From Staphylococcus sp. NRL 16/872 (GTDB lineage Bacteria > Bacillota > Bacilli > Staphylococcales > Staphylococcaceae): 64,000 nucleotides of DNA. Below the pieces are notes generated by a model, which worked only from the letters and a program-made list of their open reading frames with translations, was not told the origin of the DNA and made no database searches. Below are positions 1 through 64,000 of the stretch, piece after piece. Where the stretch lies: positions 434,001 through 498,000 of the forward strand of contig NZ_CP119327.1 of NCBI RefSeq assembly GCF_022815905.2, written 5' to 3'. The position numbers and the translations under genes are program-made. The stretch's first letter is position 1; every line of letters starts with the position of its first letter.

Positions 1-966
1 AACCCAGCACGCCAGATCGCTATTAAGTCTGGTATTCCAGATGCAACGCCAGCAATGACAATTAATGAAGTATGTGGCTCAGGATTAAAAGCCATCATCT
101 TAGGCAAACAATTAATACAATTAGGTGAAGCAAACGTCGTAGCTGTTGGGGGCGTTGAAAGTATGACGAATGCACCACAGCTTATCTTAAAAGAAGGCGA
201 AGAACCTGTTGAAAGCTTTATGCATGACGGATTAACTGATGCTTTTCATTATGTACCAATGGGCGTGACTGCTGAGAACATTGCTGAGAAATACGATATC
301 ACGCGTGAAATGCAAGATGAATTTGCGAATAATTCACAACTTAAAGCAGCTAAAGCAACAGAAGCAGGTAAGTTTGATAACGAAATTATCAGCATGAAAG
401 ATGCTGAAGGGGAAGCGATGACATCAGATGAAGGAGTGCGTCCAAACACAAGCGTAGAGAAACTTGCGACGTTAAAGACTATTTTCAAAGAGAATGGTAC
501 CGTGACTGGTGGAAATGCTTCAAGCATTAATGATGGTTCATCTGCATTAATCTTAATGGAAGAATCATACGCGAAAGAGCATGGTTTCGAAATTCTAGGT
601 ATTATCGGTGATTATGCAGAAGTTGGATGTGATCCACAATTCATGGGTTATGCGCCATTCTATGCCGTTGAAAAGTTATTAGAAAAAACAAATAGCCAAA
701 TTGATAGTGTAGACATCGTAGAAATGACGGAAGCATTTGCAGCTCAAAGTATTCCAGTCAAAGATAATTTACACATTCCTGATGAAAAATTGAACATCTA
801 CGGCGGAGCGATTGCTTTAGGACATCCAATCGGTGCAAGTGGTGCACGTTTAGTTACAACATTAGTGAATGCGCTTGAACAAGAAGATAAACAAACAGGT
901 ATCGCAACTGCTTGTATCGGCGGCGGTTTAGGTATCGCTTTAATGGTTGAAAAAGGAGCGCAGTAA
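1..966 (+). CDS. Acetyl-CoA C-acetyltransferase (thiolase), 5' truncated by window edge
   Basis: The frame is open from base 1, so about 60-70 N-terminal residues lie outside the window; 321 residues remain of the usual 380-395. The product condenses two acetyl-CoA to acetoacetyl-CoA, the first step towards mevalonate. Visible thiolase marks are the nucleophile loop NEVCGSG (Cys near residue 23 of the fragment), the GHPIGASGAR motif with its catalytic His, and the C-terminal CIGGGLG loop with the second catalytic Cys. The stop is two bases before the mvaA start, so the two are almost certainly co-transcribed, which supports a biosynthetic rather than a fatty-acid-degrading role. The role is inferred from family and neighbour. 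Confidence 0.93.
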   Translation, partial: NPARQIAIKSGIPDATPAMTINEVCGSGLKAIILGKQLIQLGEANVVAVGGVESMTNAPQLILKEGEEPVESFMHDGLTDAFHYVPMGVTAENIAEKYDITREMQDEFANNSQLKAAKATEAGKFDNEIISMKDAEGEAMTSDEGVRPNTSVEKLATLKTIFKENGTVTGGNASSINDGSSALILMEESYAKEHGFEILGIIGDYAEVGCDPQFMGYAPFYAVEKLLEKTNSQIDSVDIVEMTEAFAAQSIPVKDNLHIPDEKLNIYGGAIALGHPIGASGARLVTTLVNALEQEDKQTGIATACIGGGLGIALMVEKGAQ

Positions 967-967
967 A

Positions 968-2248
968 ATGAAGAGTTTAGACAAAGCGTTTCGTCATTTA
1001 TCACGTGAAGATAAGTTGAAACAGTTAGTCGAATACGGTTGGTTAAATGACGATAATTATGAAGTATTACGTAACAACCCACTTATTAATGAAGAAGTAG
1101 CCAACAGCTTAATCGAGAATGTGATTGGTCAAGGTACATTACCAGTAGGCTTATTGCCTAGAATCATTGTTGATGATAAAGAATATGTCGTGCCAATGAT
1201 GGTGGAAGAACCTTCAGTTGTTGCGGCAGCAAGCTATGGTGCGAAACTGGTTAACAACACTGGTGGTTTCAAAACAGTTAAGAGTGAGCGCTTGATGATT
1301 GGTCAAATCGTCTTTGATGCTGTTGAAGACACAGAGGCGTTAGCGCAAGACATTAGAAATCTTGAGCCTCAAATTAAACAAATTGCTGATGAAGCTTATC
1401 CATCTATCATTGAACGTGGTGGTGGCTATCGTCGTATTGATATCGACACGTTCCCTGAACAACAGTTGTTATCTTTAAAGGTCTTTGTAGATACGAAAGA
1501 TGCGATGGGTGCAAATATGCTTAATACTATCTTAGAAGCGATTACTGCTCACTTGAAAAATGAGTTCCCAAACCACGACGTGTTAATGAGTATTTTATCG
1601 AACCATGCTACAGCATCTGTTGTACGTGTACAAGGTGAAATCAAAGTCGAAGATCTAAATAGAGGAGAACGTTCAGGTGAAGAAGTAGCCAAACGTATGG
1701 AACGTGCTTCAGTACTAGCACAAGTAGATATTCATCGTGCAGCCACACATAATAAAGGCGTAATGAACGGTATTCATGCCGTAGTGTTAGCGACAGGAAA
1801 TGATACGCGTGGTGCAGAAGCAAGTGCCCATGCGTATGCGAGTCGTGATGGTCAATATCGAGGTATCGCCACATGGGAATACGATGAAGCACGTGGTCGT
1901 CTCGTTGGTACCATTGAAGTACCGATGACTTTAGCGATTGTCGGTGGTGGTACGAAAGTATTGCCAATTGCTAAGGCTTCATTAGATTTATTAAATGTAG
2001 AAACTGCACAAGAGCTTGGACAAGTCGTTGCTGCCGTTGGATTAGCACAAAACTTTTCAGCATGTAGAGCCTTAGTTTCTGAAGGTATTCAAAAAGGCCA
2101 TATGAGCTTACAATATAAATCATTAGCGATTGTCGTAGGTGCACAAGGCGACGAAATTGCAAAGGTAGCAGAGGCTTTAAAACAAGAACCTAAAGCCAAT
2201 ACTGCTGCTGCACAACGCATTTTAGAAGAATTAAGAAAACAATCATAA
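968..2248 (+). CDS. mvaA: Hydroxymethylglutaryl-CoA reductase, class II (degradative-type family)
   Basis: A 426-residue enzyme that reduces HMG-CoA to mevalonate, the committed step of the staphylococcal mevalonate pathway; the S. aureus enzyme is about 425 residues. Visible family motifs are ENVIGQGTLPVGL near residue 51 (active-site Glu), DAMGANMLNT, HNKGVMNGI (Lys263), GNDTRG (Asp279) and QKGHMSLQ (His378), which together give the Glu/Lys/Asp/His set. The start at 968 is chosen over the longer frame from 947 because AAAGGAG sits about 8 bases upstream and the first residues, MKSLDKAFRHL, fit the family. The gene is coupled to the thiolase gene and ends in a strong terminator. No anomalies are seen. 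Confidence 0.96.
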   Translation: MKSLDKAFRHLSREDKLKQLVEYGWLNDDNYEVLRNNPLINEEVANSLIENVIGQGTLPVGLLPRIIVDDKEYVVPMMVEEPSVVAAASYGAKLVNNTGGFKTVKSERLMIGQIVFDAVEDTEALAQDIRNLEPQIKQIADEAYPSIIERGGGYRRIDIDTFPEQQLLSLKVFVDTKDAMGANMLNTILEAITAHLKNEFPNHDVLMSILSNHATASVVRVQGEIKVEDLNRGERSGEEVAKRMERASVLAQVDIHRAATHNKGVMNGIHAVVLATGNDTRGAEASAHAYASRDGQYRGIATWEYDEARGRLVGTIEVPMTLAIVGGGTKVLPIAKASLDLLNVETAQELGQVVAAVGLAQNFSACRALVSEGIQKGHMSLQYKSLAIVVGAQGDEIAKVAEALKQEPKANTAAAQRILEELRKQS

Positions 2249-2257
2249 ACTATAGAT

Positions 2258-2300
2258 AGAGAGTAGGTTTAACATGAGGTTGTTAAACCTACTCTCTTTT
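2258..2300 (+). terminator. Terminator of the thiolase-mvaA unit
   Basis: A 17-bp inverted repeat (AGAGAGTAGGTTTAACA and its complement) with a short loop, followed by TTTTT, begins about 10 bases after the mvaA stop. Confidence 0.9.
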
Positions 2301-2310
2301 TAATTCATAT

Positions 2311-2366
2311 AAAAAATTCCTTAATGATATAAGTGACAGATTGTTACTTACATCATTAAGGAATTC
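2311..2366 (-). terminator. Terminator of the CHAP-domain gene
   Basis: A long inverted repeat (arms AATTCCTTAATGAT...ATCATTAAGGAATT, extended by a partly paired TAAGTRA stretch). Read on the minus strand it is followed by TTTTTT. It lies 28 bases beyond the CHAP gene stop. Confidence 0.85.
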
Positions 2367-2393
2367 TAATATATAGGGTAATTATCGTTAAAT

Positions 2394-2828
2394 TTAATAA
2401 ATGTAATTATAGTTACGTGCAGCCCATTTGCTTAAGTAACGTGTGCCGTAACCAAGACGTACGTTATAGTTATATTCTGATACCAAAATGCTTCCATTAT
2501 TATAAACACGCTCTACAACAGCTACGTGACCATAATATCCTGCAGTTGATTGCATTACTGCGTAGCGACGAGGGATATGACCTGTTCTATAGCCTGAACG
2601 TTGTGCATTGTAATACCAGTTCTTTGCGTTGCCCCATCTATTTGAAACAGGTTTGCCTAATTGTGCACGACGTTGATACGCCCACCAAGTACATTGACCT
2701 CTATTGTAATAGTTATATGAAGCGGCATGAGAGACATGTGTATGTTCAATATTTTGGTACGTGAAAGTTCCAGCGAACATGATTCCAGTAGCTAATAAAA
2801 GACGTGAAAATAATTTTTTGAATTTCAT
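2394..2828 (-). CDS. Secreted CHAP-domain cell-wall amidase/endopeptidase, SsaA-like
   Basis: A 144-residue precursor. Residues 1-36 form a signal peptide with a basic start, a hydrophobic core and an Ala-X-Ala-type end (VSHAA). The rest is a single CHAP domain: catalytic Cys in RGQCTWWAY near residue 46, catalytic His in GHVAVVE near residue 100, and a following Glu/Asn-type residue. CHAP proteins of this size cut peptidoglycan cross-bridges or stem peptides and act outside the membrane. There is no LysM or SH3 targeting domain, as in the short SsaA-like proteins. GAGGAG stands just before the ATG. Such genes are often WalKR targets, but I did not find a convincing direct TGTAAT repeat upstream. 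The exact bond cut is unknown. Confidence 0.92.
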   Translation of the reverse strand: MKFKKLFSRLLLATGIMFAGTFTYQNIEHTHVSHAASYNYYNRGQCTWWAYQRRAQLGKPVSNRWGNAKNWYYNAQRSGYRTGHIPRRYAVMQSTAGYYGHVAVVERVYNNGSILVSEYNYNVRLGYGTRYLSKWAARNYNYIY

Positions 2829-3009
2829 TTTGTTCTCCTCAAAATATAAAATACTTAAAAACTGTATTAATCATATTCGTTAAAAAGGCGTAATACAATA
2901 TAAGAAATCAATTATACAAGTAACTGTAATATGTATGAAATATTCCATTATATTTTGTAACTAATTTTACAAATTTGTGATTTTAATAAAATAAAAGGGG
3001 TATGTTGTT

Positions 3010-3043
3010 AAAGAAAAAAGAAAACGAACGCCCCGAAAGGCGT
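3010..3043 (-). terminator. Terminator of the YozE-like gene
   Basis: On the minus strand, ACGCCT-TTCG-GGGCGT forms a compact stem with a UUCG-type loop followed by a T-rich tail. It lies about 50 bases past the stop of the 71-residue gene. Confidence 0.75.
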
Positions 3044-3093
3044 CCGTCTTCTGAGATGATACTTCCATGAATGTATAATTACATTGTTAGAAA

Positions 3094-3309
3094 TCATACA
3101 TTGGTGAATTGGTTAAAAACAGACAATGCTCTTTTAACAATTGTCACCGGTATGGTTTCTGGACATGGATGTTGTCGAAAATATGACAATATTTCATTTT
3201 GGCTCTTCACTTCTCTAGGGAAATTGTTATCTTGATTAATCCAATTTACCAATTCACCTAATGGTGTGTCATCACCAACAAAATTTTGCATAAATTCGTA
3301 AAAGCTCAA
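3094..3309 (-). CDS. YozE/UPF0346-like small protein
   Basis: A 71-residue soluble protein with the pattern of the YozE SAM-like family: an N-terminal SFYEFMQNFVGDD motif, a central FPREVKSQNEILSYF motif, and a hydrophobic C-terminal helix ending NQFTNV. These proteins fold as small helical bundles; the function is unknown. The start is TTG with GAGGTGAGG immediately upstream, and no better-placed ATG exists. It is followed by its own terminator and is probably monocistronic. It is a divergent member compared with the canonical staphylococcal UPF0346 protein, so the family call is by motif and size. Confidence 0.8.
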   Translation of the reverse strand: MSFYEFMQNFVGDDTPLGELVNWINQDNNFPREVKSQNEILSYFRQHPCPETIPVTIVKRALSVFNQFTNV

Positions 3310-3560
3310 TGCCTCACCTCGATATTCAAATTGAGCCTTAACGATTATAACATTTTTTGAGAAATAAAAATACTAGTGTTTTTAAATGAATATAAACAAA
3401 TAATTTATATATTAATAGTTATTTTTTACGTATATAAAAACATAAGCGTATTTAAAAATTCTCATAGTCCTCCAATATAGATTTTATTTTTCCAAAAAGT
3501 TTAAAAAATATTGGTGTATAATATAATAATAGTAGAAGTAAAAACAAAGAAGGTGAGCAT

Positions 3561-4445
3561 TTGGATATCAAACATATGAAATACTTTATGGAAGTTGTAA
3601 ACCAAGGTGGTATGACAAATGCTTCAAAGTCTTTATATATCGCCCAACCTACCATCAGTAAAGCGATAAAAGATATAGAGAATGAACTCAAAATGACGCT
3701 ATTCGACCGTCAAAAACGATATTTAGTGCTTACTGACGCAGGTAAAGTATTCTATAAAAAATGCGAAGAGATTATTGCGTTGTATGACAATATTCCATAC
3801 GAAATTAATGGATTGCTAGGACTTGAAACAGGTCATATTAACATTGGGCTATCTGCAGTGATGGATATGCAACATTTTATATATATACTAGGTGAGTTTC
3901 ATAAACTCTATCCGAACGTAACATACAATTTAAATGAAAGTGGCGGTAAATCGATTGAAACGCGTTTGATTAATGATCAAATCGATATTGGTATCACCAC
4001 CATTCCTATTAATGAGAACATTTTTGATTATTTATCTTTATATAGTGAAGATTTAAGATTAGTAGTAAGTGATGAACATGAACTTGCGACGCGAGAATCA
4101 GTGACTATGGCGGATTTGAAGAATGAGGACTTCATAATGTTTAATGAAGATTTTTATCTTAACGATAAAATTATTGCAGCTGCTAAAAATTCTGGTTTCA
4201 TACCAAACACAGTCTCAAATGTATCTCAATGGAACTTTATAGAATACTTATTATTAGCACATTTAGGTGTCAGTATTTTACCAGAACATATAGCGAGTAT
4301 GTTGAAAGATAATATCAAAAGTATCAAGATTGAAGATCCAAGTATGCGTTGGGAACTTGGGGCGATTTGGAAGAAAGATAAATTACTCAGTCATGCCACG
4401 TCGAAGTGGATTGAATTTATGAGTCAACGTTTGAAATACGATTGA
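3561..4445 (+). CDS. cidR: LysR-type transcriptional activator of the cid locus
   Basis: 294 residues. The N-terminal winged helix-turn-helix is clear (MKYFMEVVNQGGMTNASKSL...QPTISKAIKDIE, residues about 6-43), followed by the two-lobed LysR effector domain up to the C-terminus. It starts at TTG with AAGGTGAG 5 bases upstream; no nearby ATG has a ribosome site. It lies directly upstream of cidA, cidB and cidC in the same direction, the arrangement of the S. aureus cid region, where CidR activates cidABC in cells making acetate from glucose. A terminator separates it from cidA, so cidABC has its own promoter. The assignment rests on both domain and synteny. Confidence 0.92.
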   Translation: MDIKHMKYFMEVVNQGGMTNASKSLYIAQPTISKAIKDIENELKMTLFDRQKRYLVLTDAGKVFYKKCEEIIALYDNIPYEINGLLGLETGHINIGLSAVMDMQHFIYILGEFHKLYPNVTYNLNESGGKSIETRLINDQIDIGITTIPINENIFDYLSLYSEDLRLVVSDEHELATRESVTMADLKNEDFIMFNEDFYLNDKIIAAAKNSGFIPNTVSNVSQWNFIEYLLLAHLGVSILPEHIASMLKDNIKSIKIEDPSMRWELGAIWKKDKLLSHATSKWIEFMSQRLKYD

Positions 4446-4469
4446 TTATTTGAATAGTTTCGCTTAGGG

Positions 4470-4524
4470 AGTAGGAGAATGAAATCATTTTAATTACTAT
4501 TGATTTCATTAACCTGCTTTTTTA
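4470..4524 (+). terminator. Terminator of cidR
   Basis: AATGAAATCA and TGATTTCATT form the core stem, extended by AGTAGG/CCTGCT, followed by TTTTTT. It isolates cidR from cidABC. Confidence 0.85.
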
Positions 4525-4573
4525 TTTTATTTAAAATTAAAAACAATATCGTACAAAACTGACTACTCCTAAA

Positions 4574-4587
4574 ATAAAACGGTTACA
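4574..4587 (+). promoter_or_regulatory. cre-like site upstream of cidABC
   Basis: ATAAAACGGTTACA matches 12 of 14 positions of the catabolite-responsive element consensus TGWAANCGNTNWCA. It lies about 130 bases before the cidA start. CcpA is known to act with CidR on cidABC in S. aureus, which makes the site plausible. Confidence 0.5.
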
Positions 4588-4716
4588 TAGAAAAAAACTA
4601 TAGTTAATATTCAAAATGAGTATTTTTCTAGCTTTTCAACATAAATTACAATTATGAATGTAGTCTTAAATTTAGCTGTAACAATTTCGACATATTTTAG
4701 TGGAGGTTCGGTCATC

Positions 4717-5109
4717 TTGAAAAAAGCGCTCACAGTTGCACAAATTGTTGTTCAAATTGCCATTATCATAGTCATTAGTTATATAGGAAGTTTACTACAA
4801 GAACTTTTCCACATACCACTTGCTGGAAGTATTGTAGGCATGATTTTGCTATATATCTTATTAGAACTTAAAATAATTCGCATTAACTGGATATCAGAAG
4901 GTGCAGAATTTTTATTATCAACGATGGTCTTTTTCTTTATTCCATCGGTTGTCGGTATTATGGATATCTTTTCTAATATAACTAAGAGCTATATCATCTT
5001 CTTCTTATTAATCATAGTAGGTACAAGTTGCGTCGCCCTTGTTTCAGGTTATATCGCTGAAAAAATGGTGAAACAACCTAAAGCCAAGAAAGGTAATGAG
5101 TTGAGATGA
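4717..5109 (+). CDS. cidA: Holin-like membrane protein CidA
   Basis: 130 residues, an LrgA/CidA family protein. The start is set at TTG 4717, with GGAGG ten bases upstream; this gives [13 protein letters not shown]..., which aligns with the S. aureus CidA start, whereas the longer frame from 4654 adds 21 residues without a ribosome site. Four hydrophobic segments are visible, with the family motifs [24 protein letters not shown] and SGYIAEKM. CidA acts in the membrane, is proposed to be a holin-like effector of lysis, and is linked to metabolite flux through CidC. The last bases overlap cidB by four (ATGA), so the two are translationally coupled. Confidence 0.94.
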
Positions 5110-5789
5110 TAATTAAAGCAATCCTTATGATATTGTTAACCATCGTTATGTATCTATTGGCAAAAAAATTACAACTTAAATATAACAATCCATTTTTAAA
5201 CCCTGCCTTAATTGGTTCGATTGGTGTGATTATCGTTTTACTCGCTACACATCAAAACTATCATGATTATATGGCTGGTGGTAAATGGATTAACCATTTA
5301 TTAAACGCAACTGTCGTGTGTTTAGCGTATCCACTTTATAAAAATCGACATAAAATCATCGAAAATATGAGTATTATATTTTCAAGCGTAATGGCTGGAG
5401 TCGTACTCAATTTTGTGTTAGTGTTTAGTTCGTTAAAGTTGTTAGGTTACTCTGAAGAAACCATTGTGACAATATTGCCTCGTTCCATCACAGCTGCTGT
5501 AGGGATTGAAGTATCACATGAATTAGGTGGTACAGATACGATTACCGTACTATTTATCATCACTACAGGGCTAATAGGGAGTATGATGGGATCAATGTTA
5601 TTGAAAGTAGGTAATTTTAAAACATCAATCGCAAGAGGCTTAACATACGGTAACGCATCACACGCGTTTGGTACGGCAAAAGCGCTAGAACACGATATTG
5701 AATCTGGCGTATTTAGTTCAATTGGAATGATATTGACTGCTGTTATCAGCTCAATACTTATTCCGATCATGATTATTTTATTTTATTAA
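5106..5789 (+). CDS. cidB: CidB/LrgB family membrane protein
   Basis: 227 residues, close to the 229 of S. aureus CidB. It is almost entirely hydrophobic with about six or seven membrane segments. The LrgB/CidB signature is visible as the [15 protein letters not shown] stretch and the following [13 protein letters not shown] segment, with [12 protein letters not shown] near residue 185. It overlaps cidA by ATGA and precedes cidC by 53 bases with a fresh ribosome site. CidB works with CidA in the membrane; its molecular activity is not settled, and transport of small acids has been suggested for LrgAB relatives. Confidence 0.95.
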
Positions 5790-5842
5790 TGGGAATATGA
5801 AATAAGTACTCGTATAAGTTAGGAAAGGAGCTATTTGTAAAA

Positions 5843-7582
5843 ATGGCGAAAATTAAAGCAAATGAAGCATTAGTCAAAGCATTAGAAGCATGGAAAATAG
5901 ATCATCTTTATGGTATTCCAGGGGACTCTGTTGACGCAGTAGTAGATAGCTTACGTACAGTAAGAGATTCATTCAAATTCTATCACGTACGTCACGAAGA
6001 AGTAGCAAGTTTAGCAGCTGCTTCATACACTAAAATGACAGGAAAAATCGGGGTAGCATTAAGTATCGGTGGTCCTGGTGTAGTTCACTTATTAAATGGT
6101 ATGTACGATGCAAAAATGGACCGCGTACCTCAATTAATTATTGCTGGACAAACAAACAGCTCATTATTAGGTACTAAAGCGTTCCAAGAAACAAATATTT
6201 CTAAAATGGTTGATGACGTAGCTGTTTATCATCACCAAATTCAAAAAGGCGATAACGTATTCGACGTTGTTAATGATGCAATCCGTACTGCTTATGAAAA
6301 ACGCGGTGTTGCTGTAGTTATCTGTCCTAACGACTTATTAACTCAAAAAATTAAAGATACAACAAATCGTCCAGTAGATACAATGAAACCTAAAGCACCA
6401 TCACCAACATTCCGTAGCATTAAAAAAGCATCTAAATTAATCGATAAAAGTAAAAAACCGGTTATGCTTATCGGCGTAGGTGCACAAAATGCTAAAGAAG
6501 AATTACGTGAATTTATCGAAGCAGCAAAAATTCCAGTCATTCACACATTACCAGCTAAAACAATCATCCCTGATGATCATCCATACAGCATTGGTAACTT
6601 AGGTAAAATCGGTACTAAAACATCTTACCAAACAATTCAAGATGCTGACTTATTAATCATGGCAGGTACAAACTACCCTTACGTAGATTACCTACCTAAG
6701 AAAAATATCAAAGCAATCCAAATTGATACGAACCCAGATGTGATCGGTAAACGTTTCAACATCAACGTAGGTATCGTTGGCGACACTAAAGTTGCTTTCC
6801 ACCAATTAACTGAAAGCATTAGACACGTCCCAACTCGTCCATTCTTAGATAAAACATTACAACGTAAAGCTGTTTGGGATAAATGGATGGAACAAGATAT
6901 GAACAACGAAAGTTCACCAATTCGTCCAGAACGCTTAATGAAATCAATTAGTAAATATAGCGATGACGATGCTGTATTCTCAATTGATGTTGGTACTTCA
7001 ACAGTTTGGTCAACTCGTTACTTAAACTTATCAGTAAATAATAAATTCATTATTTCATCATGGTTAGGTACAATGGGTTGTGGTCTTCCAGGCGCTATCG
7101 CATCTAAAATTGCTTATCCTAAACGTCAAGCAATTTCAATCACTGGTGACGGTGCCTTCCAAATGGTAATGCAAGACTTTGCAACTGCTGTTCAATATGA
7201 CTTACCAATGACAATCTTTGTTATGAATAACAAACAATTATCATTCATTAAATATGAACAACAAGCTGCTGGTGAATTAGAATATGCGATTGATTTCTCT
7301 GATATGGATCACGCTAAATTCGCTGAAGCTGCAGGCGGTAGAGGTTATGTCTTAAAAGATCCTAGCCGTATCGATGAAGTTGTAGAAGCTGCATTAAATG
7401 AAAATGTACCAACTATCGTTGACGTACATGTTGATCCTAATGCTGCACCATTACCAGGTAAAATCGTAAATGAAGAAGCGCTTAACTATGGTAAATGGGC
7501 TTACAGATCAATTACTGAAGATAAAAAATTAGACTTCGAAGAAATTCCACCACTTTCAGTAGCAGCTAAACGTTTCTTATAA
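5843..7582 (+). CDS. cidC: Pyruvate oxidase (pyruvate:menaquinone oxidoreductase)
   Basis: 579 residues, a full-length thiamine-diphosphate enzyme of the POX family. The N-terminal Pyr domain carries VRHEEVASLAAA near residue 53 (cofactor-activating Glu); the central domain binds FAD; the C-terminal PP domain has the ThDP/Mg motif GDGAFQMVMQDF...MNN (about residues 434-462). CidC converts pyruvate to acetate and CO2 at the membrane and passes electrons to menaquinone, feeding overflow acetate. AGGAAAGGAG precedes the ATG. It is the last gene of the cidABC unit and ends in a clear terminator. The codon use is strongly biased, consistent with high expression. Confidence 0.96.
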   Translation: MAKIKANEALVKALEAWKIDHLYGIPGDSVDAVVDSLRTVRDSFKFYHVRHEEVASLAAASYTKMTGKIGVALSIGGPGVVHLLNGMYDAKMDRVPQLIIAGQTNSSLLGTKAFQETNISKMVDDVAVYHHQIQKGDNVFDVVNDAIRTAYEKRGVAVVICPNDLLTQKIKDTTNRPVDTMKPKAPSPTFRSIKKASKLIDKSKKPVMLIGVGAQNAKEELREFIEAAKIPVIHTLPAKTIIPDDHPYSIGNLGKIGTKTSYQTIQDADLLIMAGTNYPYVDYLPKKNIKAIQIDTNPDVIGKRFNINVGIVGDTKVAFHQLTESIRHVPTRPFLDKTLQRKAVWDKWMEQDMNNESSPIRPERLMKSISKYSDDDAVFSIDVGTSTVWSTRYLNLSVNNKFIISSWLGTMGCGLPGAIASKIAYPKRQAISITGDGAFQMVMQDFATAVQYDLPMTIFVMNNKQLSFIKYEQQAAGELEYAIDFSDMDHAKFAEAAGGRGYVLKDPSRIDEVVEAALNENVPTIVDVHVDPNAAPLPGKIVNEEALNYGKWAYRSITEDKKLDFEEIPPLSVAAKRFL

Positions 7583-7596
7583 TATCAATTCTTAAG

Positions 7597-7630
7597 AGAA
7601 GCTTACCTTAACAGGTAAGCTTCTTTTTTA
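7597..7630 (+). terminator. Terminator of cidABC
   Basis: AGAAGCTTACCT-loop-AGGTAAGCTTCT followed by TTTTTT, 15 bases after the cidC stop. Confidence 0.92.
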
Positions 7631-7636
7631 TATACA

Positions 7637-8215
7637 GTAGTTCTTAGATGAATGTTACTCATTTTGTTGCGACGCTTTCTTGCGGGAAAGGCTTAAGCCT
7701 GTAGTCTTATAAAGTCGTTCTTAGATAGATATTCACTCACTTAAGTTGAGACGCTTGCCTAAGGGGCTGGGTCGAGCCTTGGTCTTGTAAAGTAGTTCTT
7801 AGGTAGATATTCACTTGTTTAAGTTGTTACGCTTTCCGGTGGGAAAGGCTCAAGCCTGTAGTCTTGAGGCTCTTTCTTTTCCACCAGGAGTCTTCACAAC
7901 TACACTTCGTAATCTACCTTAGAACTACTTACGCAAGTGTTAGAACACTTACGTTCCTCCCCCAGCTTGCTTTGTTTGTAGACTTTCTATGCGAAAGTCT
8001 TTGTGTTGGGGCCCCGCACTCAACTACGTTTCGTTATCTATCTTAGAACACCTTACACAAGTGCACTCGCACTTGTGTTCAATAAAATGCCAAGAGTCGC
8101 GCAACGACATTCGTTGTTCATCTTAGAACTACTTACGTAAGTGTTGAATACTTACGTTCATTAAAATTAATAGTAATAAAATCACTTTCACCACTTCTGT
8201 TCGTACTTTATCTTA
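7637..8215. repeat. Cluster of interspersed intergenic repeats between cidC and ptsG
   Basis: This gene-free stretch is built of related units. In the left part three copies read GTTCTTAGATAGATATTCACT... with a GTTG-GACGC core. In the right part units of the opposite orientation read ...CTTCGTAATCTACCTTAG followed by AACTACTTACGCAAGTG. The two halves meet at a core (about 7846-7894) that recurs almost unchanged near 58197-58251, and inverted near 58900-58955. Small palindromes such as ACTTACGTAAGT recur at the unit ends. There is no credible coding capacity. The units are shared with the 57.9-58.6 kb and 58.86-59.0 kb regions of this window. Boundaries are approximate. Confidence 0.8.
7963..8015 (+). 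repeat. STAR-like repeat unit
   Basis: The end of this unit, TGTGTTGGGGCCCC (8002-8015), fits the Staphylococcus aureus repeat (STAR) consensus TNTGTTGNGGCCCN at every position. The preceding GACTTTCTATGCGAAAGTC hairpin and the CTTGC...TTTGTAGA lead also look like STAR units. A single copy is embedded in the larger repeat cluster. Confidence 0.7.
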
Positions 8216-8316
8216 AGATTGCTTTTTTAAATATATGAGGATTTAATTTTTTTATGCAATATTTAAGTATTTGTAAGTATAATTTAAAAAAGCGATAAAG
8301 TGGGATGAAAAAAGTA

Positions 8317-8345
8317 TTGAAAACGTTTTATCATGTGTATATAAT
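8317..8345 (+). promoter_or_regulatory. SigA-type promoter of ptsG
   Basis: TTGAAA (8317-8322), a 17-base spacer and TATAAT (8340-8345) form a near-perfect housekeeping promoter. It predicts a transcript start near 8352 and a leader of about 290 bases. Confidence 0.8.
8318..8331 (+). promoter_or_regulatory. cre-like site overlapping the ptsG -35 box
   Basis: TGAAAACGTTTTAT matches 12 of 14 positions of TGWAANCGNTNWCA; both mismatches are at the last two positions. Its position over the -35 box would fit CcpA control of the glucose permease gene. Confidence 0.55.
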
Positions 8346-8368
8346 AAAAATTAATTAATAAAAGAACT

Positions 8369-8590
8369 GCGTGTTACTATTAAATTAGGCATAAGCAAAT
8401 AAGAGATTAAGGCAGATTAAACGTCTTAATTAGGATACAAAATGACTATAATATTACATATTTAGTAATGATTGTATGAATTTGTATCCTTGAAAGTAGA
8501 GAAGACGACGGGACAGGTTGCACTCATTAAGTTGAGTAAGAACTGAGCTTACGTTTTCTTAAACATACTTTTCTCTTTTTGCTTATGTCT
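8369..8590 (+). ncRNA. Structured ptsG leader with RAT-type antiterminator element (RsaK-like)
   Basis: GTGTTACTATTAAATTAGGC (8371-8390), followed by ATAAG, resembles the ribonucleic antiterminator (RAT) element bound by GlcT-type regulators. The leader also holds three local stems: ATTAAGGC/GTCTTAAT (8407-8431), AGGATACAAA/TTTGTATCCT (8432-8490) and GAAGACG/CGTTTTC. The 3' part of the RAT region (GCATAAGCAAATAAGAG) is complementary to CTCTTTTTGCTTATGT near 8572-8587, giving an alternative long-range helix followed by a U-rich stretch. In S. aureus the glcA leader was described as RsaK and is controlled by GlcT antitermination. The homology call is by position and motif. Confidence 0.6.
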
Positions 8591-8640
8591 TATTTGTTGT
8601 CATAAAGTTCATAAAATGAATTCAGAAGGGAATAGGACTT

Positions 8641-10707
8641 ATGTTTAAGAAGTTTTTCGGTCAATTGCAACGTATTGGTAAAGCGCTAATGTTACCAGTT
8701 GCGATTTTACCAGCTGCTGGTATTTTACTTGCGTTCGGTAATGCGATGCATAATGAACAATTAGTTAAACTAGCACCATGGTTAAAAATGGATGTCTTCG
8801 TAATGATTTCATCTGTCATGGAAGCAGCTGGACAAATTATCTTTGATAACTTACCGTTGCTATTTGCAGTCGGTACAGCACTTGGACTAGTTGGTGGTGA
8901 CGGGGTTGCCGCTTTAGCTGCTTTAGTAGGTTACTTAATTATGAATGCAACAATGGGTAAAGTTATGCATATCACAATTGATGATATTTATAGCTATGCT
9001 AATGGCGCAAAAGAATTAAGTCAAGCTAATAAATTACCAGCGAATGCTTTAATTTTAGGGATTCCAACACTTCAAACAGGTGTGTTTGGCGGTATCATCA
9101 TGGGGGCACTTGCAGCATGGTGTTATAATAAATACTACAATATTACGTTACCAGCTTTCTTAGGATTCTTTGCAGGTAAACGTTTCGTACCAATTGTTAC
9201 GTCAGTCGTAGCAATCATCACAGGTATCGTATTAAGTTTCGTTTGGCCACCAATCCAAGATGGTTTGAACGGATTATCTAATTTCTTATTAAATAAAAAC
9301 TTAACACTAACAACATTTATCTTTGGTATTATTGAACGTTCATTAATTCCATTTGGTTTACATCACATCTTCTATGCACCATTCTGGTTTGAATTTGGTC
9401 AATATAAAGACCATGCAGGCGACTTAATTCGTGGTGACCAACGTATTTGGATGGCACAATTAAAAGATGGTGTACCATTTACAGCTGGGGCATTCACAAC
9501 TGGTAAATATCCATTTATGATGTTCGGACTTCCAGCTGCAGCTTTAGCAATCTATAAAAATGCACGCCCAGAACGTAAAAAAGTTGTTGGTGGTTTAATG
9601 TTATCAGCAGCTTTAACATCGTTCTTAACTGGTATCACTGAGCCATTAGAATTCTCATTCTTATTTGTTGCACCATTATTATATGTCATTCACGTATTCT
9701 TAGCGGGTACATCATTCTTAGTAATGCATCTTTTAGATGTGAAAATTGGTATGACATTCTCTGGCGGCTTTATTGATTACATTCTTTATGGTTTATTAAA
9801 CTGGGATCGCACACATGCTTTATTAGTCATTCCAGTAGGTATTGTTTACGCGGTTGTTTATTACTTCTTATTTAGTTTTGCAATTAAGAAATTTAATCTT
9901 AAAACACCAGGTCGTGAAGACCAAGAACAAGAAATGCGTAACTCAAGTGTTGCGAAATTACCATTTGACGTTTTAGACGCTATGGGTGGTAAAGAAAACA
10001 TCAAACACTTAGATGCATGTATCACACGTTTACGTGTTGAAGTAAATGATAAATCTAAAGTTGATGTACAAGGATTAAAAGCATTAGGTGCTTCAGGCGT
10101 ACTTGAAGTCGGAAACAATATGCAAGCAATCTTTGGTCCTAAATCTGACCAAATTAAGCATGATATGGCGTTAATCATGAAAGGTGAAATCACTAAACCT
10201 AGTGAAACAACTGTGACTGAAGAAGTTTCAGATGAACCTGTACATGTTGAAGATGTGAAAGAAACAGAAATTTATGCGCCAGGTACAGGACACATTATTC
10301 CATTATCAGAAGTGCCTGATAAAGTATTCTCTGAAAAAATGATGGGTGATGGCGTTGGATTTGTTCCAGAAAAAGGAGAAATCGTAGCACCATTTGATGG
10401 TACGGTTAAGACTATTTTCCCAACTAAACATGCAATTGGTTTAGAGTCAGATAGTGGTGTAGAAGTCTTAATTCACATTGGTATCGATACGGTGAAATTG
10501 AACGGTGAAGGTTTCGAAAGTTTAGTTAATGCGAATGAGCCTGTAACACAAGGTCAACCTTTAATGAAGATTAACTTAGCGTACTTAGAAGAACATGCAC
10601 CTAGCATCGTAACACCAGTTATCATCACAAATTTAGGCGACAAAACTTTGACAGTTGAAGATGTTAAGTCAGTTGATCCTGGTAAAGCAATTATGAAAAT
10701 TAAATAG
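8641..10707 (+). CDS. ptsG: PTS glucose-specific EIICBA permease
   Basis: 688 residues with all three PTS modules fused. EIIC occupies residues 1 to about 425 with about ten membrane segments and a [12 protein letters not shown] signature. EIIB follows at about 440-515 with the phosphorylated Cys in [15 protein letters not shown] is at about 535-688 with the His in [14 protein letters not shown]. The enzyme imports glucose and phosphorylates it to glucose 6-phosphate. The order C-B-A and the length fit staphylococcal PtsG/GlcA. Expression is probably controlled by CcpA and GlcT through the promoter and leader described separately. The ribosome site is GAAGGG about 10 bases upstream. A terminator follows. 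Confidence 0.95.
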
Positions 10708-10716
10708 ATGAAGAAT

Positions 10717-10757
10717 AAATCCTGATGGTAGTTCATCTACTGTCAGGATTTTTAATT
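10717..10757 (+). terminator. Terminator of ptsG
   Basis: AAATCCTGATGGTAG-loop-CTACTGTCAGGATTT followed by TTTAATTTT, just after the ptsG stop. Confidence 0.88.
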
Positions 10758-10845
10758 TTAAAAAGTAAAAGTAAACATGATGAAAATTTAAGGGTAAGGG
10801 CGTAAAATAAAAGTGTAGAATGATTTATAAAAGGAGTTAAATATT

Positions 10846-11256
10846 ATGTCTGAAGAAGGTTTATTAGTAGCTGAAAAAGAAATAGAAGTGAATAACTATG
10901 ATATTGATGCTATGGGTATAGTAAGCAATATCGTCTATGTGCGTTGGTTCGAGGATTTGCGTACAATTTTCATTAATGAATATATGACATTCTCTGAGAT
11001 GATGAAACAACACATTTCTCCAATATTAATGAGAACTGAAGTGGATTACAAAGTACCTATTACGATTCATGACAAACCTGTAGGACGTTGTTGGTATGTT
11101 AAAAGCAGTCGTTTAAAATGGGTCTTTAAATTTGAAATTGCTTCAGGTGACAAAGTGCATTGCGTGGGTTACCAAACAGGTGGTTTCTTTGATTTGGAAC
11201 AACAAAAGATTACTAAGATGCCAGAAGTATTCCAAAATCTTCTTAAAAAAGATTAA
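10846..11256 (+). CDS. Acyl-CoA thioesterase, 4HBT hot-dog family
   Basis: 136 residues, a single hot-dog domain. The start contains the 4-hydroxybenzoyl-CoA thioesterase pattern YDIDAMGIVSNIVYVRWFED (residues about 19-38), in which the Asp/Asn region near the long helix forms the active site. Such enzymes hydrolyse short or medium acyl-CoA thioesters in the cytoplasm; the natural substrate is not known. AAAGGAG precedes the ATG. The thioredoxin-like gene follows after about 24 bases without a terminator, so the two probably share a transcript. In memory this pair follows ptsG in S. aureus as well. Confidence 0.85.
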   Translation: MSEEGLLVAEKEIEVNNYDIDAMGIVSNIVYVRWFEDLRTIFINEYMTFSEMMKQHISPILMRTEVDYKVPITIHDKPVGRCWYVKSSRLKWVFKFEIASGDKVHCVGYQTGGFFDLEQQKITKMPEVFQNLLKKD

Positions 11257-11280
11257 ATATTTGAGGTAGAGGTGAGCTTA

Positions 11281-11607
11281 ATGACAGAACAACTTAACAG
11301 TATAGAACAATTTCATCAATTTATAGAGACACATCCGTTAGCCGTCATCCATGTTATGCGTGACCATTGTTCAGTATGTCATGCTGTATTACCTCAAATT
11401 CAAGATATTGTAAGCGAATATAGTCATGCTACGTTTGGCGTCATTAATCAATCTAAAGTGGAAGCCATCGCTGGAGAGTTATCTATTTTTACTGTACCAG
11501 TAGATTTAATCTTTTTAGATGGAAAAGAAATGCACCGACAAGCACGCTTTATTGACATGCAAAGCTTTGAACATCAACTACAATTGATGAACGACAGTTT
11601 ACAATAA
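11281..11607 (+). CDS. Thioredoxin-like protein
   Basis: 108 residues with a thioredoxin fold and the redox motif CSVC near residue 35 (preceded by MRDH). The cis-Pro region is FTVPVDLIF. It is a small cytoplasmic thiol protein of the YtpP type; the active-site pair CSVC differs from the classical CGPC, so its redox partner may differ. The start at ATG 11281 uses AGAGGTGAG as ribosome site; an in-frame GTG at 11272 is possible but lies within that site. It probably shares a transcript with the thioesterase gene. A strong bidirectional terminator follows. Confidence 0.85.
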   Translation: MTEQLNSIEQFHQFIETHPLAVIHVMRDHCSVCHAVLPQIQDIVSEYSHATFGVINQSKVEAIAGELSIFTVPVDLIFLDGKEMHRQARFIDMQSFEHQLQLMNDSLQ

Positions 11608-11657
11608 AATAAAGCTCTAATCACTATTTGTTAACTATAGCGATTAGAGCTTTATTT
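11608..11657. terminator. Bidirectional terminator between thioredoxin-like gene and ldh
   Basis: A 16-bp inverted repeat (AAATAAAGCTCTAATC and its complement) with A and T runs on either side lies exactly between two convergent genes, serving both. Confidence 0.9.
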
Positions 11658-12620
11658 TTAGATATATTTATCTATAATTGCATCCGCACGTTGTTGGTAT
11701 TCTACGATGATTTCGCCAGATTGTTGAAGTTTTGATAGTTCTTCTTCTGATAGTTCTAATTCAATGATTCGATCAGCACCATTACCATTTATGATGGTAG
11801 GTGTACCAATATATAAATCATTCAGACCATATTCTCCTTCAACATAACTTGATACATTCATAATGATATTTTTATTAAAAAGAATGGCTTCTACTATGCG
11901 AACTAAACTCAAAGAAATACCAAAATTGGTTGTGCCTTTTCGAACATAGATATCGTAACCAACTTGTGTAGTTTGAGTTGAGATAGACTCTTTAAAAGAT
12001 GTGATATTTGTATCATTACTAAGTAACTTTAATACTGGTTCTCCGGCTATTTGAGCATGTGACCAAACATGCACTTGTGAATCACCATGTTCACCTATGA
12101 CTGGGGCATAGACATTGTGAGGTGCTACATCAAATGTACGACTTAAGAAGAATTCGAAGCGTGCAGTATCAAGAGATGTACCTGAGCCAATTATTTTGTT
12201 TTTTGGAAAGTCTGATATACGTTTAGTGACATAGCTCATAATATCAACGGGGTTTGAAGGTAATACAAAATAACCATCAAAACCGTTAGCGATGACTTGT
12301 TGGATTATAGGTATAAAGATATTCACGTTATCTACGAGAAGTTTGAGACGGGTCTCTCCTTTATCCAATTTAGCACTTGCACAAATGACCACAATATCCG
12401 CATCAGCACAATCGGTATATGTTCCCACATGAACATCAACGAAGTTGTCACTAAAAGGTGTCGCATGATTTAAATCCCACACATCAGCTTTGGCTTTATC
12501 TTCGTCAATATCAATGATGGCAAGTTCGTCTACTAACCCTTTTGCTACGATAGCATGTGCAAAAGCAGAGCCTACATAGCCGCTCCCAATAAGTACAATT
12601 TTATTACGTGTCACAGGCAA
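11658..12620 (-). CDS. ldh: L-lactate dehydrogenase
   Basis: 320 residues, the usual length for bacterial NAD-dependent L-LDH. The Rossmann motif GSGYVGSAFA is at residues about 12-21, followed by the NAD-specific Asp (IIDID). Catalytic residues are visible in the substrate Arg of KGETRLKLL, in NPVDIMSYV, and in GEHGDSQ (catalytic His). The enzyme reduces pyruvate to L-lactate and regenerates NAD+. It is one of two lactate-forming enzymes here; Ddh at 45.3 kb makes the D-form. The start is TTG with a weak AAGTAGG site; GTG two codons later is an alternative. No Rex palindrome was found just upstream, unlike ddh. It may be the second L-LDH (ldh2 type), but this is not certain. Confidence 0.9.
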   Translation of the reverse strand: MPVTRNKIVLIGSGYVGSAFAHAIVAKGLVDELAIIDIDEDKAKADVWDLNHATPFSDNFVDVHVGTYTDCADADIVVICASAKLDKGETRLKLLVDNVNIFIPIIQQVIANGFDGYFVLPSNPVDIMSYVTKRISDFPKNKIIGSGTSLDTARFEFFLSRTFDVAPHNVYAPVIGEHGDSQVHVWSHAQIAGEPVLKLLSNDTNITSFKESISTQTTQVGYDIYVRKGTTNFGISLSLVRIVEAILFNKNIIMNVSSYVEGEYGLNDLYIGTPTIINGNGADRIIELELSEEELSKLQQSGEIIVEYQQRADAIIDKYI

Positions 12621-12788
12621 TAACCTACTTTCTTTATAAAGTTTGAAAATTCTTATAATTTAGTATAAGAATACCATTTTGTTAAAAAAAGAAAAACCCT
12701 AGAACGCTCCATCATCTCGTAATGTATTTTACTAAAATAATGCAATATAAAGGTTTATAATTAATAGGTGTATAGGAGGACGGTATAA

Positions 12789-13760
12789 ATGAAAAAAAGA
12801 TTATTATCAGTGATGACTTCAGGAATATTAGGTTTCCTTGCTTATATTAAAGTTAAAGAAAAACGTAGTTACCAAAGTTATCTAAGAGAGAAATTTATTC
12901 GAATGTCAGGTATGAAAAAGACTTTCGAGAATATAGAAGATGCGAAAAAAGCATTAGAAGTAACAAAAGATATAACTGCTGGTAAATATGGTGGTACGAG
13001 TTATGAGTTTGAACATGATGTTAGAATTAAAGATTGGCATGGTTCATTAACTTATATTGTGAATGATGCGCGCGATCGCCAACAAAAAGTTGTGCTATAT
13101 GTCCATGGTGGGGCTTGGTTCCAAGATCCATTAGAAGAACATTTTCAATTTATTGATAAATTAGCTGGAGAATTGAATGCTAAAATTGTGATGCCAGTTT
13201 ATCCTAAAGTGCCCCATCGCGATTACCGTACTACGTTTCAATTATTAACAGATCTTTATGAAAAACAACTTATGTTAGTAGATAGAGCGAGCCAAATTAC
13301 AATTATGGGTGATTCTGCTGGTGCACAAATTGCATTATCATTCGCACAATATATAAAGGAAACGGCTCAATTACAACAACCTGGTCATCTTGTCTTAGTA
13401 TCACCAGTATTGGATGCTACGTTTAGTAATCCAGAAGCAAAAGAATATGAAAAAATTGATCCAATGCTTGGTATTGAGGGAAGTAAATACTTTATTGAGT
13501 TATGGGCAGGCGACTTACCTATTGAAGACTACCGCATTTCACCAATCAATGGTGATTTAGAAGGATTAGGTCGTATTTCAATCTTTATCGGTACTAAAGA
13601 AACGTTGTATCCTGATGCAGTAAAATTATCTAAGATGTTAAGTGAAAAAGGGATAGATCATGATTTCACACCAGGCTATAACTTATTCCATATTTATCCA
13701 GTCTTCCCATTACCTGAACAACAAAAGTTCTTTGAACAATTAAAGAAAATCATTAAATAA
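12789..13760 (+). CDS. Alpha/beta hydrolase, hormone-sensitive-lipase-like esterase with N-terminal membrane anchor
   Basis: 323 residues. The first 20 residues form a hydrophobic anchor or uncleaved signal after MKKR. The hydrolase core shows the oxyanion HGGAWF motif near residue 106, the nucleophile elbow GDSAGAQIAL near residue 177, an Asp in the DPM/YPDAV region, and a His in FHIYPVF near residue 300, so the triad is complete. It probably cleaves short-chain esters or acetyl groups; the substrate is unknown. AGGAGG lies 8 bases before the ATG. It stands alone between a divergent ldh and its own terminator. Confidence 0.88.
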   Translation: MKKRLLSVMTSGILGFLAYIKVKEKRSYQSYLREKFIRMSGMKKTFENIEDAKKALEVTKDITAGKYGGTSYEFEHDVRIKDWHGSLTYIVNDARDRQQKVVLYVHGGAWFQDPLEEHFQFIDKLAGELNAKIVMPVYPKVPHRDYRTTFQLLTDLYEKQLMLVDRASQITIMGDSAGAQIALSFAQYIKETAQLQQPGHLVLVSPVLDATFSNPEAKEYEKIDPMLGIEGSKYFIELWAGDLPIEDYRISPINGDLEGLGRISIFIGTKETLYPDAVKLSKMLSEKGIDHDFTPGYNLFHIYPVFPLPEQQKFFEQLKKIIK

Positions 13761-13778
13761 TATTTCATTGTGAGTTAG

Positions 13779-13818
13779 GGCTGTCTTTATAATTAATTTT
13801 ATAAGACAGTCTTTTTTA
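13779..13818 (+). terminator. Terminator of the esterase gene
   Basis: GCTGTCTTTATAA...TTATAAGACAGT stem followed by CTTTTTT, about 20 bases past the stop. Confidence 0.82.
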
Positions 13819-13973
13819 CATTGGATCATTGTATAAATATTTTATTTAGTTTATATGTAAATCTAATGTATATGATTATTTAGTTTGTGTAAAATCAATT
13901 TTCTGGAAAATAATGGGGGAAAGGTGCTACTAGATACGTGAGTATCATATTATTTTTTTGAGGAGGAACTAAA

Positions 13974-14096
13974 ATGTCTGATAACCAAAAAATGAGTCAT
14001 GAAGAAGCGGATAAAAAAGGTGGCAATGCTACAGCGAAGAATCATGACAAAGAATTCTATCAAGAAATTGGCGAAAAAGGCGGTAAAAATTCATAA
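13974..14096 (+). CDS. 40-residue KGG-repeat stress peptide (GsiB/YciG-like)
   Basis: A small hydrophilic peptide of 40 residues with two KGG motifs: EEADKKGGNAT and QEIGEKGGKNS, each preceded by an acidic helix with a conserved Phe/Tyr-like residue between them. This pattern is typical of the KGG stress proteins of Bacillus (GsiB) and of small staphylococcal general stress proteins. A strong GAGGAGG ribosome site lies 7 bases before the ATG, and a terminator follows, so it is a real gene despite its size. SigB control is usual for the family, but I do not see a convincing SigB promoter. Confidence 0.85.
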   Translation: MSDNQKMSHEEADKKGGNATAKNHDKEFYQEIGEKGGKNS

Positions 14097-14123
14097 CTAT
14101 GATTGCCTTTAACATAATGAAAT

Positions 14124-14170
14124 AGAGAGTGGGATGAAGTAAAGTTACGTTATCCTGCTCTCTTTAATTT
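14124..14170. terminator. Terminator between KGG peptide gene and DMT transporter gene
   Basis: AGAGAGTGGGAT...ATCCTGCTCTCT forms a 12-bp stem (two G-T pairs), followed by TTTAATTTTT. The two flanking genes converge on it. Confidence 0.8.
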
Positions 14171-14174
14171 TTAG

Positions 14175-15089
14175 CTATAATGTTTCGGGTTGCTTTTTCA
14201 GAGATAATATTAAAATCAATACTAGAATTATAGCAATACCGACAACTTGTATAGGTTTAAATGAAACATCCAACCATAATGCACTTGTAATTACGGCAAT
14301 CACAGGTTCAATCGTACCTAGAAGTGTTGTTTCTTTCGGTGAAAGGTATTGTAAACTATCAATAAATAAGTAGAAAGCTAAGGCAGTGCCTGCAATAATT
14401 CCAAATATTAAATAGAAAATCGTTGAAATACTTAAATTACTAGTATGGATGTGCCAAATTGGATGTTTAAAATTCATCGCAATTCCTGAAATAGCCATTG
14501 CCCAACCTACAATCAATAATGAAGGGAACTTTTCAAGTAAACCAGTAGCGTATATAGTATAAAATGCTAAAGCTAAGCCAGCGATGATACCCCAAATGAG
14601 ACTTGTAGGAGAAACGACTAAATGAGAAATCGAGCCGTTTGTTAAAAGTAAGAAAGTACCAATCAATGTCATGACGATAGCTAAAATATCAAATGGTCGA
14701 AATACGTCTAACCCACGAATGACAAACCAAATAATGATGTAAACGGGTGCTATATATTGCAACAAAGTAGCAACAGCTACATTTCCTGTAGCAATTGAAG
14801 CCATGTAAGCGTATTGTACAAATAACATACCTATCAAACTATAAATAAGTAAACTAATTAATGTTTTCATATTTTTAAGCACAATGAATATAGAGCGTTT
14901 TGGATATAATATTTTATAAATGCCTAGTAAAAAAACTCCACTTACAATGAGCCGTGCAGTAACGTACCAATCTACATCTATATCGCGTTGATTGAATAAA
15001 AAATCAGAAACGGTTCCACCTAACCCCCATAAAGTAGCACCAATTATAGCGAATAGCACACTTTTTAGTCTATGTTGCGTACGAGCCAT
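14175..15089 (-). CDS. DMT-superfamily permease, EamA family
   Basis: 304 residues with ten hydrophobic segments arranged as two EamA repeats (about residues 10-145 and 160-295). The typical motif near the end of each repeat is visible as LLQYIAPVYIIIW and LLGTIEPVIAVITSALW. Members export or import amino acids, nucleosides or other small metabolites; the substrate cannot be read from the sequence. GGAGGTG lies just upstream of the ATG. The gene is divergent from the AraC-type regulator next door, a common pairing in which the regulator controls the permease. Confidence 0.88.
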   Translation of the reverse strand: MARTQHRLKSVLFAIIGATLWGLGGTVSDFLFNQRDIDVDWYVTARLIVSGVFLLGIYKILYPKRSIFIVLKNMKTLISLLIYSLIGMLFVQYAYMASIATGNVAVATLLQYIAPVYIIIWFVIRGLDVFRPFDILAIVMTLIGTFLLLTNGSISHLVVSPTSLIWGIIAGLALAFYTIYATGLLEKFPSLLIVGWAMAISGIAMNFKHPIWHIHTSNLSISTIFYLIFGIIAGTALAFYLFIDSLQYLSPKETTLLGTIEPVIAVITSALWLDVSFKPIQVVGIAIILVLILILSLKKQPETL

Positions 15090-15212
15090 TCAATGCACCT
15101 CCATCTATTTTGTTAATTATAAATCTCATAATATAATGTTTATAAATAATAAAATACTCAAATAGTGATTAAAACTATCAAAATATTGAGGTGTTTCGAG
15201 GTGAGAAGACGT

Positions 15213-16085
15213 ATGATTATTACTGAAGATTTAGAAGAAAAGATTAATTATCCTGATGAACGTTGGCCTCACATCATTTTACATACTAAATTGAATGATA
15301 CATTGTTAGGATATATACCACTACATTGGCATTATGCTTTACAATTTATGTATGTAACTGAAGGTGTTATTCAAGTTAAGATTGCAGATAATGAGATAGT
15401 AATTGACCAAGGAGAAGGGCTATTTATTAATTCAAATATTGTCCATGAAATTCATGAAATAAATTCAAATTCCCGTTTTTACTGTTGGAACGTAGGTTTA
15501 CCTGATGCAACTGAATACATTAATTTTACATATATGAATTATATAATTGATCAAGCCTCTATGCTTCCATATATCAAATTAGAGAGAAATGTTGAAGAAG
15601 ATGCATGTTTGTTAAATAGTATTGAAAAAGTAGGACAGACTTATATTGCGCAACAAGGACATTATCAACTCGAAGTATTAAGTGAGTTTTACCGATCTCT
15701 AAATTATTTATTATTAATTATCGAGAAATATAATCAAACAAATCATTATTTTTTTGATCCAAGAGTTAAGCAATGTATTGAGTATTTACAAACTCATTAT
15801 AATAAAAAAGTAACGTTACAAGAGTTAAGTCAATTAATTCAAATAAGTGAAGCAGAAACGATTAAGTTATTTAAACGATTTGTAGGGGATACACCTTTTA
15901 ACTATCTTCAAAGTTATCGTTTGGAACAAAGTGCCAAACAATTAATGTATATGAAGTACAGTGTTACACAAGTAGCAATGACATGTGGTTTCTCCACGAC
16001 GAGTTATTTTATACAAATATTTAAACAAAAATATCAACTCACACCTAAACAATTTCAAATTCAATATGCGAAGGCGTTTAAATAA
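15213..16085 (+). CDS. AraC-family transcriptional regulator
   Basis: 290 residues. The N-terminal half is a cupin-like ligand domain (HWHYALQFMYVTEG...IDQGEGLFINSN, residues about 35-95). The C-terminal 100 residues are the double helix-turn-helix with LQELSQLIQISEAETIKLFK and the signature VAMTCGFSTTSYFIQIFKQK followed by TPKQF. The start at ATG 15213 is preferred over 15165 because CGAGGTGAG lies 8 bases upstream. Divergently placed from the EamA permease gene with a short AT-rich gap, it probably regulates that gene; the effector is unknown. Confidence 0.88.
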   Translation: MIITEDLEEKINYPDERWPHIILHTKLNDTLLGYIPLHWHYALQFMYVTEGVIQVKIADNEIVIDQGEGLFINSNIVHEIHEINSNSRFYCWNVGLPDATEYINFTYMNYIIDQASMLPYIKLERNVEEDACLLNSIEKVGQTYIAQQGHYQLEVLSEFYRSLNYLLLIIEKYNQTNHYFFDPRVKQCIEYLQTHYNKKVTLQELSQLIQISEAETIKLFKRFVGDTPFNYLQSYRLEQSAKQLMYMKYSVTQVAMTCGFSTTSYFIQIFKQKYQLTPKQFQIQYAKAFK

Positions 16086-16088
16086 AAT

Positions 16089-16139
16089 AAAGCAAGTACA
16101 TCTTTATCATTATTCGGATGAAGATGTACTTGCTTTTTT
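16089..16139 (+). terminator. Terminator after the AraC gene, overlapping the 3' end of the facing gene
   Basis: AAAGCAAGTACATCTT and its exact complement flank a 16-base loop and are followed by TTTTT. The right arm lies within the final codons of the convergent membrane-protein gene, so that gene's coding end doubles as part of the hairpin. Confidence 0.88.
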
Positions 16140-16418
16140 ATTATATGTATCTAAATTTTTAGAATGTGTATTTGGCGCCTTTTCGTTTTCGGCTAATTCA
16201 TTCGTTTTATTAGTTTTAATTTCACTCATATCTTCAGATGAAGATTTAGTTACATTATTAATATGATGTGGATCAGTGTCTAATACTGAACTACTCATAT
16301 CGTTACCTTGTAAACTGCCAATAAGAATGAAAATTAAATAACTCGAGCACGCAAGTAATATAAATGCTAGATAAATGCTAACGGCGATTTTTACGGGTTT
16401 AGACATAGATTTACTCAT
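16110..16418 (-). CDS. Small single-pass membrane protein with hydrophilic tail
   Basis: 102 residues from an ATG that has AGGAGG 6 bases upstream (an in-frame TTG one codon earlier is too close to it). Residues about 11-35 form one strong membrane helix; the remaining 65 residues are Ser/Asn/Lys/Glu-rich and probably disordered, ending KKASTSSSE. The orientation is probably tail-out after a basic start (MSKSMSKPVK). I recognise no family and give no function. The last codons lie within the terminator hairpin shared with the AraC gene, an unusual economy. Confidence 0.7.
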   Translation of the reverse strand: MSKSMSKPVKIAVSIYLAFILLACSSYLIFILIGSLQGNDMSSSVLDTDPHHINNVTKSSSEDMSEIKTNKTNELAENEKAPNTHSKNLDTYNKKASTSSSE

Positions 16419-17008
16419 CAAGTGCCTCCTAGATACAGATTATAAGCAAGCCTTTAAGTCTTTTAACTCTTCGACATCATAAAGCATCACATCTTCTTTA
16501 TAAATTAGTGATATATACGCATTTCGTCTTCACGATTAATCAAAGCTTTTTTAGTCTTCAATAATATAATTTACATGATCAATAATCTTTATACCGTTTT
16601 ATTCATGTTTAAGGTAACATCAAAATTTTAATTTAGTGTAAATAAAGAGTAAATATTTGATTTTTTACAAAAAGTATATGCAAATACTTAATCTGTTTAA
16701 AAAAGTATTCTATAATATTAAATGAATAAATATTTAAAATTTCTAAAAAAGTTTACAAACATAAATATTTTTTAACATTAAATTTACATTTTTAAAACTG
16801 ACAAAACATGGACGTGTTAGCATACCTTTATTAGAGGTAATAGTTTACTGTCTAAGTTTAGTGAATTTTTTCTAAGAATGAATTTAAACTAAAATTATTA
16901 AGCTAATCTATATTAATTATTTTATTTTCTTCATTTTTAAAATACATAATTGTTTAAAATGGTTTAAACACAACTTAATACAAAATCAATCAAAGAGAGG
17001 GCACTATT
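16419..17008. other. AT-rich gene-free stretch upstream of the cap operon
   Basis: About 590 bases without a credible gene. It is very AT-rich with many poly-A/T tracts. It must contain the promoter of capB, but I could not fix a -35/-10 pair with confidence. No repeat or hairpin stands out. Confidence 0.6.
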
Positions 17009-18166
17009 TTGATTCTTATTACAATTTGTATCGTATTAATACTATGGCTCGGTATCAAAGAAAAGAAACGCCATATTAATCGATTAAAGAAGATTCCCCT
17101 ACGAATAAATATTAATGGTATTCGAGGTAAGTCGACGATTACAAGGATGATTTATAGCGTATTAAGAGAAGACCATTATCATGTTATTGGTAAAACAACA
17201 GGAACAGACGCTCGTATGATGTATTGGTTTACAGAGAGAGAATATCCAGTAATTAGAAAACCTCAAGGGGCTAATATTGGTGAACAGCGAGATATTGTTC
17301 GCAAAGTGGTTAGACAGAAAGCGGATGCATTAGTTAATGAATGTATGGCTGTTAACCCCGATTATCAAATCGTCTTTCAAGAGGATTTAGTTAGAGCGAA
17401 TATAGGTGTTATCGTCAATGTGATGGAAGATCATATGGATGTATTAGGGCCAACGCTTCAAGATGTCGCGCAAGCTTTTACGGCGACGATTCCGTATAAA
17501 GGTAAATTAGTTGTTATGAAAGATGCTTATACTGAGTTTTATGCAAAAGAAGCCAAAAAAAGAAAGACAGAATTGATAGTCGTAGACAAAGATGAAATTC
17601 CTGAATCTTACTTAAGAAAATTCGATTATTTAGTCTTTCCAGACAATGTAGCTATCGTATTAGGGGTAGCGCAAGCAGTAGGCGTGGATAAAAATGTTGC
17701 ATTAAGAGGTATGTTAAATGCACCCCCTGATCCTGGTGCTGTTGAAATTAAGTATTTTAATGCAAATAACACACAAAATGTATTTGTAAACGCGTTTGCA
17801 GCTAATGAACCTCAATCCACGAAGGCAATTTTAAATAAAGTGGAATCTTATAACTATCCTTACACTAAAAAAGTAGTTATTTTAAATTGTCGTTCAGATA
17901 GGATAGACCGTACACGACAATTTGTTGAAAACTTTATTGAAGATGTCGAGTATGACACGCTCATTTGTACAGGTAAGAGTACGCAAATGGTGACAGAAGT
18001 CATGCAACATATGCCAGATAAGAAATATCTTAATTTTGAAAATCATGAATTTAGTGATATCGAAAAAGCAATTCTTAAAGAATCACAAAATGCGCTTATT
18101 TTCTGCGTAGGTAATATTCATGGTCCAGGTGGAAGAATAGCAGAATTTATAGAAGGGATAGAATAA
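17009..18166 (+). CDS. capB: Poly-gamma-glutamate synthase subunit CapB/PgsB
   Basis: 385 residues, a Mur-ligase-like ATP-dependent amide ligase. It starts with a membrane segment (MILITICIVLILWLG), followed by the nucleotide-binding loop GIRGKSTITRMI near residue 41 and the central MEDHMDVLG motif typical of CapB. With CapC it polymerises glutamate through the gamma-carboxylate at the membrane. It begins at TTG with AGAGAGGG upstream. It is the first gene of capBCAED; capC follows after 1 base. In coagulase-negative staphylococci the polymer protects from high salt and from host defence peptides and phagocytes (known for S. epidermidis). Confidence 0.95.
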   Translation: MILITICIVLILWLGIKEKKRHINRLKKIPLRININGIRGKSTITRMIYSVLREDHYHVIGKTTGTDARMMYWFTEREYPVIRKPQGANIGEQRDIVRKVVRQKADALVNECMAVNPDYQIVFQEDLVRANIGVIVNVMEDHMDVLGPTLQDVAQAFTATIPYKGKLVVMKDAYTEFYAKEAKKRKTELIVVDKDEIPESYLRKFDYLVFPDNVAIVLGVAQAVGVDKNVALRGMLNAPPDPGAVEIKYFNANNTQNVFVNAFAANEPQSTKAILNKVESYNYPYTKKVVILNCRSDRIDRTRQFVENFIEDVEYDTLICTGKSTQMVTEVMQHMPDKKYLNFENHEFSDIEKAILKESQNALIFCVGNIHGPGGRIAEFIEGIE

Positions 18167-18167
18167 A

Positions 18168-18620
18168 ATGATAGGTTCAGAATTATATTTCTCCTTATTC
18201 GTCGGCATTGTATTAAGTTTAATCTTTGCAGAGAAATTTGGAATAAATCCAGCAGGACTAGTAGTACCTGGTTATCTAGCACTTATATTTGATCAACCTG
18301 TGATGTTGTTATCCGTACTTGTTATTAGTTGTATAACATACTTTATTGTTACATACGGTATTAGTAGATGGGTGATTTTATATGGCCGACGTAAATTTGC
18401 AGCGATGATACTGACAGGAATGGTATTGAAATTTATCTTTGACTTAATTTATCCATTAACACCATTTGAAACGGTCGCAGTTTCAGGTATCGGGGTCGTA
18501 ATTCCTGGTATTATTGCTAATACAATTCAAAAACAAGGTGTCGTGATTACATTAGCTTCAACAATGTTATTAACTTGTATTACCTATGTCATCTTGTTCT
18601 TATATAGCTTTATTAATTAA
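18168..18620 (+). CDS. capC: Poly-gamma-glutamate synthase membrane subunit CapC/PgsC
   Basis: 150 residues, nearly all hydrophobic with four or five membrane helices. The CapC pattern is visible in the start (LYFSLFVGIVLSLIFAEKFG), the conserved NPAGLVVPGYLAL segment near residue 26 and VIPGIIANTIQKQGV near residue 108. It forms the membrane part of the CapB-CapC synthase. It starts one base after the capB stop and is clearly part of the same operon. Confidence 0.95.
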   Translation: MIGSELYFSLFVGIVLSLIFAEKFGINPAGLVVPGYLALIFDQPVMLLSVLVISCITYFIVTYGISRWVILYGRRKFAAMILTGMVLKFIFDLIYPLTPFETVAVSGIGVVIPGIIANTIQKQGVVITLASTMLLTCITYVILFLYSFIN

Positions 18621-18643
18621 TCGCGAGCAAGGAGCGTAAAGTA

Positions 18644-19717
18644 ATGAAAAAGAAAAAACGGTTAACCGCGAGCGAATGGTTACTTAAGCAATCTAAACGC
18701 CATAAACGTCGAAATTTTATTTACACACTCATTGTTTTAATCGTCGCATTCGTTCTATTAGTGTTTGCTATTCGAGCTGTAAAAGTTGAACCAATAGAAG
18801 CGATGCCAAAGTCTAACGTTAATTCAATTCGTAATACATATCTAGGCAACATCACCTTAAACAAACACATTAGAAAAATGAATTTGAATGATGTTTTTGC
18901 TAGCTTGAAAGAACCATTACATAATAGTGATTTTTCTACTGCTTCACTTTTAGTGAGTCACTTTTCCAATAATCCAACGGATAACTTAAATAAAAACTTA
19001 GATAACATTATGTTTCTAAGAAAACAAAATATTAAAAGTGTTAATTTAATCAATAACACGATTGATAATGTGCAAGCGCAAGATTTGAGCAAAAAAGTAG
19101 AAGCGCAAACGGATTATAATTTCTTAACAGGTAATGGATCTAACTTAATTAACAGTAAAACAGTGCAACAGAATATCAAAGGTAAAAAAATAGCCAATGT
19201 TTCCTTTACAGATGTGGAATCGAATTATGAAAATCCAATAAAAAATACGACATCTATCAGTTTAGACCCTAAAATCTTTGTGCCGTTAATTAAGAATTTA
19301 AAAGAAAGAAATGATCTAGTCATTGTTAATGTCGATTGGGGTATCCCCAATGAACGTAATGTTACCGATCGCCAAAAGGTCTATGGTCATGCTCTTGTCG
19401 ATGCAGGTGCAGATGTCATTGTTGGTCATAATTCTGTAGTACAAAAAGTTGAAAAATATAAAAGTGCAAGTATTTTTTATAGTTTAGGAAATCTTACATC
19501 AGATTCATTCTTATCCAAAAATCAAAAAGGCATGATTGTTCAACATGACTGGGATGGGCAACATAATAAGTTCCATATGACGCCTGTGCGTGGTGCAGAC
19601 GGTAAAATCACTAAAGATAAGATGAATAAAATGGAAGAACAACGTTATTATAACGCTATCGAGGATAAGACGATTCATCTGAAACAAGAGAATGGAGGAT
19701 ATACCTATGAATATTAA
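18644..19717 (+). CDS. capA: Poly-gamma-glutamate capsule protein CapA/PgsA
   Basis: 357 residues. A basic N-terminus and one membrane helix (residues about 24-45) are followed by an extracellular metallophosphatase-like CapA domain. Family motifs include LGNITLNKHI near residue 67, VDWGIPNERN, and DAGADVIVGHNSVVQKVE near residue 263. CapA is needed for synthesis or export of the polymer. The ribosome site AAGGAGCG lies upstream. The last 11 bases overlap capE, which indicates translational coupling. Confidence 0.93.
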   Translation: MKKKKRLTASEWLLKQSKRHKRRNFIYTLIVLIVAFVLLVFAIRAVKVEPIEAMPKSNVNSIRNTYLGNITLNKHIRKMNLNDVFASLKEPLHNSDFSTASLLVSHFSNNPTDNLNKNLDNIMFLRKQNIKSVNLINNTIDNVQAQDLSKKVEAQTDYNFLTGNGSNLINSKTVQQNIKGKKIANVSFTDVESNYENPIKNTTSISLDPKIFVPLIKNLKERNDLVIVNVDWGIPNERNVTDRQKVYGHALVDAGADVIVGHNSVVQKVEKYKSASIFYSLGNLTSDSFLSKNQKGMIVQHDWDGQHNKFHMTPVRGADGKITKDKMNKMEEQRYYNAIEDKTIHLKQENGGYTYEY

Positions 19718-19868
19718 AAAACACTGGGTAGGTATCTTAACTACGCTCATTATCATAGTCATCTTATTGATGGTAACATTTGCAAAAGCCAATGAAGGCC
19801 TTGACCAATTTGAAAAAAATGATTTAAAAAATATAACGGAGCAATATTTATCTAAAGGGGCCAGTTAG
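19707..19868 (+). CDS. capE: Small membrane protein CapE/PgsE
   Basis: 53 residues: MNIKKHWVG start, one membrane helix (residues about 9-25, TTLIIIVILLMVTF) and a charged C-terminal tail ending SKGAS. Size, topology and position match PgsE of Bacillus subtilis and CapE of B. anthracis, short proteins required for efficient polymer synthesis. AATGGAGG lies about 9 bases before the ATG, inside the end of capA, and the stop is one base before the capD start. Genes of this size are easily missed by automatic annotation. Confidence 0.85.
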   Translation: MNIKKHWVGILTTLIIIVILLMVTFAKANEGLDQFEKNDLKNITEQYLSKGAS

Positions 19869-19869
19869 T

Positions 19870-21471
19870 ATGAATATCTATAATAAAGTGATGCTCACTA
19901 TTATTTTAATAGTGACGATTCTGATTTCATTTACATTTTATTATTTTAAAAAAGAAGATAGACCTGATAAAGACACTTTATTTGAGAATAAAATTACAAA
20001 TCATAAATCCTCTGGCACTAAGAAGACATATGGCGTGGCTTCTAACAATGCCATCGCAACTAGAGTAGGGAACAAGATTATCGAAGACGGGGGCAATGCC
20101 GTTGATGCTGCCATGGGCGTTTCATACGCACTTGCAGTGACAGAACCCCATTCTTCTGGATTAGGCGGTGGTGGCGCTACATTGACTTATGATGGCAAAG
20201 ATGGCGAAGAACCTAAAATGTATGAATATAAAACGATGTCTTCTTTCAATTATAAAAAAGGTGATCAGATAGGTACACCTGGATTTGTGCAAGGCTTACA
20301 TGATATGCATGAACGCGAAGGTAAAATGGATGAAAAGAAAGTCTTTAATTACGTTATTCCTTTAGCGGAAGATGGTTTTGAAGTGGATGCAGAGTTAGAA
20401 CGTAGTTTGAAAATGTTTGGCTCTGATATTGATCGTGATTCACCTTTCTTCAAAGGAAAACGCACGGTACGTGAAGGTGATGTTGTAAAACAAGAAGACT
20501 TAGCCGAAACGTTAAGAAAAATTAGAGATGATGGTACAGGCTATTTCTATAAAGATATTGGGAAGAGTATTTCCAAACAACTAGATGGTGAATTAAAGGA
20601 AGATGACTTTAAAGCTTTCAAGACAGAAGAGAAGAAGCCCGTTAGTACTAAATATTTAAACAACACTGTCTATGCAGCATCTAATCCACTTGGTGGAACG
20701 TTGATGTTACAAGGATTAAAAATTGACGAAAGCGTAGATACACAAAATAATCGTTCCGACTTTATTTCAGGCATCATTAAATCTCGTGATGTCATGTATA
20801 GGAATAGAGATATCGTTAACGGTCAAGAAGCTAGTAGTGATACTCACTTATCTCAAGATTATCTATCTAGTCGTTTAAATAGTATTAATTCAGTTGCGGG
20901 CGCTGATAATGGAAGTGACTTCAATACGCAGCAAATTGATAATACAAGTACCACACATTTTGTAGTGATTGATAAGAACGGTAAACTTGCCAGCACTACT
21001 AACACGTTATCTAGTTTCTTTGGGTCAGGAAAATTTGTAAAAGAAGGGTTCTACATGAACAACTCATTAACAAACTTCTCGAATGATCCTAATAGCCCTA
21101 ACTATGGTGGAAAACATAAAGCACCACGTTCATTTACATCACCAACAATCGTGGTTGGCCCTGACTTCTATATGGGCATTGGTACACCAGGAGGAAATAA
21201 AATACCAACCATTCTTAATGAAGTCATTATAGATTACTTAAGAGGCAATGGGACATTACAAGAATCTATTGATAAACCACGCTTTTATAACGACGGGGGT
21301 ACTGTCTATTATGAAAATGCTATGAGTGACGAAGATATTAATGAATTTAAACGTCTTAATTATGGCGTACAAGAAAAACGTAATGACCCTAACTTTGGTA
21401 GTATTCAAGGTGCTATTTATAATAAAAATGATCACACTGTAGAGCTTGGTCATGACGTAGGTAACAGATAA
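19870..21471 (+). CDS. capD: Capsule gamma-glutamyltransferase CapD
   Basis: 533 residues, gamma-glutamyltranspeptidase superfamily. An N-terminal membrane helix (residues 7-26) anchors it outside. Motifs are GNAVDAAMGVSYALAVTEPH and SSGLGGGGATL near residue 95, and the autoprocessing site before the nucleophile Thr in STTHFVVIDKNG near residue 363. By analogy with B. anthracis CapD it would attach or trim poly-gamma-glutamate at the cell wall and determine release. It directly follows capE and ends the operon. AAAGGGGC is the ribosome site. The enzyme should self-cleave into two chains at the Thr. Confidence 0.93.
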   Translation: MNIYNKVMLTIILIVTILISFTFYYFKKEDRPDKDTLFENKITNHKSSGTKKTYGVASNNAIATRVGNKIIEDGGNAVDAAMGVSYALAVTEPHSSGLGGGGATLTYDGKDGEEPKMYEYKTMSSFNYKKGDQIGTPGFVQGLHDMHEREGKMDEKKVFNYVIPLAEDGFEVDAELERSLKMFGSDIDRDSPFFKGKRTVREGDVVKQEDLAETLRKIRDDGTGYFYKDIGKSISKQLDGELKEDDFKAFKTEEKKPVSTKYLNNTVYAASNPLGGTLMLQGLKIDESVDTQNNRSDFISGIIKSRDVMYRNRDIVNGQEASSDTHLSQDYLSSRLNSINSVAGADNGSDFNTQQIDNTSTTHFVVIDKNGKLASTTNTLSSFFGSGKFVKEGFYMNNSLTNFSNDPNSPNYGGKHKAPRSFTSPTIVVGPDFYMGIGTPGGNKIPTILNEVIIDYLRGNGTLQESIDKPRFYNDGGTVYYENAMSDEDINEFKRLNYGVQEKRNDPNFGSIQGAIYNKNDHTVELGHDVGNR

Positions 21472-21491
21472 TATTAAATAAATTTATGTAA

Positions 21492-21550
21492 AAGCAGTAC
21501 AATGAAATCATTTTAACTAAAATTGATTCCATTGCACTGCTTTTTTTCAT
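21492..21550 (+). terminator. Terminator of the cap operon
   Basis: AGCAGT and CAATGAAATCA on the left pair with TGATTCCATTG and ACTGCT on the right, followed by TTTTTTT. It closely resembles the cidR terminator. Confidence 0.88.
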
Positions 21551-21725
21551 TAATAAAAAGTAAATAATATAGTGTCATCTATTGAAATTACAGATAAAAT
21601 CGATATGATAAACGTATAGGTTAGAATAATTAATTTTATTTTTATAAAAAATGTAAACAAATTGAATTGATTTCATAGGTGGACTTTTCGTATTTTAAAT
21701 GAAGTATAAAAAGGATGGAGCAGTC

Positions 21726-23213
21726 ATGAAAGAAGTTGTGTTAGGCATTGATTTAGGAACAAGTGCAGTTAAGATTATTGCAGTTACTCAACAAGGTGAG
21801 GTGGTTGCATCAACAAGTGAACCACTTACATTGATTCAAACACGTCCGGGGTATAGCGAACAAGATCCTGCTGAGTGGTTTGAAGCGATTAAACAGGGCA
21901 TTAAGCATCTTAATCAAGAATTAAAAGCATCTGATTATGTAGTTAAAGGCATTTCATTTTCAGGACAAATGCATGGTTTAGTCGCATTGGATGCTAGTCA
22001 TGCACCAGTACGCAATGCAATTTTATGGAATGACACACGCAACTCTGAACAATGTCATCAAATCAAAGATGTGTACGGAGAACGTTTAAATGGTAATCCT
22101 ATTCTTGAAGGATTTACATTACCGAAAATGTTATGGGTAAAACAACACGAACCTGAGATTTGGAACCAAGTAGATGTCTTTGTTTTACCGAAAGATTATG
22201 TACGTTATTGTTTAACTGGTCAAGTTCATATGGAGTATTCAGACGCGGCAAGTACGCTATTACTTAGTCCACAAACACATGATTGGACACGTGACGTTGG
22301 AGAGTGCTTTGGGATTGGTGATATTTATCCACCTTTAGTTCGTTCTACAGCATTTGTTGGAGAAGTGGTTCCTGAGTTAGCACAAGAATTTGGCTTTACT
22401 GAACCAGTAAAAGTCTTTGCAGGTGGTGGAGATAACGCTTGTGGTGCTATTGGTGCCGGTATTATTAATGATAACGATACACTTTGCAGTATTGGCACTT
22501 CTGGTGTGGTTTTAAATGTTGAAAAAGATAGCTACACAGATTATCACAATAATATTCATTTCTTTGACCATAGTGTGCCACAAACATTTTATGCAATGGG
22601 TGTAACGTTAGCAGCGGGTTATAGTCTCAGTTGGTTAAAGAAGACATTCTTCGAAGATGTTTCATTTGATGATATTGTGAAACAAGCCAGTACCTCTTCT
22701 GTTGGTGCAAACCATCTCTTATTTGCACCTTATTTAGCTGGAGAACGTACACCACACGGAGATGCGTTTATACGTGGAAGTTTCATTGGAATTAGTGGCA
22801 GTCATACGAAAGTTGATTTTGCGCGTGCCGTACTTGAAGGTATTACGTATTCATTATATGACTCTATTCAATTGATTCGAGAAGCGGGTAAAGAAATTAC
22901 GCACGTGACTTCTATTGGTGGAGGCGCGAAGAGTGCATTTTGGTTACAAATGCAAGCCGATATTTTTAATGCTACTATCCGAAAATTAAAACACGAAGAA
23001 GGACCAAGCATGGGAGCTGCAATGATTGCAGCATACGGTTTAGAGTGGTTTAACTCATTTGATGAATGTGTTGAACAATTTATCGATATAGAGCGTACCT
23101 TTGAACCCAACCTAGAACGCCATCGCCAATATGAAGCGTATTATCATATCTATCAACGAATATATAAACAAACACATCATTTAACTGAAGCGTTATTAAA
23201 GGTTGAGGATTAA
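21726..23213 (+). CDS. xylB: Xylulokinase, FGGY family
   Basis: 495 residues. Start at ATG 21726, with AAAAAGGATGGAG upstream; the frame from 21699 only adds residues upstream of that site. The N-terminal phosphate loop GIDLGTSAVK, the xylulokinase-type substrate motif SGQMHGLV near residue 79, WNDTRN near residue 104 and the C-terminal GGGAKSAFWLQMQADI near residue 400 are visible. It phosphorylates D-xylulose to xylulose 5-phosphate in the cytoplasm. No xylose isomerase, transporter or XylR lies beside it, so the physiological substrate in this strain could be another pentulose. A terminator follows. Confidence 0.87.
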   Translation: MKEVVLGIDLGTSAVKIIAVTQQGEVVASTSEPLTLIQTRPGYSEQDPAEWFEAIKQGIKHLNQELKASDYVVKGISFSGQMHGLVALDASHAPVRNAILWNDTRNSEQCHQIKDVYGERLNGNPILEGFTLPKMLWVKQHEPEIWNQVDVFVLPKDYVRYCLTGQVHMEYSDAASTLLLSPQTHDWTRDVGECFGIGDIYPPLVRSTAFVGEVVPELAQEFGFTEPVKVFAGGGDNACGAIGAGIINDNDTLCSIGTSGVVLNVEKDSYTDYHNNIHFFDHSVPQTFYAMGVTLAAGYSLSWLKKTFFEDVSFDDIVKQASTSSVGANHLLFAPYLAGERTPHGDAFIRGSFIGISGSHTKVDFARAVLEGITYSLYDSIQLIREAGKEITHVTSIGGGAKSAFWLQMQADIFNATIRKLKHEEGPSMGAAMIAAYGLEWFNSFDECVEQFIDIERTFEPNLERHRQYEAYYHIYQRIYKQTHHLTEALLKVED

Positions 23214-23224
23214 AAATTAATATT

Positions 23225-23268
23225 AAAAGAGAAACGAGCTGGAATTTATAGTTCGTTTCTCTTTTTTG
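23225..23268 (+). terminator. Terminator of the xylulokinase gene
   Basis: AAAAGAGAAACGA...TCGTTTCTCTTTTTT stem-loop 12 bases after the stop. Confidence 0.88.
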
Positions 23269-23400
23269 ATGATTAAAAAACCAAACATTTAAAATGTTAA
23301 TTTTCGAATGTTTTTTTATACAGAAAATAAATATTTGTAAAATGAATTTTTGAGACAAATGGCTAGAAATAATTAATAAATAAAAATATCTATTTTAAAT

Positions 23401-23459
23401 AGGATTATATTGACAAAAATATAAAATGAGCGTTTAATATGACTATAAAATATAATCCT
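23401..23459 (+). promoter_or_regulatory. Promoter flanked by an 11-bp inverted repeat, upstream of the unknown 344-residue gene
   Basis: TTGACA (23410-23415), a 17-base spacer and TTTAAT (23433-23438) form a strong promoter. AGGATTATATT (23401-23411) and its exact complement AATATAATCCT (23449-23459) flank it, a layout that suits an operator for a dimeric or looping regulator. Confidence 0.6.
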
Positions 23460-23502
23460 TTAACGCATCATAGACATGTCTAACAATGAAAGGATGAAAT
23501 AT

Positions 23503-24537
23503 ATGTTAATTAGCAAGCAAGAACTGTATGAAAGTGTCTGGCGTAATCATTTAAGAACATTTGCTTATATTAATGAGTTAGATTACGAGGCATTACAAGC
23601 TACCATACATAAATATGGCATTCCTTTACCAAATAGGAAACAATTAGAACAGCACATTTTAACTCCTCCAACGAAATTTATTTCATTAGATGATTCTTCT
23701 TTGCTTATTTCATTAAAAGAAGAACCTCCACTTGATCGCACAGTCGATGATTTATATTTTCTAAATTTGTATCCACTAGATATACGTGATCAAATTATCA
23801 CTTCTTATTACTATCTACAAAGCATTAATTTAAAATCTAAGACACTGCAAAAACGCCATTTTTTCTTCACAGACACCAAAATAAAACCACTTCTGTCAAA
23901 TTTAAAGATTGATATTTTATTATTTACAGAATATCTTCTTTTATTTAAAATACTTTGTACCCATCTTCAAAAAGCAAATTTTAAGGTAAGTATTAAAAAC
24001 AATATTTTATATTGCGAATTAGAAGACTATAAAATTGAAATAACTCTAAGTACTTTGTCTTCTAGTGAAACTACAGAAGATATAGTAGAGGTTCATTTGA
24101 GTGGTTTCTGTAAGTATGTCCCTACAATAGAAATAGGTAAATCGATTAAAATACATTTCAATAAACAATTCTTTTTATTAGAATTATTTCTCACAATTCT
24201 TAAATTTCCTGAAAGTTTAATATTAGAAGAATATCGTTTAACAAAACATAATTCATTACTTTCTCAAAAATTAAAGTCATATGTAAACCCATACCCAAAA
24301 CAACCTCTGTTTCATTTTGATACTTTTAAACAACTTATTATTGCTTATAAAAATGCCAACATACAAACTTCTTTCTTAGAATGGTTACAAACCACCAACG
24401 CAACTTATTTAATTCCACGAGACACCGCATTTCAACTATATAAACAGCTTTTCCATGCAAACTACCAACCCACTGAATTTATAACTAAGCGCCAGTATTA
24501 CGAATTAATTAAAATACTAGTGGGTGCATCCTTATAA
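23503..24537 (+). CDS. Unknown protein with a putative DNA-binding N-terminal motif
   Basis: 344 residues from ATG 23503, which has AAAGGA 8 bases upstream (the frame is open from 23476 without such a site). The N-terminal 50 residues (SKQELYESVW ... DYEALQATIHKYGIPLPNR) resemble a widespread motif of uncharacterised proteins, of the type RKELYELVW...ALAKICRKHNIPVPPRGYW, which looks like a helix-turn-helix. The rest is a Leu/Ile/Lys-rich mixed-fold region without membrane segments or a motif that I recognise. It stands alone with its own promoter and an inverted repeat that could be self-regulatory. AT-rich codon use suggests an accessory gene. No function is claimed. Confidence 0.7.
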   Translation: MLISKQELYESVWRNHLRTFAYINELDYEALQATIHKYGIPLPNRKQLEQHILTPPTKFISLDDSSLLISLKEEPPLDRTVDDLYFLNLYPLDIRDQIITSYYYLQSINLKSKTLQKRHFFFTDTKIKPLLSNLKIDILLFTEYLLLFKILCTHLQKANFKVSIKNNILYCELEDYKIEITLSTLSSSETTEDIVEVHLSGFCKYVPTIEIGKSIKIHFNKQFFLLELFLTILKFPESLILEEYRLTKHNSLLSQKLKSYVNPYPKQPLFHFDTFKQLIIAYKNANIQTSFLEWLQTTNATYLIPRDTAFQLYKQLFHANYQPTEFITKRQYYELIKILVGASL

Positions 24538-24713
24538 ATAAGTACTATTTAATTAGATCGCCTCCAAACAACTTCTTTACAAAAATGATTTAAATAATGA
24601 AGAAATTATATTAATAAGTAATTGGTGAAATTTGATATAATGTAATAACACTTATATTATATGATCTATTTAGGTTGAAATATTTATATTTAAAAAATTA
24701 AATGTTTAAAAAG

Positions 24714-24772
24714 ATAGCAAGTGTGTAAACATAAAATCCCAAAAGATTTTTTATTTCTCACTTGCTATTTTC
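24714..24772 (+). terminator. Terminator-like hairpin
   Basis: A 10-bp stem ATAGCAAGTG/CACTTGCTAT with a 35-base loop and a short TTTT tail. The loop is long for a classical terminator. Confidence 0.5.
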
Positions 24773-25033
24773 ATGTGAGCAAAATATTAGAATCTAAACA
24801 AAAATGACGTTACAGTATAAGATGCATTCGAAGACAACTACACAACAAATTGAATTGTAGCAAATTTTTTGAGATTGGGATAAGTAGTTTACAAAGTTAC
24901 TTTTTACAGTGTAAAATGTTAAGAAATAGTTATTTGTTAACAATTTTTGGCAAAATTAAATTTTTTTATTCTTCAAAAAGTCTCTAAATGTTATTTATTT
25001 CACAATTTGGTCTTATTTCACTCTTTAGATGTA

Positions 25034-25062
25034 TTGAAATCGTTTTCTATAGGGTGTAACAT
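25034..25062 (+). promoter_or_regulatory. Promoter of the PfoR-like/serine dehydratase operon
   Basis: TTGAAA (25034-25039), a 17-base spacer and TAACAT (25057-25062). It gives a leader of about 33 bases before the first gene. Confidence 0.65.
25035..25048 (+). promoter_or_regulatory. cre-like site in the serine dehydratase promoter
   Basis: TGAAATCGTTTTCT matches 13 of 14 positions of TGWAANCGNTNWCA and covers the -35 box and spacer, a position expected for CcpA repression. Confidence 0.65.
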
Positions 25063-25101
25063 ATTCATGGTTGATAAATAAATAGAAAGAGGTTTTGGGG
25101 A

Positions 25102-26148
25102 ATGAATATTATTTTAGGAGTTGGCACCCTTGTATTAGTGCTTATCGTTATGACGCTTTTCTTAAACTTTGCGCCATACGGTAAACAAGGACTACAAGCA
25201 TTATCAGGGGCTGCTTGTGCAACGTTCTTACCACAAGCGTTCTTAAGTTACGCTATTGGTGGCGTTTTTCATATCCAATTTTTTCAAACAATTGGTGATT
25301 TAGTAGGAAGTTTAGCAGGAGTAGCAGTTGGGATTTTAACATGTTTAAATCTTGGCGTTTCACCTGTATTTGCAGTTATTGTAGGTCTAGTCTTACATGA
25401 CTTTAAATTATTACCAGCATTTATTGCAGCTTATTTAGTTGCTTTCGGTATTAAATTTATTGAGAAAAAAGTTCCAGAAGGTTTAGATTTAATCGTTGTT
25501 ATTTTATTAGCACCAGCAGTTGCATTTGGTTTAGCGAAACTTATTAGCCCAGGAGTTATGGCGGTATTACACCAAATTGGTGGTGCGATTACTTCTGTAG
25601 GTGATAGTCATCCATATGCATTAGCAGTTATTCTTGGATTAGTAATTCCAGTAACAGGTATGACACCATTAAGTTCAATGGTATTAACTAGCTTGTTAGG
25701 ACTAACTGGAATTCCAATGGCTATCGGTGCATTAACATGTACTGGTTCTTCATTCGTTAACGCTGTTTTATTCAGCAGACTTAACATTGGTGGAAGTAAA
25801 TCAAAAGCATTTGCTGTCTTCATTGAACCATTAACACAAATCGATTTAATCGCTAAGTACCCTTTACAATTATACGGAACAAATGCCCTTATCGGCGTGG
25901 TAAATGCATGTATTGTAACATTTAGTGGATTAGTAATAGGCGTTAAAGGTATGGCAACACCAATCGCAGGTGCAATTGTATTATTCGGCTTTAATAATCC
26001 AACTAAATCAGTTATTACAATTATTGCAGTCGCAATCACAAGCGTAATTTTAGCGTTTATTTTCAGTACTTTAATCAAAAAATTCAATTTGATGGATATG
26101 AGTATGAAATTGCCTAGTAAACAGAAACAACCTAAGGAGAGTGTTTAA
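25102..26148 (+). CDS. PfoR-like membrane permease (PTS EIIC-type fold)
   Basis: 348 residues with about ten hydrophobic helices and Gly-rich turns such as GGAITSVGDSHPYALAV and TCTGSSFVNAVLF. It is of the PfoR/PTS_EIIC-like family, whose clostridial member was once described as a regulator but which looks like a permease. It is the first gene of an operon with the L-serine dehydratase subunits, 2 bases before sdaAB, as I recall also for S. aureus. Uptake of serine or a related substrate is therefore a reasonable but unproven role. The C-terminal tail is basic and cytoplasmic. Confidence 0.85.
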   Translation: MNIILGVGTLVLVLIVMTLFLNFAPYGKQGLQALSGAACATFLPQAFLSYAIGGVFHIQFFQTIGDLVGSLAGVAVGILTCLNLGVSPVFAVIVGLVLHDFKLLPAFIAAYLVAFGIKFIEKKVPEGLDLIVVILLAPAVAFGLAKLISPGVMAVLHQIGGAITSVGDSHPYALAVILGLVIPVTGMTPLSSMVLTSLLGLTGIPMAIGALTCTGSSFVNAVLFSRLNIGGSKSKAFAVFIEPLTQIDLIAKYPLQLYGTNALIGVVNACIVTFSGLVIGVKGMATPIAGAIVLFGFNNPTKSVITIIAVAITSVILAFIFSTLIKKFNLMDMSMKLPSKQKQPKESV

Positions 26149-26150
26149 TA

Positions 26151-26837
26151 ATGGCCACTAAAAAAAGCTACGATTATCAAAGCGCGTTTGATATCATCGG
26201 ACCTGTCATGATGGGACCTTCAAGTTCTCATACAGCAGGTGCTGTTAAAATTGGAAATGCTGCCTATTCAGTATTAGGCAATATACAACCAGAAAAATTA
26301 ACAATTCACTATTATGAATCTTTCGCAAAAACACACCAAGGTCACGGAACTGATTTAGCAGTTATAGGTGGCTCAATGGGTTATAGCACATTTGATAGCC
26401 GTATCAAAGATTCTATAACGATTGCTAAAGATCAAAAAATTGATATAGATATTATTGAAGAAGATGGAGAAAGCATTGGGGAGCATCCTAACTGTGCTTA
26501 CTTAATCGCTGAAGCTAATGGTCGCCATATTGAAGTTATTGGAAACTCAATTGGTGGCGGTACAATTAAACTAAAAAGAATTAGTGTTGAAGGACTAGAA
26601 GTTAACTTTAACCATGGTTTACCTATTTTAGAAATGGACGGCAAAATTGACAAATCTGAAGTCAATCATTTCTTAAATGATATTAGTGAACTTGGTGCAT
26701 CAATTGATGAGGAAATGATCGAAACGGGCAAAGATCATAGTTTAGCGGTTTTACCATTAACTAAAGCATTACCTGAATCAACGTTAAATCAAATTAAAGA
26801 AAAATATAGTCACTTAAACATATCCTATATAAAATAG
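26151..26837 (+). CDS. sdaAB: L-serine dehydratase, iron-sulfur dependent, beta subunit
   Basis: 228 residues. The conserved N-terminal motif GPVMMGPSSSHTAGAVKIG (residues about 18-36) identifies the SdaAB subunit, and the C-terminal third resembles a small ligand-binding (ACT-like) domain. With SdaAA it deaminates L-serine to pyruvate and ammonia, feeding pyruvate metabolism. It lies 2 bases after the PfoR-like gene and 13 bases before sdaAA. Probably repressed by glucose through the cre-like site at the operon start. Confidence 0.94.
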   Translation: MATKKSYDYQSAFDIIGPVMMGPSSSHTAGAVKIGNAAYSVLGNIQPEKLTIHYYESFAKTHQGHGTDLAVIGGSMGYSTFDSRIKDSITIAKDQKIDIDIIEEDGESIGEHPNCAYLIAEANGRHIEVIGNSIGGGTIKLKRISVEGLEVNFNHGLPILEMDGKIDKSEVNHFLNDISELGASIDEEMIETGKDHSLAVLPLTKALPESTLNQIKEKYSHLNISYIK

Positions 26838-26850
26838 AGGGGGATTGAAG

Positions 26851-27750
26851 ATGTTTGATTCAATTAGAGAAACTATAGACTACGCAGTTGAAAACAAAAT
26901 GTCTTTCGCGGATATTATGATTAAAGAAGAGATGGAGCTTTCTGGTAAATCTCGCGAAGAAGTTAGAGAAACAATGAAACAAAACCTAGAAGTTATGCGT
27001 GACGCTGTGAAAAAAGGTACAACAGGTGACGGCGTTGAAAGTGTAACAGGTTATACAGGTCACGATGCAGCAAAAATTCGTGATTATAATGAAAATAACC
27101 GTGCTTTAGCTGGTTATGAAATGATGGAAGCTGTTAAAGGTGCCGTAGCAACAAACGAAGTTAACGCAGCAATGGGTATCATTTGTGCTACACCAACAGC
27201 AGGTTCCTCAGGTACTATTCCTGGCGTATTATTCAAATTAGAAAAAACACATGACTTAACAGAAGATCAAATGATTGATTTCTTATTTGTCGCTTCATTA
27301 TTCGGTCGTGTTATTGCAAATAACGCAAGCGTTGCCGGCGCAACTGGTGGTTGCCAAGCAGAAGTTGGTTCTGCATCAGCAATGGCAGCAGCTTCAGCTG
27401 TAGCAATTACAGGTGGCGAACCAGAAGCATCAGGTCATGCAATGGCATTAGCAATCAGTAACTTATTAGGTCTTGTATGTGACCCAGTAGGTGGATTAGT
27501 TGAAATCCCATGCGTAATGCGTAACGCAATTGGTTCTGGTAACGCATTAATTTCAGCTGACTTAGCATTAGCTGGCGTAGAAAGCCGTATCCCAGTTGAC
27601 GAAGTTATCGAAGCAATGGATAAAATTGGTCGTGGCTTACCAGCAGAACTTAGAGAAACTGGTCTTGGTGGCTTAGCAGGTACACCAACTGGTGAAGCAA
27701 TTAAGAAAAAAATCTTTGCCGATGCAGCAGAAAATCCAGTTAAAAACTAA
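26851..27750 (+). CDS. sdaAA: L-serine dehydratase, iron-sulfur dependent, alpha subunit
   Basis: 299 residues. Start at ATG 26851 with GAGGGGG 7 bases upstream; an in-frame TTG at 26845 lies too close to that site. Cysteines expected to hold the 4Fe-4S cluster are visible in GIICATPTAGSSGTIPG, ATGGCQAEVGSA, LVCDPVGG and VEIPCVMRNA. It is the catalytic subunit of the oxygen-sensitive serine dehydratase. It is the last gene of the operon and is followed by a terminator. Confidence 0.95.
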   Translation: MFDSIRETIDYAVENKMSFADIMIKEEMELSGKSREEVRETMKQNLEVMRDAVKKGTTGDGVESVTGYTGHDAAKIRDYNENNRALAGYEMMEAVKGAVATNEVNAAMGIICATPTAGSSGTIPGVLFKLEKTHDLTEDQMIDFLFVASLFGRVIANNASVAGATGGCQAEVGSASAMAAASAVAITGGEPEASGHAMALAISNLLGLVCDPVGGLVEIPCVMRNAIGSGNALISADLALAGVESRIPVDEVIEAMDKIGRGLPAELRETGLGGLAGTPTGEAIKKKIFADAAENPVKN

Positions 27751-27773
27751 TTTTTATTGAATAATAGAAGTAG

Positions 27774-27817
27774 ACCATTCTTGAATGCGCTTTAGTCATT
27801 CGAGAATGGTTTTTTTA
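27774..27817 (+). terminator. Terminator of the serine dehydratase operon
   Basis: ACCATTCTTGAATG and CATTCGAGAATGGT form a 14-bp stem (one G-T pair), followed by TTTTTTT. Confidence 0.92.
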
Positions 27818-27937
27818 TTTGTTTTAGAAAAGGTAGTCCCAAATATACAAAACCTTAAAAATAATTTACAGAAAATTAAAAAAGTTATTGCAAAATTTCA
27901 CTCTTGTGTATAAAATAGCTCCAAAGGGGCTGATGAT

Positions 27938-28168
27938 ATGCTTAGATTATGTATCATCTTTTTAGTATTTGTCATTAACACAACGATTACACATTATTTC
28001 ACAGTGAAGGGAACTTGGGAGAATCTCTTATTTGAATCAATGTCTTTAAGCATGATTTTAGTGTTTCTGTTTTATTATGTGGGTTTTGTTATTGAGGAGA
28101 AAAAGAGGAAACAAATAGAAGAGTTACAAGAAAAACTATTTACATTTCAAAAACAAGTGGACGAATAA
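27938..28168 (+). CDS. Small two-helix membrane protein
   Basis: 76 residues. Two membrane helices (residues about 2-18 and 33-52) are followed by a charged, coiled-coil-like tail (EEKKRKQIEELQEKLFTFQKQ). The upstream AAAGGGGC serves as ribosome site. It has its own terminator, whose left arm overlaps the last codons. I do not recognise a family; the position between the serine dehydratase and sortase regions gives no functional hint. Confidence 0.7.
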   Translation: MLRLCIIFLVFVINTTITHYFTVKGTWENLLFESMSLSMILVFLFYYVGFVIEEKKRKQIEELQEKLFTFQKQVDE

Positions 28169-28188
28169 CCGTTCACTTGTTTTTTATG
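28150..28188 (+). terminator. Terminator of the small membrane protein gene
   Basis: AAAACAAGTG...CACTTGTTTTTTAT, with the left arm inside the final codons of the gene. Confidence 0.78.
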
Positions 28189-28211
28189 ACTGAGAGAAAT
28201 TGAGATATAGA

Positions 28212-28706
28212 TTATTTGTCGAATAGGTCATATTGATAAAAAGCAAGGTCAAGCCAACGTTCAAATTTATATCCTACATTTTTTATTGTACCTGAATGAG
28301 TAAATCCGAATTTTTCATGCAATTTAATGCTACCCTCGTTTGAAGCATCTATTCCTGCAATGATAGTGCGATAATTTCTTTGTTTGGCATCTTTTATTAA
28401 ATGACTAAGCAGTTGTGAAGCAATGCCTTTTCCACGATAACACTTATCTACATAAATCGAATGCTCAATTGAATATAAATAAGCTGGCCAATTTCTAAAT
28501 TGTCCATATGTAGCAAATCCAACTACTTTCTTATCTCGTTCATAAACAAAGATAGGCTCATTTGCGAGTATTTTAGTTTCAAACCAACTTTCACGTTCTT
28601 GCAACGTTTGTGCCTCATAAGTATAAACTGCCGTTGTATTTAAGATAGCCTCATTATAAATATCTAGTATAGCTTCTAAATCTTGTCTTTTAGCATTTCT
28701 AATCAA
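28212..28706 (-). CDS. GNAT acetyltransferase, phosphinothricin-acetyltransferase-like
   Basis: 164 residues from a TTG that has TAGGTG about 6 bases upstream; this yields MIRNAKRQDLEAIL, a typical GNAT beginning, whereas the longer frame to 28733 lacks a ribosome site. The acetyl-CoA loop YRGKGIASQLLSHLI (near residue 97), ASNEGSIKLHEKFGFTHSG (near residue 128) and the substrate-side ILNTTAVYTYE segment are those of the PAT/YwnH group. It acetylates a small amine; the natural substrate is unknown. It lies divergent from srtA, in the place where S. aureus also has such a gene, as I recall. Confidence 0.87.
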   Translation of the reverse strand: MIRNAKRQDLEAILDIYNEAILNTTAVYTYEAQTLQERESWFETKILANEPIFVYERDKKVVGFATYGQFRNWPAYLYSIEHSIYVDKCYRGKGIASQLLSHLIKDAKQRNYRTIIAGIDASNEGSIKLHEKFGFTHSGTIKNVGYKFERWLDLAFYQYDLFDK

Positions 28707-28874
28707 GTCTTCACCTACTTTAGTATTTTTCATTATTTTAAAAGGTTGAACCTATATAGAGCAAATGTTTGTGATAAAACCTTACAATTAAACTGAAAAA
28801 ATTAAATTAAAATAGTGGTTTAAAAGTGATATACTATGAGCAAATAGCGACAAGTTTAAAGGAGTACCTACACA

Positions 28875-29483
28875 ATGAAGAATTGGACAAGCCATTTGAT
28901 GACTATTATAGGTATCATCTTAATTCTAGTGGCAGCATATTTATTTGCCAAACCACATATAGACAATTATCTACATGAAAAAGATAATGATAATAAAATT
29001 GAGCAATATGATAACAATGATAAAAAAGAAGCAACCCAAAAAGAAACGCCGACTATTCCTAAAGATAAATCAAAAATGGCAGGTTACATAACTATTCCAG
29101 ATGCAGAAATTAAAGAACCAGTCTATCCTGGACCAGCAACGCCAGAACAATTAAATCGTGGCGTAAGTTTTGCGGAAGAAAATGAAAAATTAGACGATCA
29201 AAATATTTCAATAGCTGGCCACACCTTTATTGATCGTCCACATTATCAATTCACTAACTTAAAAGCTGCTAAAAAAGGAAGCAAAGTCTACTTTAAAGTG
29301 GGTAATGAAACGCGTAAGTATAAAATGACAAGTATCCGTGACGTGAACCCAGATGAAGTCAAAGTCTTAGATGAACATAAAGGTGAAACCAATCAATTAA
29401 CATTAATCACTTGCGATGACTATAACGAACAAACAGGCATATGGGAAAAACGTAAAATCTTCGTAGCAAAACAAATTAACTAA
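28875..29483 (+). CDS. srtA: Sortase A
   Basis: 202 residues, very like S. aureus SrtA (206) over its whole length as I remember it. The N-terminal membrane helix spans about residues 8-26, followed by a charged linker and the sortase barrel. The catalytic His is in SIAGHTFIDRP near residue 116, the Cys in TLITCDDYNEQTG near residue 180, and the Arg in WEKRKIF near residue 193. It cleaves LPXTG signals between Thr and Gly and links the protein to lipid II. AAAGGAG precedes the ATG. A terminator follows, so it is not co-transcribed with the giant LPXTG gene that begins 190 bases later. Confidence 0.97.
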   Translation: MKNWTSHLMTIIGIILILVAAYLFAKPHIDNYLHEKDNDNKIEQYDNNDKKEATQKETPTIPKDKSKMAGYITIPDAEIKEPVYPGPATPEQLNRGVSFAEENEKLDDQNISIAGHTFIDRPHYQFTNLKAAKKGSKVYFKVGNETRKYKMTSIRDVNPDEVKVLDEHKGETNQLTLITCDDYNEQTGIWEKRKIFVAKQIN

Positions 29484-29533
29484 AAAACTTCAATTAGAGA
29501 GGGCAACCCCATCTTCTCTAATTGAAGTTTTTT
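29484..29533 (+). terminator. Terminator of srtA
   Basis: AAAACTTCAATTAGAGA...TCTCTAATTGAAGTTTT, a 17-bp perfect stem followed by TTC. Confidence 0.92.
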
Positions 29534-29596
29534 CGTATTAAGAAACAAGGAAATTAAATAGTATAATTTTATTAATAATATGCATTTAATATAGTA

Positions 29597-29625
29597 TTGT
29601 TATAAATATAAAATAATGCTATTAT
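29597..29625 (+). promoter_or_regulatory. Promoter of the giant surface protein gene
   Basis: TTGTTA (29597-29602), a 17-base spacer and TATTAT (29620-29625) lie about 45 bases before the TTG start. It separates the gene from srtA transcription. Confidence 0.65.
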
Positions 29626-29671
29626 TAAATGAGATTTACCATTCAGAATTTACACCAAGGAAGTGACATCA

Positions 29672-32600
29672 TTGAAAGAAAAATCTAACAATAAAATAGG
29701 TCCGTTTCTAAATAGACATAATAATTATTCTATTAGAAAATTTACTATTGGTACGGCTTCGATTCTCGTAGGGACTACTTTAATTTTTGGTTTGAGTAAT
29801 GAAGCGCAAGCCCAAAGTAATGATGGAAGTAAACAAGCTATTGAACAATCCTCTGATGAACAAGCGATTGCACCACCTCAGACAAACGAATCCCAAAATA
29901 ACACGGAAGTTAAAAAAATTGAACAAAAACCAAACGTAGATGAAGAATCAGTCAATGCATCTTCTACTACAAAAGAAACCCAAGATAATAAAGTAGATAA
30001 AACAAAAATAAATGATAATAACGAAGTTTCGGATGAACATAAAGAAGTTGAAAAATCTGATAATTCTAAAAAAGAAGATGTTAAAGTAGAAAAAGTTGAT
30101 AATAAAGAGAAAGTTAAACAAGAAGAAAGTAAAGATTCTTCAAATTCAACAAAAGAAACTAAAAAAGATTTACACTATCAAGACAATACTAGAGAAAGAG
30201 CAGCTAGTTTAGAAGCAACTTATCCTAGTGGCGACGTAGAAGTAGATACTTCGGCTATTCCAGAAGCACCACAAGAGTTTATAACTCAATACAACAAATC
30301 TACTAATCGTGAAAAATTGATACATGATTTACTAACTGATTCATATGATGAAGCAGATGTTGCAGAAATACTAAAACGTGTAAATATCAATCTTAATAAT
30401 ACAACTGCACAAGAAGCATTTAAAGCAATTATGTCAGCAGGAATTAAATATGCGAATGAACAAACATCTCGTTACAGCGTCTATGCCGTAACTCCAAGTA
30501 GTTCAAATAAAATAAACAACCAAAATGTTAATTCAGTAGCTGATTTAAAAAGAATAGTTGGCGTTAACCCACAAAATGGTCTAACTATTACAGGTAGAGG
30601 TCATACAGCAGTAGATCAAGCCCCGGTTAATTATACTTTACATGCACAACCTAATCGCCGAAATAATACTATGGATTTCACTGTAACGTGGAAAGTCGAT
30701 CCTTCAGCATCCGAACATGCTCATATGGCAGAATTAGCAGGATTTAATTTCGGTTCTGGATATAATGTCCCTAGTACTATAACTGGTTCTTACACTACAA
30801 CTGGTGGACGCACTATATCAAATAATATGAATATGGTTACACAAGGACGCTTTAATTACCCTAAAGGCTATGTATTTACTTCAAGACTTCAAATAACAAG
30901 ACTATTCGTAAATAATGGTGGACGTATTGAGTATCGATTTAGCCTTCCGGTTCGAAATTGGAATGGAGACTTAGGTTTCAATGGATATGTTGACATGTTT
31001 ACTGATGGAGAGGAAAATCCTACTTCTCAATTTAATCCTTCATCTTTCCAAAATTATTTTTATGAGGAAGGTAAAGTACAAGGTGATGGAAATGTCGATG
31101 CTCATATAGTCTCAACTGATGATGCTTCGGATGTACAAGTAGTACCATTCCAAACTGAATATGTAGTATCTAAAGATGTACCGGTTGGTCAACAAGTCGT
31201 TCAAAGAGAAGGACGAAATGGTAAACACGGCACATTATATACTTCTGTAAGTTATAATAATCAATTTATAGGTCGATTTGTCAAACAAACTTATGATGAA
31301 GCCCCTGTAAATAGAATTGTAGCTATCGGTGTGGGTGCAGTTAATGATTCCAACCTTAGTGGACCATTAGCACCAATTATTGAACCACAATTATCTGGTG
31401 CTAATACTGTTAGTGGTGAAACAAGTCCCAATGCACAATTAGCTATTTATGTAGCAGGTAGAGAATATCATACTACAGCTGATAGCAATGGACGTTTCAA
31501 CTTGAATTTGCCAAATTATTCTTTACAAGAAGGTGATCGCATTTCAGCTATTGCGACACTAGATGGTAAAAAAAGTAGCCCAGGTAAAACAATTGTCCCT
31601 AGAGATGGTAGAACACCTAACCTTAATACTAATGTTCAACGTGGTGTAGATAATAATAGAAAACCAGGAAGCTGGGTAACGATTACTAATGCGACTACTG
31701 GTCAACAAATTAGCCGTTTCTTTGTGCCAGATGGTTTACCGGGTCAAGATGGTCGTTCAATAACAATAACTGATGAACACTTAGATCCATCTACTGGAGA
31801 ACGCGTCATTATATTTAGCGATGGTAGAACTATACGTATTCCTAAAGGCGAAAAAGGCGACAAGGGTGATAAAGGTGATCGTGGTCAAACTGGTGCAACA
31901 GGAGCTCGTGGTCCACAAGGAGCAGCAGGCCACTCAATTACAATTACTAGTACGACTGTAGATTCAGACGGTAATACTATCGTACATTTCAGTGATCGTA
32001 CTACGCTTAAAATACCTAAAGGACCTAAAGGCGATAAAGGCGATCGCGGTCAAACTGGAGCACGAGGACCACAAGGCCCTGCAGGTCAATCAATAACAAT
32101 TACAAACATATCTAAAGATAATGATGGAAATACTACTGTTGAATTTAGTGATCATTCTTCAATGATCATTCCAGCTGGTGTTCGAGGTCAAGATGGTACA
32201 TCAATTGGTATCAAAACGATTTCAACACAAACTAATGGAGATACAGTCGTAACCTTTACAGATGGTAAGACTATGACAATTCCAAAAGGTGCAAAAGGGG
32301 ATAAAGGTGATCGTGGACAAGCTGGTGCACGTGGAGCTGATGGTCATTCAATTACTATTACTAGTAATACCGTAGAAGCAAATGGTGACCGTAGAATTGT
32401 ATTTTCTGATCATACTACTCTAGTTATTCCTAAAGGAGATAAGGGTGATAAAGGGGACAATGGAACATCTATTGGTATAACAAATATTGATACTGATTCA
32501 GCAGGAAATAAAGTTGTTCATTTTACAGATGGAAAAATAATGATAGTACCAAAAGGCGACAATGGTACTTCAATAGGAATTCAAACTATCATTCCACAAA

Positions 32601-35600
32601 CAAGTGGAGACATAGTCGTAACCTTTACAGATGGAAAAACAATGACAATACCTAAGGGCGCTAAAGGTGATCGAGGCGATAATGGTACATCAATAGGTAT
32701 CACTAGAATCGAAACAGATAGAGCAGGAAATAAAGTAGTCCATTTTTCAGATGGTAAAACAATGACAATCCCTAAAGGTCATGATGGAACATCAATTGGT
32801 ATACGTTCAATTACATCTCAAGAGAATGGGGATACAATCGTAACCTTTACAGACGGTAAAACAATGACAATACCTAAAGGAGCTAAAGGTGATCGTGGTG
32901 AAGATGGTGCAAACGGTCAATCAATTACTATTATTAGTAATATAGTAGAGCCAAATGGAGATCGTAAAATTGTTTTCTCAGATAATACGTGCTTAATCAT
33001 ACCTAAGGGTGACAAAGGTGATAAAGGTGATAAAGGCGACAATGGAACATCTATTGGTATAACAAACATTGAGATTGATGTGACAGGCAATCAAGTTGTT
33101 CATTTTACAGATGGAAAAACAATGATAGTTCCTAAAGGAGATAAGGGTGACAAAGGTGACAATGGAACATCAATAGGAATTCAAACAATTACATCACATT
33201 TTAATGGAGATACAGTTGTAACCTTTACAGACGGTAAGACAATGATAATTCCTAAGGGAGCTAAAGGTGACAAAGGTGATAAAGGTGAAGTTGGAGCACG
33301 TGGTGCAGACGGACATTCTATCACTATTATAAGTAGAACCATCGAACCAAATGGAGATCGTAAAATTGTTTTCTCAGATAATACATGTTTAATCATACCT
33401 AAGGGTGATAAAGGTGATCGAGGTGACAATGGAACTTCAATAAGTATTACGACTATTGATACTGATACAACAGGCAATAAAGTAGTTCATTTCAGCGATG
33501 GAAAAACAATGATAGTTCCAAAAGGCCAAGATGGCACATCTATTGGCATTCAAACAACAACAAAATCATCAAATGGAGATACCATAATTACATTTACCAA
33601 TGGAAAAACAATCACAATTCCGAAAGGTGACAAAGGTGATCGAGGTGATAATGGAACTTCAATTGGTATAACAAATATTGAAACGAATACTTCCGGTGAT
33701 AAAGTTGTTCATTTTACAGATGGAAAAACAATGATTGTACCAAAAGGCCAAGATGGCACATCGATTGGTATACGAACAATCACACCACAAGCCAATGGGG
33801 ATACAGTCGTAATCTTTACAGATGGCAAGACAATGACGATTCGTAAGGGTGATAAAGGTGACCGAGGTGAAGTCGGGGCACGAGGCGCAGATGGTCACTC
33901 AATTACAATCACAAGTAATACCGTTACATCAAATGGCGACCGCAGAATTGTGTTCTCAGATAATACATCGGTTATTATTCCGAAAGGCGATAAAGGTGAT
34001 AAAGGTGACCGAGGCGACAACGGTACATCAATTGGTATCCAAACAATCACACCACAAGCCAATGGAGATACAGTCGTAATCTTTACAGATGGCAAGACAA
34101 TGACGATTCATAAAGGTGATAAAGGTGATCGAGGAGAAGTTGGAGCACGAGGTGCAGATGGTCACTCAATTACAATCACAAGTAATACCGTTACATCAAA
34201 TGGTGATCGTAGAATTGTGTTCTCAGATAATACATCGGTTATTATTCCGAAAGGTGATAAAGGTGATAAAGGTGACCGAGGTGACAATGGTACCTCAGTT
34301 GGTATAACAAATATTGAAACTGATATTTCGGGAAATAAAATTGTTCACTTTACAGATGGTAAAGCAATGACGATTCCAAAAGGCCAAGATGGTATATCGA
34401 TTGGTATTCTTTCTATTAAATCACAAGAAAATGGAGACACAGTTGTAACCTTTACAGATGGAAAAACAATGACAATACCAAAAGGAGCAAAAGGTGATCG
34501 AGGAGAAGTTGGAGCACGAGGTGCAGATGGTCATTCAATTACAATCACAAGTAATATAGTAAAATCTAACGGCGACCGTAAAATTACTTTTTCTGATAAT
34601 ACATCTATTATTATTCCTAAAGGTGATAAAGGTGACCGAGGCGATAATGGTACTTCTATCAGTATTACCCAAATTGAAACTGCTACGAATGGTAATAAAA
34701 TTGTTCATTTTAGTGATGGTAAAGTTATGGAAATTCCTAAAGGTGAACGTGGAGAAACAGGCCATGATGGAACATCAATTACTATTACGAATATAAGCAC
34801 TGATGAATCTGATAATACGATTGTTCATTTCAGTGACGGTAAATCTATCAGTATTCCTAAAGGTCAAGAAGGACGTTCTATTGGTATTCAAAATATAAGT
34901 AAAAATGCGCAAGGCGACACAGTTGTAACCTTTACAGATGGTAAATCAATCACTATACCAAAAGGTGAACGTGGAGAAAAAGGTCAGGACGGACAAAATG
35001 GTCACGATGGTAAATCAATCGTAATTACCGATACACATATAGATGAAGTAGGAAATACAATAATTACATTTAATGACGGTAGAAGCATCACAATACCGAA
35101 AGGCCAAGATGGTCATTCAATTGAAATTCAATCAGTTGATAGAAATCAACAAGGTGATACAGTTATTGTATTTACAAATGGAAAATCAGTGACCATTCCT
35201 AAAGGCGACCGTGGAGAAAAAGGTCATGATGGAATTTCTATAAGTATTACAAGTACAGAAACTGATAGCTCAGGTAATACAATAGTTCATTTTAGTGATG
35301 GTAGAAGTATAACAATACCTAAAGGTCATGATGGTCAGTCAGTCGGCATTAAAACAACTACAACATTACCAAGTGGCGATACTTTAGTGACATTTACAGA
35401 TGGTAAGTCGATTACAATACCGAAAGGAGAAAAAGGACAAGACGGCCATTCAATAACTATTTTAAGTAATACAGTTGAACAAAATGGTGATCGAAAAGTT
35501 ACTTTCTCTGATAATACATCTATCATTATTCCTAAAGGAGACAAAGGTGACCGAGGAGAAAATGGCCGAGATGGTCAATCAATCGTAATAACAGATTCAC

Positions 35601-38600
35601 ATGTAGATAGCGTAGGCAACACAGTGATTACGTTCAACGATGGACGTTCAATTACATTACCAAAAGGTCAAGACGGTTACTCAATTGGCATTCAAACTAC
35701 AACAAAATCACCAAATGGAGATACAGTGATCACATTTACAGATGGTAAAACAATCACAATACCAAAAGGTGAAAAAGGTGAAAACGGACGAGACGGTCAA
35801 AATGGCACGTCGATTACAATTACAACAACAGGCACAGATAGTGCAGGTAACACTGTAATTACATTTAGCGATGGCAAAACAGTAACTGTACCAAAAGGCC
35901 AAGATGGCCACTCAATCGGTATCCAAGCCATCACACAAAATACGGCTGGTGATACAGTAGTAACATTCACCGATGGTAAGTCAATGACAATACCAAAAGG
36001 TAGAGATGGCCAAAACGGTAGAGATGGTCAATCAATCGTAGTCACAAATACCCATACCGACGGTTCAGGTAATACAGTGATTACGTTCAATGATGGACGT
36101 TCAATTACATTACCAAAAGGTCAAGATGGTCACTCAGTCGGTATCCAAGCCATCACACAAAATACAGCTGGCGATACAATAGTGACATTTACCGATGGTA
36201 AGTCAATGACAATACCAAAAGGTCGAGATGGCCAAAATGGACGTGATGGCCAATCAATCGTAATCACAAATACCCATACAGATGGTTCAGGTAATACAGT
36301 GATTACGTTCAACGACGGACGTTCAATAACATTACCGAAAGGTCAAGATGGTCACTCAATTGGTATTCAAACAACATCGAAATCTCCAAACGGAGATATA
36401 GTGGTTAGATTTACAGATGGTAAAACAATCACAATACCGAAAGGTGATAGAGGTGAAAACGGTCGAGACGGTCAAAATGGCACATCGATTACAATTACAA
36501 CAACAGGCACAGATAGTGCAGGAAATACTGTCATTACATTTAGTGATGGCAAAACAGTAACTGTACCAAAAGGCCAAGATGGCCACTCAATTGGTATCCA
36601 AGCCATCACACAAAATACGGCTGGCGATACCGTAGTGACATTTACCGACGGTAAGTCAATGACAATACCAAAAGGTAGAGATGGCCAAAACGGTAGAGAT
36701 GGTCAATCAATCGTAATCACAGATACCCATACAGATGGCTCAGGTAACACAGTAATCACGTTCAATGATGGACGCTCAATAACATTACCGAAAGGTCAAG
36801 ACGGTCAATCAATTGGTATTCAAACAACAGCGAAATCACCAAATGGAGATACCGTGATTACATTTACGGATGGTAAAACAATCACAATACCGAAAGGTGA
36901 CAAAGGTGACCGAGGAGAAAATGGTCGAGATGGCCAAAATGGTACATCGATTACAATTACAACTACAAGCACAGATAGTGCAGGAAATACTGTCATTACA
37001 TTTAGCGATGGCAAAACAGTAACTGTACCAAAAGGTCAAGATGGCCACTCAATTGGTATCCAAGCCATCACACAAAATACGGCTGGTGATACAGTAGTAA
37101 CATTCACCGACGGTAAGTCAATGACAATACCAAAAGGTAGAGATGGCCAAAACGGACATGACGGCCAAAATGGTCGAGATGGTCAATCAATTGTAATCAC
37201 AAATACTCATATCGACGGTTCAGGTAATACAGTGATTACGTTCAATGATGGACGTTCAATAACATTACCGAAAGGTCAAGACGGTCAATCAATTGGCATT
37301 CAAACAACAGCGAAATCACCAAACGGCGATACAGTGATCACATTTACAGATGGTAAAACAATCACAATACCGAAAGGTGATAGAGGTGAAAACGGCCGAG
37401 ACGGTCAAAATGGCACATCGATTACAATTACAACTACAGGCACAGATAGTGCAGGAAATACTGTCATTACATTTAGCGATGGTAAAACAGTAACCGTGCC
37501 AAAAGGTCAAGATGGCCACTCAGTCGGTATCCAAGCCATCACACAAAATACAGCTGGCGATACAATAGTGACATTTACCGATGGTAAGTCAATGACAATA
37601 CCAAAAGGTCGAGATGGCCAAAACGGTAGAGATGGTCAATCAATCGTAATCACAAATACCCATACAGACAGTTCAGGTAATACAGTGATTACGTTCAACG
37701 ACGGACGTTCAATAACATTACCGAAAGGTCAAGATGGTCACTCAATTGGTATTCAAACAACAACAAAATCATCAAATGGAGATACCGTGATCACATTTAC
37801 AGATGGTAAAACAATCACAATACCGAAAGGTGACAAAGGTGACCGAGGAGAAAATGGCCGAGACGGTCAAAATGGCACATCGATTACAATTACAACAACA
37901 GGCACAGATAGTGCAGGTAATACTATCATTACATTTAGTGATGGCAAAACAGTAACCGTGCCAAAAGGTCAAGATGGTCAATCAATCGGTATCCAAACCA
38001 TCACACAAAATACAGCTGGTGATACAGTAGTAACATTCACCGATGGTAAGTCAATGACAATACCAAAAGGTCGAGATGGCCAAAACGGTAGAGATGGTCA
38101 ATCAATCGTAATCACAGATACCCATACAGACGGTTCAGGTAATACAGTGATTACGTTCAACGACGGACATACAATAACCTTACCGAAAGGTCAAGATGGT
38201 CACTCAATTGGTATTCAAACAACATCGAAATCACCAAACGGAGATACAGTGGTTACATTTACAGATGGTAAAACAATCACAATACCAAAAGGTGAAAAAG
38301 GTGAAAACGGCACATCGATTACGATTACAACTACAAGCACAGATAGTGCAGGTAATACTGTCATTACATTTAGCGATGGTAAAACAGTAACCGTGCCAAA
38401 AGGTCAAGATGGCCACTCAATTGGTATCCAAGCCATCACACAAAATACAGCTGGCGATACAGTAGTAACATTTACCGATGGTAAGTCAATGACAATACCA
38501 AAAGGTAGAGATGGCCAAAACGGTAGAGATGGTCGATCAATCGTAATCACAAATACCCATACCGACGGTTCAGGTAATACAGTGATTACGTTCAATGATG

Positions 38601-41600
38601 GACGTTCAATTACATTACCAAAAGGTCAAGATGGTCACTCAATTGGTATTCAAACAACAGCGAAATCACCAAACGGAGATACCGTGATTACATTTACAGA
38701 TGGTAAAACAATCACAATACCGAAAGGTGACCGAGGAGAAAATGGCCGAGACGGTCAAAATGGCACATCGATTACAATTACAACAACAGGCACAGATAGT
38801 GCAGGTAACACTGTAATTACATTTAGCGATGGCAAAACAGTAACTGTACCAAAAGGTCAAGATGGCCACTCAATTGGTATCCAAGCCATCACACAAAATA
38901 CGGCTGGTGATACAGTAGTAACATTCACCGACGGTAAGTCAATGACAATACCAAAAGGTAGAGATGGCCAAAACGGACATGACGGCCAAAATGGTCGAGA
39001 TGGTCAATCAATTGTAATCACAAATACTCATATCGACGGTTCAGGTAATACAGTGATTACGTTCAATGATGGACGTTCAATAACATTACCGAAAGGTCAA
39101 GACGGTCAATCAATTGGCATTCAAACAACAGCGAAATCACCAAACGGCGATACAGTGATCACATTTACAGATGGTAAAACAATCACAATACCGAAAGGTG
39201 ATAGAGGTGACCGAGGAGAAAATGGTCGAGATGGCCAAAATGGTACATCGATTACAATTACAACTACAAGCACAGATAATGCAGGAAATACTGTCATTAC
39301 ATTTAGCGATGGCAAAACAGTAACTGTACCAAAAGGTCAAGACGGTCACTCAGTCGGTATCCAAGCCATCACACAAAATACAGCTGGCGATACAATAGTG
39401 ACATTTACCGATGGTAAGTCAATGACAATACCAAAAGGTCGAGATGGCCAAAATGGACGTGATGGCCAATCAATCGTAATCACAAATACCCATACAGATG
39501 GTTCAGGTAATACAGTGATTACGTTCAACGACGGACGTTCAATAACATTACCGAAAGGTCAAGATGGTCACTCAATTGGTATTCAAACAACATCGAAATC
39601 TCCAAACGGAGATATAGTGGTTAGATTTACAGATGGTAAAACAATCACAATACCGAAAGGTGATAGAGGTGAAAACGGTCGAGACGGTCAAAATGGCACA
39701 TCGATTACAATTACAACAACAGGCACAGATAGTGCAGGAAATACTGTCATTACATTTAGTGATGGCAAAACAGTAACTGTACCAAAAGGCCAAGATGGCC
39801 ACTCAATTGGTATCCAAGCCATCACACAAAATACGGCTGGCGATACCGTAGTGACATTTACCGACGGTAAGTCAATGACAATACCAAAAGGTAGAGATGG
39901 CCAAAACGGTCGAGATGGTCAATCAATCGTAATCACAGATACCCATATCGACGGTTCAGGTAACACAGTAATCACGTTCAATGATGGACGCTCAATAACA
40001 TTACCGAAAGGTCAAGACGGTCAATCAATTGGTATTCAAACAACAGCGAAATCACCAAATGGAGATACCGTGATTACATTTACGGATGGTAAAACAATCA
40101 CAATACCGAAAGGTGACAAAGGTGACCGAGGAGAAAATGGTCGAGATGGCCAAAATGGTACATCGATTACAATTACAACTACAAGCACAGATAGTGCAGG
40201 AAATACTGTCATTACATTTAGCGATGGCAAAACAGTAACTGTACCAAAAGGTCAAGATGGCCACTCAATTGGTATCCAAGCTATCACACAAAATGCGGCT
40301 GGCGATACAGTAGTAACATTTACCGATGGTAAGTCAATGACAATACCAAAAGGTAGAGATGGCCAAAATGGACGAGATGGTCAATCAATCGTAATCACAG
40401 ATACCCATACAGACAGTTCAGGTAATACAGTGATTACGTTCAACGACGGACGTTCAATAACATTACCGAAAGGTCAAGATGGTCACTCAATTGGTATTCA
40501 AACAACATCGAAATCACCAAACGGAGATACAGTGATCACATTTACAGATGGTAAAACAATCACAATACCGAAAGGTGACCGAGGAGAAAATGGTCGAGAT
40601 GGCCAAAATGGTACATCGATTACAATTACAACAACAGGCACAGATAGTGCAGGAAATACTGTCATTACATTTAGTGATGGCAAAACAGTAACCGTACCAA
40701 AAGGTCAAGATGGCCACTCAGTTGGTATCCAAGCCATCACACAAAATACAGCTGGCGATACCGTAGTGACATTTACCGATGGTAAGTCAATGACAATACC
40801 AAAAGGTAGAGATGGCCAAAACGGTAGAGATGGTCAATCAATCGTAATCACAAATACCCATACAGACGGTTCAGGTAATACAGTGATTACGTTCAATGAC
40901 GGACGTTCAATTACATTACCAAAAGGTCAAGATGGCCACTCAATTGGTATCCAAGCCATCACACAAAATACGGCTGGCGATACCGTAGTGACATTTACCG
41001 ACGGTAAGTCAATGACAATACCAAAAGGTAGAGATGGCCAAAACGGCCGAGACGGCCAAAATGGTCGAGATGGTCAATCAATTGTAATCACAAATACTCA
41101 TACCGACGGTTCAGGTAATACAGTGATTACGTTCAATGATGGACGCTCAATAACATTACCGAAAGGTCAAGACGGTCAATCAATTGGCATTCAAACAACA
41201 TCGAAATCACCAAACGGCGATACAGTGATCACATTTACAGATGGTAAAACAATCACAATACCGAAAGGTGATAGAGGTGAAAACGGCCGAGACGGTCAAA
41301 ATGGCACATCGATTACAATTACAACTACAGGCACAGATAGTGCAGGAAATACTGTCATTACATTTAGCGATGGCAAAACAGTAACTGTACCAAAAGGTCA
41401 AGATGGCCACTCAATTGGTATCCAAGCCATCACACAAAATGCGGCTGGCGATACAGTAGTAACATTTACCGATGGTAAGTCAATGACAATACCAAAAGGT
41501 AGAGATGGCCAAAACGGTAGAGATGGTCAATCAATCGTAATCACAAATACCCATACCGACGGTTCAGGTAATACAGTGATTACGTTCAATGACGGACGTT

Positions 41601-44299
41601 CAATTACATTACCAAAAGGTCAAGATGGTCACTCAATTGGTATTCAAACAACATCGAAATCACCAAGTGGAGATACAGTGATCACATTTACAGATGGTAA
41701 GTCAATGACAATACCGAAAGGTGAAAAAGGTGAAAATGGCACATCGATTACAATTACAACAACAGGCACAGATAGTGCAGGTAACACTGTCATTACATTT
41801 AGCGATGGCAAAACAGTAACTGTACCAAAAGGTCAAGATGGTCACTCAATTGGTATCCAAGCCATCACACAAAATACGGCTGGCGATACCGTAGTGACAT
41901 TTACCGACGGTAAGTCAATGACAATACCAAAAGGTAGAGATGGCCAAAACGGCCGAGACGGCCAAAATGGTCGAGATGGTCAATCAATTGTAATCACAAA
42001 TACTCATACCGACGGTTCAGGTAATACAGTGATTACGTTCAATGATGGACGCTCAATAACATTACCGAAAGGTCAAGACGGTCAATCAATTGGCATTCAA
42101 ACAACATCGAAATCACCAAACGGCGATACAGTGATCACATTCACCGACGGTAAAACAATCACAATACCAAAAGGTCAAGATGGCCAAAATGGCCGAGACG
42201 GTCAAAACGGTAGAGATGGTCAATCAATTGTGATCACAAATACACATACAGACGACGCAGGCAACACAGTGATTACGTTCAACGACGGACGTTCAATTAC
42301 CTTACCGAAAGGTCAAGATGGTTACTCAATTGGTATTCAAACAACATCGAAATCACCAAACGGAGATACAGTGATTACATTTACAGATGGTAAAACAATC
42401 ACAATACCGAAAGGTGATAAAGGTGAAGATGGACGAAATGGCACATCGATTACAATTACAACAACAGGTACAGATAGTGCAGGAAATACTGTCATTACAT
42501 TTAGTGATGGCAAAACAGTAACCGTACCAAAAGGTAAAGATGGCCACTCAATCGGTATCCAAGCCATCACACAAAATGCGAACGGCGATACAGTAGTAAC
42601 ATTCACCGATGGTAAGTCAATGACAATACCAAAAGGTAAAGATGGCCAAGATGGACGAGATGGCCAATCAATTGTAATCACAAATACTCATACTGACGGC
42701 GCGGGTAATACAGTGATTATGTTCAATAACGGACGTACAATAACATTACCGAAAGGTCAAGACGGTCATTCAATTGGCATTCAAACAACAGCGAAATTAC
42801 CAAATGGAGATACTGTAATCACATTTACGGATGGTAAAACAATCACAATACCGAAAGGTGAAAATGGTCAATCCATAACTATTACTAGTCAAAGAATAAC
42901 TTCGAGTGGCGATACAATAATTGTATTTTCAGACGGTCATTCTGTAACGATACCAAGAGGTCAAGATGGTCATTCTGTAACTATTAAAGAAACTCATAAA
43001 GATAAAGATGGCAATACCGTTGTAGTATTTAGTTATGGAAATAATATTACAATTGAAAAAGGTCGCGATGGACGAGACGGACGTGATGGTCGAGACGGTC
43101 GCGATGGCAGAGATGGCCAAAACGGCTATAACGGATACAACGGCCAAAATGGAAATAATGGCTATAATGGTCAAAATGGTAACAATGTTTATAACGGTAC
43201 TACAGTAAAAATTATTGGCCAAAGAATTACAAAAGAAGGAAATACAATCATTGAATTTAGTGACGGTAACTCTGTAACAATACCAAGAGGTCAAGATGGT
43301 CATTCAGTTACTATAAAAGAGACATATAAAGATCAAAATGGTAATTCAGTTGTAGTATTTAGTGATGGACATAAAATTACAGTTGAAAATGGTCGAGATG
43401 GCCAAAATGGTAGCTCAATTACAATTGTCGGTCAAAGAATTACAAAAGAAGGAAATACAGTCATCGAATTTAGTGATGGACATTCAGTGACAATACCAAA
43501 AGGCCAAGATGGCCACTCTGTTATTACTAAAGAAACATATAAAGATCAAAACGGTAATACAGTTATTGTCTTTAGTGATAATAAAAAATTAATCGTTGAA
43601 GGATCATCTTCAGCACCAAAATATAATCCAACTACTGTACCAAATGTAGTAACTAATTACTATATTGATAACCATGGAAATACTATTATATTGTTAGCAG
43701 ATGGTAGACAATTATGCGTGCCATGTTTAAATGGTAAAGCATCTACAATTCAATATTATTATCTTGATAATGATGGCAATATTCATATTGATTTAACTAA
43801 TCATCCAAGTATTGTAATACCAAGACAACCAATTGCACCACATCACATGGATTATAAATATTACAATCACCGTGAATTCGGTCATCATAACGATTTTAAT
43901 TATGATCATTCTAAATACCATACTCCATATGGTTATGAGCAACATAGATATAATAATGGACATGAATACTATGAAGTTAATAATCAACATAGTTTCAATA
44001 ATTACGCACATAACCATCAAGAACATAACGGATTTAATTATGATAGAGACATAAATCAACATGGTCATTCTCAACAACATGATCAATATACTAAATCTAA
44101 TTATCGTTCTCATGTTAACTACCATGGACATGGTTACACTATGACTGAAGCTATGAAACAATATAGAACAGTAGTAGCAAGAAAATATGCATTACCTAAT
44201 ACAGGTGAGTCAGGATCATTATCATTAAGTTATTTAATGGCACTTATTGGAAGCATGTTATTACTTGGTGGTTATAAAAAAAGACAACAAACTAAATAA
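29672..44299 (+). CDS. Giant collagen-like LPXTG cell-wall protein with about 100 beta-module/Gly-X-Y repeats
   Basis: About 4,875 residues from TTG 29672 (AAGGAAGTGA 6 bases upstream; the in-frame GTG at 29663 lies in that site). Order: YSIRK-type signal (YSIRKFTIGTASILVG, residues about 20-50, ending NEAQAQ); a Glu/Lys/Asn-rich disordered stretch to about 175; an adhesin-like beta-rich head to about 480; one G5-like domain about 487-551; one Ig-like domain about 571-645; the repeat region about 690-4642; two degenerate modules; a His/Tyr/Asn-rich tail about 4717-4835; LPNTG at 4841, a membrane helix and KKRQQTK. Export, anchoring by SrtA and a surface role are secure by motif. Adhesion, biofilm or spacing functions are inference. 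The frame is open throughout. I cannot name the 31-residue module family. Confidence 0.95.
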   Translation: MKEKSNNKIGPFLNRHNNYSIRKFTIGTASILVGTTLIFGLSNEAQAQSNDGSKQAIEQSSDEQAIAPPQTNESQNNTEVKKIEQKPNVDEESVNASSTTKETQDNKVDKTKINDNNEVSDEHKEVEKSDNSKKEDVKVEKVDNKEKVKQEESKDSSNSTKETKKDLHYQDNTRERAASLEATYPSGDVEVDTSAIPEAPQEFITQYNKSTNREKLIHDLLTDSYDEADVAEILKRVNINLNNTTAQEAFKAIMSAGIKYANEQTSRYSVYAVTPSSSNKINNQNVNSVADLKRIVGVNPQNGLTITGRGHTAVDQAPVNYTLHAQPNRRNNTMDFTVTWKVDPSASEHAHMAELAGFNFGSGYNVPSTITGSYTTTGGRTISNNMNMVTQGRFNYPKGYVFTSRLQITRLFVNNGGRIEYRFSLPVRNWNGDLGFNGYVDMFTDGEENPTSQFNPSSFQNYFYEEGKVQGDGNVDAHIVSTDDASDVQVVPFQTEYVVSKDVPVGQQVVQREGRNGKHGTLYTSVSYNNQFIGRFVKQTYDEAPVNRIVAIGVGAVNDSNLSGPLAPIIEPQLSGANTVSGETSPNAQLAIYVAGREYHTTADSNGRFNLNLPNYSLQEGDRISAIATLDGKKSSPGKTIVPRDGRTPNLNTNVQRGVDNNRKPGSWVTITNATTGQQISRFFVPDGLPGQDGRSITITDEHLDPSTGERVIIFSDGRTIRIPKGEKGDKGDKGDRGQTGATGARGPQGAAGHSITITSTTVDSDGNTIVHFSDRTTLKIPKGPKGDKGDRGQTGARGPQGPAGQSITITNISKDNDGNTTVEFSDHSSMIIPAGVRGQDGTSIGIKTISTQTNGDTVVTFTDGKTMTIPKGAKGDKGDRGQAGARGADGHSITITSNTVEANGDRRIVFSDHTTLVIPKGDKGDKGDNGTSIGITNIDTDSAGNKVVHFTDGKIMIVPKGDNGTSIGIQTIIPQTSGDIVVTFTDGKTMTIPKGAKGDRGDNGTSIGITRIETDRAGNKVVHFSDGKTMTIPKGHDGTSIGIRSITSQENGDTIVTFTDGKTMTIPKGAKGDRGEDGANGQSITIISNIVEPNGDRKIVFSDNTCLIIPKGDKGDKGDKGDNGTSIGITNIEIDVTGNQVVHFTDGKTMIVPKGDKGDKGDNGTSIGIQTITSHFNGDTVVTFTDGKTMIIPKGAKGDKGDKGEVGARGADGHSITIISRTIEPNGDRKIVFSDNTCLIIPKGDKGDRGDNGTSISITTIDTDTTGNKVVHFSDGKTMIVPKGQDGTSIGIQTTTKSSNGDTIITFTNGKTITIPKGDKGDRGDNGTSIGITNIETNTSGDKVVHFTDGKTMIVPKGQDGTSIGIRTITPQANGDTVVIFTDGKTMTIRKGDKGDRGEVGARGADGHSITITSNTVTSNGDRRIVFSDNTSVIIPKGDKGDKGDRGDNGTSIGIQTITPQANGDTVVIFTDGKTMTIHKGDKGDRGEVGARGADGHSITITSNTVTSNGDRRIVFSDNTSVIIPKGDKGDKGDRGDNGTSVGITNIETDISGNKIVHFTDGKAMTIPKGQDGISIGILSIKSQENGDTVVTFTDGKTMTIPKGAKGDRGEVGARGADGHSITITSNIVKSNGDRKITFSDNTSIIIPKGDKGDRGDNGTSISITQIETATNGNKIVHFSDGKVMEIPKGERGETGHDGTSITITNISTDESDNTIVHFSDGKSISIPKGQEGRSIGIQNISKNAQGDTVVTFTDGKSITIPKGERGEKGQDGQNGHDGKSIVITDTHIDEVGNTIITFNDGRSITIPKGQDGHSIEIQSVDRNQQGDTVIVFTNGKSVTIPKGDRGEKGHDGISISITSTETDSSGNTIVHFSDGRSITIPKGHDGQSVGIKTTTTLPSGDTLVTFTDGKSITIPKGEKGQDGHSITILSNTVEQNGDRKVTFSDNTSIIIPKGDKGDRGENGRDGQSIVITDSHVDSVGNTVITFNDGRSITLPKGQDGYSIGIQTTTKSPNGDTVITFTDGKTITIPKGEKGENGRDGQNGTSITITTTGTDSAGNTVITFSDGKTVTVPKGQDGHSIGIQAITQNTAGDTVVTFTDGKSMTIPKGRDGQNGRDGQSIVVTNTHTDGSGNTVITFNDGRSITLPKGQDGHSVGIQAITQNTAGDTIVTFTDGKSMTIPKGRDGQNGRDGQSIVITNTHTDGSGNTVITFNDGRSITLPKGQDGHSIGIQTTSKSPNGDIVVRFTDGKTITIPKGDRGENGRDGQNGTSITITTTGTDSAGNTVITFSDGKTVTVPKGQDGHSIGIQAITQNTAGDTVVTFTDGKSMTIPKGRDGQNGRDGQSIVITDTHTDGSGNTVITFNDGRSITLPKGQDGQSIGIQTTAKSPNGDTVITFTDGKTITIPKGDKGDRGENGRDGQNGTSITITTTSTDSAGNTVITFSDGKTVTVPKGQDGHSIGIQAITQNTAGDTVVTFTDGKSMTIPKGRDGQNGHDGQNGRDGQSIVITNTHIDGSGNTVITFNDGRSITLPKGQDGQSIGIQTTAKSPNGDTVITFTDGKTITIPKGDRGENGRDGQNGTSITITTTGTDSAGNTVITFSDGKTVTVPKGQDGHSVGIQAITQNTAGDTIVTFTDGKSMTIPKGRDGQNGRDGQSIVITNTHTDSSGNTVITFNDGRSITLPKGQDGHSIGIQTTTKSSNGDTVITFTDGKTITIPKGDKGDRGENGRDGQNGTSITITTTGTDSAGNTIITFSDGKTVTVPKGQDGQSIGIQTITQNTAGDTVVTFTDGKSMTIPKGRDGQNGRDGQSIVITDTHTDGSGNTVITFNDGHTITLPKGQDGHSIGIQTTSKSPNGDTVVTFTDGKTITIPKGEKGENGTSITITTTSTDSAGNTVITFSDGKTVTVPKGQDGHSIGIQAITQNTAGDTVVTFTDGKSMTIPKGRDGQNGRDGRSIVITNTHTDGSGNTVITFNDGRSITLPKGQDGHSIGIQTTAKSPNGDTVITFTDGKTITIPKGDRGENGRDGQNGTSITITTTGTDSAGNTVITFSDGKTVTVPKGQDGHSIGIQAITQNTAGDTVVTFTDGKSMTIPKGRDGQNGHDGQNGRDGQSIVITNTHIDGSGNTVITFNDGRSITLPKGQDGQSIGIQTTAKSPNGDTVITFTDGKTITIPKGDRGDRGENGRDGQNGTSITITTTSTDNAGNTVITFSDGKTVTVPKGQDGHSVGIQAITQNTAGDTIVTFTDGKSMTIPKGRDGQNGRDGQSIVITNTHTDGSGNTVITFNDGRSITLPKGQDGHSIGIQTTSKSPNGDIVVRFTDGKTITIPKGDRGENGRDGQNGTSITITTTGTDSAGNTVITFSDGKTVTVPKGQDGHSIGIQAITQNTAGDTVVTFTDGKSMTIPKGRDGQNGRDGQSIVITDTHIDGSGNTVITFNDGRSITLPKGQDGQSIGIQTTAKSPNGDTVITFTDGKTITIPKGDKGDRGENGRDGQNGTSITITTTSTDSAGNTVITFSDGKTVTVPKGQDGHSIGIQAITQNAAGDTVVTFTDGKSMTIPKGRDGQNGRDGQSIVITDTHTDSSGNTVITFNDGRSITLPKGQDGHSIGIQTTSKSPNGDTVITFTDGKTITIPKGDRGENGRDGQNGTSITITTTGTDSAGNTVITFSDGKTVTVPKGQDGHSVGIQAITQNTAGDTVVTFTDGKSMTIPKGRDGQNGRDGQSIVITNTHTDGSGNTVITFNDGRSITLPKGQDGHSIGIQAITQNTAGDTVVTFTDGKSMTIPKGRDGQNGRDGQNGRDGQSIVITNTHTDGSGNTVITFNDGRSITLPKGQDGQSIGIQTTSKSPNGDTVITFTDGKTITIPKGDRGENGRDGQNGTSITITTTGTDSAGNTVITFSDGKTVTVPKGQDGHSIGIQAITQNAAGDTVVTFTDGKSMTIPKGRDGQNGRDGQSIVITNTHTDGSGNTVITFNDGRSITLPKGQDGHSIGIQTTSKSPSGDTVITFTDGKSMTIPKGEKGENGTSITITTTGTDSAGNTVITFSDGKTVTVPKGQDGHSIGIQAITQNTAGDTVVTFTDGKSMTIPKGRDGQNGRDGQNGRDGQSIVITNTHTDGSGNTVITFNDGRSITLPKGQDGQSIGIQTTSKSPNGDTVITFTDGKTITIPKGQDGQNGRDGQNGRDGQSIVITNTHTDDAGNTVITFNDGRSITLPKGQDGYSIGIQTTSKSPNGDTVITFTDGKTITIPKGDKGEDGRNGTSITITTTGTDSAGNTVITFSDGKTVTVPKGKDGHSIGIQAITQNANGDTVVTFTDGKSMTIPKGKDGQDGRDGQSIVITNTHTDGAGNTVIMFNNGRTITLPKGQDGHSIGIQTTAKLPNGDTVITFTDGKTITIPKGENGQSITITSQRITSSGDTIIVFSDGHSVTIPRGQDGHSVTIKETHKDKDGNTVVVFSYGNNITIEKGRDGRDGRDGRDGRDGRDGQNGYNGYNGQNGNNGYNGQNGNNVYNGTTVKIIGQRITKEGNTIIEFSDGNSVTIPRGQDGHSVTIKETYKDQNGNSVVVFSDGHKITVENGRDGQNGSSITIVGQRITKEGNTVIEFSDGHSVTIPKGQDGHSVITKETYKDQNGNTVIVFSDNKKLIVEGSSSAPKYNPTTVPNVVTNYYIDNHGNTIILLADGRQLCVPCLNGKASTIQYYYLDNDGNIHIDLTNHPSIVIPRQPIAPHHMDYKYYNHREFGHHNDFNYDHSKYHTPYGYEQHRYNNGHEYYEVNNQHSFNNYAHNHQEHNGFNYDRDINQHGHSQQHDQYTKSNYRSHVNYHGHGYTMTEAMKQYRTVVARKYALPNTGESGSLSLSYLMALIGSMLLLGGYKKRQQTK
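31741..43600 (+). repeat. Intragenic modular repeats: 31-residue beta module plus collagen-like Gly-X-Y tract, about 101 copies
   Basis: By hand count about 101 modules follow the pattern x-S-I-x-I-(8-9x)-G-[DN]-T-V-[IV]-x-F-[ST]-D-G-K-(3x)-[IV]-P-K-G. Nearly all are exactly 31 residues; the first has 32. Each is followed by 1 to about 9 Gly-X-Y triplets (15 at 43066-43198). Linker length changes in steps of three residues. N-terminal linkers are GDK/GDR/GAR-rich; later ones are GQD, GRD and GQN. From about 35.5 kb a four-module super-unit of about 453-471 bases dominates. The copies are diverged synonymously but include nearly identical long blocks. Confidence 0.93.
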
Positions 44300-44311
44300 T
44301 AATTAGTTGGT

Positions 44312-44349
44312 AAAACTCCTCTTGTGATAGATCAAGAGGAGTTTTATTT
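44312..44349 (+). terminator. Terminator of the giant surface protein gene
   Basis: AAAACTCCTCTTG-loop-CAAGAGGAGTTTTATTTAT, 12 bases after the stop. Confidence 0.9.
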
Positions 44350-44472
44350 ATATTTTTGAATGAAGTTTCAAAATATGAATATAGTTTCAACCTCATTTAG
44401 TGAACTTTAATCATAAAAGGGGGATAGATATAATTGTTTTAAATAAAACGTTAAATTTAAGGGGGAGCTTTT

Positions 44473-45270
44473 ATGGTTAAAGCAATTGCTGTGGATATGG
44501 ATGGGACATTTTTAGATTCAAATAAGGAATATGATACAGCTCGTTTTAATAAAATTTTTCAAGAGTTGAAGCAACGTAATATAGAATTTATTGCTGCAAG
44601 TGGTAATCAATTTGCGAAACTGAAATCAATATTTGGTGAAAGAGATATGTTCTTTATTTCGGAAAATGGAGCAGTCATTTATCATGGTACAGACTTATAT
44701 AATTATCGCAGTTTTAGTCAAGATGAGTATACGGAAGTCGTCAATTATCTAAATAATGAAAGAAAGATTGATGAATTTATCGTATGTGGTTTGAAAAGCG
44801 CATATATTTTAAAAAATACGAGTGAGGCTTTTAAGAAAGATGCACATTTCTATTATCATCAGTTAGAAGAAATTGATTCATTTCAACCACTACCAGATGA
44901 TGAATATGTCAAAATAGCGTTAAACATTAATCGCGATACGCATTCAACATTGGATGCTGATTTAGAAGAAAAGTTTAGCGATACAATCAAACTTGTGTCA
45001 AGTGGTCATAACAGTATTGATATTATCATGCCTAACATGACTAAAGGGCAAGCGCTCAAACGGTTATTAAATGAGTGGAATATGGAGGCGTCAGAGTTGA
45101 TGGCATTTGGAGATGCGAATAATGATAAAGACATGTTAGAATTCGCAAAATATAGCTATGTAATGGCAAATAGCCAAGATCAATCTTTATTCGATATCGC
45201 TAGTGCAGTAGCACCAAGTAATGATGAACAAGGTGTTTTACAAATCATTGAACAAGAAGTATTAAAATAG
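44473..45270 (+). CDS. Cof-type HAD-superfamily phosphatase
   Basis: 265 residues. HAD motif I is at the start (VDMDGTFLDS, residues about 7-16, nucleophile and acid/base Asp), motif II as AASGNQ near residue 42, Lys of motif III in KGQALKRLL near residue 195, and motif IV as FGDANNDKDML near residue 217. The C2B-type cap lies between motifs II and III. Such enzymes hydrolyse sugar phosphates, flavin precursors or other phosphometabolites; the substrate is not evident. A strong GGGGGAG ribosome site precedes the ATG. It stands alone between two terminators. Confidence 0.9.
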   Translation: MVKAIAVDMDGTFLDSNKEYDTARFNKIFQELKQRNIEFIAASGNQFAKLKSIFGERDMFFISENGAVIYHGTDLYNYRSFSQDEYTEVVNYLNNERKIDEFIVCGLKSAYILKNTSEAFKKDAHFYYHQLEEIDSFQPLPDDEYVKIALNINRDTHSTLDADLEEKFSDTIKLVSSGHNSIDIIMPNMTKGQALKRLLNEWNMEASELMAFGDANNDKDMLEFAKYSYVMANSQDQSLFDIASAVAPSNDEQGVLQIIEQEVLK

Positions 45271-45276
45271 GCAAGA

Positions 45277-45313
45277 AAAAAGCTGAAGTCTCAAATAGAG
45301 ATTTCAGCTTTTG
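45277..45313. terminator. Bidirectional terminator between HAD phosphatase gene and ddh
   Basis: AAAAGCTGAAGTCTC and GAGATTTCAGCTTTT form a 15-bp stem flanked by A and T runs between convergent genes. Confidence 0.85.
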
Positions 45314-45332
45314 TAATTTATAGTGTAATGTC

Positions 45333-46325
45333 TTAGTTTAATTGAGTTTCACATTTGCCTGTGTTAATTACAGATAATGCAGCGTTTAATCCGCCTTCAA
45401 CTAAGTTTCTTACAGCTTCGTCTGAGAAGAAAGCAATGTGAGGTGTTACTAAGATATTTTCATTTTCAATTAATTCTAATAATGTTTTATCTTCGACTTC
45501 TTTATTAGACCAGTCATATGTGAAGTAATCAGCTTCATTCTCATAAGTATCAATAGCAGCACCTAATAAAGTACCATTATTAACAGCTTTGATTAATTCA
45601 GGTGTATCGATTACAGCACCACGAGCAGCGTTAACTAATACAGCGCCTTTTTTTACTTTAGAGAACATTTCTGCATCAAATAAGTGGAAGCTTTCTTTGT
45701 TAGCAGGTACATGTAATGAAATGATATCTGCGCCATCAATAGCTTCTTCTACTGAATCTTTGTATTCTAAGAAGTCTAAAGAGTTGTTAGGATATGCATC
45801 GTAACCAACAACTTTAGCACCAAAACCAGCATAAATTTTACCAGTTGCAGCACCGATACGACCTGTACCAATAATTGCTACAGTCATATTTTTAACAGGA
45901 GTAGACATGATTGGTGCTGCCCATTTGAAATTATGTTCTTGAACGCGTTTTTCAATTGCAGGGAAGCGACGAATTAAATGAAGTGCAATTGATACTGAAT
46001 ATTCTGCGATAGTTTCTGGAGAATAACTAGGCACGTTAGAAATGATAATGCCATGTTTTTTAGCAAGATCTAAATCATACATATCAAATCCAGCTGTACG
46101 TTGTGCAATTTGTTTAATGCCATATTTCTCAAGTTTAGGATAAACTGAATCTGCTAATTTACCAAACTGCATTGTAGTTACGCCATCGAAACCTTCTAAT
46201 TGATCAACTGTTTCTTCGCTTAAAATATCTTCAGAAGTAACAACTTCTACATTGTTAGCTTTACCCCAATTTAAAGCGTCATTTTTCTCATAGTCACGAG
46301 TTCCGAAAAACATAATTTTTGTCAT
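45333..46325 (-). CDS. ddh: D-lactate dehydrogenase
   Basis: 330 residues, the length of S. aureus Ddh and strikingly like it as I recall. Visible are the substrate-binding Arg region ([12 protein letters not shown] near residue 78), the Rossmann motif [17 protein letters not shown] near residue 152, the catalytic Arg in [14 protein letters not shown] near residue 234, and the His in [11 protein letters not shown] near residue 295. It reduces pyruvate to D-lactate and reoxidises NADH under low oxygen. A perfect Rex palindrome inside the promoter (46456-46484) predicts repression when NAD+ is high. It complements the L-specific enzyme at 11.7 kb. Confidence 0.95.
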
Positions 46326-46455
46326 TATTATAACCCCATTTCAAGTTGTATAGATTTATATATTAATTAATAATTAAGACTGAAGTTGACCATAGAAATG
46401 TATATGTAATTAAAATAATGATTTGAAACATCTCTATTACTTAACTTACAGATAT

Positions 46456-46484
46456 ATTATATTGTGAATTAATTCACAAATCAA
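46456..46484 (-). promoter_or_regulatory. Promoter of ddh with Rex operator filling the spacer
   Basis: On the minus strand TTGATT (46484-46479), a 17-base spacer and TATAAT (46461-46456) form a promoter. The Rex operator occupies exactly the spacer, so a bound repressor would exclude RNA polymerase. Confidence 0.75.
46462..46479. promoter_or_regulatory. Rex operator
   Basis: TTGTGAATTAATTCACAA is a perfect 18-bp palindrome and fits the Rex consensus TTGTGAAWWWWTTCACAA at every position. It lies 137 bases upstream of ddh and about 170 bases upstream of the divergent nitroreductase gene, so it could act on either. Confidence 0.88.
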
Positions 46485-46648
46485 TAGTTTTGATTAATTT
46501 TTATGATTAAATGTTAAAAAACTCACATAAAAAAGTCTTTTGTAATTAATTTTCAAATAATTAGAGCAAAAAATATAAGCTAATATCTTTAGTGATGAGA
46601 AAGAGTCATTTATAATTTGAATGAAAATATTCTGAGGAGGCTAATTTT

Positions 46649-47308
46649 ATGAGTGAAATGCAAGATACAATTATAAACGCGTTTAATTTTAGACATGCAA
46701 CAAAAGAGTTTGATCCGGAGAAAAAAGTGAGCGATTCTGACTTTGAAACGATACTTGAAACAGCTAGATTATCACCAAGCTCATTAGGTTTAGAGCCATG
46801 GCGTTTTGTCGTGATTCAGAATCAAGATTTACGAGATAAATTAATTCCGTATAGTGCAGGTGCTCAAAAGCAGTTGAAAACGGCAAGTCACTTCGTACTT
46901 ATATTAGCCCGTAAGAATGTAACTCCTAGTTCTGATTACGTTCAATCGGTTGTTAAAAATGTCAAAAAATACGAAGAAAGTACGCTACCTGCATTTAATG
47001 AAAAAGTAAATGGCTTCCAAACGAATTTCCATATTAATGATAATGACCGTACATTATTAGATTGGGCGAGCAAACAAACGTATATTGCTTTAGCTAATAT
47101 GATGACATCTGCAGCGTTACTTGGCATCGACTCATGTCCAATGGAAAGTTTCGACTTAGATAAAGTTACTGAAATCTTATCTGAAGAAGGCATTTTAAAC
47201 ACTGATGATTTTGCACCTTCTGTTATGGTTGGTTTCGGCTATAGAAAAGAGGAACCTAAAGCGAAAGTACGTCAATCTGCAGATGATGTTATTCAATGGG
47301 TTAAATAA
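46649..47308 (+). CDS. Nitroreductase-family NAD(P)H-dependent flavin oxidoreductase
   Basis: 219 residues, a full nitroreductase domain. The FMN-binding start [15 protein letters not shown] (Arg and His near residue 14) and [14 protein letters not shown] near residue 39 are typical of the NfsB/YfkO group, with the C-terminal [14 protein letters not shown] as the second flavin contact. It reduces nitro groups, quinones or flavins in the cytoplasm using NAD(P)H. GAGGAGG is the ribosome site. It is divergent from ddh across a region that holds the Rex site, so redox control of both genes is conceivable. Confidence 0.9.
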
Positions 47309-47365
47309 AATTGATATGTGTAATTCTTAAGTGAACGGGTAAACACCATATGTGAAGAAATGAAG

Positions 47366-47400
47366 CGGAATAAGTTAGAGCAACTTATTTCGTTTTTTCA
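47366..47400 (+). terminator. Terminator of the nitroreductase gene
   Basis: CGGAATAAGTT-AGAGC-AACTTATTTCG followed by TTTTTT. Confidence 0.85.
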
Positions 47401-47430
47401 ACAAAATAAAGTAAAATAACACTAGAAAAT

Positions 47431-47444
47431 AGTAAACGCTTACA
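47431..47444 (+). promoter_or_regulatory. cre-like site upstream of the aldehyde dehydrogenase gene
   Basis: AGTAAACGCTTACA matches 13 of 14 positions of TGWAANCGNTNWCA, with a nearly palindromic core, 69 bases before the start codon. Confidence 0.65.
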
Positions 47445-47512
47445 TTTTAGTGAGATTTATAAATTAATCTTTTGCATCACGTTTTAAAAACTTTTAAAAA
47501 GGATGATGACAT

Positions 47513-49006
47513 ATGGCTAAAGTAAATGTTAGAGATTTTATCGATGAAAAATATGGTTTATTCATTAACGGAGAATTTCAAGATAGTGAAAGTGGAGAAA
47601 CGTTAACAGTTACTAATCCTGCTAACGGTGAAGATTTAGCACAAGTAGCTAAAGCGAATAAAAAAGATGTCGATAAAGCAGTACAAGCCGCAACTAATGC
47701 ATTTGACAGTTGGAGTAAAATTTCAAAAGAAGAACGTGCAGACTATTTATTAGAAATTAGTCGTCGTATCCATGAAAAAGCTGAACACTTTGCGACAGTC
47801 GAATCATTACAAAATGGTAAACCTTATCGTGAAACATCAACAATTGATGTGCCACAAGCGGCAAACCAATTTAAATATTTCGCAAGTGTGTTAACTACTG
47901 ATGAAGGTACAGTCAATGAACTAGATGAAAATACAATGAGTTTAGTAGTTAATGAACCAGTGGGCGTAGTTGGCGCAGTAGTAGCTTGGAATTTCCCAAT
48001 TTTATTAGCATCATGGAAATTGGGTCCAGCATTAGCAGCAGGTAATACAGTAGTTATTCAACCATCATCATCAACACCATTAACTTTAATTGAACTTGCA
48101 AAAGTCTTCCAAGAAGTATTACCTAAAGGTGTTGTAAACGTAGTAACAGGTAAAGGTTCTGAATCTGGTGACGCTATCTTCAATCATGAAGGTGTAAATA
48201 AATTATCATTCACTGGTTCTACAGATGTTGGTTACGGTGTAGCTAAAGCAGGTGCTGAACGTATCGTACCAACAACATTAGAACTAGGTGGTAAAAGTGC
48301 GAACATCATCTTTGACGATGCTAACTTAGAACAAGTGGTTGAAGGTGTACAATTAGGCATTCTATTCAACCAAGGTGAAGTTTGTAGTGCAGGTTCTCGC
48401 TTATTAGTTCAATCTTCAATTTATGATGAAATCATGCCTAAGCTTAAAGATGCATTTGAAAATATTAAAGTAGGCGATCCATTCGACGAAGATGTGAAAA
48501 TGAGTGCACAAACTGGTCCAGAACAATTAGAAAAAATTGAAAGCTATGTAAAATTAGCTGAAGAAGATTCAAGTGCTAATATTTTAACTGGTGGCCATCG
48601 TATTACAGATAATGGTCGCGATAAAGGTTATTTCTTCGAACCAACAATTATTGAATTAAGTGATAATAGCCATAAATTAGCGCAAGAAGAAATCTTCGGA
48701 CCTGTATTAGTGGTTGAAAAATTCGACGATGAACAAGATGCAATTAAAATTGCGAACGATTCTGAATATGGTTTAGCTGGTGGTATCTTTACTACTAATA
48801 TCAACCGTGCATTAAATGTTGCAAAAGCAATGAGAACAGGCCGTATTTGGATTAATACTTATAACCAAATTCCAGCAGGCGCACCATTTGGCGGTTACAA
48901 AAAATCAGGTATTGGCCGTGAAGTTTATAAAGATGCAATTAAAAACTATCAACAAGTTAAAAACATCTTTATTGACACTAGCAACCAAACAAAAGGTTTA
49001 TACTAA
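47513..49006 (+). CDS. aldA: NAD-dependent aldehyde dehydrogenase, AldA type
   Basis: 497 residues, full ALDH length and very like S. aureus AldA as I recall (about 495). Motifs are VVAWNFPI near residue 157 (catalytic Asn), ELGGKSANI near residue 257 (catalytic Glu) and [15 protein letters not shown] near residue 286 (catalytic Cys), with the C-terminal [15 protein letters not shown]. It oxidises aldehydes to acids in the cytoplasm; the physiological aldehyde (acetaldehyde or others) is not defined by sequence. The cre-like site upstream suggests glucose repression. AAAAGGATGATGAC serves as ribosome site. Confidence 0.93.
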
Positions 49007-49024
49007 GATAGATAGAGATTTATT

Positions 49025-49056
49025 GAACAGGGCGTGTCCAACGTCCTGTTTTTTAT
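49025..49056 (+). terminator. Terminator of aldA
   Basis: AACAGGGCG-TGTCCA-CGTCCTGTT (one G-T pair) followed by TTTTT. Confidence 0.82.
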
Positions 49057-49074
49057 GTTTAAAAAACAAGCAAA

Positions 49075-49109
49075 AAAACAGAGTAGTCTGATGATGACTA
49101 CTCTGTTTT
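49075..49109. terminator. Second terminator, between aldA and the convergent VOC gene
   Basis: AAAACAGAGTAGTC-loop-GACTACTCTGTTTT, a 14-bp stem flanked by A and T runs, immediately after the stop of the facing gene; serves mainly the minus strand. Confidence 0.88.
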
Positions 49110-49113
49110 ACTA

Positions 49114-49920
49114 TTATCCAGGTACTACGCTTGTATCACTGTGAAGTGTGATGTCGAAGCCTTCTGGTGATGTAAGTTGTGTTTCTTCTACATTTGGTTT
49201 GTAAATATCAAAGTGAGCTAAACCATAAGTATGCTCATTGTCTAAGCGTACTTGATTAGATTGCCAAGTGTTTGCAGCAATGTGGTGATGATATTTTTGT
49301 GTAGACATGAATAACGCTTGTGGATAGTGAGAAATATGTTCTAAACCTATTTGTTCAATATAAAACTCACGTGCTTGACCTAAATCATGTGTTTTAAGGT
49401 GTAAATGTCCAATTTTGCCTCCTGCAGGCCAACCTTGCCAACCTTCTTCAGAACGTTGTGCAATTAAATCATCAGCATCCACTTCTAGGGTATCCATTTT
49501 CACGAAACCATCAGACCATTGCCAAGTATCAATAGGACGATCTTGATAGACCTCAATACCATTGCCTTCCGGATCATTAAAATATAGTGCCTCACTTACT
49601 AAATGCTCGCCACCACCGACAGGAATGTTCATGCGACTCATATGGAAAAGGAAGTTTGCTAAATCTGTACGACTTGGTAAAAGATAAGCGACATGGAATA
49701 ATCCAGCTTCTCTAAAAGCAGGGCGACGTCCGTCTTCTAATAAATTTAATGTTAAAGTGTGTCCGTGTGCACCTACGTTAAACGTAACAGATTGGTTATT
49801 TTGTTCTTTGATTGAAAATCCTAATATATTTGAATAAAAATCAGTCATTCTATTTAAATCTTGTACATTTAAAGTAATATTTGTAACTTGTGTTGCTTCA
49901 GTTGTGTGAAATGAAGTCAT
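49114..49920 (-). CDS. VOC-superfamily protein, catechol 2,3-dioxygenase (CatE)-like
   Basis: 268 residues built of two vicinal-oxygen-chelate halves (about 10-120 and 165-265). Metal-ligand candidates are the His of LFHVAYLLP near residue 73, Glu in GNGIEVYQDRP near residue 124, the His of GKIGHLHLKTHD and the Glu/His region of the second half (YHHHIAANTW). It belongs with the CatE/YfiE proteins of Gram-positives, linked in some species to quinone or catechol detoxification. The substrate is unproven. TAGGAGG lies about 11 bases before the ATG. It is monocistronic. Confidence 0.87.
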   Translation of the reverse strand: MTSFHTTEATQVTNITLNVQDLNRMTDFYSNILGFSIKEQNNQSVTFNVGAHGHTLTLNLLEDGRRPAFREAGLFHVAYLLPSRTDLANFLFHMSRMNIPVGGGEHLVSEALYFNDPEGNGIEVYQDRPIDTWQWSDGFVKMDTLEVDADDLIAQRSEEGWQGWPAGGKIGHLHLKTHDLGQAREFYIEQIGLEHISHYPQALFMSTQKYHHHIAANTWQSNQVRLDNEHTYGLAHFDIYKPNVEETQLTSPEGFDITLHSDTSVVPG

Positions 49921-50033
49921 AGTAACGTGCCTCCTACGATGAAATAAATCATCTCTATCTATAATTTATATTAAGTATAATAAATATACTCCATAAACAA
50001 CAAACGTGCAAGATAATTGTTTTAATCCAAAGA

Positions 50034-50200
50034 AAAGGGAGGAAGACAGAAACCATTATTTAAAAAAGGTTTCGTTGTCTTCCCCCGGCAAGGATGACTA
50101 GGTTTGAAAAAAGCTTAATTTAAGCGCATTTTCAAATCAGGCAGCTACTGCCAAAATGTTAACGAAGGCTGAGACATTTATTTATCCCAACCTCCAATGA
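50034..50200. other. Multi-hairpin intergenic element
   Basis: Three consecutive inverted repeats: GGAAGACAGAAACC with GGTTTCGTTGTCTTCC (50041-50092), GGTTTGAAAA with TTTTCAAATC enclosing the palindrome GCTTAATTTAAGC (50101-50138), and GGCAGCTACTGCC (50140-50152), followed by a GGCTGAGACATTTATT stretch. It lies between two leftward genes. It looks like an interspersed staphylococcal intergenic element or a structured RNA, and may also end transcripts. It has no coding capacity. Confidence 0.6.
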
Positions 50201-50216
50201 ATTTCTAAATATTTAA

Positions 50217-50498
50217 TTATCCGAAGTAAACGTCTTGATAATCTTCATTTTTTTCTAATACGTCTTTCGCAAATGGGCAAGATGCGATAATTTTTAAATT
50301 ATTTTCACGTGCATGTTGTACCACTGCATCTACTAATTTAGTGCCTAAACCTTGGCCACCTAATTCATCAGACACGCCAGTGTGGTCAATGTCGATTTCA
50401 TTATTATCAACTTGTTTATAAGTGATTACTGCTTGCGGATTATTTTCATCGTCACCAACGTAAAATTTGTTATTACCTTGTTTAATGTCTTCAGCCAT
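50217..50498 (-). CDS. Small GNAT-family N-acetyltransferase (YjdJ/Gcn5-related short type)
   Basis: 93 residues. The short acetyltransferase group is recognised by NPQAVITYKQVDNNEIDIDHT near the start, the acetyl-CoA loop LGGQGLGTKLVDAVVQHAREN near residue 47, and a conserved Cys in IIASCPFAKDVL near residue 72, thought to act in catalysis in the family. Targets are unknown. AAAGGAGTGACGTAAC precedes the ATG. Confidence 0.88.
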   Translation of the reverse strand: MAEDIKQGNNKFYVGDDENNPQAVITYKQVDNNEIDIDHTGVSDELGGQGLGTKLVDAVVQHARENNLKIIASCPFAKDVLEKNEDYQDVYFG

Positions 50499-50680
50499 GT
50501 TACGTCACTCCTTTAAAAATGTCTTAGTACTATGTATCACTTTTCCAGAAAAACAAAACATTCGATAAATAAATTTTAGAATATAAAGATTATACAAATT
50601 GTTGTAAACAGAGATATTGCTTTTTTTAAACAGAACCGATATAGTTGAGAACGAAATTATTACGTTTTGGAGGGGTTTAG

Positions 50681-51640
50681 TTGTTTTTGAAAAGGGCGTC
50701 CGTACTGATCCTCATTATGTGCTTAAGTATCGCTTTATCAGCTTGTAGCACAACACACAGTACCCATACAAAAGAGAAGGTTACAACCAAAAATAAAATC
50801 GACATCTATACGACTGTATTCGCATTCAAAAGTTTTACACAACAAATCGGCGGTAAATACGTCAACGTGGATACAATTTATCCTCCAGGGGCAGATACCC
50901 ATACGTATGAACCAAGTCAGCGCGATATGATTAATATTGCTAAAAGTGATTTGTTTATTTATTCAAGTGATGAGTTAGATCCAGTTGCAGAAAAGATTAC
51001 GAAATCAATGAACAATGACGATATGAAATTAGCGGTGGCAGATGACCTAAGTCATAAAGACTTATTAACAGAAGACAATGATCATGATGAACATGAACAC
51101 CACCACGCTGAAGCGGGACATGACCCACACGTGTGGCTAGATCCAGTGCTAGATAAAAAATTTGCTAAGAAGATTAAAGAGGATTTAGTGAAACGAGACC
51201 CGTCTCATAAAGCGTATTATGAAAAGAATTTTCAAAAGTTGAATCAAGATTTAACACACTTAGACAAAGAGTTAACACAAATTACGACACATCCTAAACG
51301 TGATAAAGTAGTGATTTCTCATGATTCATTAGGCTATTTAGCACAGCGATATCACTTTGAACAAGAAGGCGTTAGTGGCATGAATAACGAAGAGACAAGT
51401 CAGAAAGATATTCTTGCGATGATTAAACAAATTGATCAAACACACCAACCTTACATCTTATATGAACAAAATATTACTTCTAAAATCACAGATGTCATTC
51501 GCGATGAAACTAAAGCCAAACCAGTAAGTTTCAATAACTTATCCGTCCTAACTAAAGAACAAGCCAACGACGACACATTAACTTTCCAATCCATCATGAA
51601 GAAAAACATCAAAGCCTTAGACAAAGCATTGAATGAATAA
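50681..51640 (+). CDS. Zinc/manganese ABC transporter substrate-binding lipoprotein (AdcA/ZnuA type)
   Basis: 319 residues. Residues 1-22 are a lipoprotein signal with lipobox LSACS. The cluster A-1 binding fold follows; metal ligands are expected at His in ADTHTYEPSQRD near residue 88, His in GHDPHVWLDPVL near residue 151, His in VISHDSLGYL and the Glu/Asp near the end. A His-rich loop (HDEHEHHHAEAGHDPH, residues about 137-152) is typical of zinc receptors. The start is TTG behind GGAGGGG. No permease or ATPase genes lie beside it, so it must serve a transporter encoded elsewhere. There is no ZinT-like C-terminal domain, unlike long AdcA proteins. Confidence 0.9.
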   Translation: MFLKRASVLILIMCLSIALSACSTTHSTHTKEKVTTKNKIDIYTTVFAFKSFTQQIGGKYVNVDTIYPPGADTHTYEPSQRDMINIAKSDLFIYSSDELDPVAEKITKSMNNDDMKLAVADDLSHKDLLTEDNDHDEHEHHHAEAGHDPHVWLDPVLDKKFAKKIKEDLVKRDPSHKAYYEKNFQKLNQDLTHLDKELTQITTHPKRDKVVISHDSLGYLAQRYHFEQEGVSGMNNEETSQKDILAMIKQIDQTHQPYILYEQNITSKITDVIRDETKAKPVSFNNLSVLTKEQANDDTLTFQSIMKKNIKALDKALNE

Positions 51641-51653
51641 ATTAGATTAAGAG

Positions 51654-52400
51654 TTAAGTGATTTTTAATATTTTAGTTTCAAGTTCTTTCTTTATATATT
51701 TTGTAAAGGAAGCGATTAATTCAAGGTAATAAAATACTTTTTCAGTTGACAATGAAATTTTTTTCTTACTATAGTTATAATCATTTCTATATTTATCATC
51801 TGTCTTCCCTAATTTATGAATAATTAAGTGTCTAGTGTCGTGTAATTGTTTTAAACCTGTATAATTATAGTTATAAAGGTTTTCATAACTAAAATTTTTA
51901 AAATTTATATTGAACTTTTTGAGATATAATTTTTCTATCTCTTCGAAGCCAGATCTACCTAATTTTGAAGTTAATTTATTAATATAATCTGTTTCTAAAG
52001 AAAATTTGTCTTTTAAAAGAAATTCTGAAATATTTAACTCATACTTTCCTTTTTCATAGAATAATGATTTATCATAAAAAAATATAGTTTTAACCATATC
52101 TACCAAAAAAACTTCTAGTAGAGTTACTAAACGAATTAGAACCATCTCATCGAGGAATTGTTGATATCCTTTTTGGAACTTTTTTAACAAATCTCGTTTA
52201 TCATGTTGTATTAGATGCTCTTTTTGGTAAAGTTCTTCTTTAAAATAGATTTTTTCTCGATAAGGAGTAGTAGGCAAAGATTGAGTTAATAGGTCGATGG
52301 AATGATCATAGGAAAGTAATGTTCCTAAATACCATCTGTGTAATCTATCAAAATTTAAACTAAAATTCCGATATTCTTTAAAGAATTCATGTACATTCAT
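51654..52400 (-). CDS. Orphan HEPN-like protein of unknown function
   Basis: 248 residues from an ATG with AGGAGGACC upstream (the frame extends 15 codons further without a site). It is all-alpha in character, rich in Lys, Leu, Tyr and Phe, with no signal peptide and no membrane helix. Near residue 200 the motif HDTRHLIIHKLGKTDDKY contains R-x4-H and the following Gly/Asp pattern seen in HEPN domains of the RiboL-PSP/MAE-type groups, many of which are ribonucleases in toxin, defence or stress systems. The assignment is by this motif and general character only. It is very AT-rich, with no partner gene beside it; it looks like an accessory gene inserted between housekeeping genes. Confidence 0.6.
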   Translation of the reverse strand: MNVHEFFKEYRNFSLNFDRLHRWYLGTLLSYDHSIDLLTQSLPTTPYREKIYFKEELYQKEHLIQHDKRDLLKKFQKGYQQFLDEMVLIRLVTLLEVFLVDMVKTIFFYDKSLFYEKGKYELNISEFLLKDKFSLETDYINKLTSKLGRSGFEEIEKLYLKKFNINFKNFSYENLYNYNYTGLKQLHDTRHLIIHKLGKTDDKYRNDYNYSKKKISLSTEKVFYYLELIASFTKYIKKELETKILKIT

Positions 52401-52583
52401 TGATGGTCCTCCTTTATAGATAAACTTATTATAATATGTTATCATTAATTAAGAGGAAAATCATAGTCGATGGCAACGACTCATAAAATGCCAATAATAG
52501 CTGATTTTTCTATGATAAATATAAAAAATAAATATTTTTAATTAATAAGTCGCTTATCATTTGGCGACGCATAAAATAATGAT

Positions 52584-52619
52584 GAAAAAACGCCAAATCT
52601 AATTAGATTTGGCGTTTTC
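52584..52619 (-). terminator. Terminator of the lactaldehyde dehydrogenase-like gene
   Basis: AAAACGCCAAATCT-AATT-AGATTTGGCGTTTT, a perfect 14-bp stem; minus-strand T run follows. Confidence 0.92.
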
Positions 52620-52641
52620 ATTAATATTAAGCTGCTTTATA

Positions 52642-54066
52642 TTACCATCTAATATAACTTACTGTTGTATTATAGTATTCCTCAAAGCCGTGAATACCAT
52701 CGGCACCACCTAAACCAGATTCTCTCCAGCCAGCATGATAACCATTTATAACTTCTTCCGCTTCACAGTTGGCATACACTTCACCGAATTTAAGTCGTTC
52801 TGTTGCTTCCATCACTTCTTTTAAATTCTCAGAGAAGATATATGAAGATAGTCCAGCATTTGTATCATTCGCCGCGTCAATCACTTCGTCAAAGTCATTA
52901 TAAGTCGTTACAGCAAGCACAGGCCCAAATATTTCTTCTTTAAACGCACTATCGCTCGTTTTCACATTATCAATAATCGTAGGTTCATAGAAGAAACCAG
53001 CACGGTCCATCTTATGTCCACCTAACACAAGGTTAGCGCCATTCTTAGCTGCTTCTTGTACTTTTTCATCAATGCTATCTAATTGTTTCTGATTAATAAT
53101 CGCGCCGTAATCTGTATTGTCATCAAATGGATCGCCCACGTGAAGTTGACTCATGCGATCTTTCGCTTTAGCAATAAAGTCATCATGCACATCTTCATGC
53201 ACGAAGATACGTTCAGGACATGTACACACTTGACCTGCATTATTAATACGCGCTGTTACGATATATTCTATCGCTTTATCTAAATCAGCATGTGGTGTGA
53301 CTAAGACAGGGGCATTACCGCCTAATTCAAGATTCACTTTCTTCACAGTATCAGCAGCATTCTTATACACGGCTTTACCAGCGGCCATACTACCTGTTAG
53401 TGACACTAATTGAATATCTTCATGTGTTGCAAGTTGAGTACCTACAGTTTCACCAGTACCAGGCACGATTTGAATTAAACCAGCTGGGATTGTTGATGCA
53501 CGGAATAATTCTGCTAATTTCAATGTTAATAATGTTGTTTCCTCACTTGGCTTAATAACTACAGAACAACCAGTCACCACAGCTGGAATAACCTTACGCA
53601 TTAACACCATAATCGGCGCATTCCATGGCACAATGCCTGCAGTGACTCCAATTGGTTTCTTCGTTAATTGAATATTTTCATTGGCAACACTATTTTGTAA
53701 CACTTCACCTTTATTGCTCATACTCAAGCTCGTCATATAGTCGATATATTGAATCGCTTTATCAATTTCTCCCTCAGCTTGCGCAAGCGTCTTACCTTGC
53801 TCCTCGACATATAACTTCGCTAATTCATCCTTATTTTGTTCTAATAAAGGAATCAATAATTTTACATGTTCCGCACGTGTAGGTGCAGGCACACGCTCCC
53901 ATTCACGTTGCGCATGTTTTGATTTCTCAATCGCTTCATTCACTTCTTCTTCCGTCGCAAACGTGATGGTATCAATTTTTTCGCCTGTTGCAGGATTAAT
54001 CACATCCATCGTCTCATTTGACTTACTCTCTATAAATTCATTGTTAATAAATAGTTGATTGGCCAT
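52642..54066 (-). CDS. NAD-dependent aldehyde dehydrogenase, lactaldehyde/glycolaldehyde type
   Basis: 474 residues. Catalytic motifs: IVPWNAPIM (Asn near residue 148), LELGGNAPVLV (Glu near residue 247) and NNAGQVCTCPERI (Cys near residue 281; note CTC). The C-terminus (INGYHAGWRESGLGGADGIHGFEEY) closely resembles lactaldehyde dehydrogenase AldA of Escherichia coli, which suggests hydroxyaldehyde substrates such as L-lactaldehyde or glycolaldehyde. AGGTGTC lies before the ATG. It is divergent from the MarR-type regulator, which may control it. It differs clearly from the AldA-type enzyme at 47.5 kb, so the two are not recent duplicates. Confidence 0.9.
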   Translation of the reverse strand: MANQLFINNEFIESKSNETMDVINPATGEKIDTITFATEEEVNEAIEKSKHAQREWERVPAPTRAEHVKLLIPLLEQNKDELAKLYVEEQGKTLAQAEGEIDKAIQYIDYMTSLSMSNKGEVLQNSVANENIQLTKKPIGVTAGIVPWNAPIMVLMRKVIPAVVTGCSVVIKPSEETTLLTLKLAELFRASTIPAGLIQIVPGTGETVGTQLATHEDIQLVSLTGSMAAGKAVYKNAADTVKKVNLELGGNAPVLVTPHADLDKAIEYIVTARINNAGQVCTCPERIFVHEDVHDDFIAKAKDRMSQLHVGDPFDDNTDYGAIINQKQLDSIDEKVQEAAKNGANLVLGGHKMDRAGFFYEPTIIDNVKTSDSAFKEEIFGPVLAVTTYNDFDEVIDAANDTNAGLSSYIFSENLKEVMEATERLKFGEVYANCEAEEVINGYHAGWRESGLGGADGIHGFEEYYNTTVSYIRW

Positions 54067-54258
54067 TTAAGACACCTCCAATCATAGTATTCCCAGAAAT
54101 CATTATATTCATTCGTTTTTCTTTTTGGGAAAGGTCAGAGAGACTTATTTGTTATTTGAAACTTCATTTTCAACAGCACAATACGCCACAAAATTACAAG
54201 GATGGAAAGTGAGAAACGGCACATAATTATGCATCAATAATGGACAAAAATATTCAAA

Positions 54259-54287
54259 TTGACGATGAAATACAGAAAGTGTATAAT
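54259..54287 (+). promoter_or_regulatory. Promoter of the marR-type gene
   Basis: TTGACG (54259-54264), 17 bases, TATAAT (54282-54287). It lies upstream of ATG 54330 but inside the longer open frame from 54240, which argues for the shorter protein. Confidence 0.75.
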
Positions 54288-54329
54288 TTATCTCTAAATC
54301 GAAATGAATTTCTAAAAAGAGGTGAGGAA

Positions 54330-54758
54330 ATGAATCGCACGCAAGAGTCACTAAAAGCATTTATAGGGCTACATAGGGCATTGGATGCGTTAGAGAAAGT
54401 AGTTAAACAAGATGTTCAAAATTACGGACTAAACGTCACAGAATTTGCCGTCTTGGAATTACTTTACAACAAAGGCCCACAACCGATTCAACGCATCAGA
54501 GATAGAGTTCTCATCGCAAGTAGCAGTATTTCTTATGTGGTGAGCCAATTGGAAGACAAAGGGTGGATCACGCGTGATAAAGACCCTAACGATCAACGTG
54601 TCTATCACGCAACTTTGACAGATAAAGGACAGCAATTCATGGCGAAGATCTTTCCTCAACATGCCACGACACTGACACATGCTTTCTCAGAATTAACAGA
54701 AGAGGAACTGATTACGCTTCAACAGGCTTTCAAGAAATTAAGTAAACAATCCCCCTGA
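54330..54758 (+). CDS. MarR-family transcriptional regulator
   Basis: 142 residues, one MarR winged-helix domain. The recognition region is [27 protein letters not shown] (about residues 52-78) and the wing is [16 protein letters not shown] (about residues 85-100), with long helices at both ends for dimerisation. Start at ATG 54330, with AGAGGTGAGG just upstream and a promoter in front. It is divergent from the lactaldehyde-type aldehyde dehydrogenase gene; regulation of that gene and of itself is likely. No cysteine pair typical of thiol sensors is seen, so the signal is open. Confidence 0.9.
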
Positions 54759-54768
54759 AATATAACAT

Positions 54769-54813
54769 AAAAGGTTCTCATTGGTACTATAAGCGTACCT
54801 GTGAGAACCTTTT
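54769..54813. terminator. Terminator between marR-type gene and the YkvI-type gene
   Basis: AAAAGGTTCTCA and TGAGAACCTTTT with an inner GGTAC/GTACC stem, between convergent genes. Confidence 0.9.
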
Positions 54814-54816
54814 GTG

Positions 54817-55884
54817 TTACTTGTGTCTTAAAGATGTAAATTGAATAAAGCCTCGATACATAATTGGGATGAGGAGTATGAAACCGAACAAGCCCATGAT
54901 TGGGAAGACTTTTCCGATTAAAGAAATAAAACCGATAAACGTACATATAAACGTAACGACGGCCATAGCGATAATTAGCACGAAATAGCGTTTGGAAAAG
55001 GGCTCAGTAAAACGTGAAGCGAAAGCATACATTAAGCCAACGACCGTGTTATAAATTACCAAAATCATAATAATCGACATTATTGTACCTAATAATGGAG
55101 AAATTTGACGTGCTAACAATAGGGTAGGGAGCGCGACAGATTGAATATGCTCAAACTCAGTAATCAAGCCTAAGTTAATCATTAATAGTAAAAATGTAAT
55201 GATGATGCCACCTAATAAACCACCCCAAAGCGCAGATTGGCGATGTTTCAAACGACCGCCCATGACACTTAAGAAACTAAACGCAGCCGCAATTTGTAGA
55301 CTCGCATAATTTAATCCATCAAACCACCAACCAAGCGATAACCCGTGATGATGTTCAGCATAATCGTTGGCAGCCGTGAAGTCTAAATGGCCCGTCATAA
55401 AGTAATAAATAGCGATAATTGTCACTACAATGACTAAGAAAGGCGTTACCACGCCTAAAACGGCAATTAAGCGGTCAAAATTTAAAAATAATGTCACTAG
55501 AATAAGAAGCACTAACAGTAGAGAACTCATCCAGAAAGGTAAACCAAAGCTTTCGTGCACAGTCGATGCGCCACCAGCAGTCATTATAATCGCTAATGAA
55601 AATAAGAAAATAGTAAGAATAATATCAAATAAATGCGCCATCCAAGAGGGTAAATAAAATCGTATCGATTCAGAATGATTATGTGACTTTATACGATAAC
55701 CTGTATGTAAAACAAATATGCCACCTAATGTCACTATCACACCCGTGATAAGAATAGCGAGAATACTATAACTTCCATTACTTGTAAAAAATTGAAAAAC
55801 TTCCTGTCCTGTCGCAAAACCAGCGCCCACAACCACACCAACAAACGCAAACGCGACTATAATCGCTTCTTTAAAATATTGCAC
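54817..55884 (-). CDS. YkvI-family membrane transporter-like protein
   Basis: 355 residues with ten hydrophobic helices. The start (AFVGVVVGAGFATGQEVFQFF, residues about 13-33) carries the Gly-rich unwound helix typical of the APC/LeuT fold and of the YkvI family; a broken helix is also seen at the sixth segment (SLQIAAAFSFLSVMGG). It is probably a secondary transporter for amino acids or related compounds, substrate unknown. The start is GTG at 55884 with GAGAGG 11 bases upstream, so the exact start is less sure than the frame. Confidence 0.85.
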   Translation of the reverse strand: MQYFKEAIIVAFAFVGVVVGAGFATGQEVFQFFTSNGSYSILAILITGVIVTLGGIFVLHTGYRIKSHNHSESIRFYLPSWMAHLFDIILTIFLFSLAIIMTAGGASTVHESFGLPFWMSSLLLVLLILVTLFLNFDRLIAVLGVVTPFLVIVVTIIAIYYFMTGHLDFTAANDYAEHHHGLSLGWWFDGLNYASLQIAAAFSFLSVMGGRLKHRQSALWGGLLGGIIITFLLLMINLGLITEFEHIQSVALPTLLLARQISPLLGTIMSIIMILVIYNTVVGLMYAFASRFTEPFSKRYFVLIIAMAVVTFICTFIGFISLIGKVFPIMGLFGFILLIPIMYRGFIQFTSLRHK

Positions 55885-56119
55885 TTCCTAAAAATCCTCT
55901 CAAACTTAAAATATATTTATAAAAACAATTATCTATTTTAACGAAATTTTTCAAAAAAATAAATACTAAAGTTTATATGAGATGAACAATGTATTTTCAC
56001 AAAAGTCATTTAATAAAGTGAAATACAATAGTAATGCAGTCTTAAAGAAAGTTTGATAGTATAACACAGTATTAAGTAAAAACTAGGAAATGAATTTTTT
56101 AATCGAGGAAGGTGTAGGT

Positions 56120-57901
56120 ATGTCTTTTGATTTACCTGTCATGCTCATCATTGTGCTATTTTTAGCGTTAGGAATCTTTAGCCAATGGTTAGCGACACGT
56201 ATCAAATGGCCCTCAATCGTTGTCATGTCGATTGTAGGTTTATTAGTAGGGCCAATACTAGGGCTAGCGAATCCCCAACATACGCTAGGATCAGAGGTAT
56301 TTAGTCCTATTGTTTCATTGGCTGTAGCGATTATTTTATTTGAAGGTAGTAGTAACTTAGATTTCCGTGAATTAAAAGGAATTTCTAAAGCAGTCATTCG
56401 TATTATTACGATAGGAGCTGCGATTTCATGGATTTTAGGCTCCATCGCTTTAAATAAAATATTAGAATTCCCATTATCAGTTTCTGTCGTTATGGGCGGA
56501 TTATTTCTTATTACAGGTCCGACAGTTATTCAACCACTACTCAAACAAGCGAAAGTGCGCAAGAGCGTGGATTCTATTTTACGTTGGGAAAGCATCATTT
56601 TAGATCCTATCGGCCCAATTTTAGCCTTAACAGCGTTTTATGTTTATCAAATCATTGAACAAGGCTTCGGTTTACAAGTTATCTTTCTATTTATCTTGAA
56701 AATTATAATCACCGCTGCTATTGGATTTGGCGCATCATTTATATTCAATTTGTTGATTCAACGCGATATGATTCCACAAAATCTAATGCCATCTATTCAA
56801 CTTGTCTTTATTCTGTTGGTATTTAGTATTTGTGATCAAATCTTACAAGAATCAGGTTTATTAGCTGTAACTATATTTGGTTTAATGATGGCACGATATA
56901 AGCGTCATGATTTAATTTTCAAAGAGTCAGATCATTTTGTTGAAAATGCTTCATCCATATTAGTATCAACCGTGTTTATTCTGATTACGTCATCATTAAC
57001 GTCATCAGTATTAATGGATGTCTTATCATGGCAATTACTTGTCTTTGCGATCGTCATGATTATTCTAGTACGACCTATTTCAGTACTGTTATCAACTATT
57101 GGTACTGAAATTACGAAAAAAGAACGCGCACTTGTTGCCATGATGGCACCACGAGGTATTGTCGTATTAACAGTAGCTCAATTCTTTGGGGGCTTATTTT
57201 TAAACGACCACGTTAAAATGGCAAGTTATATTACTCCAGTAACATTTGGACTAGTATTTATTACCGTAGTTATTTATGGCTTTAGCTTTACCCCTGTAAG
57301 TAAATTGCTTGGTTTAGCTAGTACAGAACCACCTGGTGTCATCATAGTAGGGGAAAGTGAATTCTCCTTCCATTTAGGTAGCAAACTTCGTGAACATGAT
57401 ATTCCAGTCATGGTCTTCAACTTGTTTGAGAACACAACAACTAAAGCAGAAGAATATGGCTTTGAAATATTCAAAGGCAATTTACTTTCAAGTAACGACC
57501 GAATTTATGCGGATTTAATTCGCTATAATAAATGCTTACTCATGACGAAATCCTTTATTTTCAACAGTTTAGCCTTTAACGAATTAGTACCAGAATTTGG
57601 TCTCAACAATGTGAGCATGATGCCTGTATCGTTTACTGATGAACAGGCAAGAAATAATCTGAATGGTCCATTACGTAACCATATTTTATTTGATGAAAAT
57701 CACAGCCCAAGATGGTTTGATAATACGATTGTGAATAAAAATATCGTGGAAATACATGCAGAAGAATATGACGATATTACTGACAGCGACATGATTATTT
57801 ATCATATCGATGACGATAAAGTCGTATCATTTAATAAAAGCCATAAGCCATTACAACAATTCGATCATGGTACCTATGGCATATTGAGAGACGTGTATTA
57901 A
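56120..57901 (+). CDS. Monovalent cation:proton antiporter, CPA1 family, with C-terminal regulatory domain
   Basis: 593 residues. Start at ATG 56120 (GAGGAAGGTG upstream) rather than 56090. About twelve membrane helices fill residues 5-390; the ion-path motif is SIILDPIGPILAL near residue 152, and APRGIVVLTVA near residue 347 is the conserved segment with Arg/Gly of the CPA1 fold. The C-terminal 200 residues are soluble: PPGVIIVGESEFSFHLG near residue 407 looks like a Rossmann TrkA-N domain, probably binding a nucleotide and regulating transport. It exchanges Na+ or K+ for H+ in the membrane. It stands alone, followed by repeats. Confidence 0.9.
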   Translation: MSFDLPVMLIIVLFLALGIFSQWLATRIKWPSIVVMSIVGLLVGPILGLANPQHTLGSEVFSPIVSLAVAIILFEGSSNLDFRELKGISKAVIRIITIGAAISWILGSIALNKILEFPLSVSVVMGGLFLITGPTVIQPLLKQAKVRKSVDSILRWESIILDPIGPILALTAFYVYQIIEQGFGLQVIFLFILKIIITAAIGFGASFIFNLLIQRDMIPQNLMPSIQLVFILLVFSICDQILQESGLLAVTIFGLMMARYKRHDLIFKESDHFVENASSILVSTVFILITSSLTSSVLMDVLSWQLLVFAIVMIILVRPISVLLSTIGTEITKKERALVAMMAPRGIVVLTVAQFFGGLFLNDHVKMASYITPVTFGLVFITVVIYGFSFTPVSKLLGLASTEPPGVIIVGESEFSFHLGSKLREHDIPVMVFNLFENTTTKAEEYGFEIFKGNLLSSNDRIYADLIRYNKCLLMTKSFIFNSLAFNELVPEFGLNNVSMMPVSFTDEQARNNLNGPLRNHILFDENHSPRWFDNTIVNKNIVEIHAEEYDDITDSDMIIYHIDDDKVVSFNKSHKPLQQFDHGTYGILRDVY

Positions 57902-57920
57902 GAAATTCTAGATAAACCAT

Positions 57921-58560
57921 CACTCATTCTGTTGTGATGCTTGCCCAGGGTACAGTTTCAGCCAGAAATTCCTCACAGATAAATCTGTGGGGATTTCTAA
58001 GGTCTTCTAAAGCAGTTCTTAAATGGATGACCATTTCACTTAAGTTGAGATGCTTGCCTAGGGGGCTGGGTCGAGCCTTGATCTTGTAAAGTAGTTCTAA
58101 GATAGATATTCACTCGTTTAAGTTGTTTCGCGTTCCAGGGGTGCTGTCTCTAAAGCAGCTCTTAGATGGATGGCACTCATTTTGTTGCGACGCTTTCTTG
58201 CGGGAAAGGCTCAAGCCTGTAGTCTTGAGGCTCTTTCTTTTCCGCCAAGAGTCGCGCAACGCCATTCGTTATCCATCTTTAGAGCTACTTACCTAAGTGC
58301 TATTGCACTTAGGTTCATTAACAGCACTGCGCCCCTAGGAGTCTCCACAACTACACTTCGTAATCTATCTTAGAACTACTTACGTAAGTGTTTGAACACT
58401 TACGTTCATCAATAATTCACCCCCCCTCAGGCGTCACTCAACTACGTTCCATTGTCCATTTTAGAACTACTTACTTAAGTGTGTAAGCACTTAAGTTCAT
58501 CAAAACACTGTTCCCTCGGGCGTCACACAACGCCATTCGTTGATTATCATTAGAATTTCT
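57921..58560. repeat. Second cluster of interspersed intergenic repeats
   Basis: This gene-free region between the antiporter gene and fbp is built as the 7.6-8.2 kb cluster: left-type units (CTTAGATGGATGGCACTCATTTTGTTG and relatives) and then right-type units of opposite orientation (CTTCGTAATCTATCTTAG, ATTTTAGAACTACTTACTTAAGTG), joined by the same core near 58197-58251. Four short double hairpins of the form ACTTACNNAAGTG...CACTTANGT end the right-type units. Copies differ by scattered substitutions, so they are not recent. No coding potential. Confidence 0.8.
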
Positions 58561-58746
58561 CACACAATTATTAATGTCAAAATATATATTTATTAAAGTA
58601 TTAATAAATATATATCTTCAGGTAATGTTGTATGTTTTAAATAAGTATGAATTTAGCTTTTTATATTAATTTTAAAAATAACTTTAAGTGTATAGTAATG
58701 AAATATTATAGTTCAAATTAATATAATACCGTTTAATAAAACAAAT

Positions 58747-58785
58747 AAGACTGGCGAAGATATTACTCTTTGCCAGTCTTTTTAG
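58747..58785. terminator. Terminator-like hairpin
   Basis: AAGACTGGC and GCCAGTCTT with an inner partly paired segment, followed on the plus strand by TTTTT. It stands alone between the repeat cluster and the MITE-like element; it may end read-through from the antiporter gene. Confidence 0.6.
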
Positions 58786-58857
58786 CTATTGATAATTAGT
58801 TTGAAAAGGATAAGGATAAACTATTATAAATAAACACATGAATATATTATGTATATA

Positions 58858-58997
58858 AGTAGTTCTAAGATAGATAACGAAACGTAGTTGCGAAGACTCC
58901 TAGTGGAAAAGAAAGAGCCTCAAGACTACAGGCTTGAGCCTTTCCCACAGGAACGCGTAGCAACTTAAGTGAGTGACTATCTATCTTAGAACTAGTT
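58858..58997. mobile_element. MITE-like 140-bp element with terminal inverted repeats
   Basis: AGTAGTTCTAAGATAGATA at the left end and TATCTATCTTAGAACTAG at the right end are inverted copies (one or two mismatches at the tips). The interior is the shared core of the repeat clusters in inverse orientation (TGGAAAAGAAAGAGCCTCAAG, cut here). It lacks a gene, as expected for a passively moved element. No target-site duplication is evident. Confidence 0.6.
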
Positions 58998-59005
58998 TGT
59001 TGATA

Positions 59006-60970
59006 TTACTTCAAATATCTATCGTGCATTAATAATTTTAAAATGCGAATTTGTTCTAACATTTCTTTACCTTCGTTAGTATCTTTAATCTTCTTACGTT
59101 GTAGTTCTTCATCCACCACACGACGTACTGATAATTCATCGGCACCATCTGAAAGTACTTTATCTCTCGCATCAAAATGTTGATGTGCCACTAACTGCAT
59201 ACCAAATGAATTGTAAAGTAACGTATAACCCGCAATACCTGTCGTCTTCTGATACGCTTTAGAGAAACCACCATCGATGACAATCATCTTACCATCAGCT
59301 TTGATAGGATCCTCACCATCAACCTCTTTCACTGGCGTATGTCCATTGATAATACGTCCTTCATCTGGATTTAAGCCAAAGTCTTTCAACATCTTGCGAA
59401 TCATATCTACATCTTCACGTAAATAATAATATGGATTTTTAGGTTCCTTATGAGATGCTTTATCTTCAATAAAGTAACGTTCAAATGTCGTCATAGCTCT
59501 TTTTCCGAAAAGTGAGCTATACTTACCTGTCCATAAATACCATACTAAATCAGTTGAAAGGTCATCAGTAATGTCTTTATTGTCATATGCTAGACGTACA
59601 TGTCTTTCAAAAACATCTAGTAAGTCACGACCTTTGTGTAATTCGCCTTCGATTTCAAATGATTCCATTTCTCCATTTTCATCAACAGGAATACAACCAT
59701 GAATAAGAAGATTGCCGTTATAAGGTAGGTAGAGCGTACCTTTTTGCATTAGGAAAGCCATATGACGTTTTAATTTCTCAGATTGTTGGAAAGAAAGTAA
59801 TAATTTATCGATCACTTCTTCTTCTTCAGGTAATAATTTGCCAGGGTCTTTCGGGTCAACAGTATTAAAACATGTGTCTTTTAAAGGATATGTTTTGCCG
59901 TAAATTGTTATTTCGTTCGTATCATAGTTGACCTTTTCAAGGACTAAACGATCGTCCATTTCAAAGCTTGGACGGCGTTTAATAATCGGCATTTCCAATT
60001 TGAATTGAATCATTGCGATAGCTTGATGAATCTTCGTGATTTGATCCTCTTCAAGTTTAGATAATCCAGCAGATTTGTCGGGACGTTTTTTCGGTTTAAA
60101 GGCCGGATTATCACCGTCATAATGTTCTTCGGCTAATGTAAGTAAAGGACGTAAATTAATGCCATAAGCGTCTTCGATAATATCTAAATTGTCGTAACGT
60201 GCACAGATACGTAATAAGTTAGCAAGACATGCTTTAGAACCGGCATAGGCACCTATCCATAGCACATCATGGTTACCCCATTGGATATCTACAGAATGAT
60301 AATCAATTAAAGTATCCATAATTTTATCTGGTTGAGGACCACGATCATAGATATCACCAACAACGTGTAGGTGGTTTACCACAAGTCGTTGCACAGTATA
60401 AGACAGACCAATAATTAAGTCATCTGATTGTTCAAGTTCAATAATTAGATTAACGAGAGTTTCGTAATACGATTTCTTATTATTGAATTCATTGCTTTTA
60501 TAAAGGAGTTCTTCCACGATATATGTAAATTCTTCAGGCAGTGCTTTACGCAACTTAGAACGTGTATATTTTGAAGAACAGTAGGTGATGAGTTCGATTA
60601 AACGTTCAATTGTAGTGATATACCAAATATTTAATTTACCTTTAGAATCAAAGTTATTTTTCACAAGTTTTAATTTTTCTTCAGGATAATAAACGAGCGC
60701 TGATAAGTCATCAATTTCTTTCGGAGATAGCTTGTCTTCGAAGATGTCATTGATTTTAGCGCGAACGTTACCCGAACCATTACGTAGCACGTGTTGAAAA
60801 GATTCATACTCACCATGTAAGTCACTTACAAAGTGTTCTGTACCTTTAGGTAATTCCAGGATAGATTCTAAATTGATAATTTCTGTAGCGAGTTTTTCTG
60901 GGCTATCAAATTGTTGAGACAATAAATCTAAATATTTCTTTCTTAATTCACTTTCAGTTGTTTGAGTCAT
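59006..60970 (-). CDS. fbp: Fructose-1,6-bisphosphatase, class III
   Basis: 654 residues from the ATG that has AGGAG 10 bases upstream; the frame is open to 61072, but the shorter protein has the S. aureus length and start (MTQ...). It is a metallophosphatase: DLHGEYE near residue 58, [12 protein letters not shown] near residue 205, GNHD near residue 231 and the C-terminal INGHTPVKE near residue 565. It hydrolyses fructose 1,6-bisphosphate for gluconeogenesis and needs Mn2+. Class III enzymes are specific to Firmicutes and relatives. No clear terminator lies directly downstream; the MITE-like element begins 9 bases after the stop. Confidence 0.95.
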
Positions 60971-61107
60971 TCGTTTTTCACTCCTGTGTGACATTATCGT
61001 TTGTTTTTTAAAAAGGCAGCAAAACATAAAACCGCTTACATAAATTATCTTTAAAAAGTACCTTTTTTTCAATGGGGATGCTTAAATTGTCGAAATTAAA
61101 ATAAAAA

Positions 61108-61141
61108 ACCATCCATGCAGGTTGAAACTACACGAATGGTA
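61108..61141 (-). terminator. Terminator of the DedA-family gene
   Basis: On the minus strand ACCATTCGTG pairs with CATGGATGGT (two G-T pairs), followed by TTTTTTATTTT. Confidence 0.82.
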
Positions 61142-61155
61142 TACGTTATCTCTGA

Positions 61156-61770
61156 TTATCTTGAACGTTTTCTATTTTTAATGAAGATGACATATAGTAC
61201 GTACAAGATAGCTAAGAAGATAATGACATACATGATGTAAGAATAAGTGTGTAAACCAGCCATTAATGCGTCGAAGCTGTCACTTAATAAACGGCCTAAT
61301 AAAATAAGCGCAAAATTCCAAATCGTTGTACCTAATAATGATAAGACAGTGAATGTAACCACATTCATTTTATTGATACCGGCAGGAATGGTAATTAACA
61401 CACGTAAAACTGGGATGAAGCGACATAATAAGACAGCCCATGCGCCATAGCGTTTAAACCAATCGTTGGCACGCTTGACGTCTTTACCTTTCAATTTGAA
61501 CCATTTTCCATGTTTATCAACAAAGCGATAAATACTTTCTTCTCTGATTAAACGACAAATATAATACAAGATTAATAAGCCAATCAATGAAGCAATCGTT
61601 GAAATAAGGAATAGAAGCGGAATAGATAAGCCAGATTTAACTGACATTAAACCCGCAAATGTCAATATAATTTCAGAAGGGACAACAGGCAACACATTCT
61701 CTAACAAGATAAGAATAAATATTGCTGCATAGCCCCATTTACTTATAAAATCGGTAATTAACTGTTCCAT
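61156..61770 (-). CDS. DedA-family membrane protein
   Basis: 204 residues with about five hydrophobic segments. The DedA/VTT signature is visible: ENVLPVVPSEIILTFAGL near residue 24 (Glu/Pro-rich re-entrant segment), the Gly-rich FKRYGAWAVLLCRFIPVLRVLITIPAG near residue 108 (conserved F-x-R-x-x-P-x-x-R), and N-linked segment. DedA proteins are lipid scramblases or flippases proposed to return carrier lipid (undecaprenyl phosphate) or phospholipids across the membrane. GGAGTTC lies before the ATG. Monocistronic. Confidence 0.92.
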   Translation of the reverse strand: MEQLITDFISKWGYAAIFILILLENVLPVVPSEIILTFAGLMSVKSGLSIPLLFLISTIASLIGLLILYYICRLIREESIYRFVDKHGKWFKLKGKDVKRANDWFKRYGAWAVLLCRFIPVLRVLITIPAGINKMNVVTFTVLSLLGTTIWNFALILLGRLLSDSFDALMAGLHTYSYIMYVIIFLAILYVLYVIFIKNRKRSR

Positions 61771-61817
61771 TTATTATAAAGAACTCCTTTAATTTTAAGC
61801 TTTAAACTATAATAAAA

Positions 61818-61858
61818 AATTCATAGTAAATTCATTATAATAAAATTTACTATGAATT
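61818..61858 (-). terminator. Terminator of the thiamine operon
   Basis: AATTCATAGTAAATT and its exact complement form a 15-bp stem with an 11-base loop; the minus-strand T run (TTTTTTATT) follows. It lies 24 bases past the thiF stop. Confidence 0.88.
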
Positions 61859-61881
61859 GCTTGTATAAACCTAAAAGGTTA

Positions 61882-62880
61882 TTATTTAAGAGCTTTTAAA
61901 TAGCGATGATACAGTTGATTTGCTTCTTCATCATCTTCGACACCATAAACATTCATGCGTCCATCTTTAAATAGGGTGATTTCGTAATCTTTATCCTGAA
62001 TGAGTTTCGCAAATGAAGTCGATTTCACCATATCACCCGGGAAATATTCAGCATGTTCAAAGACAGCAGGTTGGTATCTAAAGAGATACGTTTTACCACA
62101 AAGACTTTCAATGTGTTGTTGTTGTTTCGTTTCTAATAATTCGTAATGTTGCTGTTCACAAACCTCACAGTCGCTGTCTTTCAAGATATCGACATTCATG
62201 GCTTTGAAGTTAATATCGAACGCATCAATCGTAAGTAATTTTTTGGAAAAGCCTTTTCCAGATAAATAACAAATGGCTTCGGATACTTCATAACTTGCCA
62301 CTTGTGTAATGACAGGAGGCAAGACGCCATTAATGGCACAACTTTCGCCAGTAGAAGGCATACGTTTTAATAAACATTTTAAGCAAGGCCCCTCAAAATC
62401 GATACCATAGACTGTGCCCTTACTACCAACTGCAGCGCCATACACCCAAGGGATGTGGTGTTTGTGACATACTTCATTAATAAGGTAGCGAATTTTAAAA
62501 TGGTCCATGCCGTCAATGACAATGTCAGGATTCACCTTATTCAGAATATCCTCTATATTAGTAGAATCAATTTCTTGGTAAAATGCTTGTACCTCAACAT
62601 TGGAATTAATATGAGACAATTTTTCTTTAACGGCATGTACTTTCGGCACCAAGTTTGTAGCGTCATCTTCTGTATATAACGCTTGACGATGTAGATTGGA
62701 TTCTTCCACTATATCCATGTCAACAATGGCCAAGTGATGGGCACCCATGCGGGCTAATAGCTCTGCCACATGGCTACCTAATGCACCGGCTCCAAGTATT
62801 AAAATCTTTGCATTCGATAGGGCGTGTTGCCCATGTTCACCAAAAGCATAAAAACGCATTTGACGATTGTAGCGTTGCAT
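61882..62880 (-). CDS. thiF: ThiF/MoeB-type E1-like adenylyltransferase for ThiS
   Basis: 332 residues. The ATP-binding motif GAGALGSHVAELLARMG is at residues about 32-48, the adenylation Asp/Arg region is DMDIVEESNLHRQ, and DGMDHFKIR follows near residue 118. Zinc cysteines are in GPCLKC and CEVCEQ; a further Cys in TGESCAINGVLPP near residue 180 is at the usual catalytic position. It activates the ThiS C-terminus for sulfur loading in thiazole synthesis. It overlaps thiG by one base (TAATG). The C-terminal 80 residues are an extension beyond the core; MoeB function is not excluded but the context favours ThiF. Confidence 0.93.
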   Translation of the reverse strand: MQRYNRQMRFYAFGEHGQHALSNAKILILGAGALGSHVAELLARMGAHHLAIVDMDIVEESNLHRQALYTEDDATNLVPKVHAVKEKLSHINSNVEVQAFYQEIDSTNIEDILNKVNPDIVIDGMDHFKIRYLINEVCHKHHIPWVYGAAVGSKGTVYGIDFEGPCLKCLLKRMPSTGESCAINGVLPPVITQVASYEVSEAICYLSGKGFSKKLLTIDAFDINFKAMNVDILKDSDCEVCEQQHYELLETKQQQHIESLCGKTYLFRYQPAVFEHAEYFPGDMVKSTSFAKLIQDKDYEITLFKDGRMNVYGVEDDEEANQLYHRYLKALK

Positions 62881-63647
62881 TATAAGAATCCTAATCCTTC
62901 AGTTGGACTTGATGCTTGTGCAGTATATTTCACTGGAATTCGACCAGCTTCATAAGATAAGCGACCAGCTTCAATGCCTAATTTCATCGCTTCTGCCATT
63001 TTTACTGGATCTTTCGCACCTGAAACAGCTGAATTTAATAAGATTCCGTCAGCGCCTAATTCCATCGCATGACATGCATCTTTAGGAGAGCCAATACCAG
63101 CATCAACGATAACTGGAACATTAGCATTTTTAATGATATAGCTAAGGTTCAATTGGTTGTTGATACCACGTCCTGTACCGATTGGAGAAGCAAGTGGCAT
63201 AACGGCATGCACGCCTAATTCTTCTAAACGTTTCGCTAGGACTATGTCATTAGAAATGTAAGGACATACGATATAACCTTTCTCTAATAACACTTTACAA
63301 GCTTCGTATGTTTCAAAAGGATCTGGTAATAATGTTTCATCATCACCAATGACTTCTACTTTAATCATGTCACATACGCCAGCATGTTTCGCGATTTCTG
63401 CGATACGAATGGCTTCTTCGGCTGTTTTAGCACCAGCAGTATTTGGGAAAGTGATGAAATCTTTTAAATTAATATTTGCAAGTGGGTTAGGTAAGTTTTT
63501 ATCGTATAAGTTCATACGTCTTACTGCGAATGTAAGGACGTTTGTTTCTGATGCTTTAATCGCTTGTGTTTGGATGTCCTCATTTTCAAATTTACCAGTA
63601 CCTAATAATAAACGAGATTGTAATTCTAATGATCCGATTTTAAACAT
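62880..63647 (-). CDS. thiG: Thiazole synthase
   Basis: 255 residues (B. subtilis ThiG about 256) from the ATG with GGAGG 8 bases upstream; the frame extends six codons to a TTG within that site. A TIM-barrel: the start [10 protein letters not shown], the Lys in [10 protein letters not shown] near residue 98 (Schiff base with deoxyxylulose phosphate) and the phosphate loops [11 protein letters not shown] near residue 182 and [14 protein letters not shown] are visible. It makes the thiazole ring of thiamine from deoxyxylulose 5-phosphate, dehydroglycine and ThiS-thiocarboxylate. Second-to-last gene of the operon. Confidence 0.95.
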
Positions 63648-63648
63648 T

Positions 63649-63849
63649 TTATCCGCCTCCAACAAATTCTAATAATTCTAATTGATCATCTTCACGTACA
63701 GTGTGGTTATCATAGTCTTCTTGTTTAATTAATGTTTTATTATGCTCGACAATGACACGTTCAGGGTCTAATTCAAGTGAGTGAAGCACTTGAGTAATCG
63801 ACTGTTCTGCGTCGAATGTGAACGTATCACCATTAATGATACACTTCAT
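63649..63849 (-). CDS. thiS: Sulfur carrier protein ThiS
   Basis: 66 residues from the ATG with AAGGAGG 7 bases upstream. Ubiquitin-like fold, ending in the essential Gly-Gly (LLEFVGGG). The C-terminus is adenylated by ThiF and carries the sulfur as a thiocarboxylate. It starts inside the 3' end of thiO and its stop is one base from the thiG Shine-Dalgarno region, so the operon is tightly coupled. Confidence 0.95.
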
Positions 63850-64000
63850 TATTTGACCTCCTTGAGACATTAAATGACTCGTAATTGCGTGGTTTAACGC
63901 CAGTGAATAGCCAGTTTGCGATATCTCGTCCTATGACAGGTGAAAGTAAAATACCATTACGGTAATGACCTGAAATGACATATAAACCATCGTCGATGCG
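63833..64000 (-). CDS. thiO: Glycine oxidase ThiO, C-terminal fragment (cut by window edge)
   Basis: 55 residues are visible. The segment DGLYVISGHYRNGILLSPV is the typical FAD-binding C-terminal motif of glycine oxidases that supply dehydroglycine to ThiG. The frame overlaps thiS by 17 bases and ends at a TAA inside it. The rest of the gene, and any TPP riboswitch before it, lies beyond the window. Confidence 0.88.
   Translation of the reverse strand, partial: RIDDGLYVISGHYRNGILLSPVIGRDIANWLFTGVKPRNYESFNVSRRSNNEVYH

Follow-up and report, generated by a model that had tools for sequence, protein, structure and literature searches.

The window analysed here, a 64,000-nucleotide stretch of the genome of Staphylococcus sp. 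NRL 16/872, carries a gene for a giant surface protein between srtA, the only sortase gene that we found in this genome (one PF04203 match), and a gene encoding a HAD hydrolase (Table 1). A first-pass annotation of this DNA had claimed an uninterrupted frame of 14.6 kb encoding about 4,875 residues, and this holds: the window contains a single uninterrupted ORF (29663..44299, +), translation from a TTG at 29672 to the stop at 44299 gives 4,875 aa, and the remaining five frames of the gene stretch contain 206 to 533 stops each. We consider this TTG a likelier start than the beginning of the ORF at 29663; AAGGAAG, a likely ribosome-binding site, was found by eye 8 nt upstream of it.

Table 1. 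Features of the giant surface protein gene and its upstream neighbour (window positions; bit scores are given against the model cut-off)
Feature	Position	Strand	Basis
srtA, directly upstream of the giant gene	28875..29483	+	TIGR01076 sortase, 151.8 bits vs 39.35
SlsE-like giant surface protein gene	29672..44299	+	4,875 codons, TTG start; homology and synteny with SlsE
YSIRK-type signal peptide region (aa 19-48)	29726..29815	+	PF04650 38.6 bits (cut-off 20), TIGR01168 43.5 bits
Conserved N-terminal helical part of head (aa 199-265)	30266..30466	+	alignment of relatives; helices in predicted model
Adhesin domain, MSCRAMM-type (aa 299-472)	30566..31087	+	fold nearest the keratin-10-binding domain of PsrP
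G5 domain (aa 489-553)	31136..31330	+	PF07501 34.6 bits vs 23
Bacterial Ig-like domain (aa 563-644)	31358..31603	+	
Stalk, about 101 modules of 30 residues with Gly-X-Y linkers (aa 696-4645)	31757..43606	+	module profiles
Homogenised stalk part, 453-nt unit of four modules (two pairs), 14.7 copies	36111..42861	+	Tandem Repeats Finder
Longest collagen-like tract, 15 triplets (aa 4465-4510)	43064..43201	+	carries the sole Val at a Gly position
C-terminal cap, two degenerate modules with Cys-X-X-Cys (aa 4657-4719)	43640..43828	+	broader module profile
His/Tyr/Asn-rich segment before the anchor	43847..44176	+	sequence; taken as wall-spanning
LPNTG sorting signal, hydrophobic stretch, positive tail	44192..44296	+	TIGR01167 21.1 bits vs 15.9

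The protein is ordered as a YSIRK signal, a low-complexity region, a head (aa 199-644), a long stalk, a degenerate cap, a His/Tyr/Asn-rich segment and the LPNTG motif. The signal and the anchor that had been read from the sequence alone both pass their model cut-offs (Pfam for the former, NCBIfam for the latter), while Pfam Gram_pos_anchor (PF00746) reaches 15.7, below its cut-off of 20. Elsewhere in the genome, a second place (G000:C1:2366924-2367033, L038) is 75% identical to the signal-peptide DNA and probably belongs to another YSIRK surface protein gene. The adhesin-like head of the first-pass annotation resolves into an MSCRAMM-type domain, a G5 domain, for which the G5 domains of SasG and Aap were also matched by profile (best E 5.2e-15), and an Ig-like domain. 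The adhesin domain shares the fold of the keratin-10-binding domain of PsrP (3zgh, 3zgi) at 22% identity, and may bind a ligand of the keratin-10 type. However, the PsrP domain is basic whereas the window domain has no net basic charge (13 K+R, 14 D+E), the pI of this domain ranges from 4.9 to 9.2 across 14 family members, and we saw no counterpart of the PsrP serine-rich repeat region in the window protein. At the other end, two of the four Cys of the whole protein lie in the cap, and one or more Cys are found in or close to this region in 11 of the 12 family proteins listed (L023 has no Cys); the cap cysteines could link the chains close to the wall. What stands between the cap and the sorting signal depends on the lineage: this segment is His/Tyr/Asn-rich in the window protein, L023 and L026, consists of Ser-Asp repeats in the S. 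microti and S. rostri proteins (L027, L028), and is Pro-rich in L029-L034 and L036 (L035 ends before it).

The stalk alternates a repeated module with collagen-like linkers. With a profile made from the modules we find 102 of them, 100 at full length, and with a broader profile, which counts the two degenerate C-terminal ones, 103; this bears out the earlier count of about 101 copies, as does the span of the modules (aa 696-4645) the claim that the alternation continues for about 3,950 residues. The module had been given 31 residues. The unit is the same but its profile length is 30 in 99 of 100 copies (31 in one), the larger figure including the residue that precedes it; counting that residue with the module therefore turns all linkers into whole triplets. 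Correspondingly, the 99 linkers between full-length modules all have a length of 1 modulo 3. They hold 1-7, 9 or, once, 15 complete triplets, so the range of 1-9 given earlier does not hold throughout, and 43 of the 99 consist of one complete triplet. Every third residue in the tracts is Gly (271 of 272 triplet positions in the window, the exception being a Val), and the Pfam collagen model PF01391 scores 67.5 bits against 27.2. Across 15 proteins of the family, the length rule is kept by 731 of 741 linkers and Gly by 2,866 of 2,939 triplet positions, in counts that leave out linkers of more than 75 residues or with gap letters and that lean towards the rule, since each linker was put in the phase with the most Gly and the profile had been refitted on these 15 proteins. 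Ala accounts for 56 of the 73 Gly exceptions and, among the exceptions listed, most Ala lie at module boundaries.

The nucleotide sequence indicates what is being conserved. Of 3,567 comparisons of Gly codons between window linkers of equal length, 1,661 show a difference, and all of these differences are synonymous. At the X and Y positions, 5,823 comparisons gave 2,641 non-synonymous and 688 synonymous differences; the pairs are not independent, and the Val-bearing linker had no partner of equal length. The same pattern is found in the divergent first part of the array (aa below 2000), where 154 of 280 Gly codon comparisons differ, again only synonymously, against 232 non-synonymous and 82 synonymous differences among 478 at X and Y. 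Because Gly codons drift only synonymously while their neighbours change the encoded residue, these comparisons point to a constraint that acts on Gly itself. Linker length is weaker evidence than Gly invariance, since slippage by 9 nt would also favour steps of one triplet.

The array is not uniform along its length. From aa ~1990 to 4330 the linkers alternate between 4 and 7-16 residues, so that the modules come in pairs, a pairing that the first third does not follow strictly. In the homogenised part, the DNA identity between modules four apart is 88%, versus 58% in the first part, and this identity together with the 453-nt repeats suggests that the array grows and is homogenised by whole units.

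To describe the module itself we tallied hydrophobicity over 456 distinct 30-residue modules from the 15 proteins, namely those that the first profile covers over their full length. Positions 2, 4, 17, 19 and 27 are hydrophobic in all 456 and position 25 in 98%; position 16 follows at 50% and position 7 at 31%, and no other exceeds 25%. AlphaFold, run on a single chain of eight modules, predicts a separate three-stranded sheet in each module, and the six hydrophobic positions fall two per predicted strand. The module is thus best described as a meander of three strands whose six hydrophobic residues share one face, a core that we would expect to be too small for a stable single domain. The eight-module model has a mean pLDDT of 63.7 and a pTM of 0.24, its linkers are mostly below 50 pLDDT and no packing between modules is evident; since only single chains were folded, it speaks neither for nor against a trimer. 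We found no solved structure matching the module. Among the domain models, Pfam DUF4988 (PF16378) scores 499.1 bits over the whole protein against a cut-off of 30, its best stretch covering 33 of 183 positions and one module scoring 17.2. The MiiA motif (NF053582) scores 247.6 bits over the whole protein against 24, with a best single motif of 21.7, and was set aside as inflated by the repeats.

When 84 genomes of the genus were searched with the head, 31 gave a match. Full head relatives account for 15 of these, the source genome among them, and the rest are weak partial matches, mainly to the Ig-like domain. All 15 head-bearing genomes carry such modules, and the module profile matches in 20 of the 84, hence in five without the head. 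The family ORFs in the fetched regions encode 925-4,875 aa and contain Gly-X-Y linkers and between 2 and 102 modules, some frames being ended early by contig ends or gaps. The named head relatives are S. lugdunensis, S. devriesei, S. caledonicus, S. microti, S. rostri, S. simulans and S. carnosus; outside the genus we found one in Nosocomiicoccus ampullae and a distant one in Aerococcus. srtA is present in 84 of 84 genomes. Among the best 30 of their 84 srtA loci (L067-L096, reverse-strand gaps worked out by hand), the giant gene sits at the srtA site in 5, 14 have an empty site, where the HAD gene follows srtA at a distance of 176-384 nt, and 11 have no HAD gene within the fetched flank. The three genomes whose SrtA is most similar to that of the window (95-96% identical) have an empty site and no head match, suggesting that the gain or loss of the giant gene is probably recent. 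In S. microti and S. simulans the fetched flanks of the giant gene do not match its neighbours in the window, so the gene lies elsewhere in these species.

The closest described relative is SlsE of S. lugdunensis. The 2011 report gives it a length of 3,459 residues, in which a G5 motif is combined with collagen-like sequences and with a 31-residue motif repeated 46 times (Heilbronner et al., 2011; PMC3615170). The head encoded at the S. lugdunensis locus is 62-63% identical to the window head, both proteins have G5, repeats of about 31 residues and collagen-like sequence, and both genes have srtA upstream and genes for a HAD hydrolase and a D-lactate dehydrogenase downstream. This locus was taken as slsE from its match to the published description and from its protein ending in LPETG, the sorting motif listed for SlsE (PMC7763024). 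Based on the shared neighbours and this LPETG end, we take the window gene, from sequence comparison, to be the syntenic orthologue of slsE. The two differ in module number (about 101 versus 46 as published) and in the sorting motif (LPNTG versus LPETG). By eye, the S. lugdunensis protein (L039 11855-13276) also holds other, longer repeats between its collagen tracts, besides the 30-residue module.

The module is not confined to wall-anchored proteins. Two phage protein families match the window protein, phrog_29134 (tail; 1296.4 bits, 72 stretches) and phrog_28074 (unknown function; 2036.5 bits, 48 stretches), in whole-protein scores summed over many repeats. As far as sequence goes, these matches show shared modules and would not make the window protein a tail protein. 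Conversely, 40 of 50,697 phage records match the module at E 1e-3 (34 staphylococcal, 4 corynebacterial and 2 remaining), and several of the module-bearing phage proteins are annotated as tail protein. Such proteins have no wall anchor, unlike the window protein, and those of phages vB_ScoM-YCP and Zion carry two 30-residue modules beside Gly-X-Y tracts, compared with about 100 modules in the window. The two modules of the Staphylococcus cohnii phage vB_ScoM-YCP lie in a 'terminal repeat-encoded protein' (L049 3767-5137) whose part after the modules resembles, by eye, a tailspike of the pectate-lyase type. Phage tail proteins are commonly trimeric, and collagen triple helices require three chains. 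Collagen-like proteins of E. coli prophages have been shown experimentally to be trimeric, with trimerising domains (PMC3368898). For FibU, the collagen-like upper fibre of phage 80alpha, a trimer was expected and density for only 12 copies, in six pairs, was reported (PMC7048315); by eye, the alignments of P0019 to FibU do not cover a copy of the module.

Because Gly is fixed under synonymous drift, the modules seem to need partners and phage tail proteins carry the module, we infer that three chains are aligned along the stalk. Our preferred reading, which we believe to be somewhat likely, is that the SlsE orthologue is a sortase-anchored adhesin on a segmented stalk in which three chains run together, with packed modules and with linkers that form short triple helices. 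Its stricter form, a homotrimeric segmented collagen in which about 100 trimeric three-stranded modules serve as registration clamps for otherwise unstable helices, has in our judgement an even chance of being right. Three chains would associate along the whole stalk; each module would form one three-stranded sheet with one hydrophobic face, and three such sheets would pack around the axis. The Gly-X-Y linkers would wind into short triple helices, with the flanking modules holding them in register; most of these helices would span one to seven triplets and would not be stable by themselves, and the modules would clamp them into a rod. The longest triplet tract and the Cys-bearing cap, both near the wall, may be the site where the chains first align. 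Linker residues total 915, corresponding to 262 nm at 0.286 nm, and with the modules the rod may be several hundred nanometres long, holding three MSCRAMM-type heads away from the cell. Array length would vary by duplication of 453-nt units, such whole-unit changes keeping the register. Trimerising modules that nucleate short triple helices had been proposed in the first-pass annotation, and they remain the best-supported reading given the triplet register, the synonymous Gly codons, the one-faced hydrophobic pattern and the modules of phage tail proteins; AlphaFold, given single chains only, returned separate three-stranded sheets. Counting against the rod are the linkers with one complete triplet, which are too short for a triple helix alone, the low confidence of the stalk model, the FibU pairs and the one Val at a Gly position.

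These same single-triplet linkers would suit monomeric beads on a string, where the modules are small independent sheets and the linkers extended, polyproline-II-like spacers without a triple helix. The single-chain model agrees, with its separate sheets and low-confidence linkers, and long monomeric stalks exist in staphylococci, as in SasG (PMC4458895). We nevertheless regard such an arrangement as unlikely, since it leaves unexplained both why Gly codons differ only synonymously while X and Y change freely and why the modules have a one-sided hydrophobic face. That face would be covered if two modules joined by a short linker packed face to face into a six-stranded sandwich within one chain, the longer linkers being spacers, and the alternation of short and long linkers between aa ~1990 and 4330 fits such a pairing. 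It is a still more doubtful proposal because strict pairing is absent from the first third of the array, the S. caledonicus protein (L026) has 2 four-residue linkers among 22 counted, AlphaFold left the pairs unpacked and the Gly invariance again goes unexplained. A mostly neutral expansion by slippage of 9-nt and 453-nt units under little structural constraint would fit the last two thirds, most of which is homogenised, and the length of SlsE does vary: 21 S. lugdunensis strains have versions of 2,818 to 4,166 aa, and slsE is frameshifted in all CC1 strains except HKU09-01 (PMC6834553); it is very improbable given that the divergent first part keeps the register with synonymous-only Gly changes and that 4,875 codons are free of stops. 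We give equally little credence to modules acting as propeller blades or as one continuous open sheet, where several of them in one chain would close into a ring or ribbon, a reading prompted by Foldseek matches of the eight-module model to many beta-propellers (best E 1.3e-6, among the best matches) and to the CPAP G-box (TCP10) sheet (best E 1.3e-5), and by weak phmmer matches to WD-40 designs (E 2e-4 and above).

If the trimeric stalk is real, it would offer collagen biophysics and biomaterials a segmented collagen from nature that is poor in proline and carries its own trimerising units, and would provide a testable adhesin of coagulase-negative staphylococci. The homotrimeric form, if true, would represent a general bacterial route to very long collagens. 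The shared module connects wall-anchored adhesins with phage tail proteins.

How the protein compares with known systems bears on its novelty. The first-pass annotation did not recognise the architecture among described staphylococcal surface proteins, which no longer stands in view of the SlsE description: the protein is a very long member of the named SlsE family, and a design of this kind has already been named by Pfam in other proteins. Our analysis places SlsE in a family, found in 15 of 84 genomes, for which both the fold of the head and the rule of the stalk (a 30-residue module and whole triplets) are defined. In the open-licence literature searched, as far as its text was available, we found no functional study of SlsE and no description of the 30-residue module with the whole-triplet rule or of a trimer. 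An existing database family for the alternation would have made the design a known one, and this is partly the case. Pfam PF19079 (CFSR, collagen-flanked surface repeat) comprises surface proteins of Aerococcus, Dolosigranulum and Nosocomiicoccus that, like the window protein, alternate Gly-X-Y tracts with short repeats, but the window protein gave no match to it at E 0.1. Neither did the whole genome match PF19079, nor the control genomes, while the same library matched CFSR elsewhere. CFSR stretches do occur in head relatives, one in that of Nosocomiicoccus (45% identity) and ten in that of Aerococcus (29%), and a profile comparison of the module with the ten Aerococcus repeats, picked by eye, gave a probability of 0.8% and indicated no relation. 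In the Nosocomiicoccus ampullae protein (P0122) the head is followed by Gly-X-Y tracts and other repeats, including the CFSR match, so the collagen-flanked stalk is retained with this head even though the type of repeat differs. The streptococcal collagens Scl1/SclA and Scl2/SclB resemble the window protein in being wall-anchored and in having Gly-X-Y sequence. They form one long unbroken helix, and the window protein stays below the thresholds of both NCBIfam models (SclB 202.3 versus 325, SclA 36.7 versus 400). For the segmented rod that we favour, a comparable design is found in the foldon of T4 fibritin, a 27-residue trimerising hairpin domain that is used to nucleate collagen.
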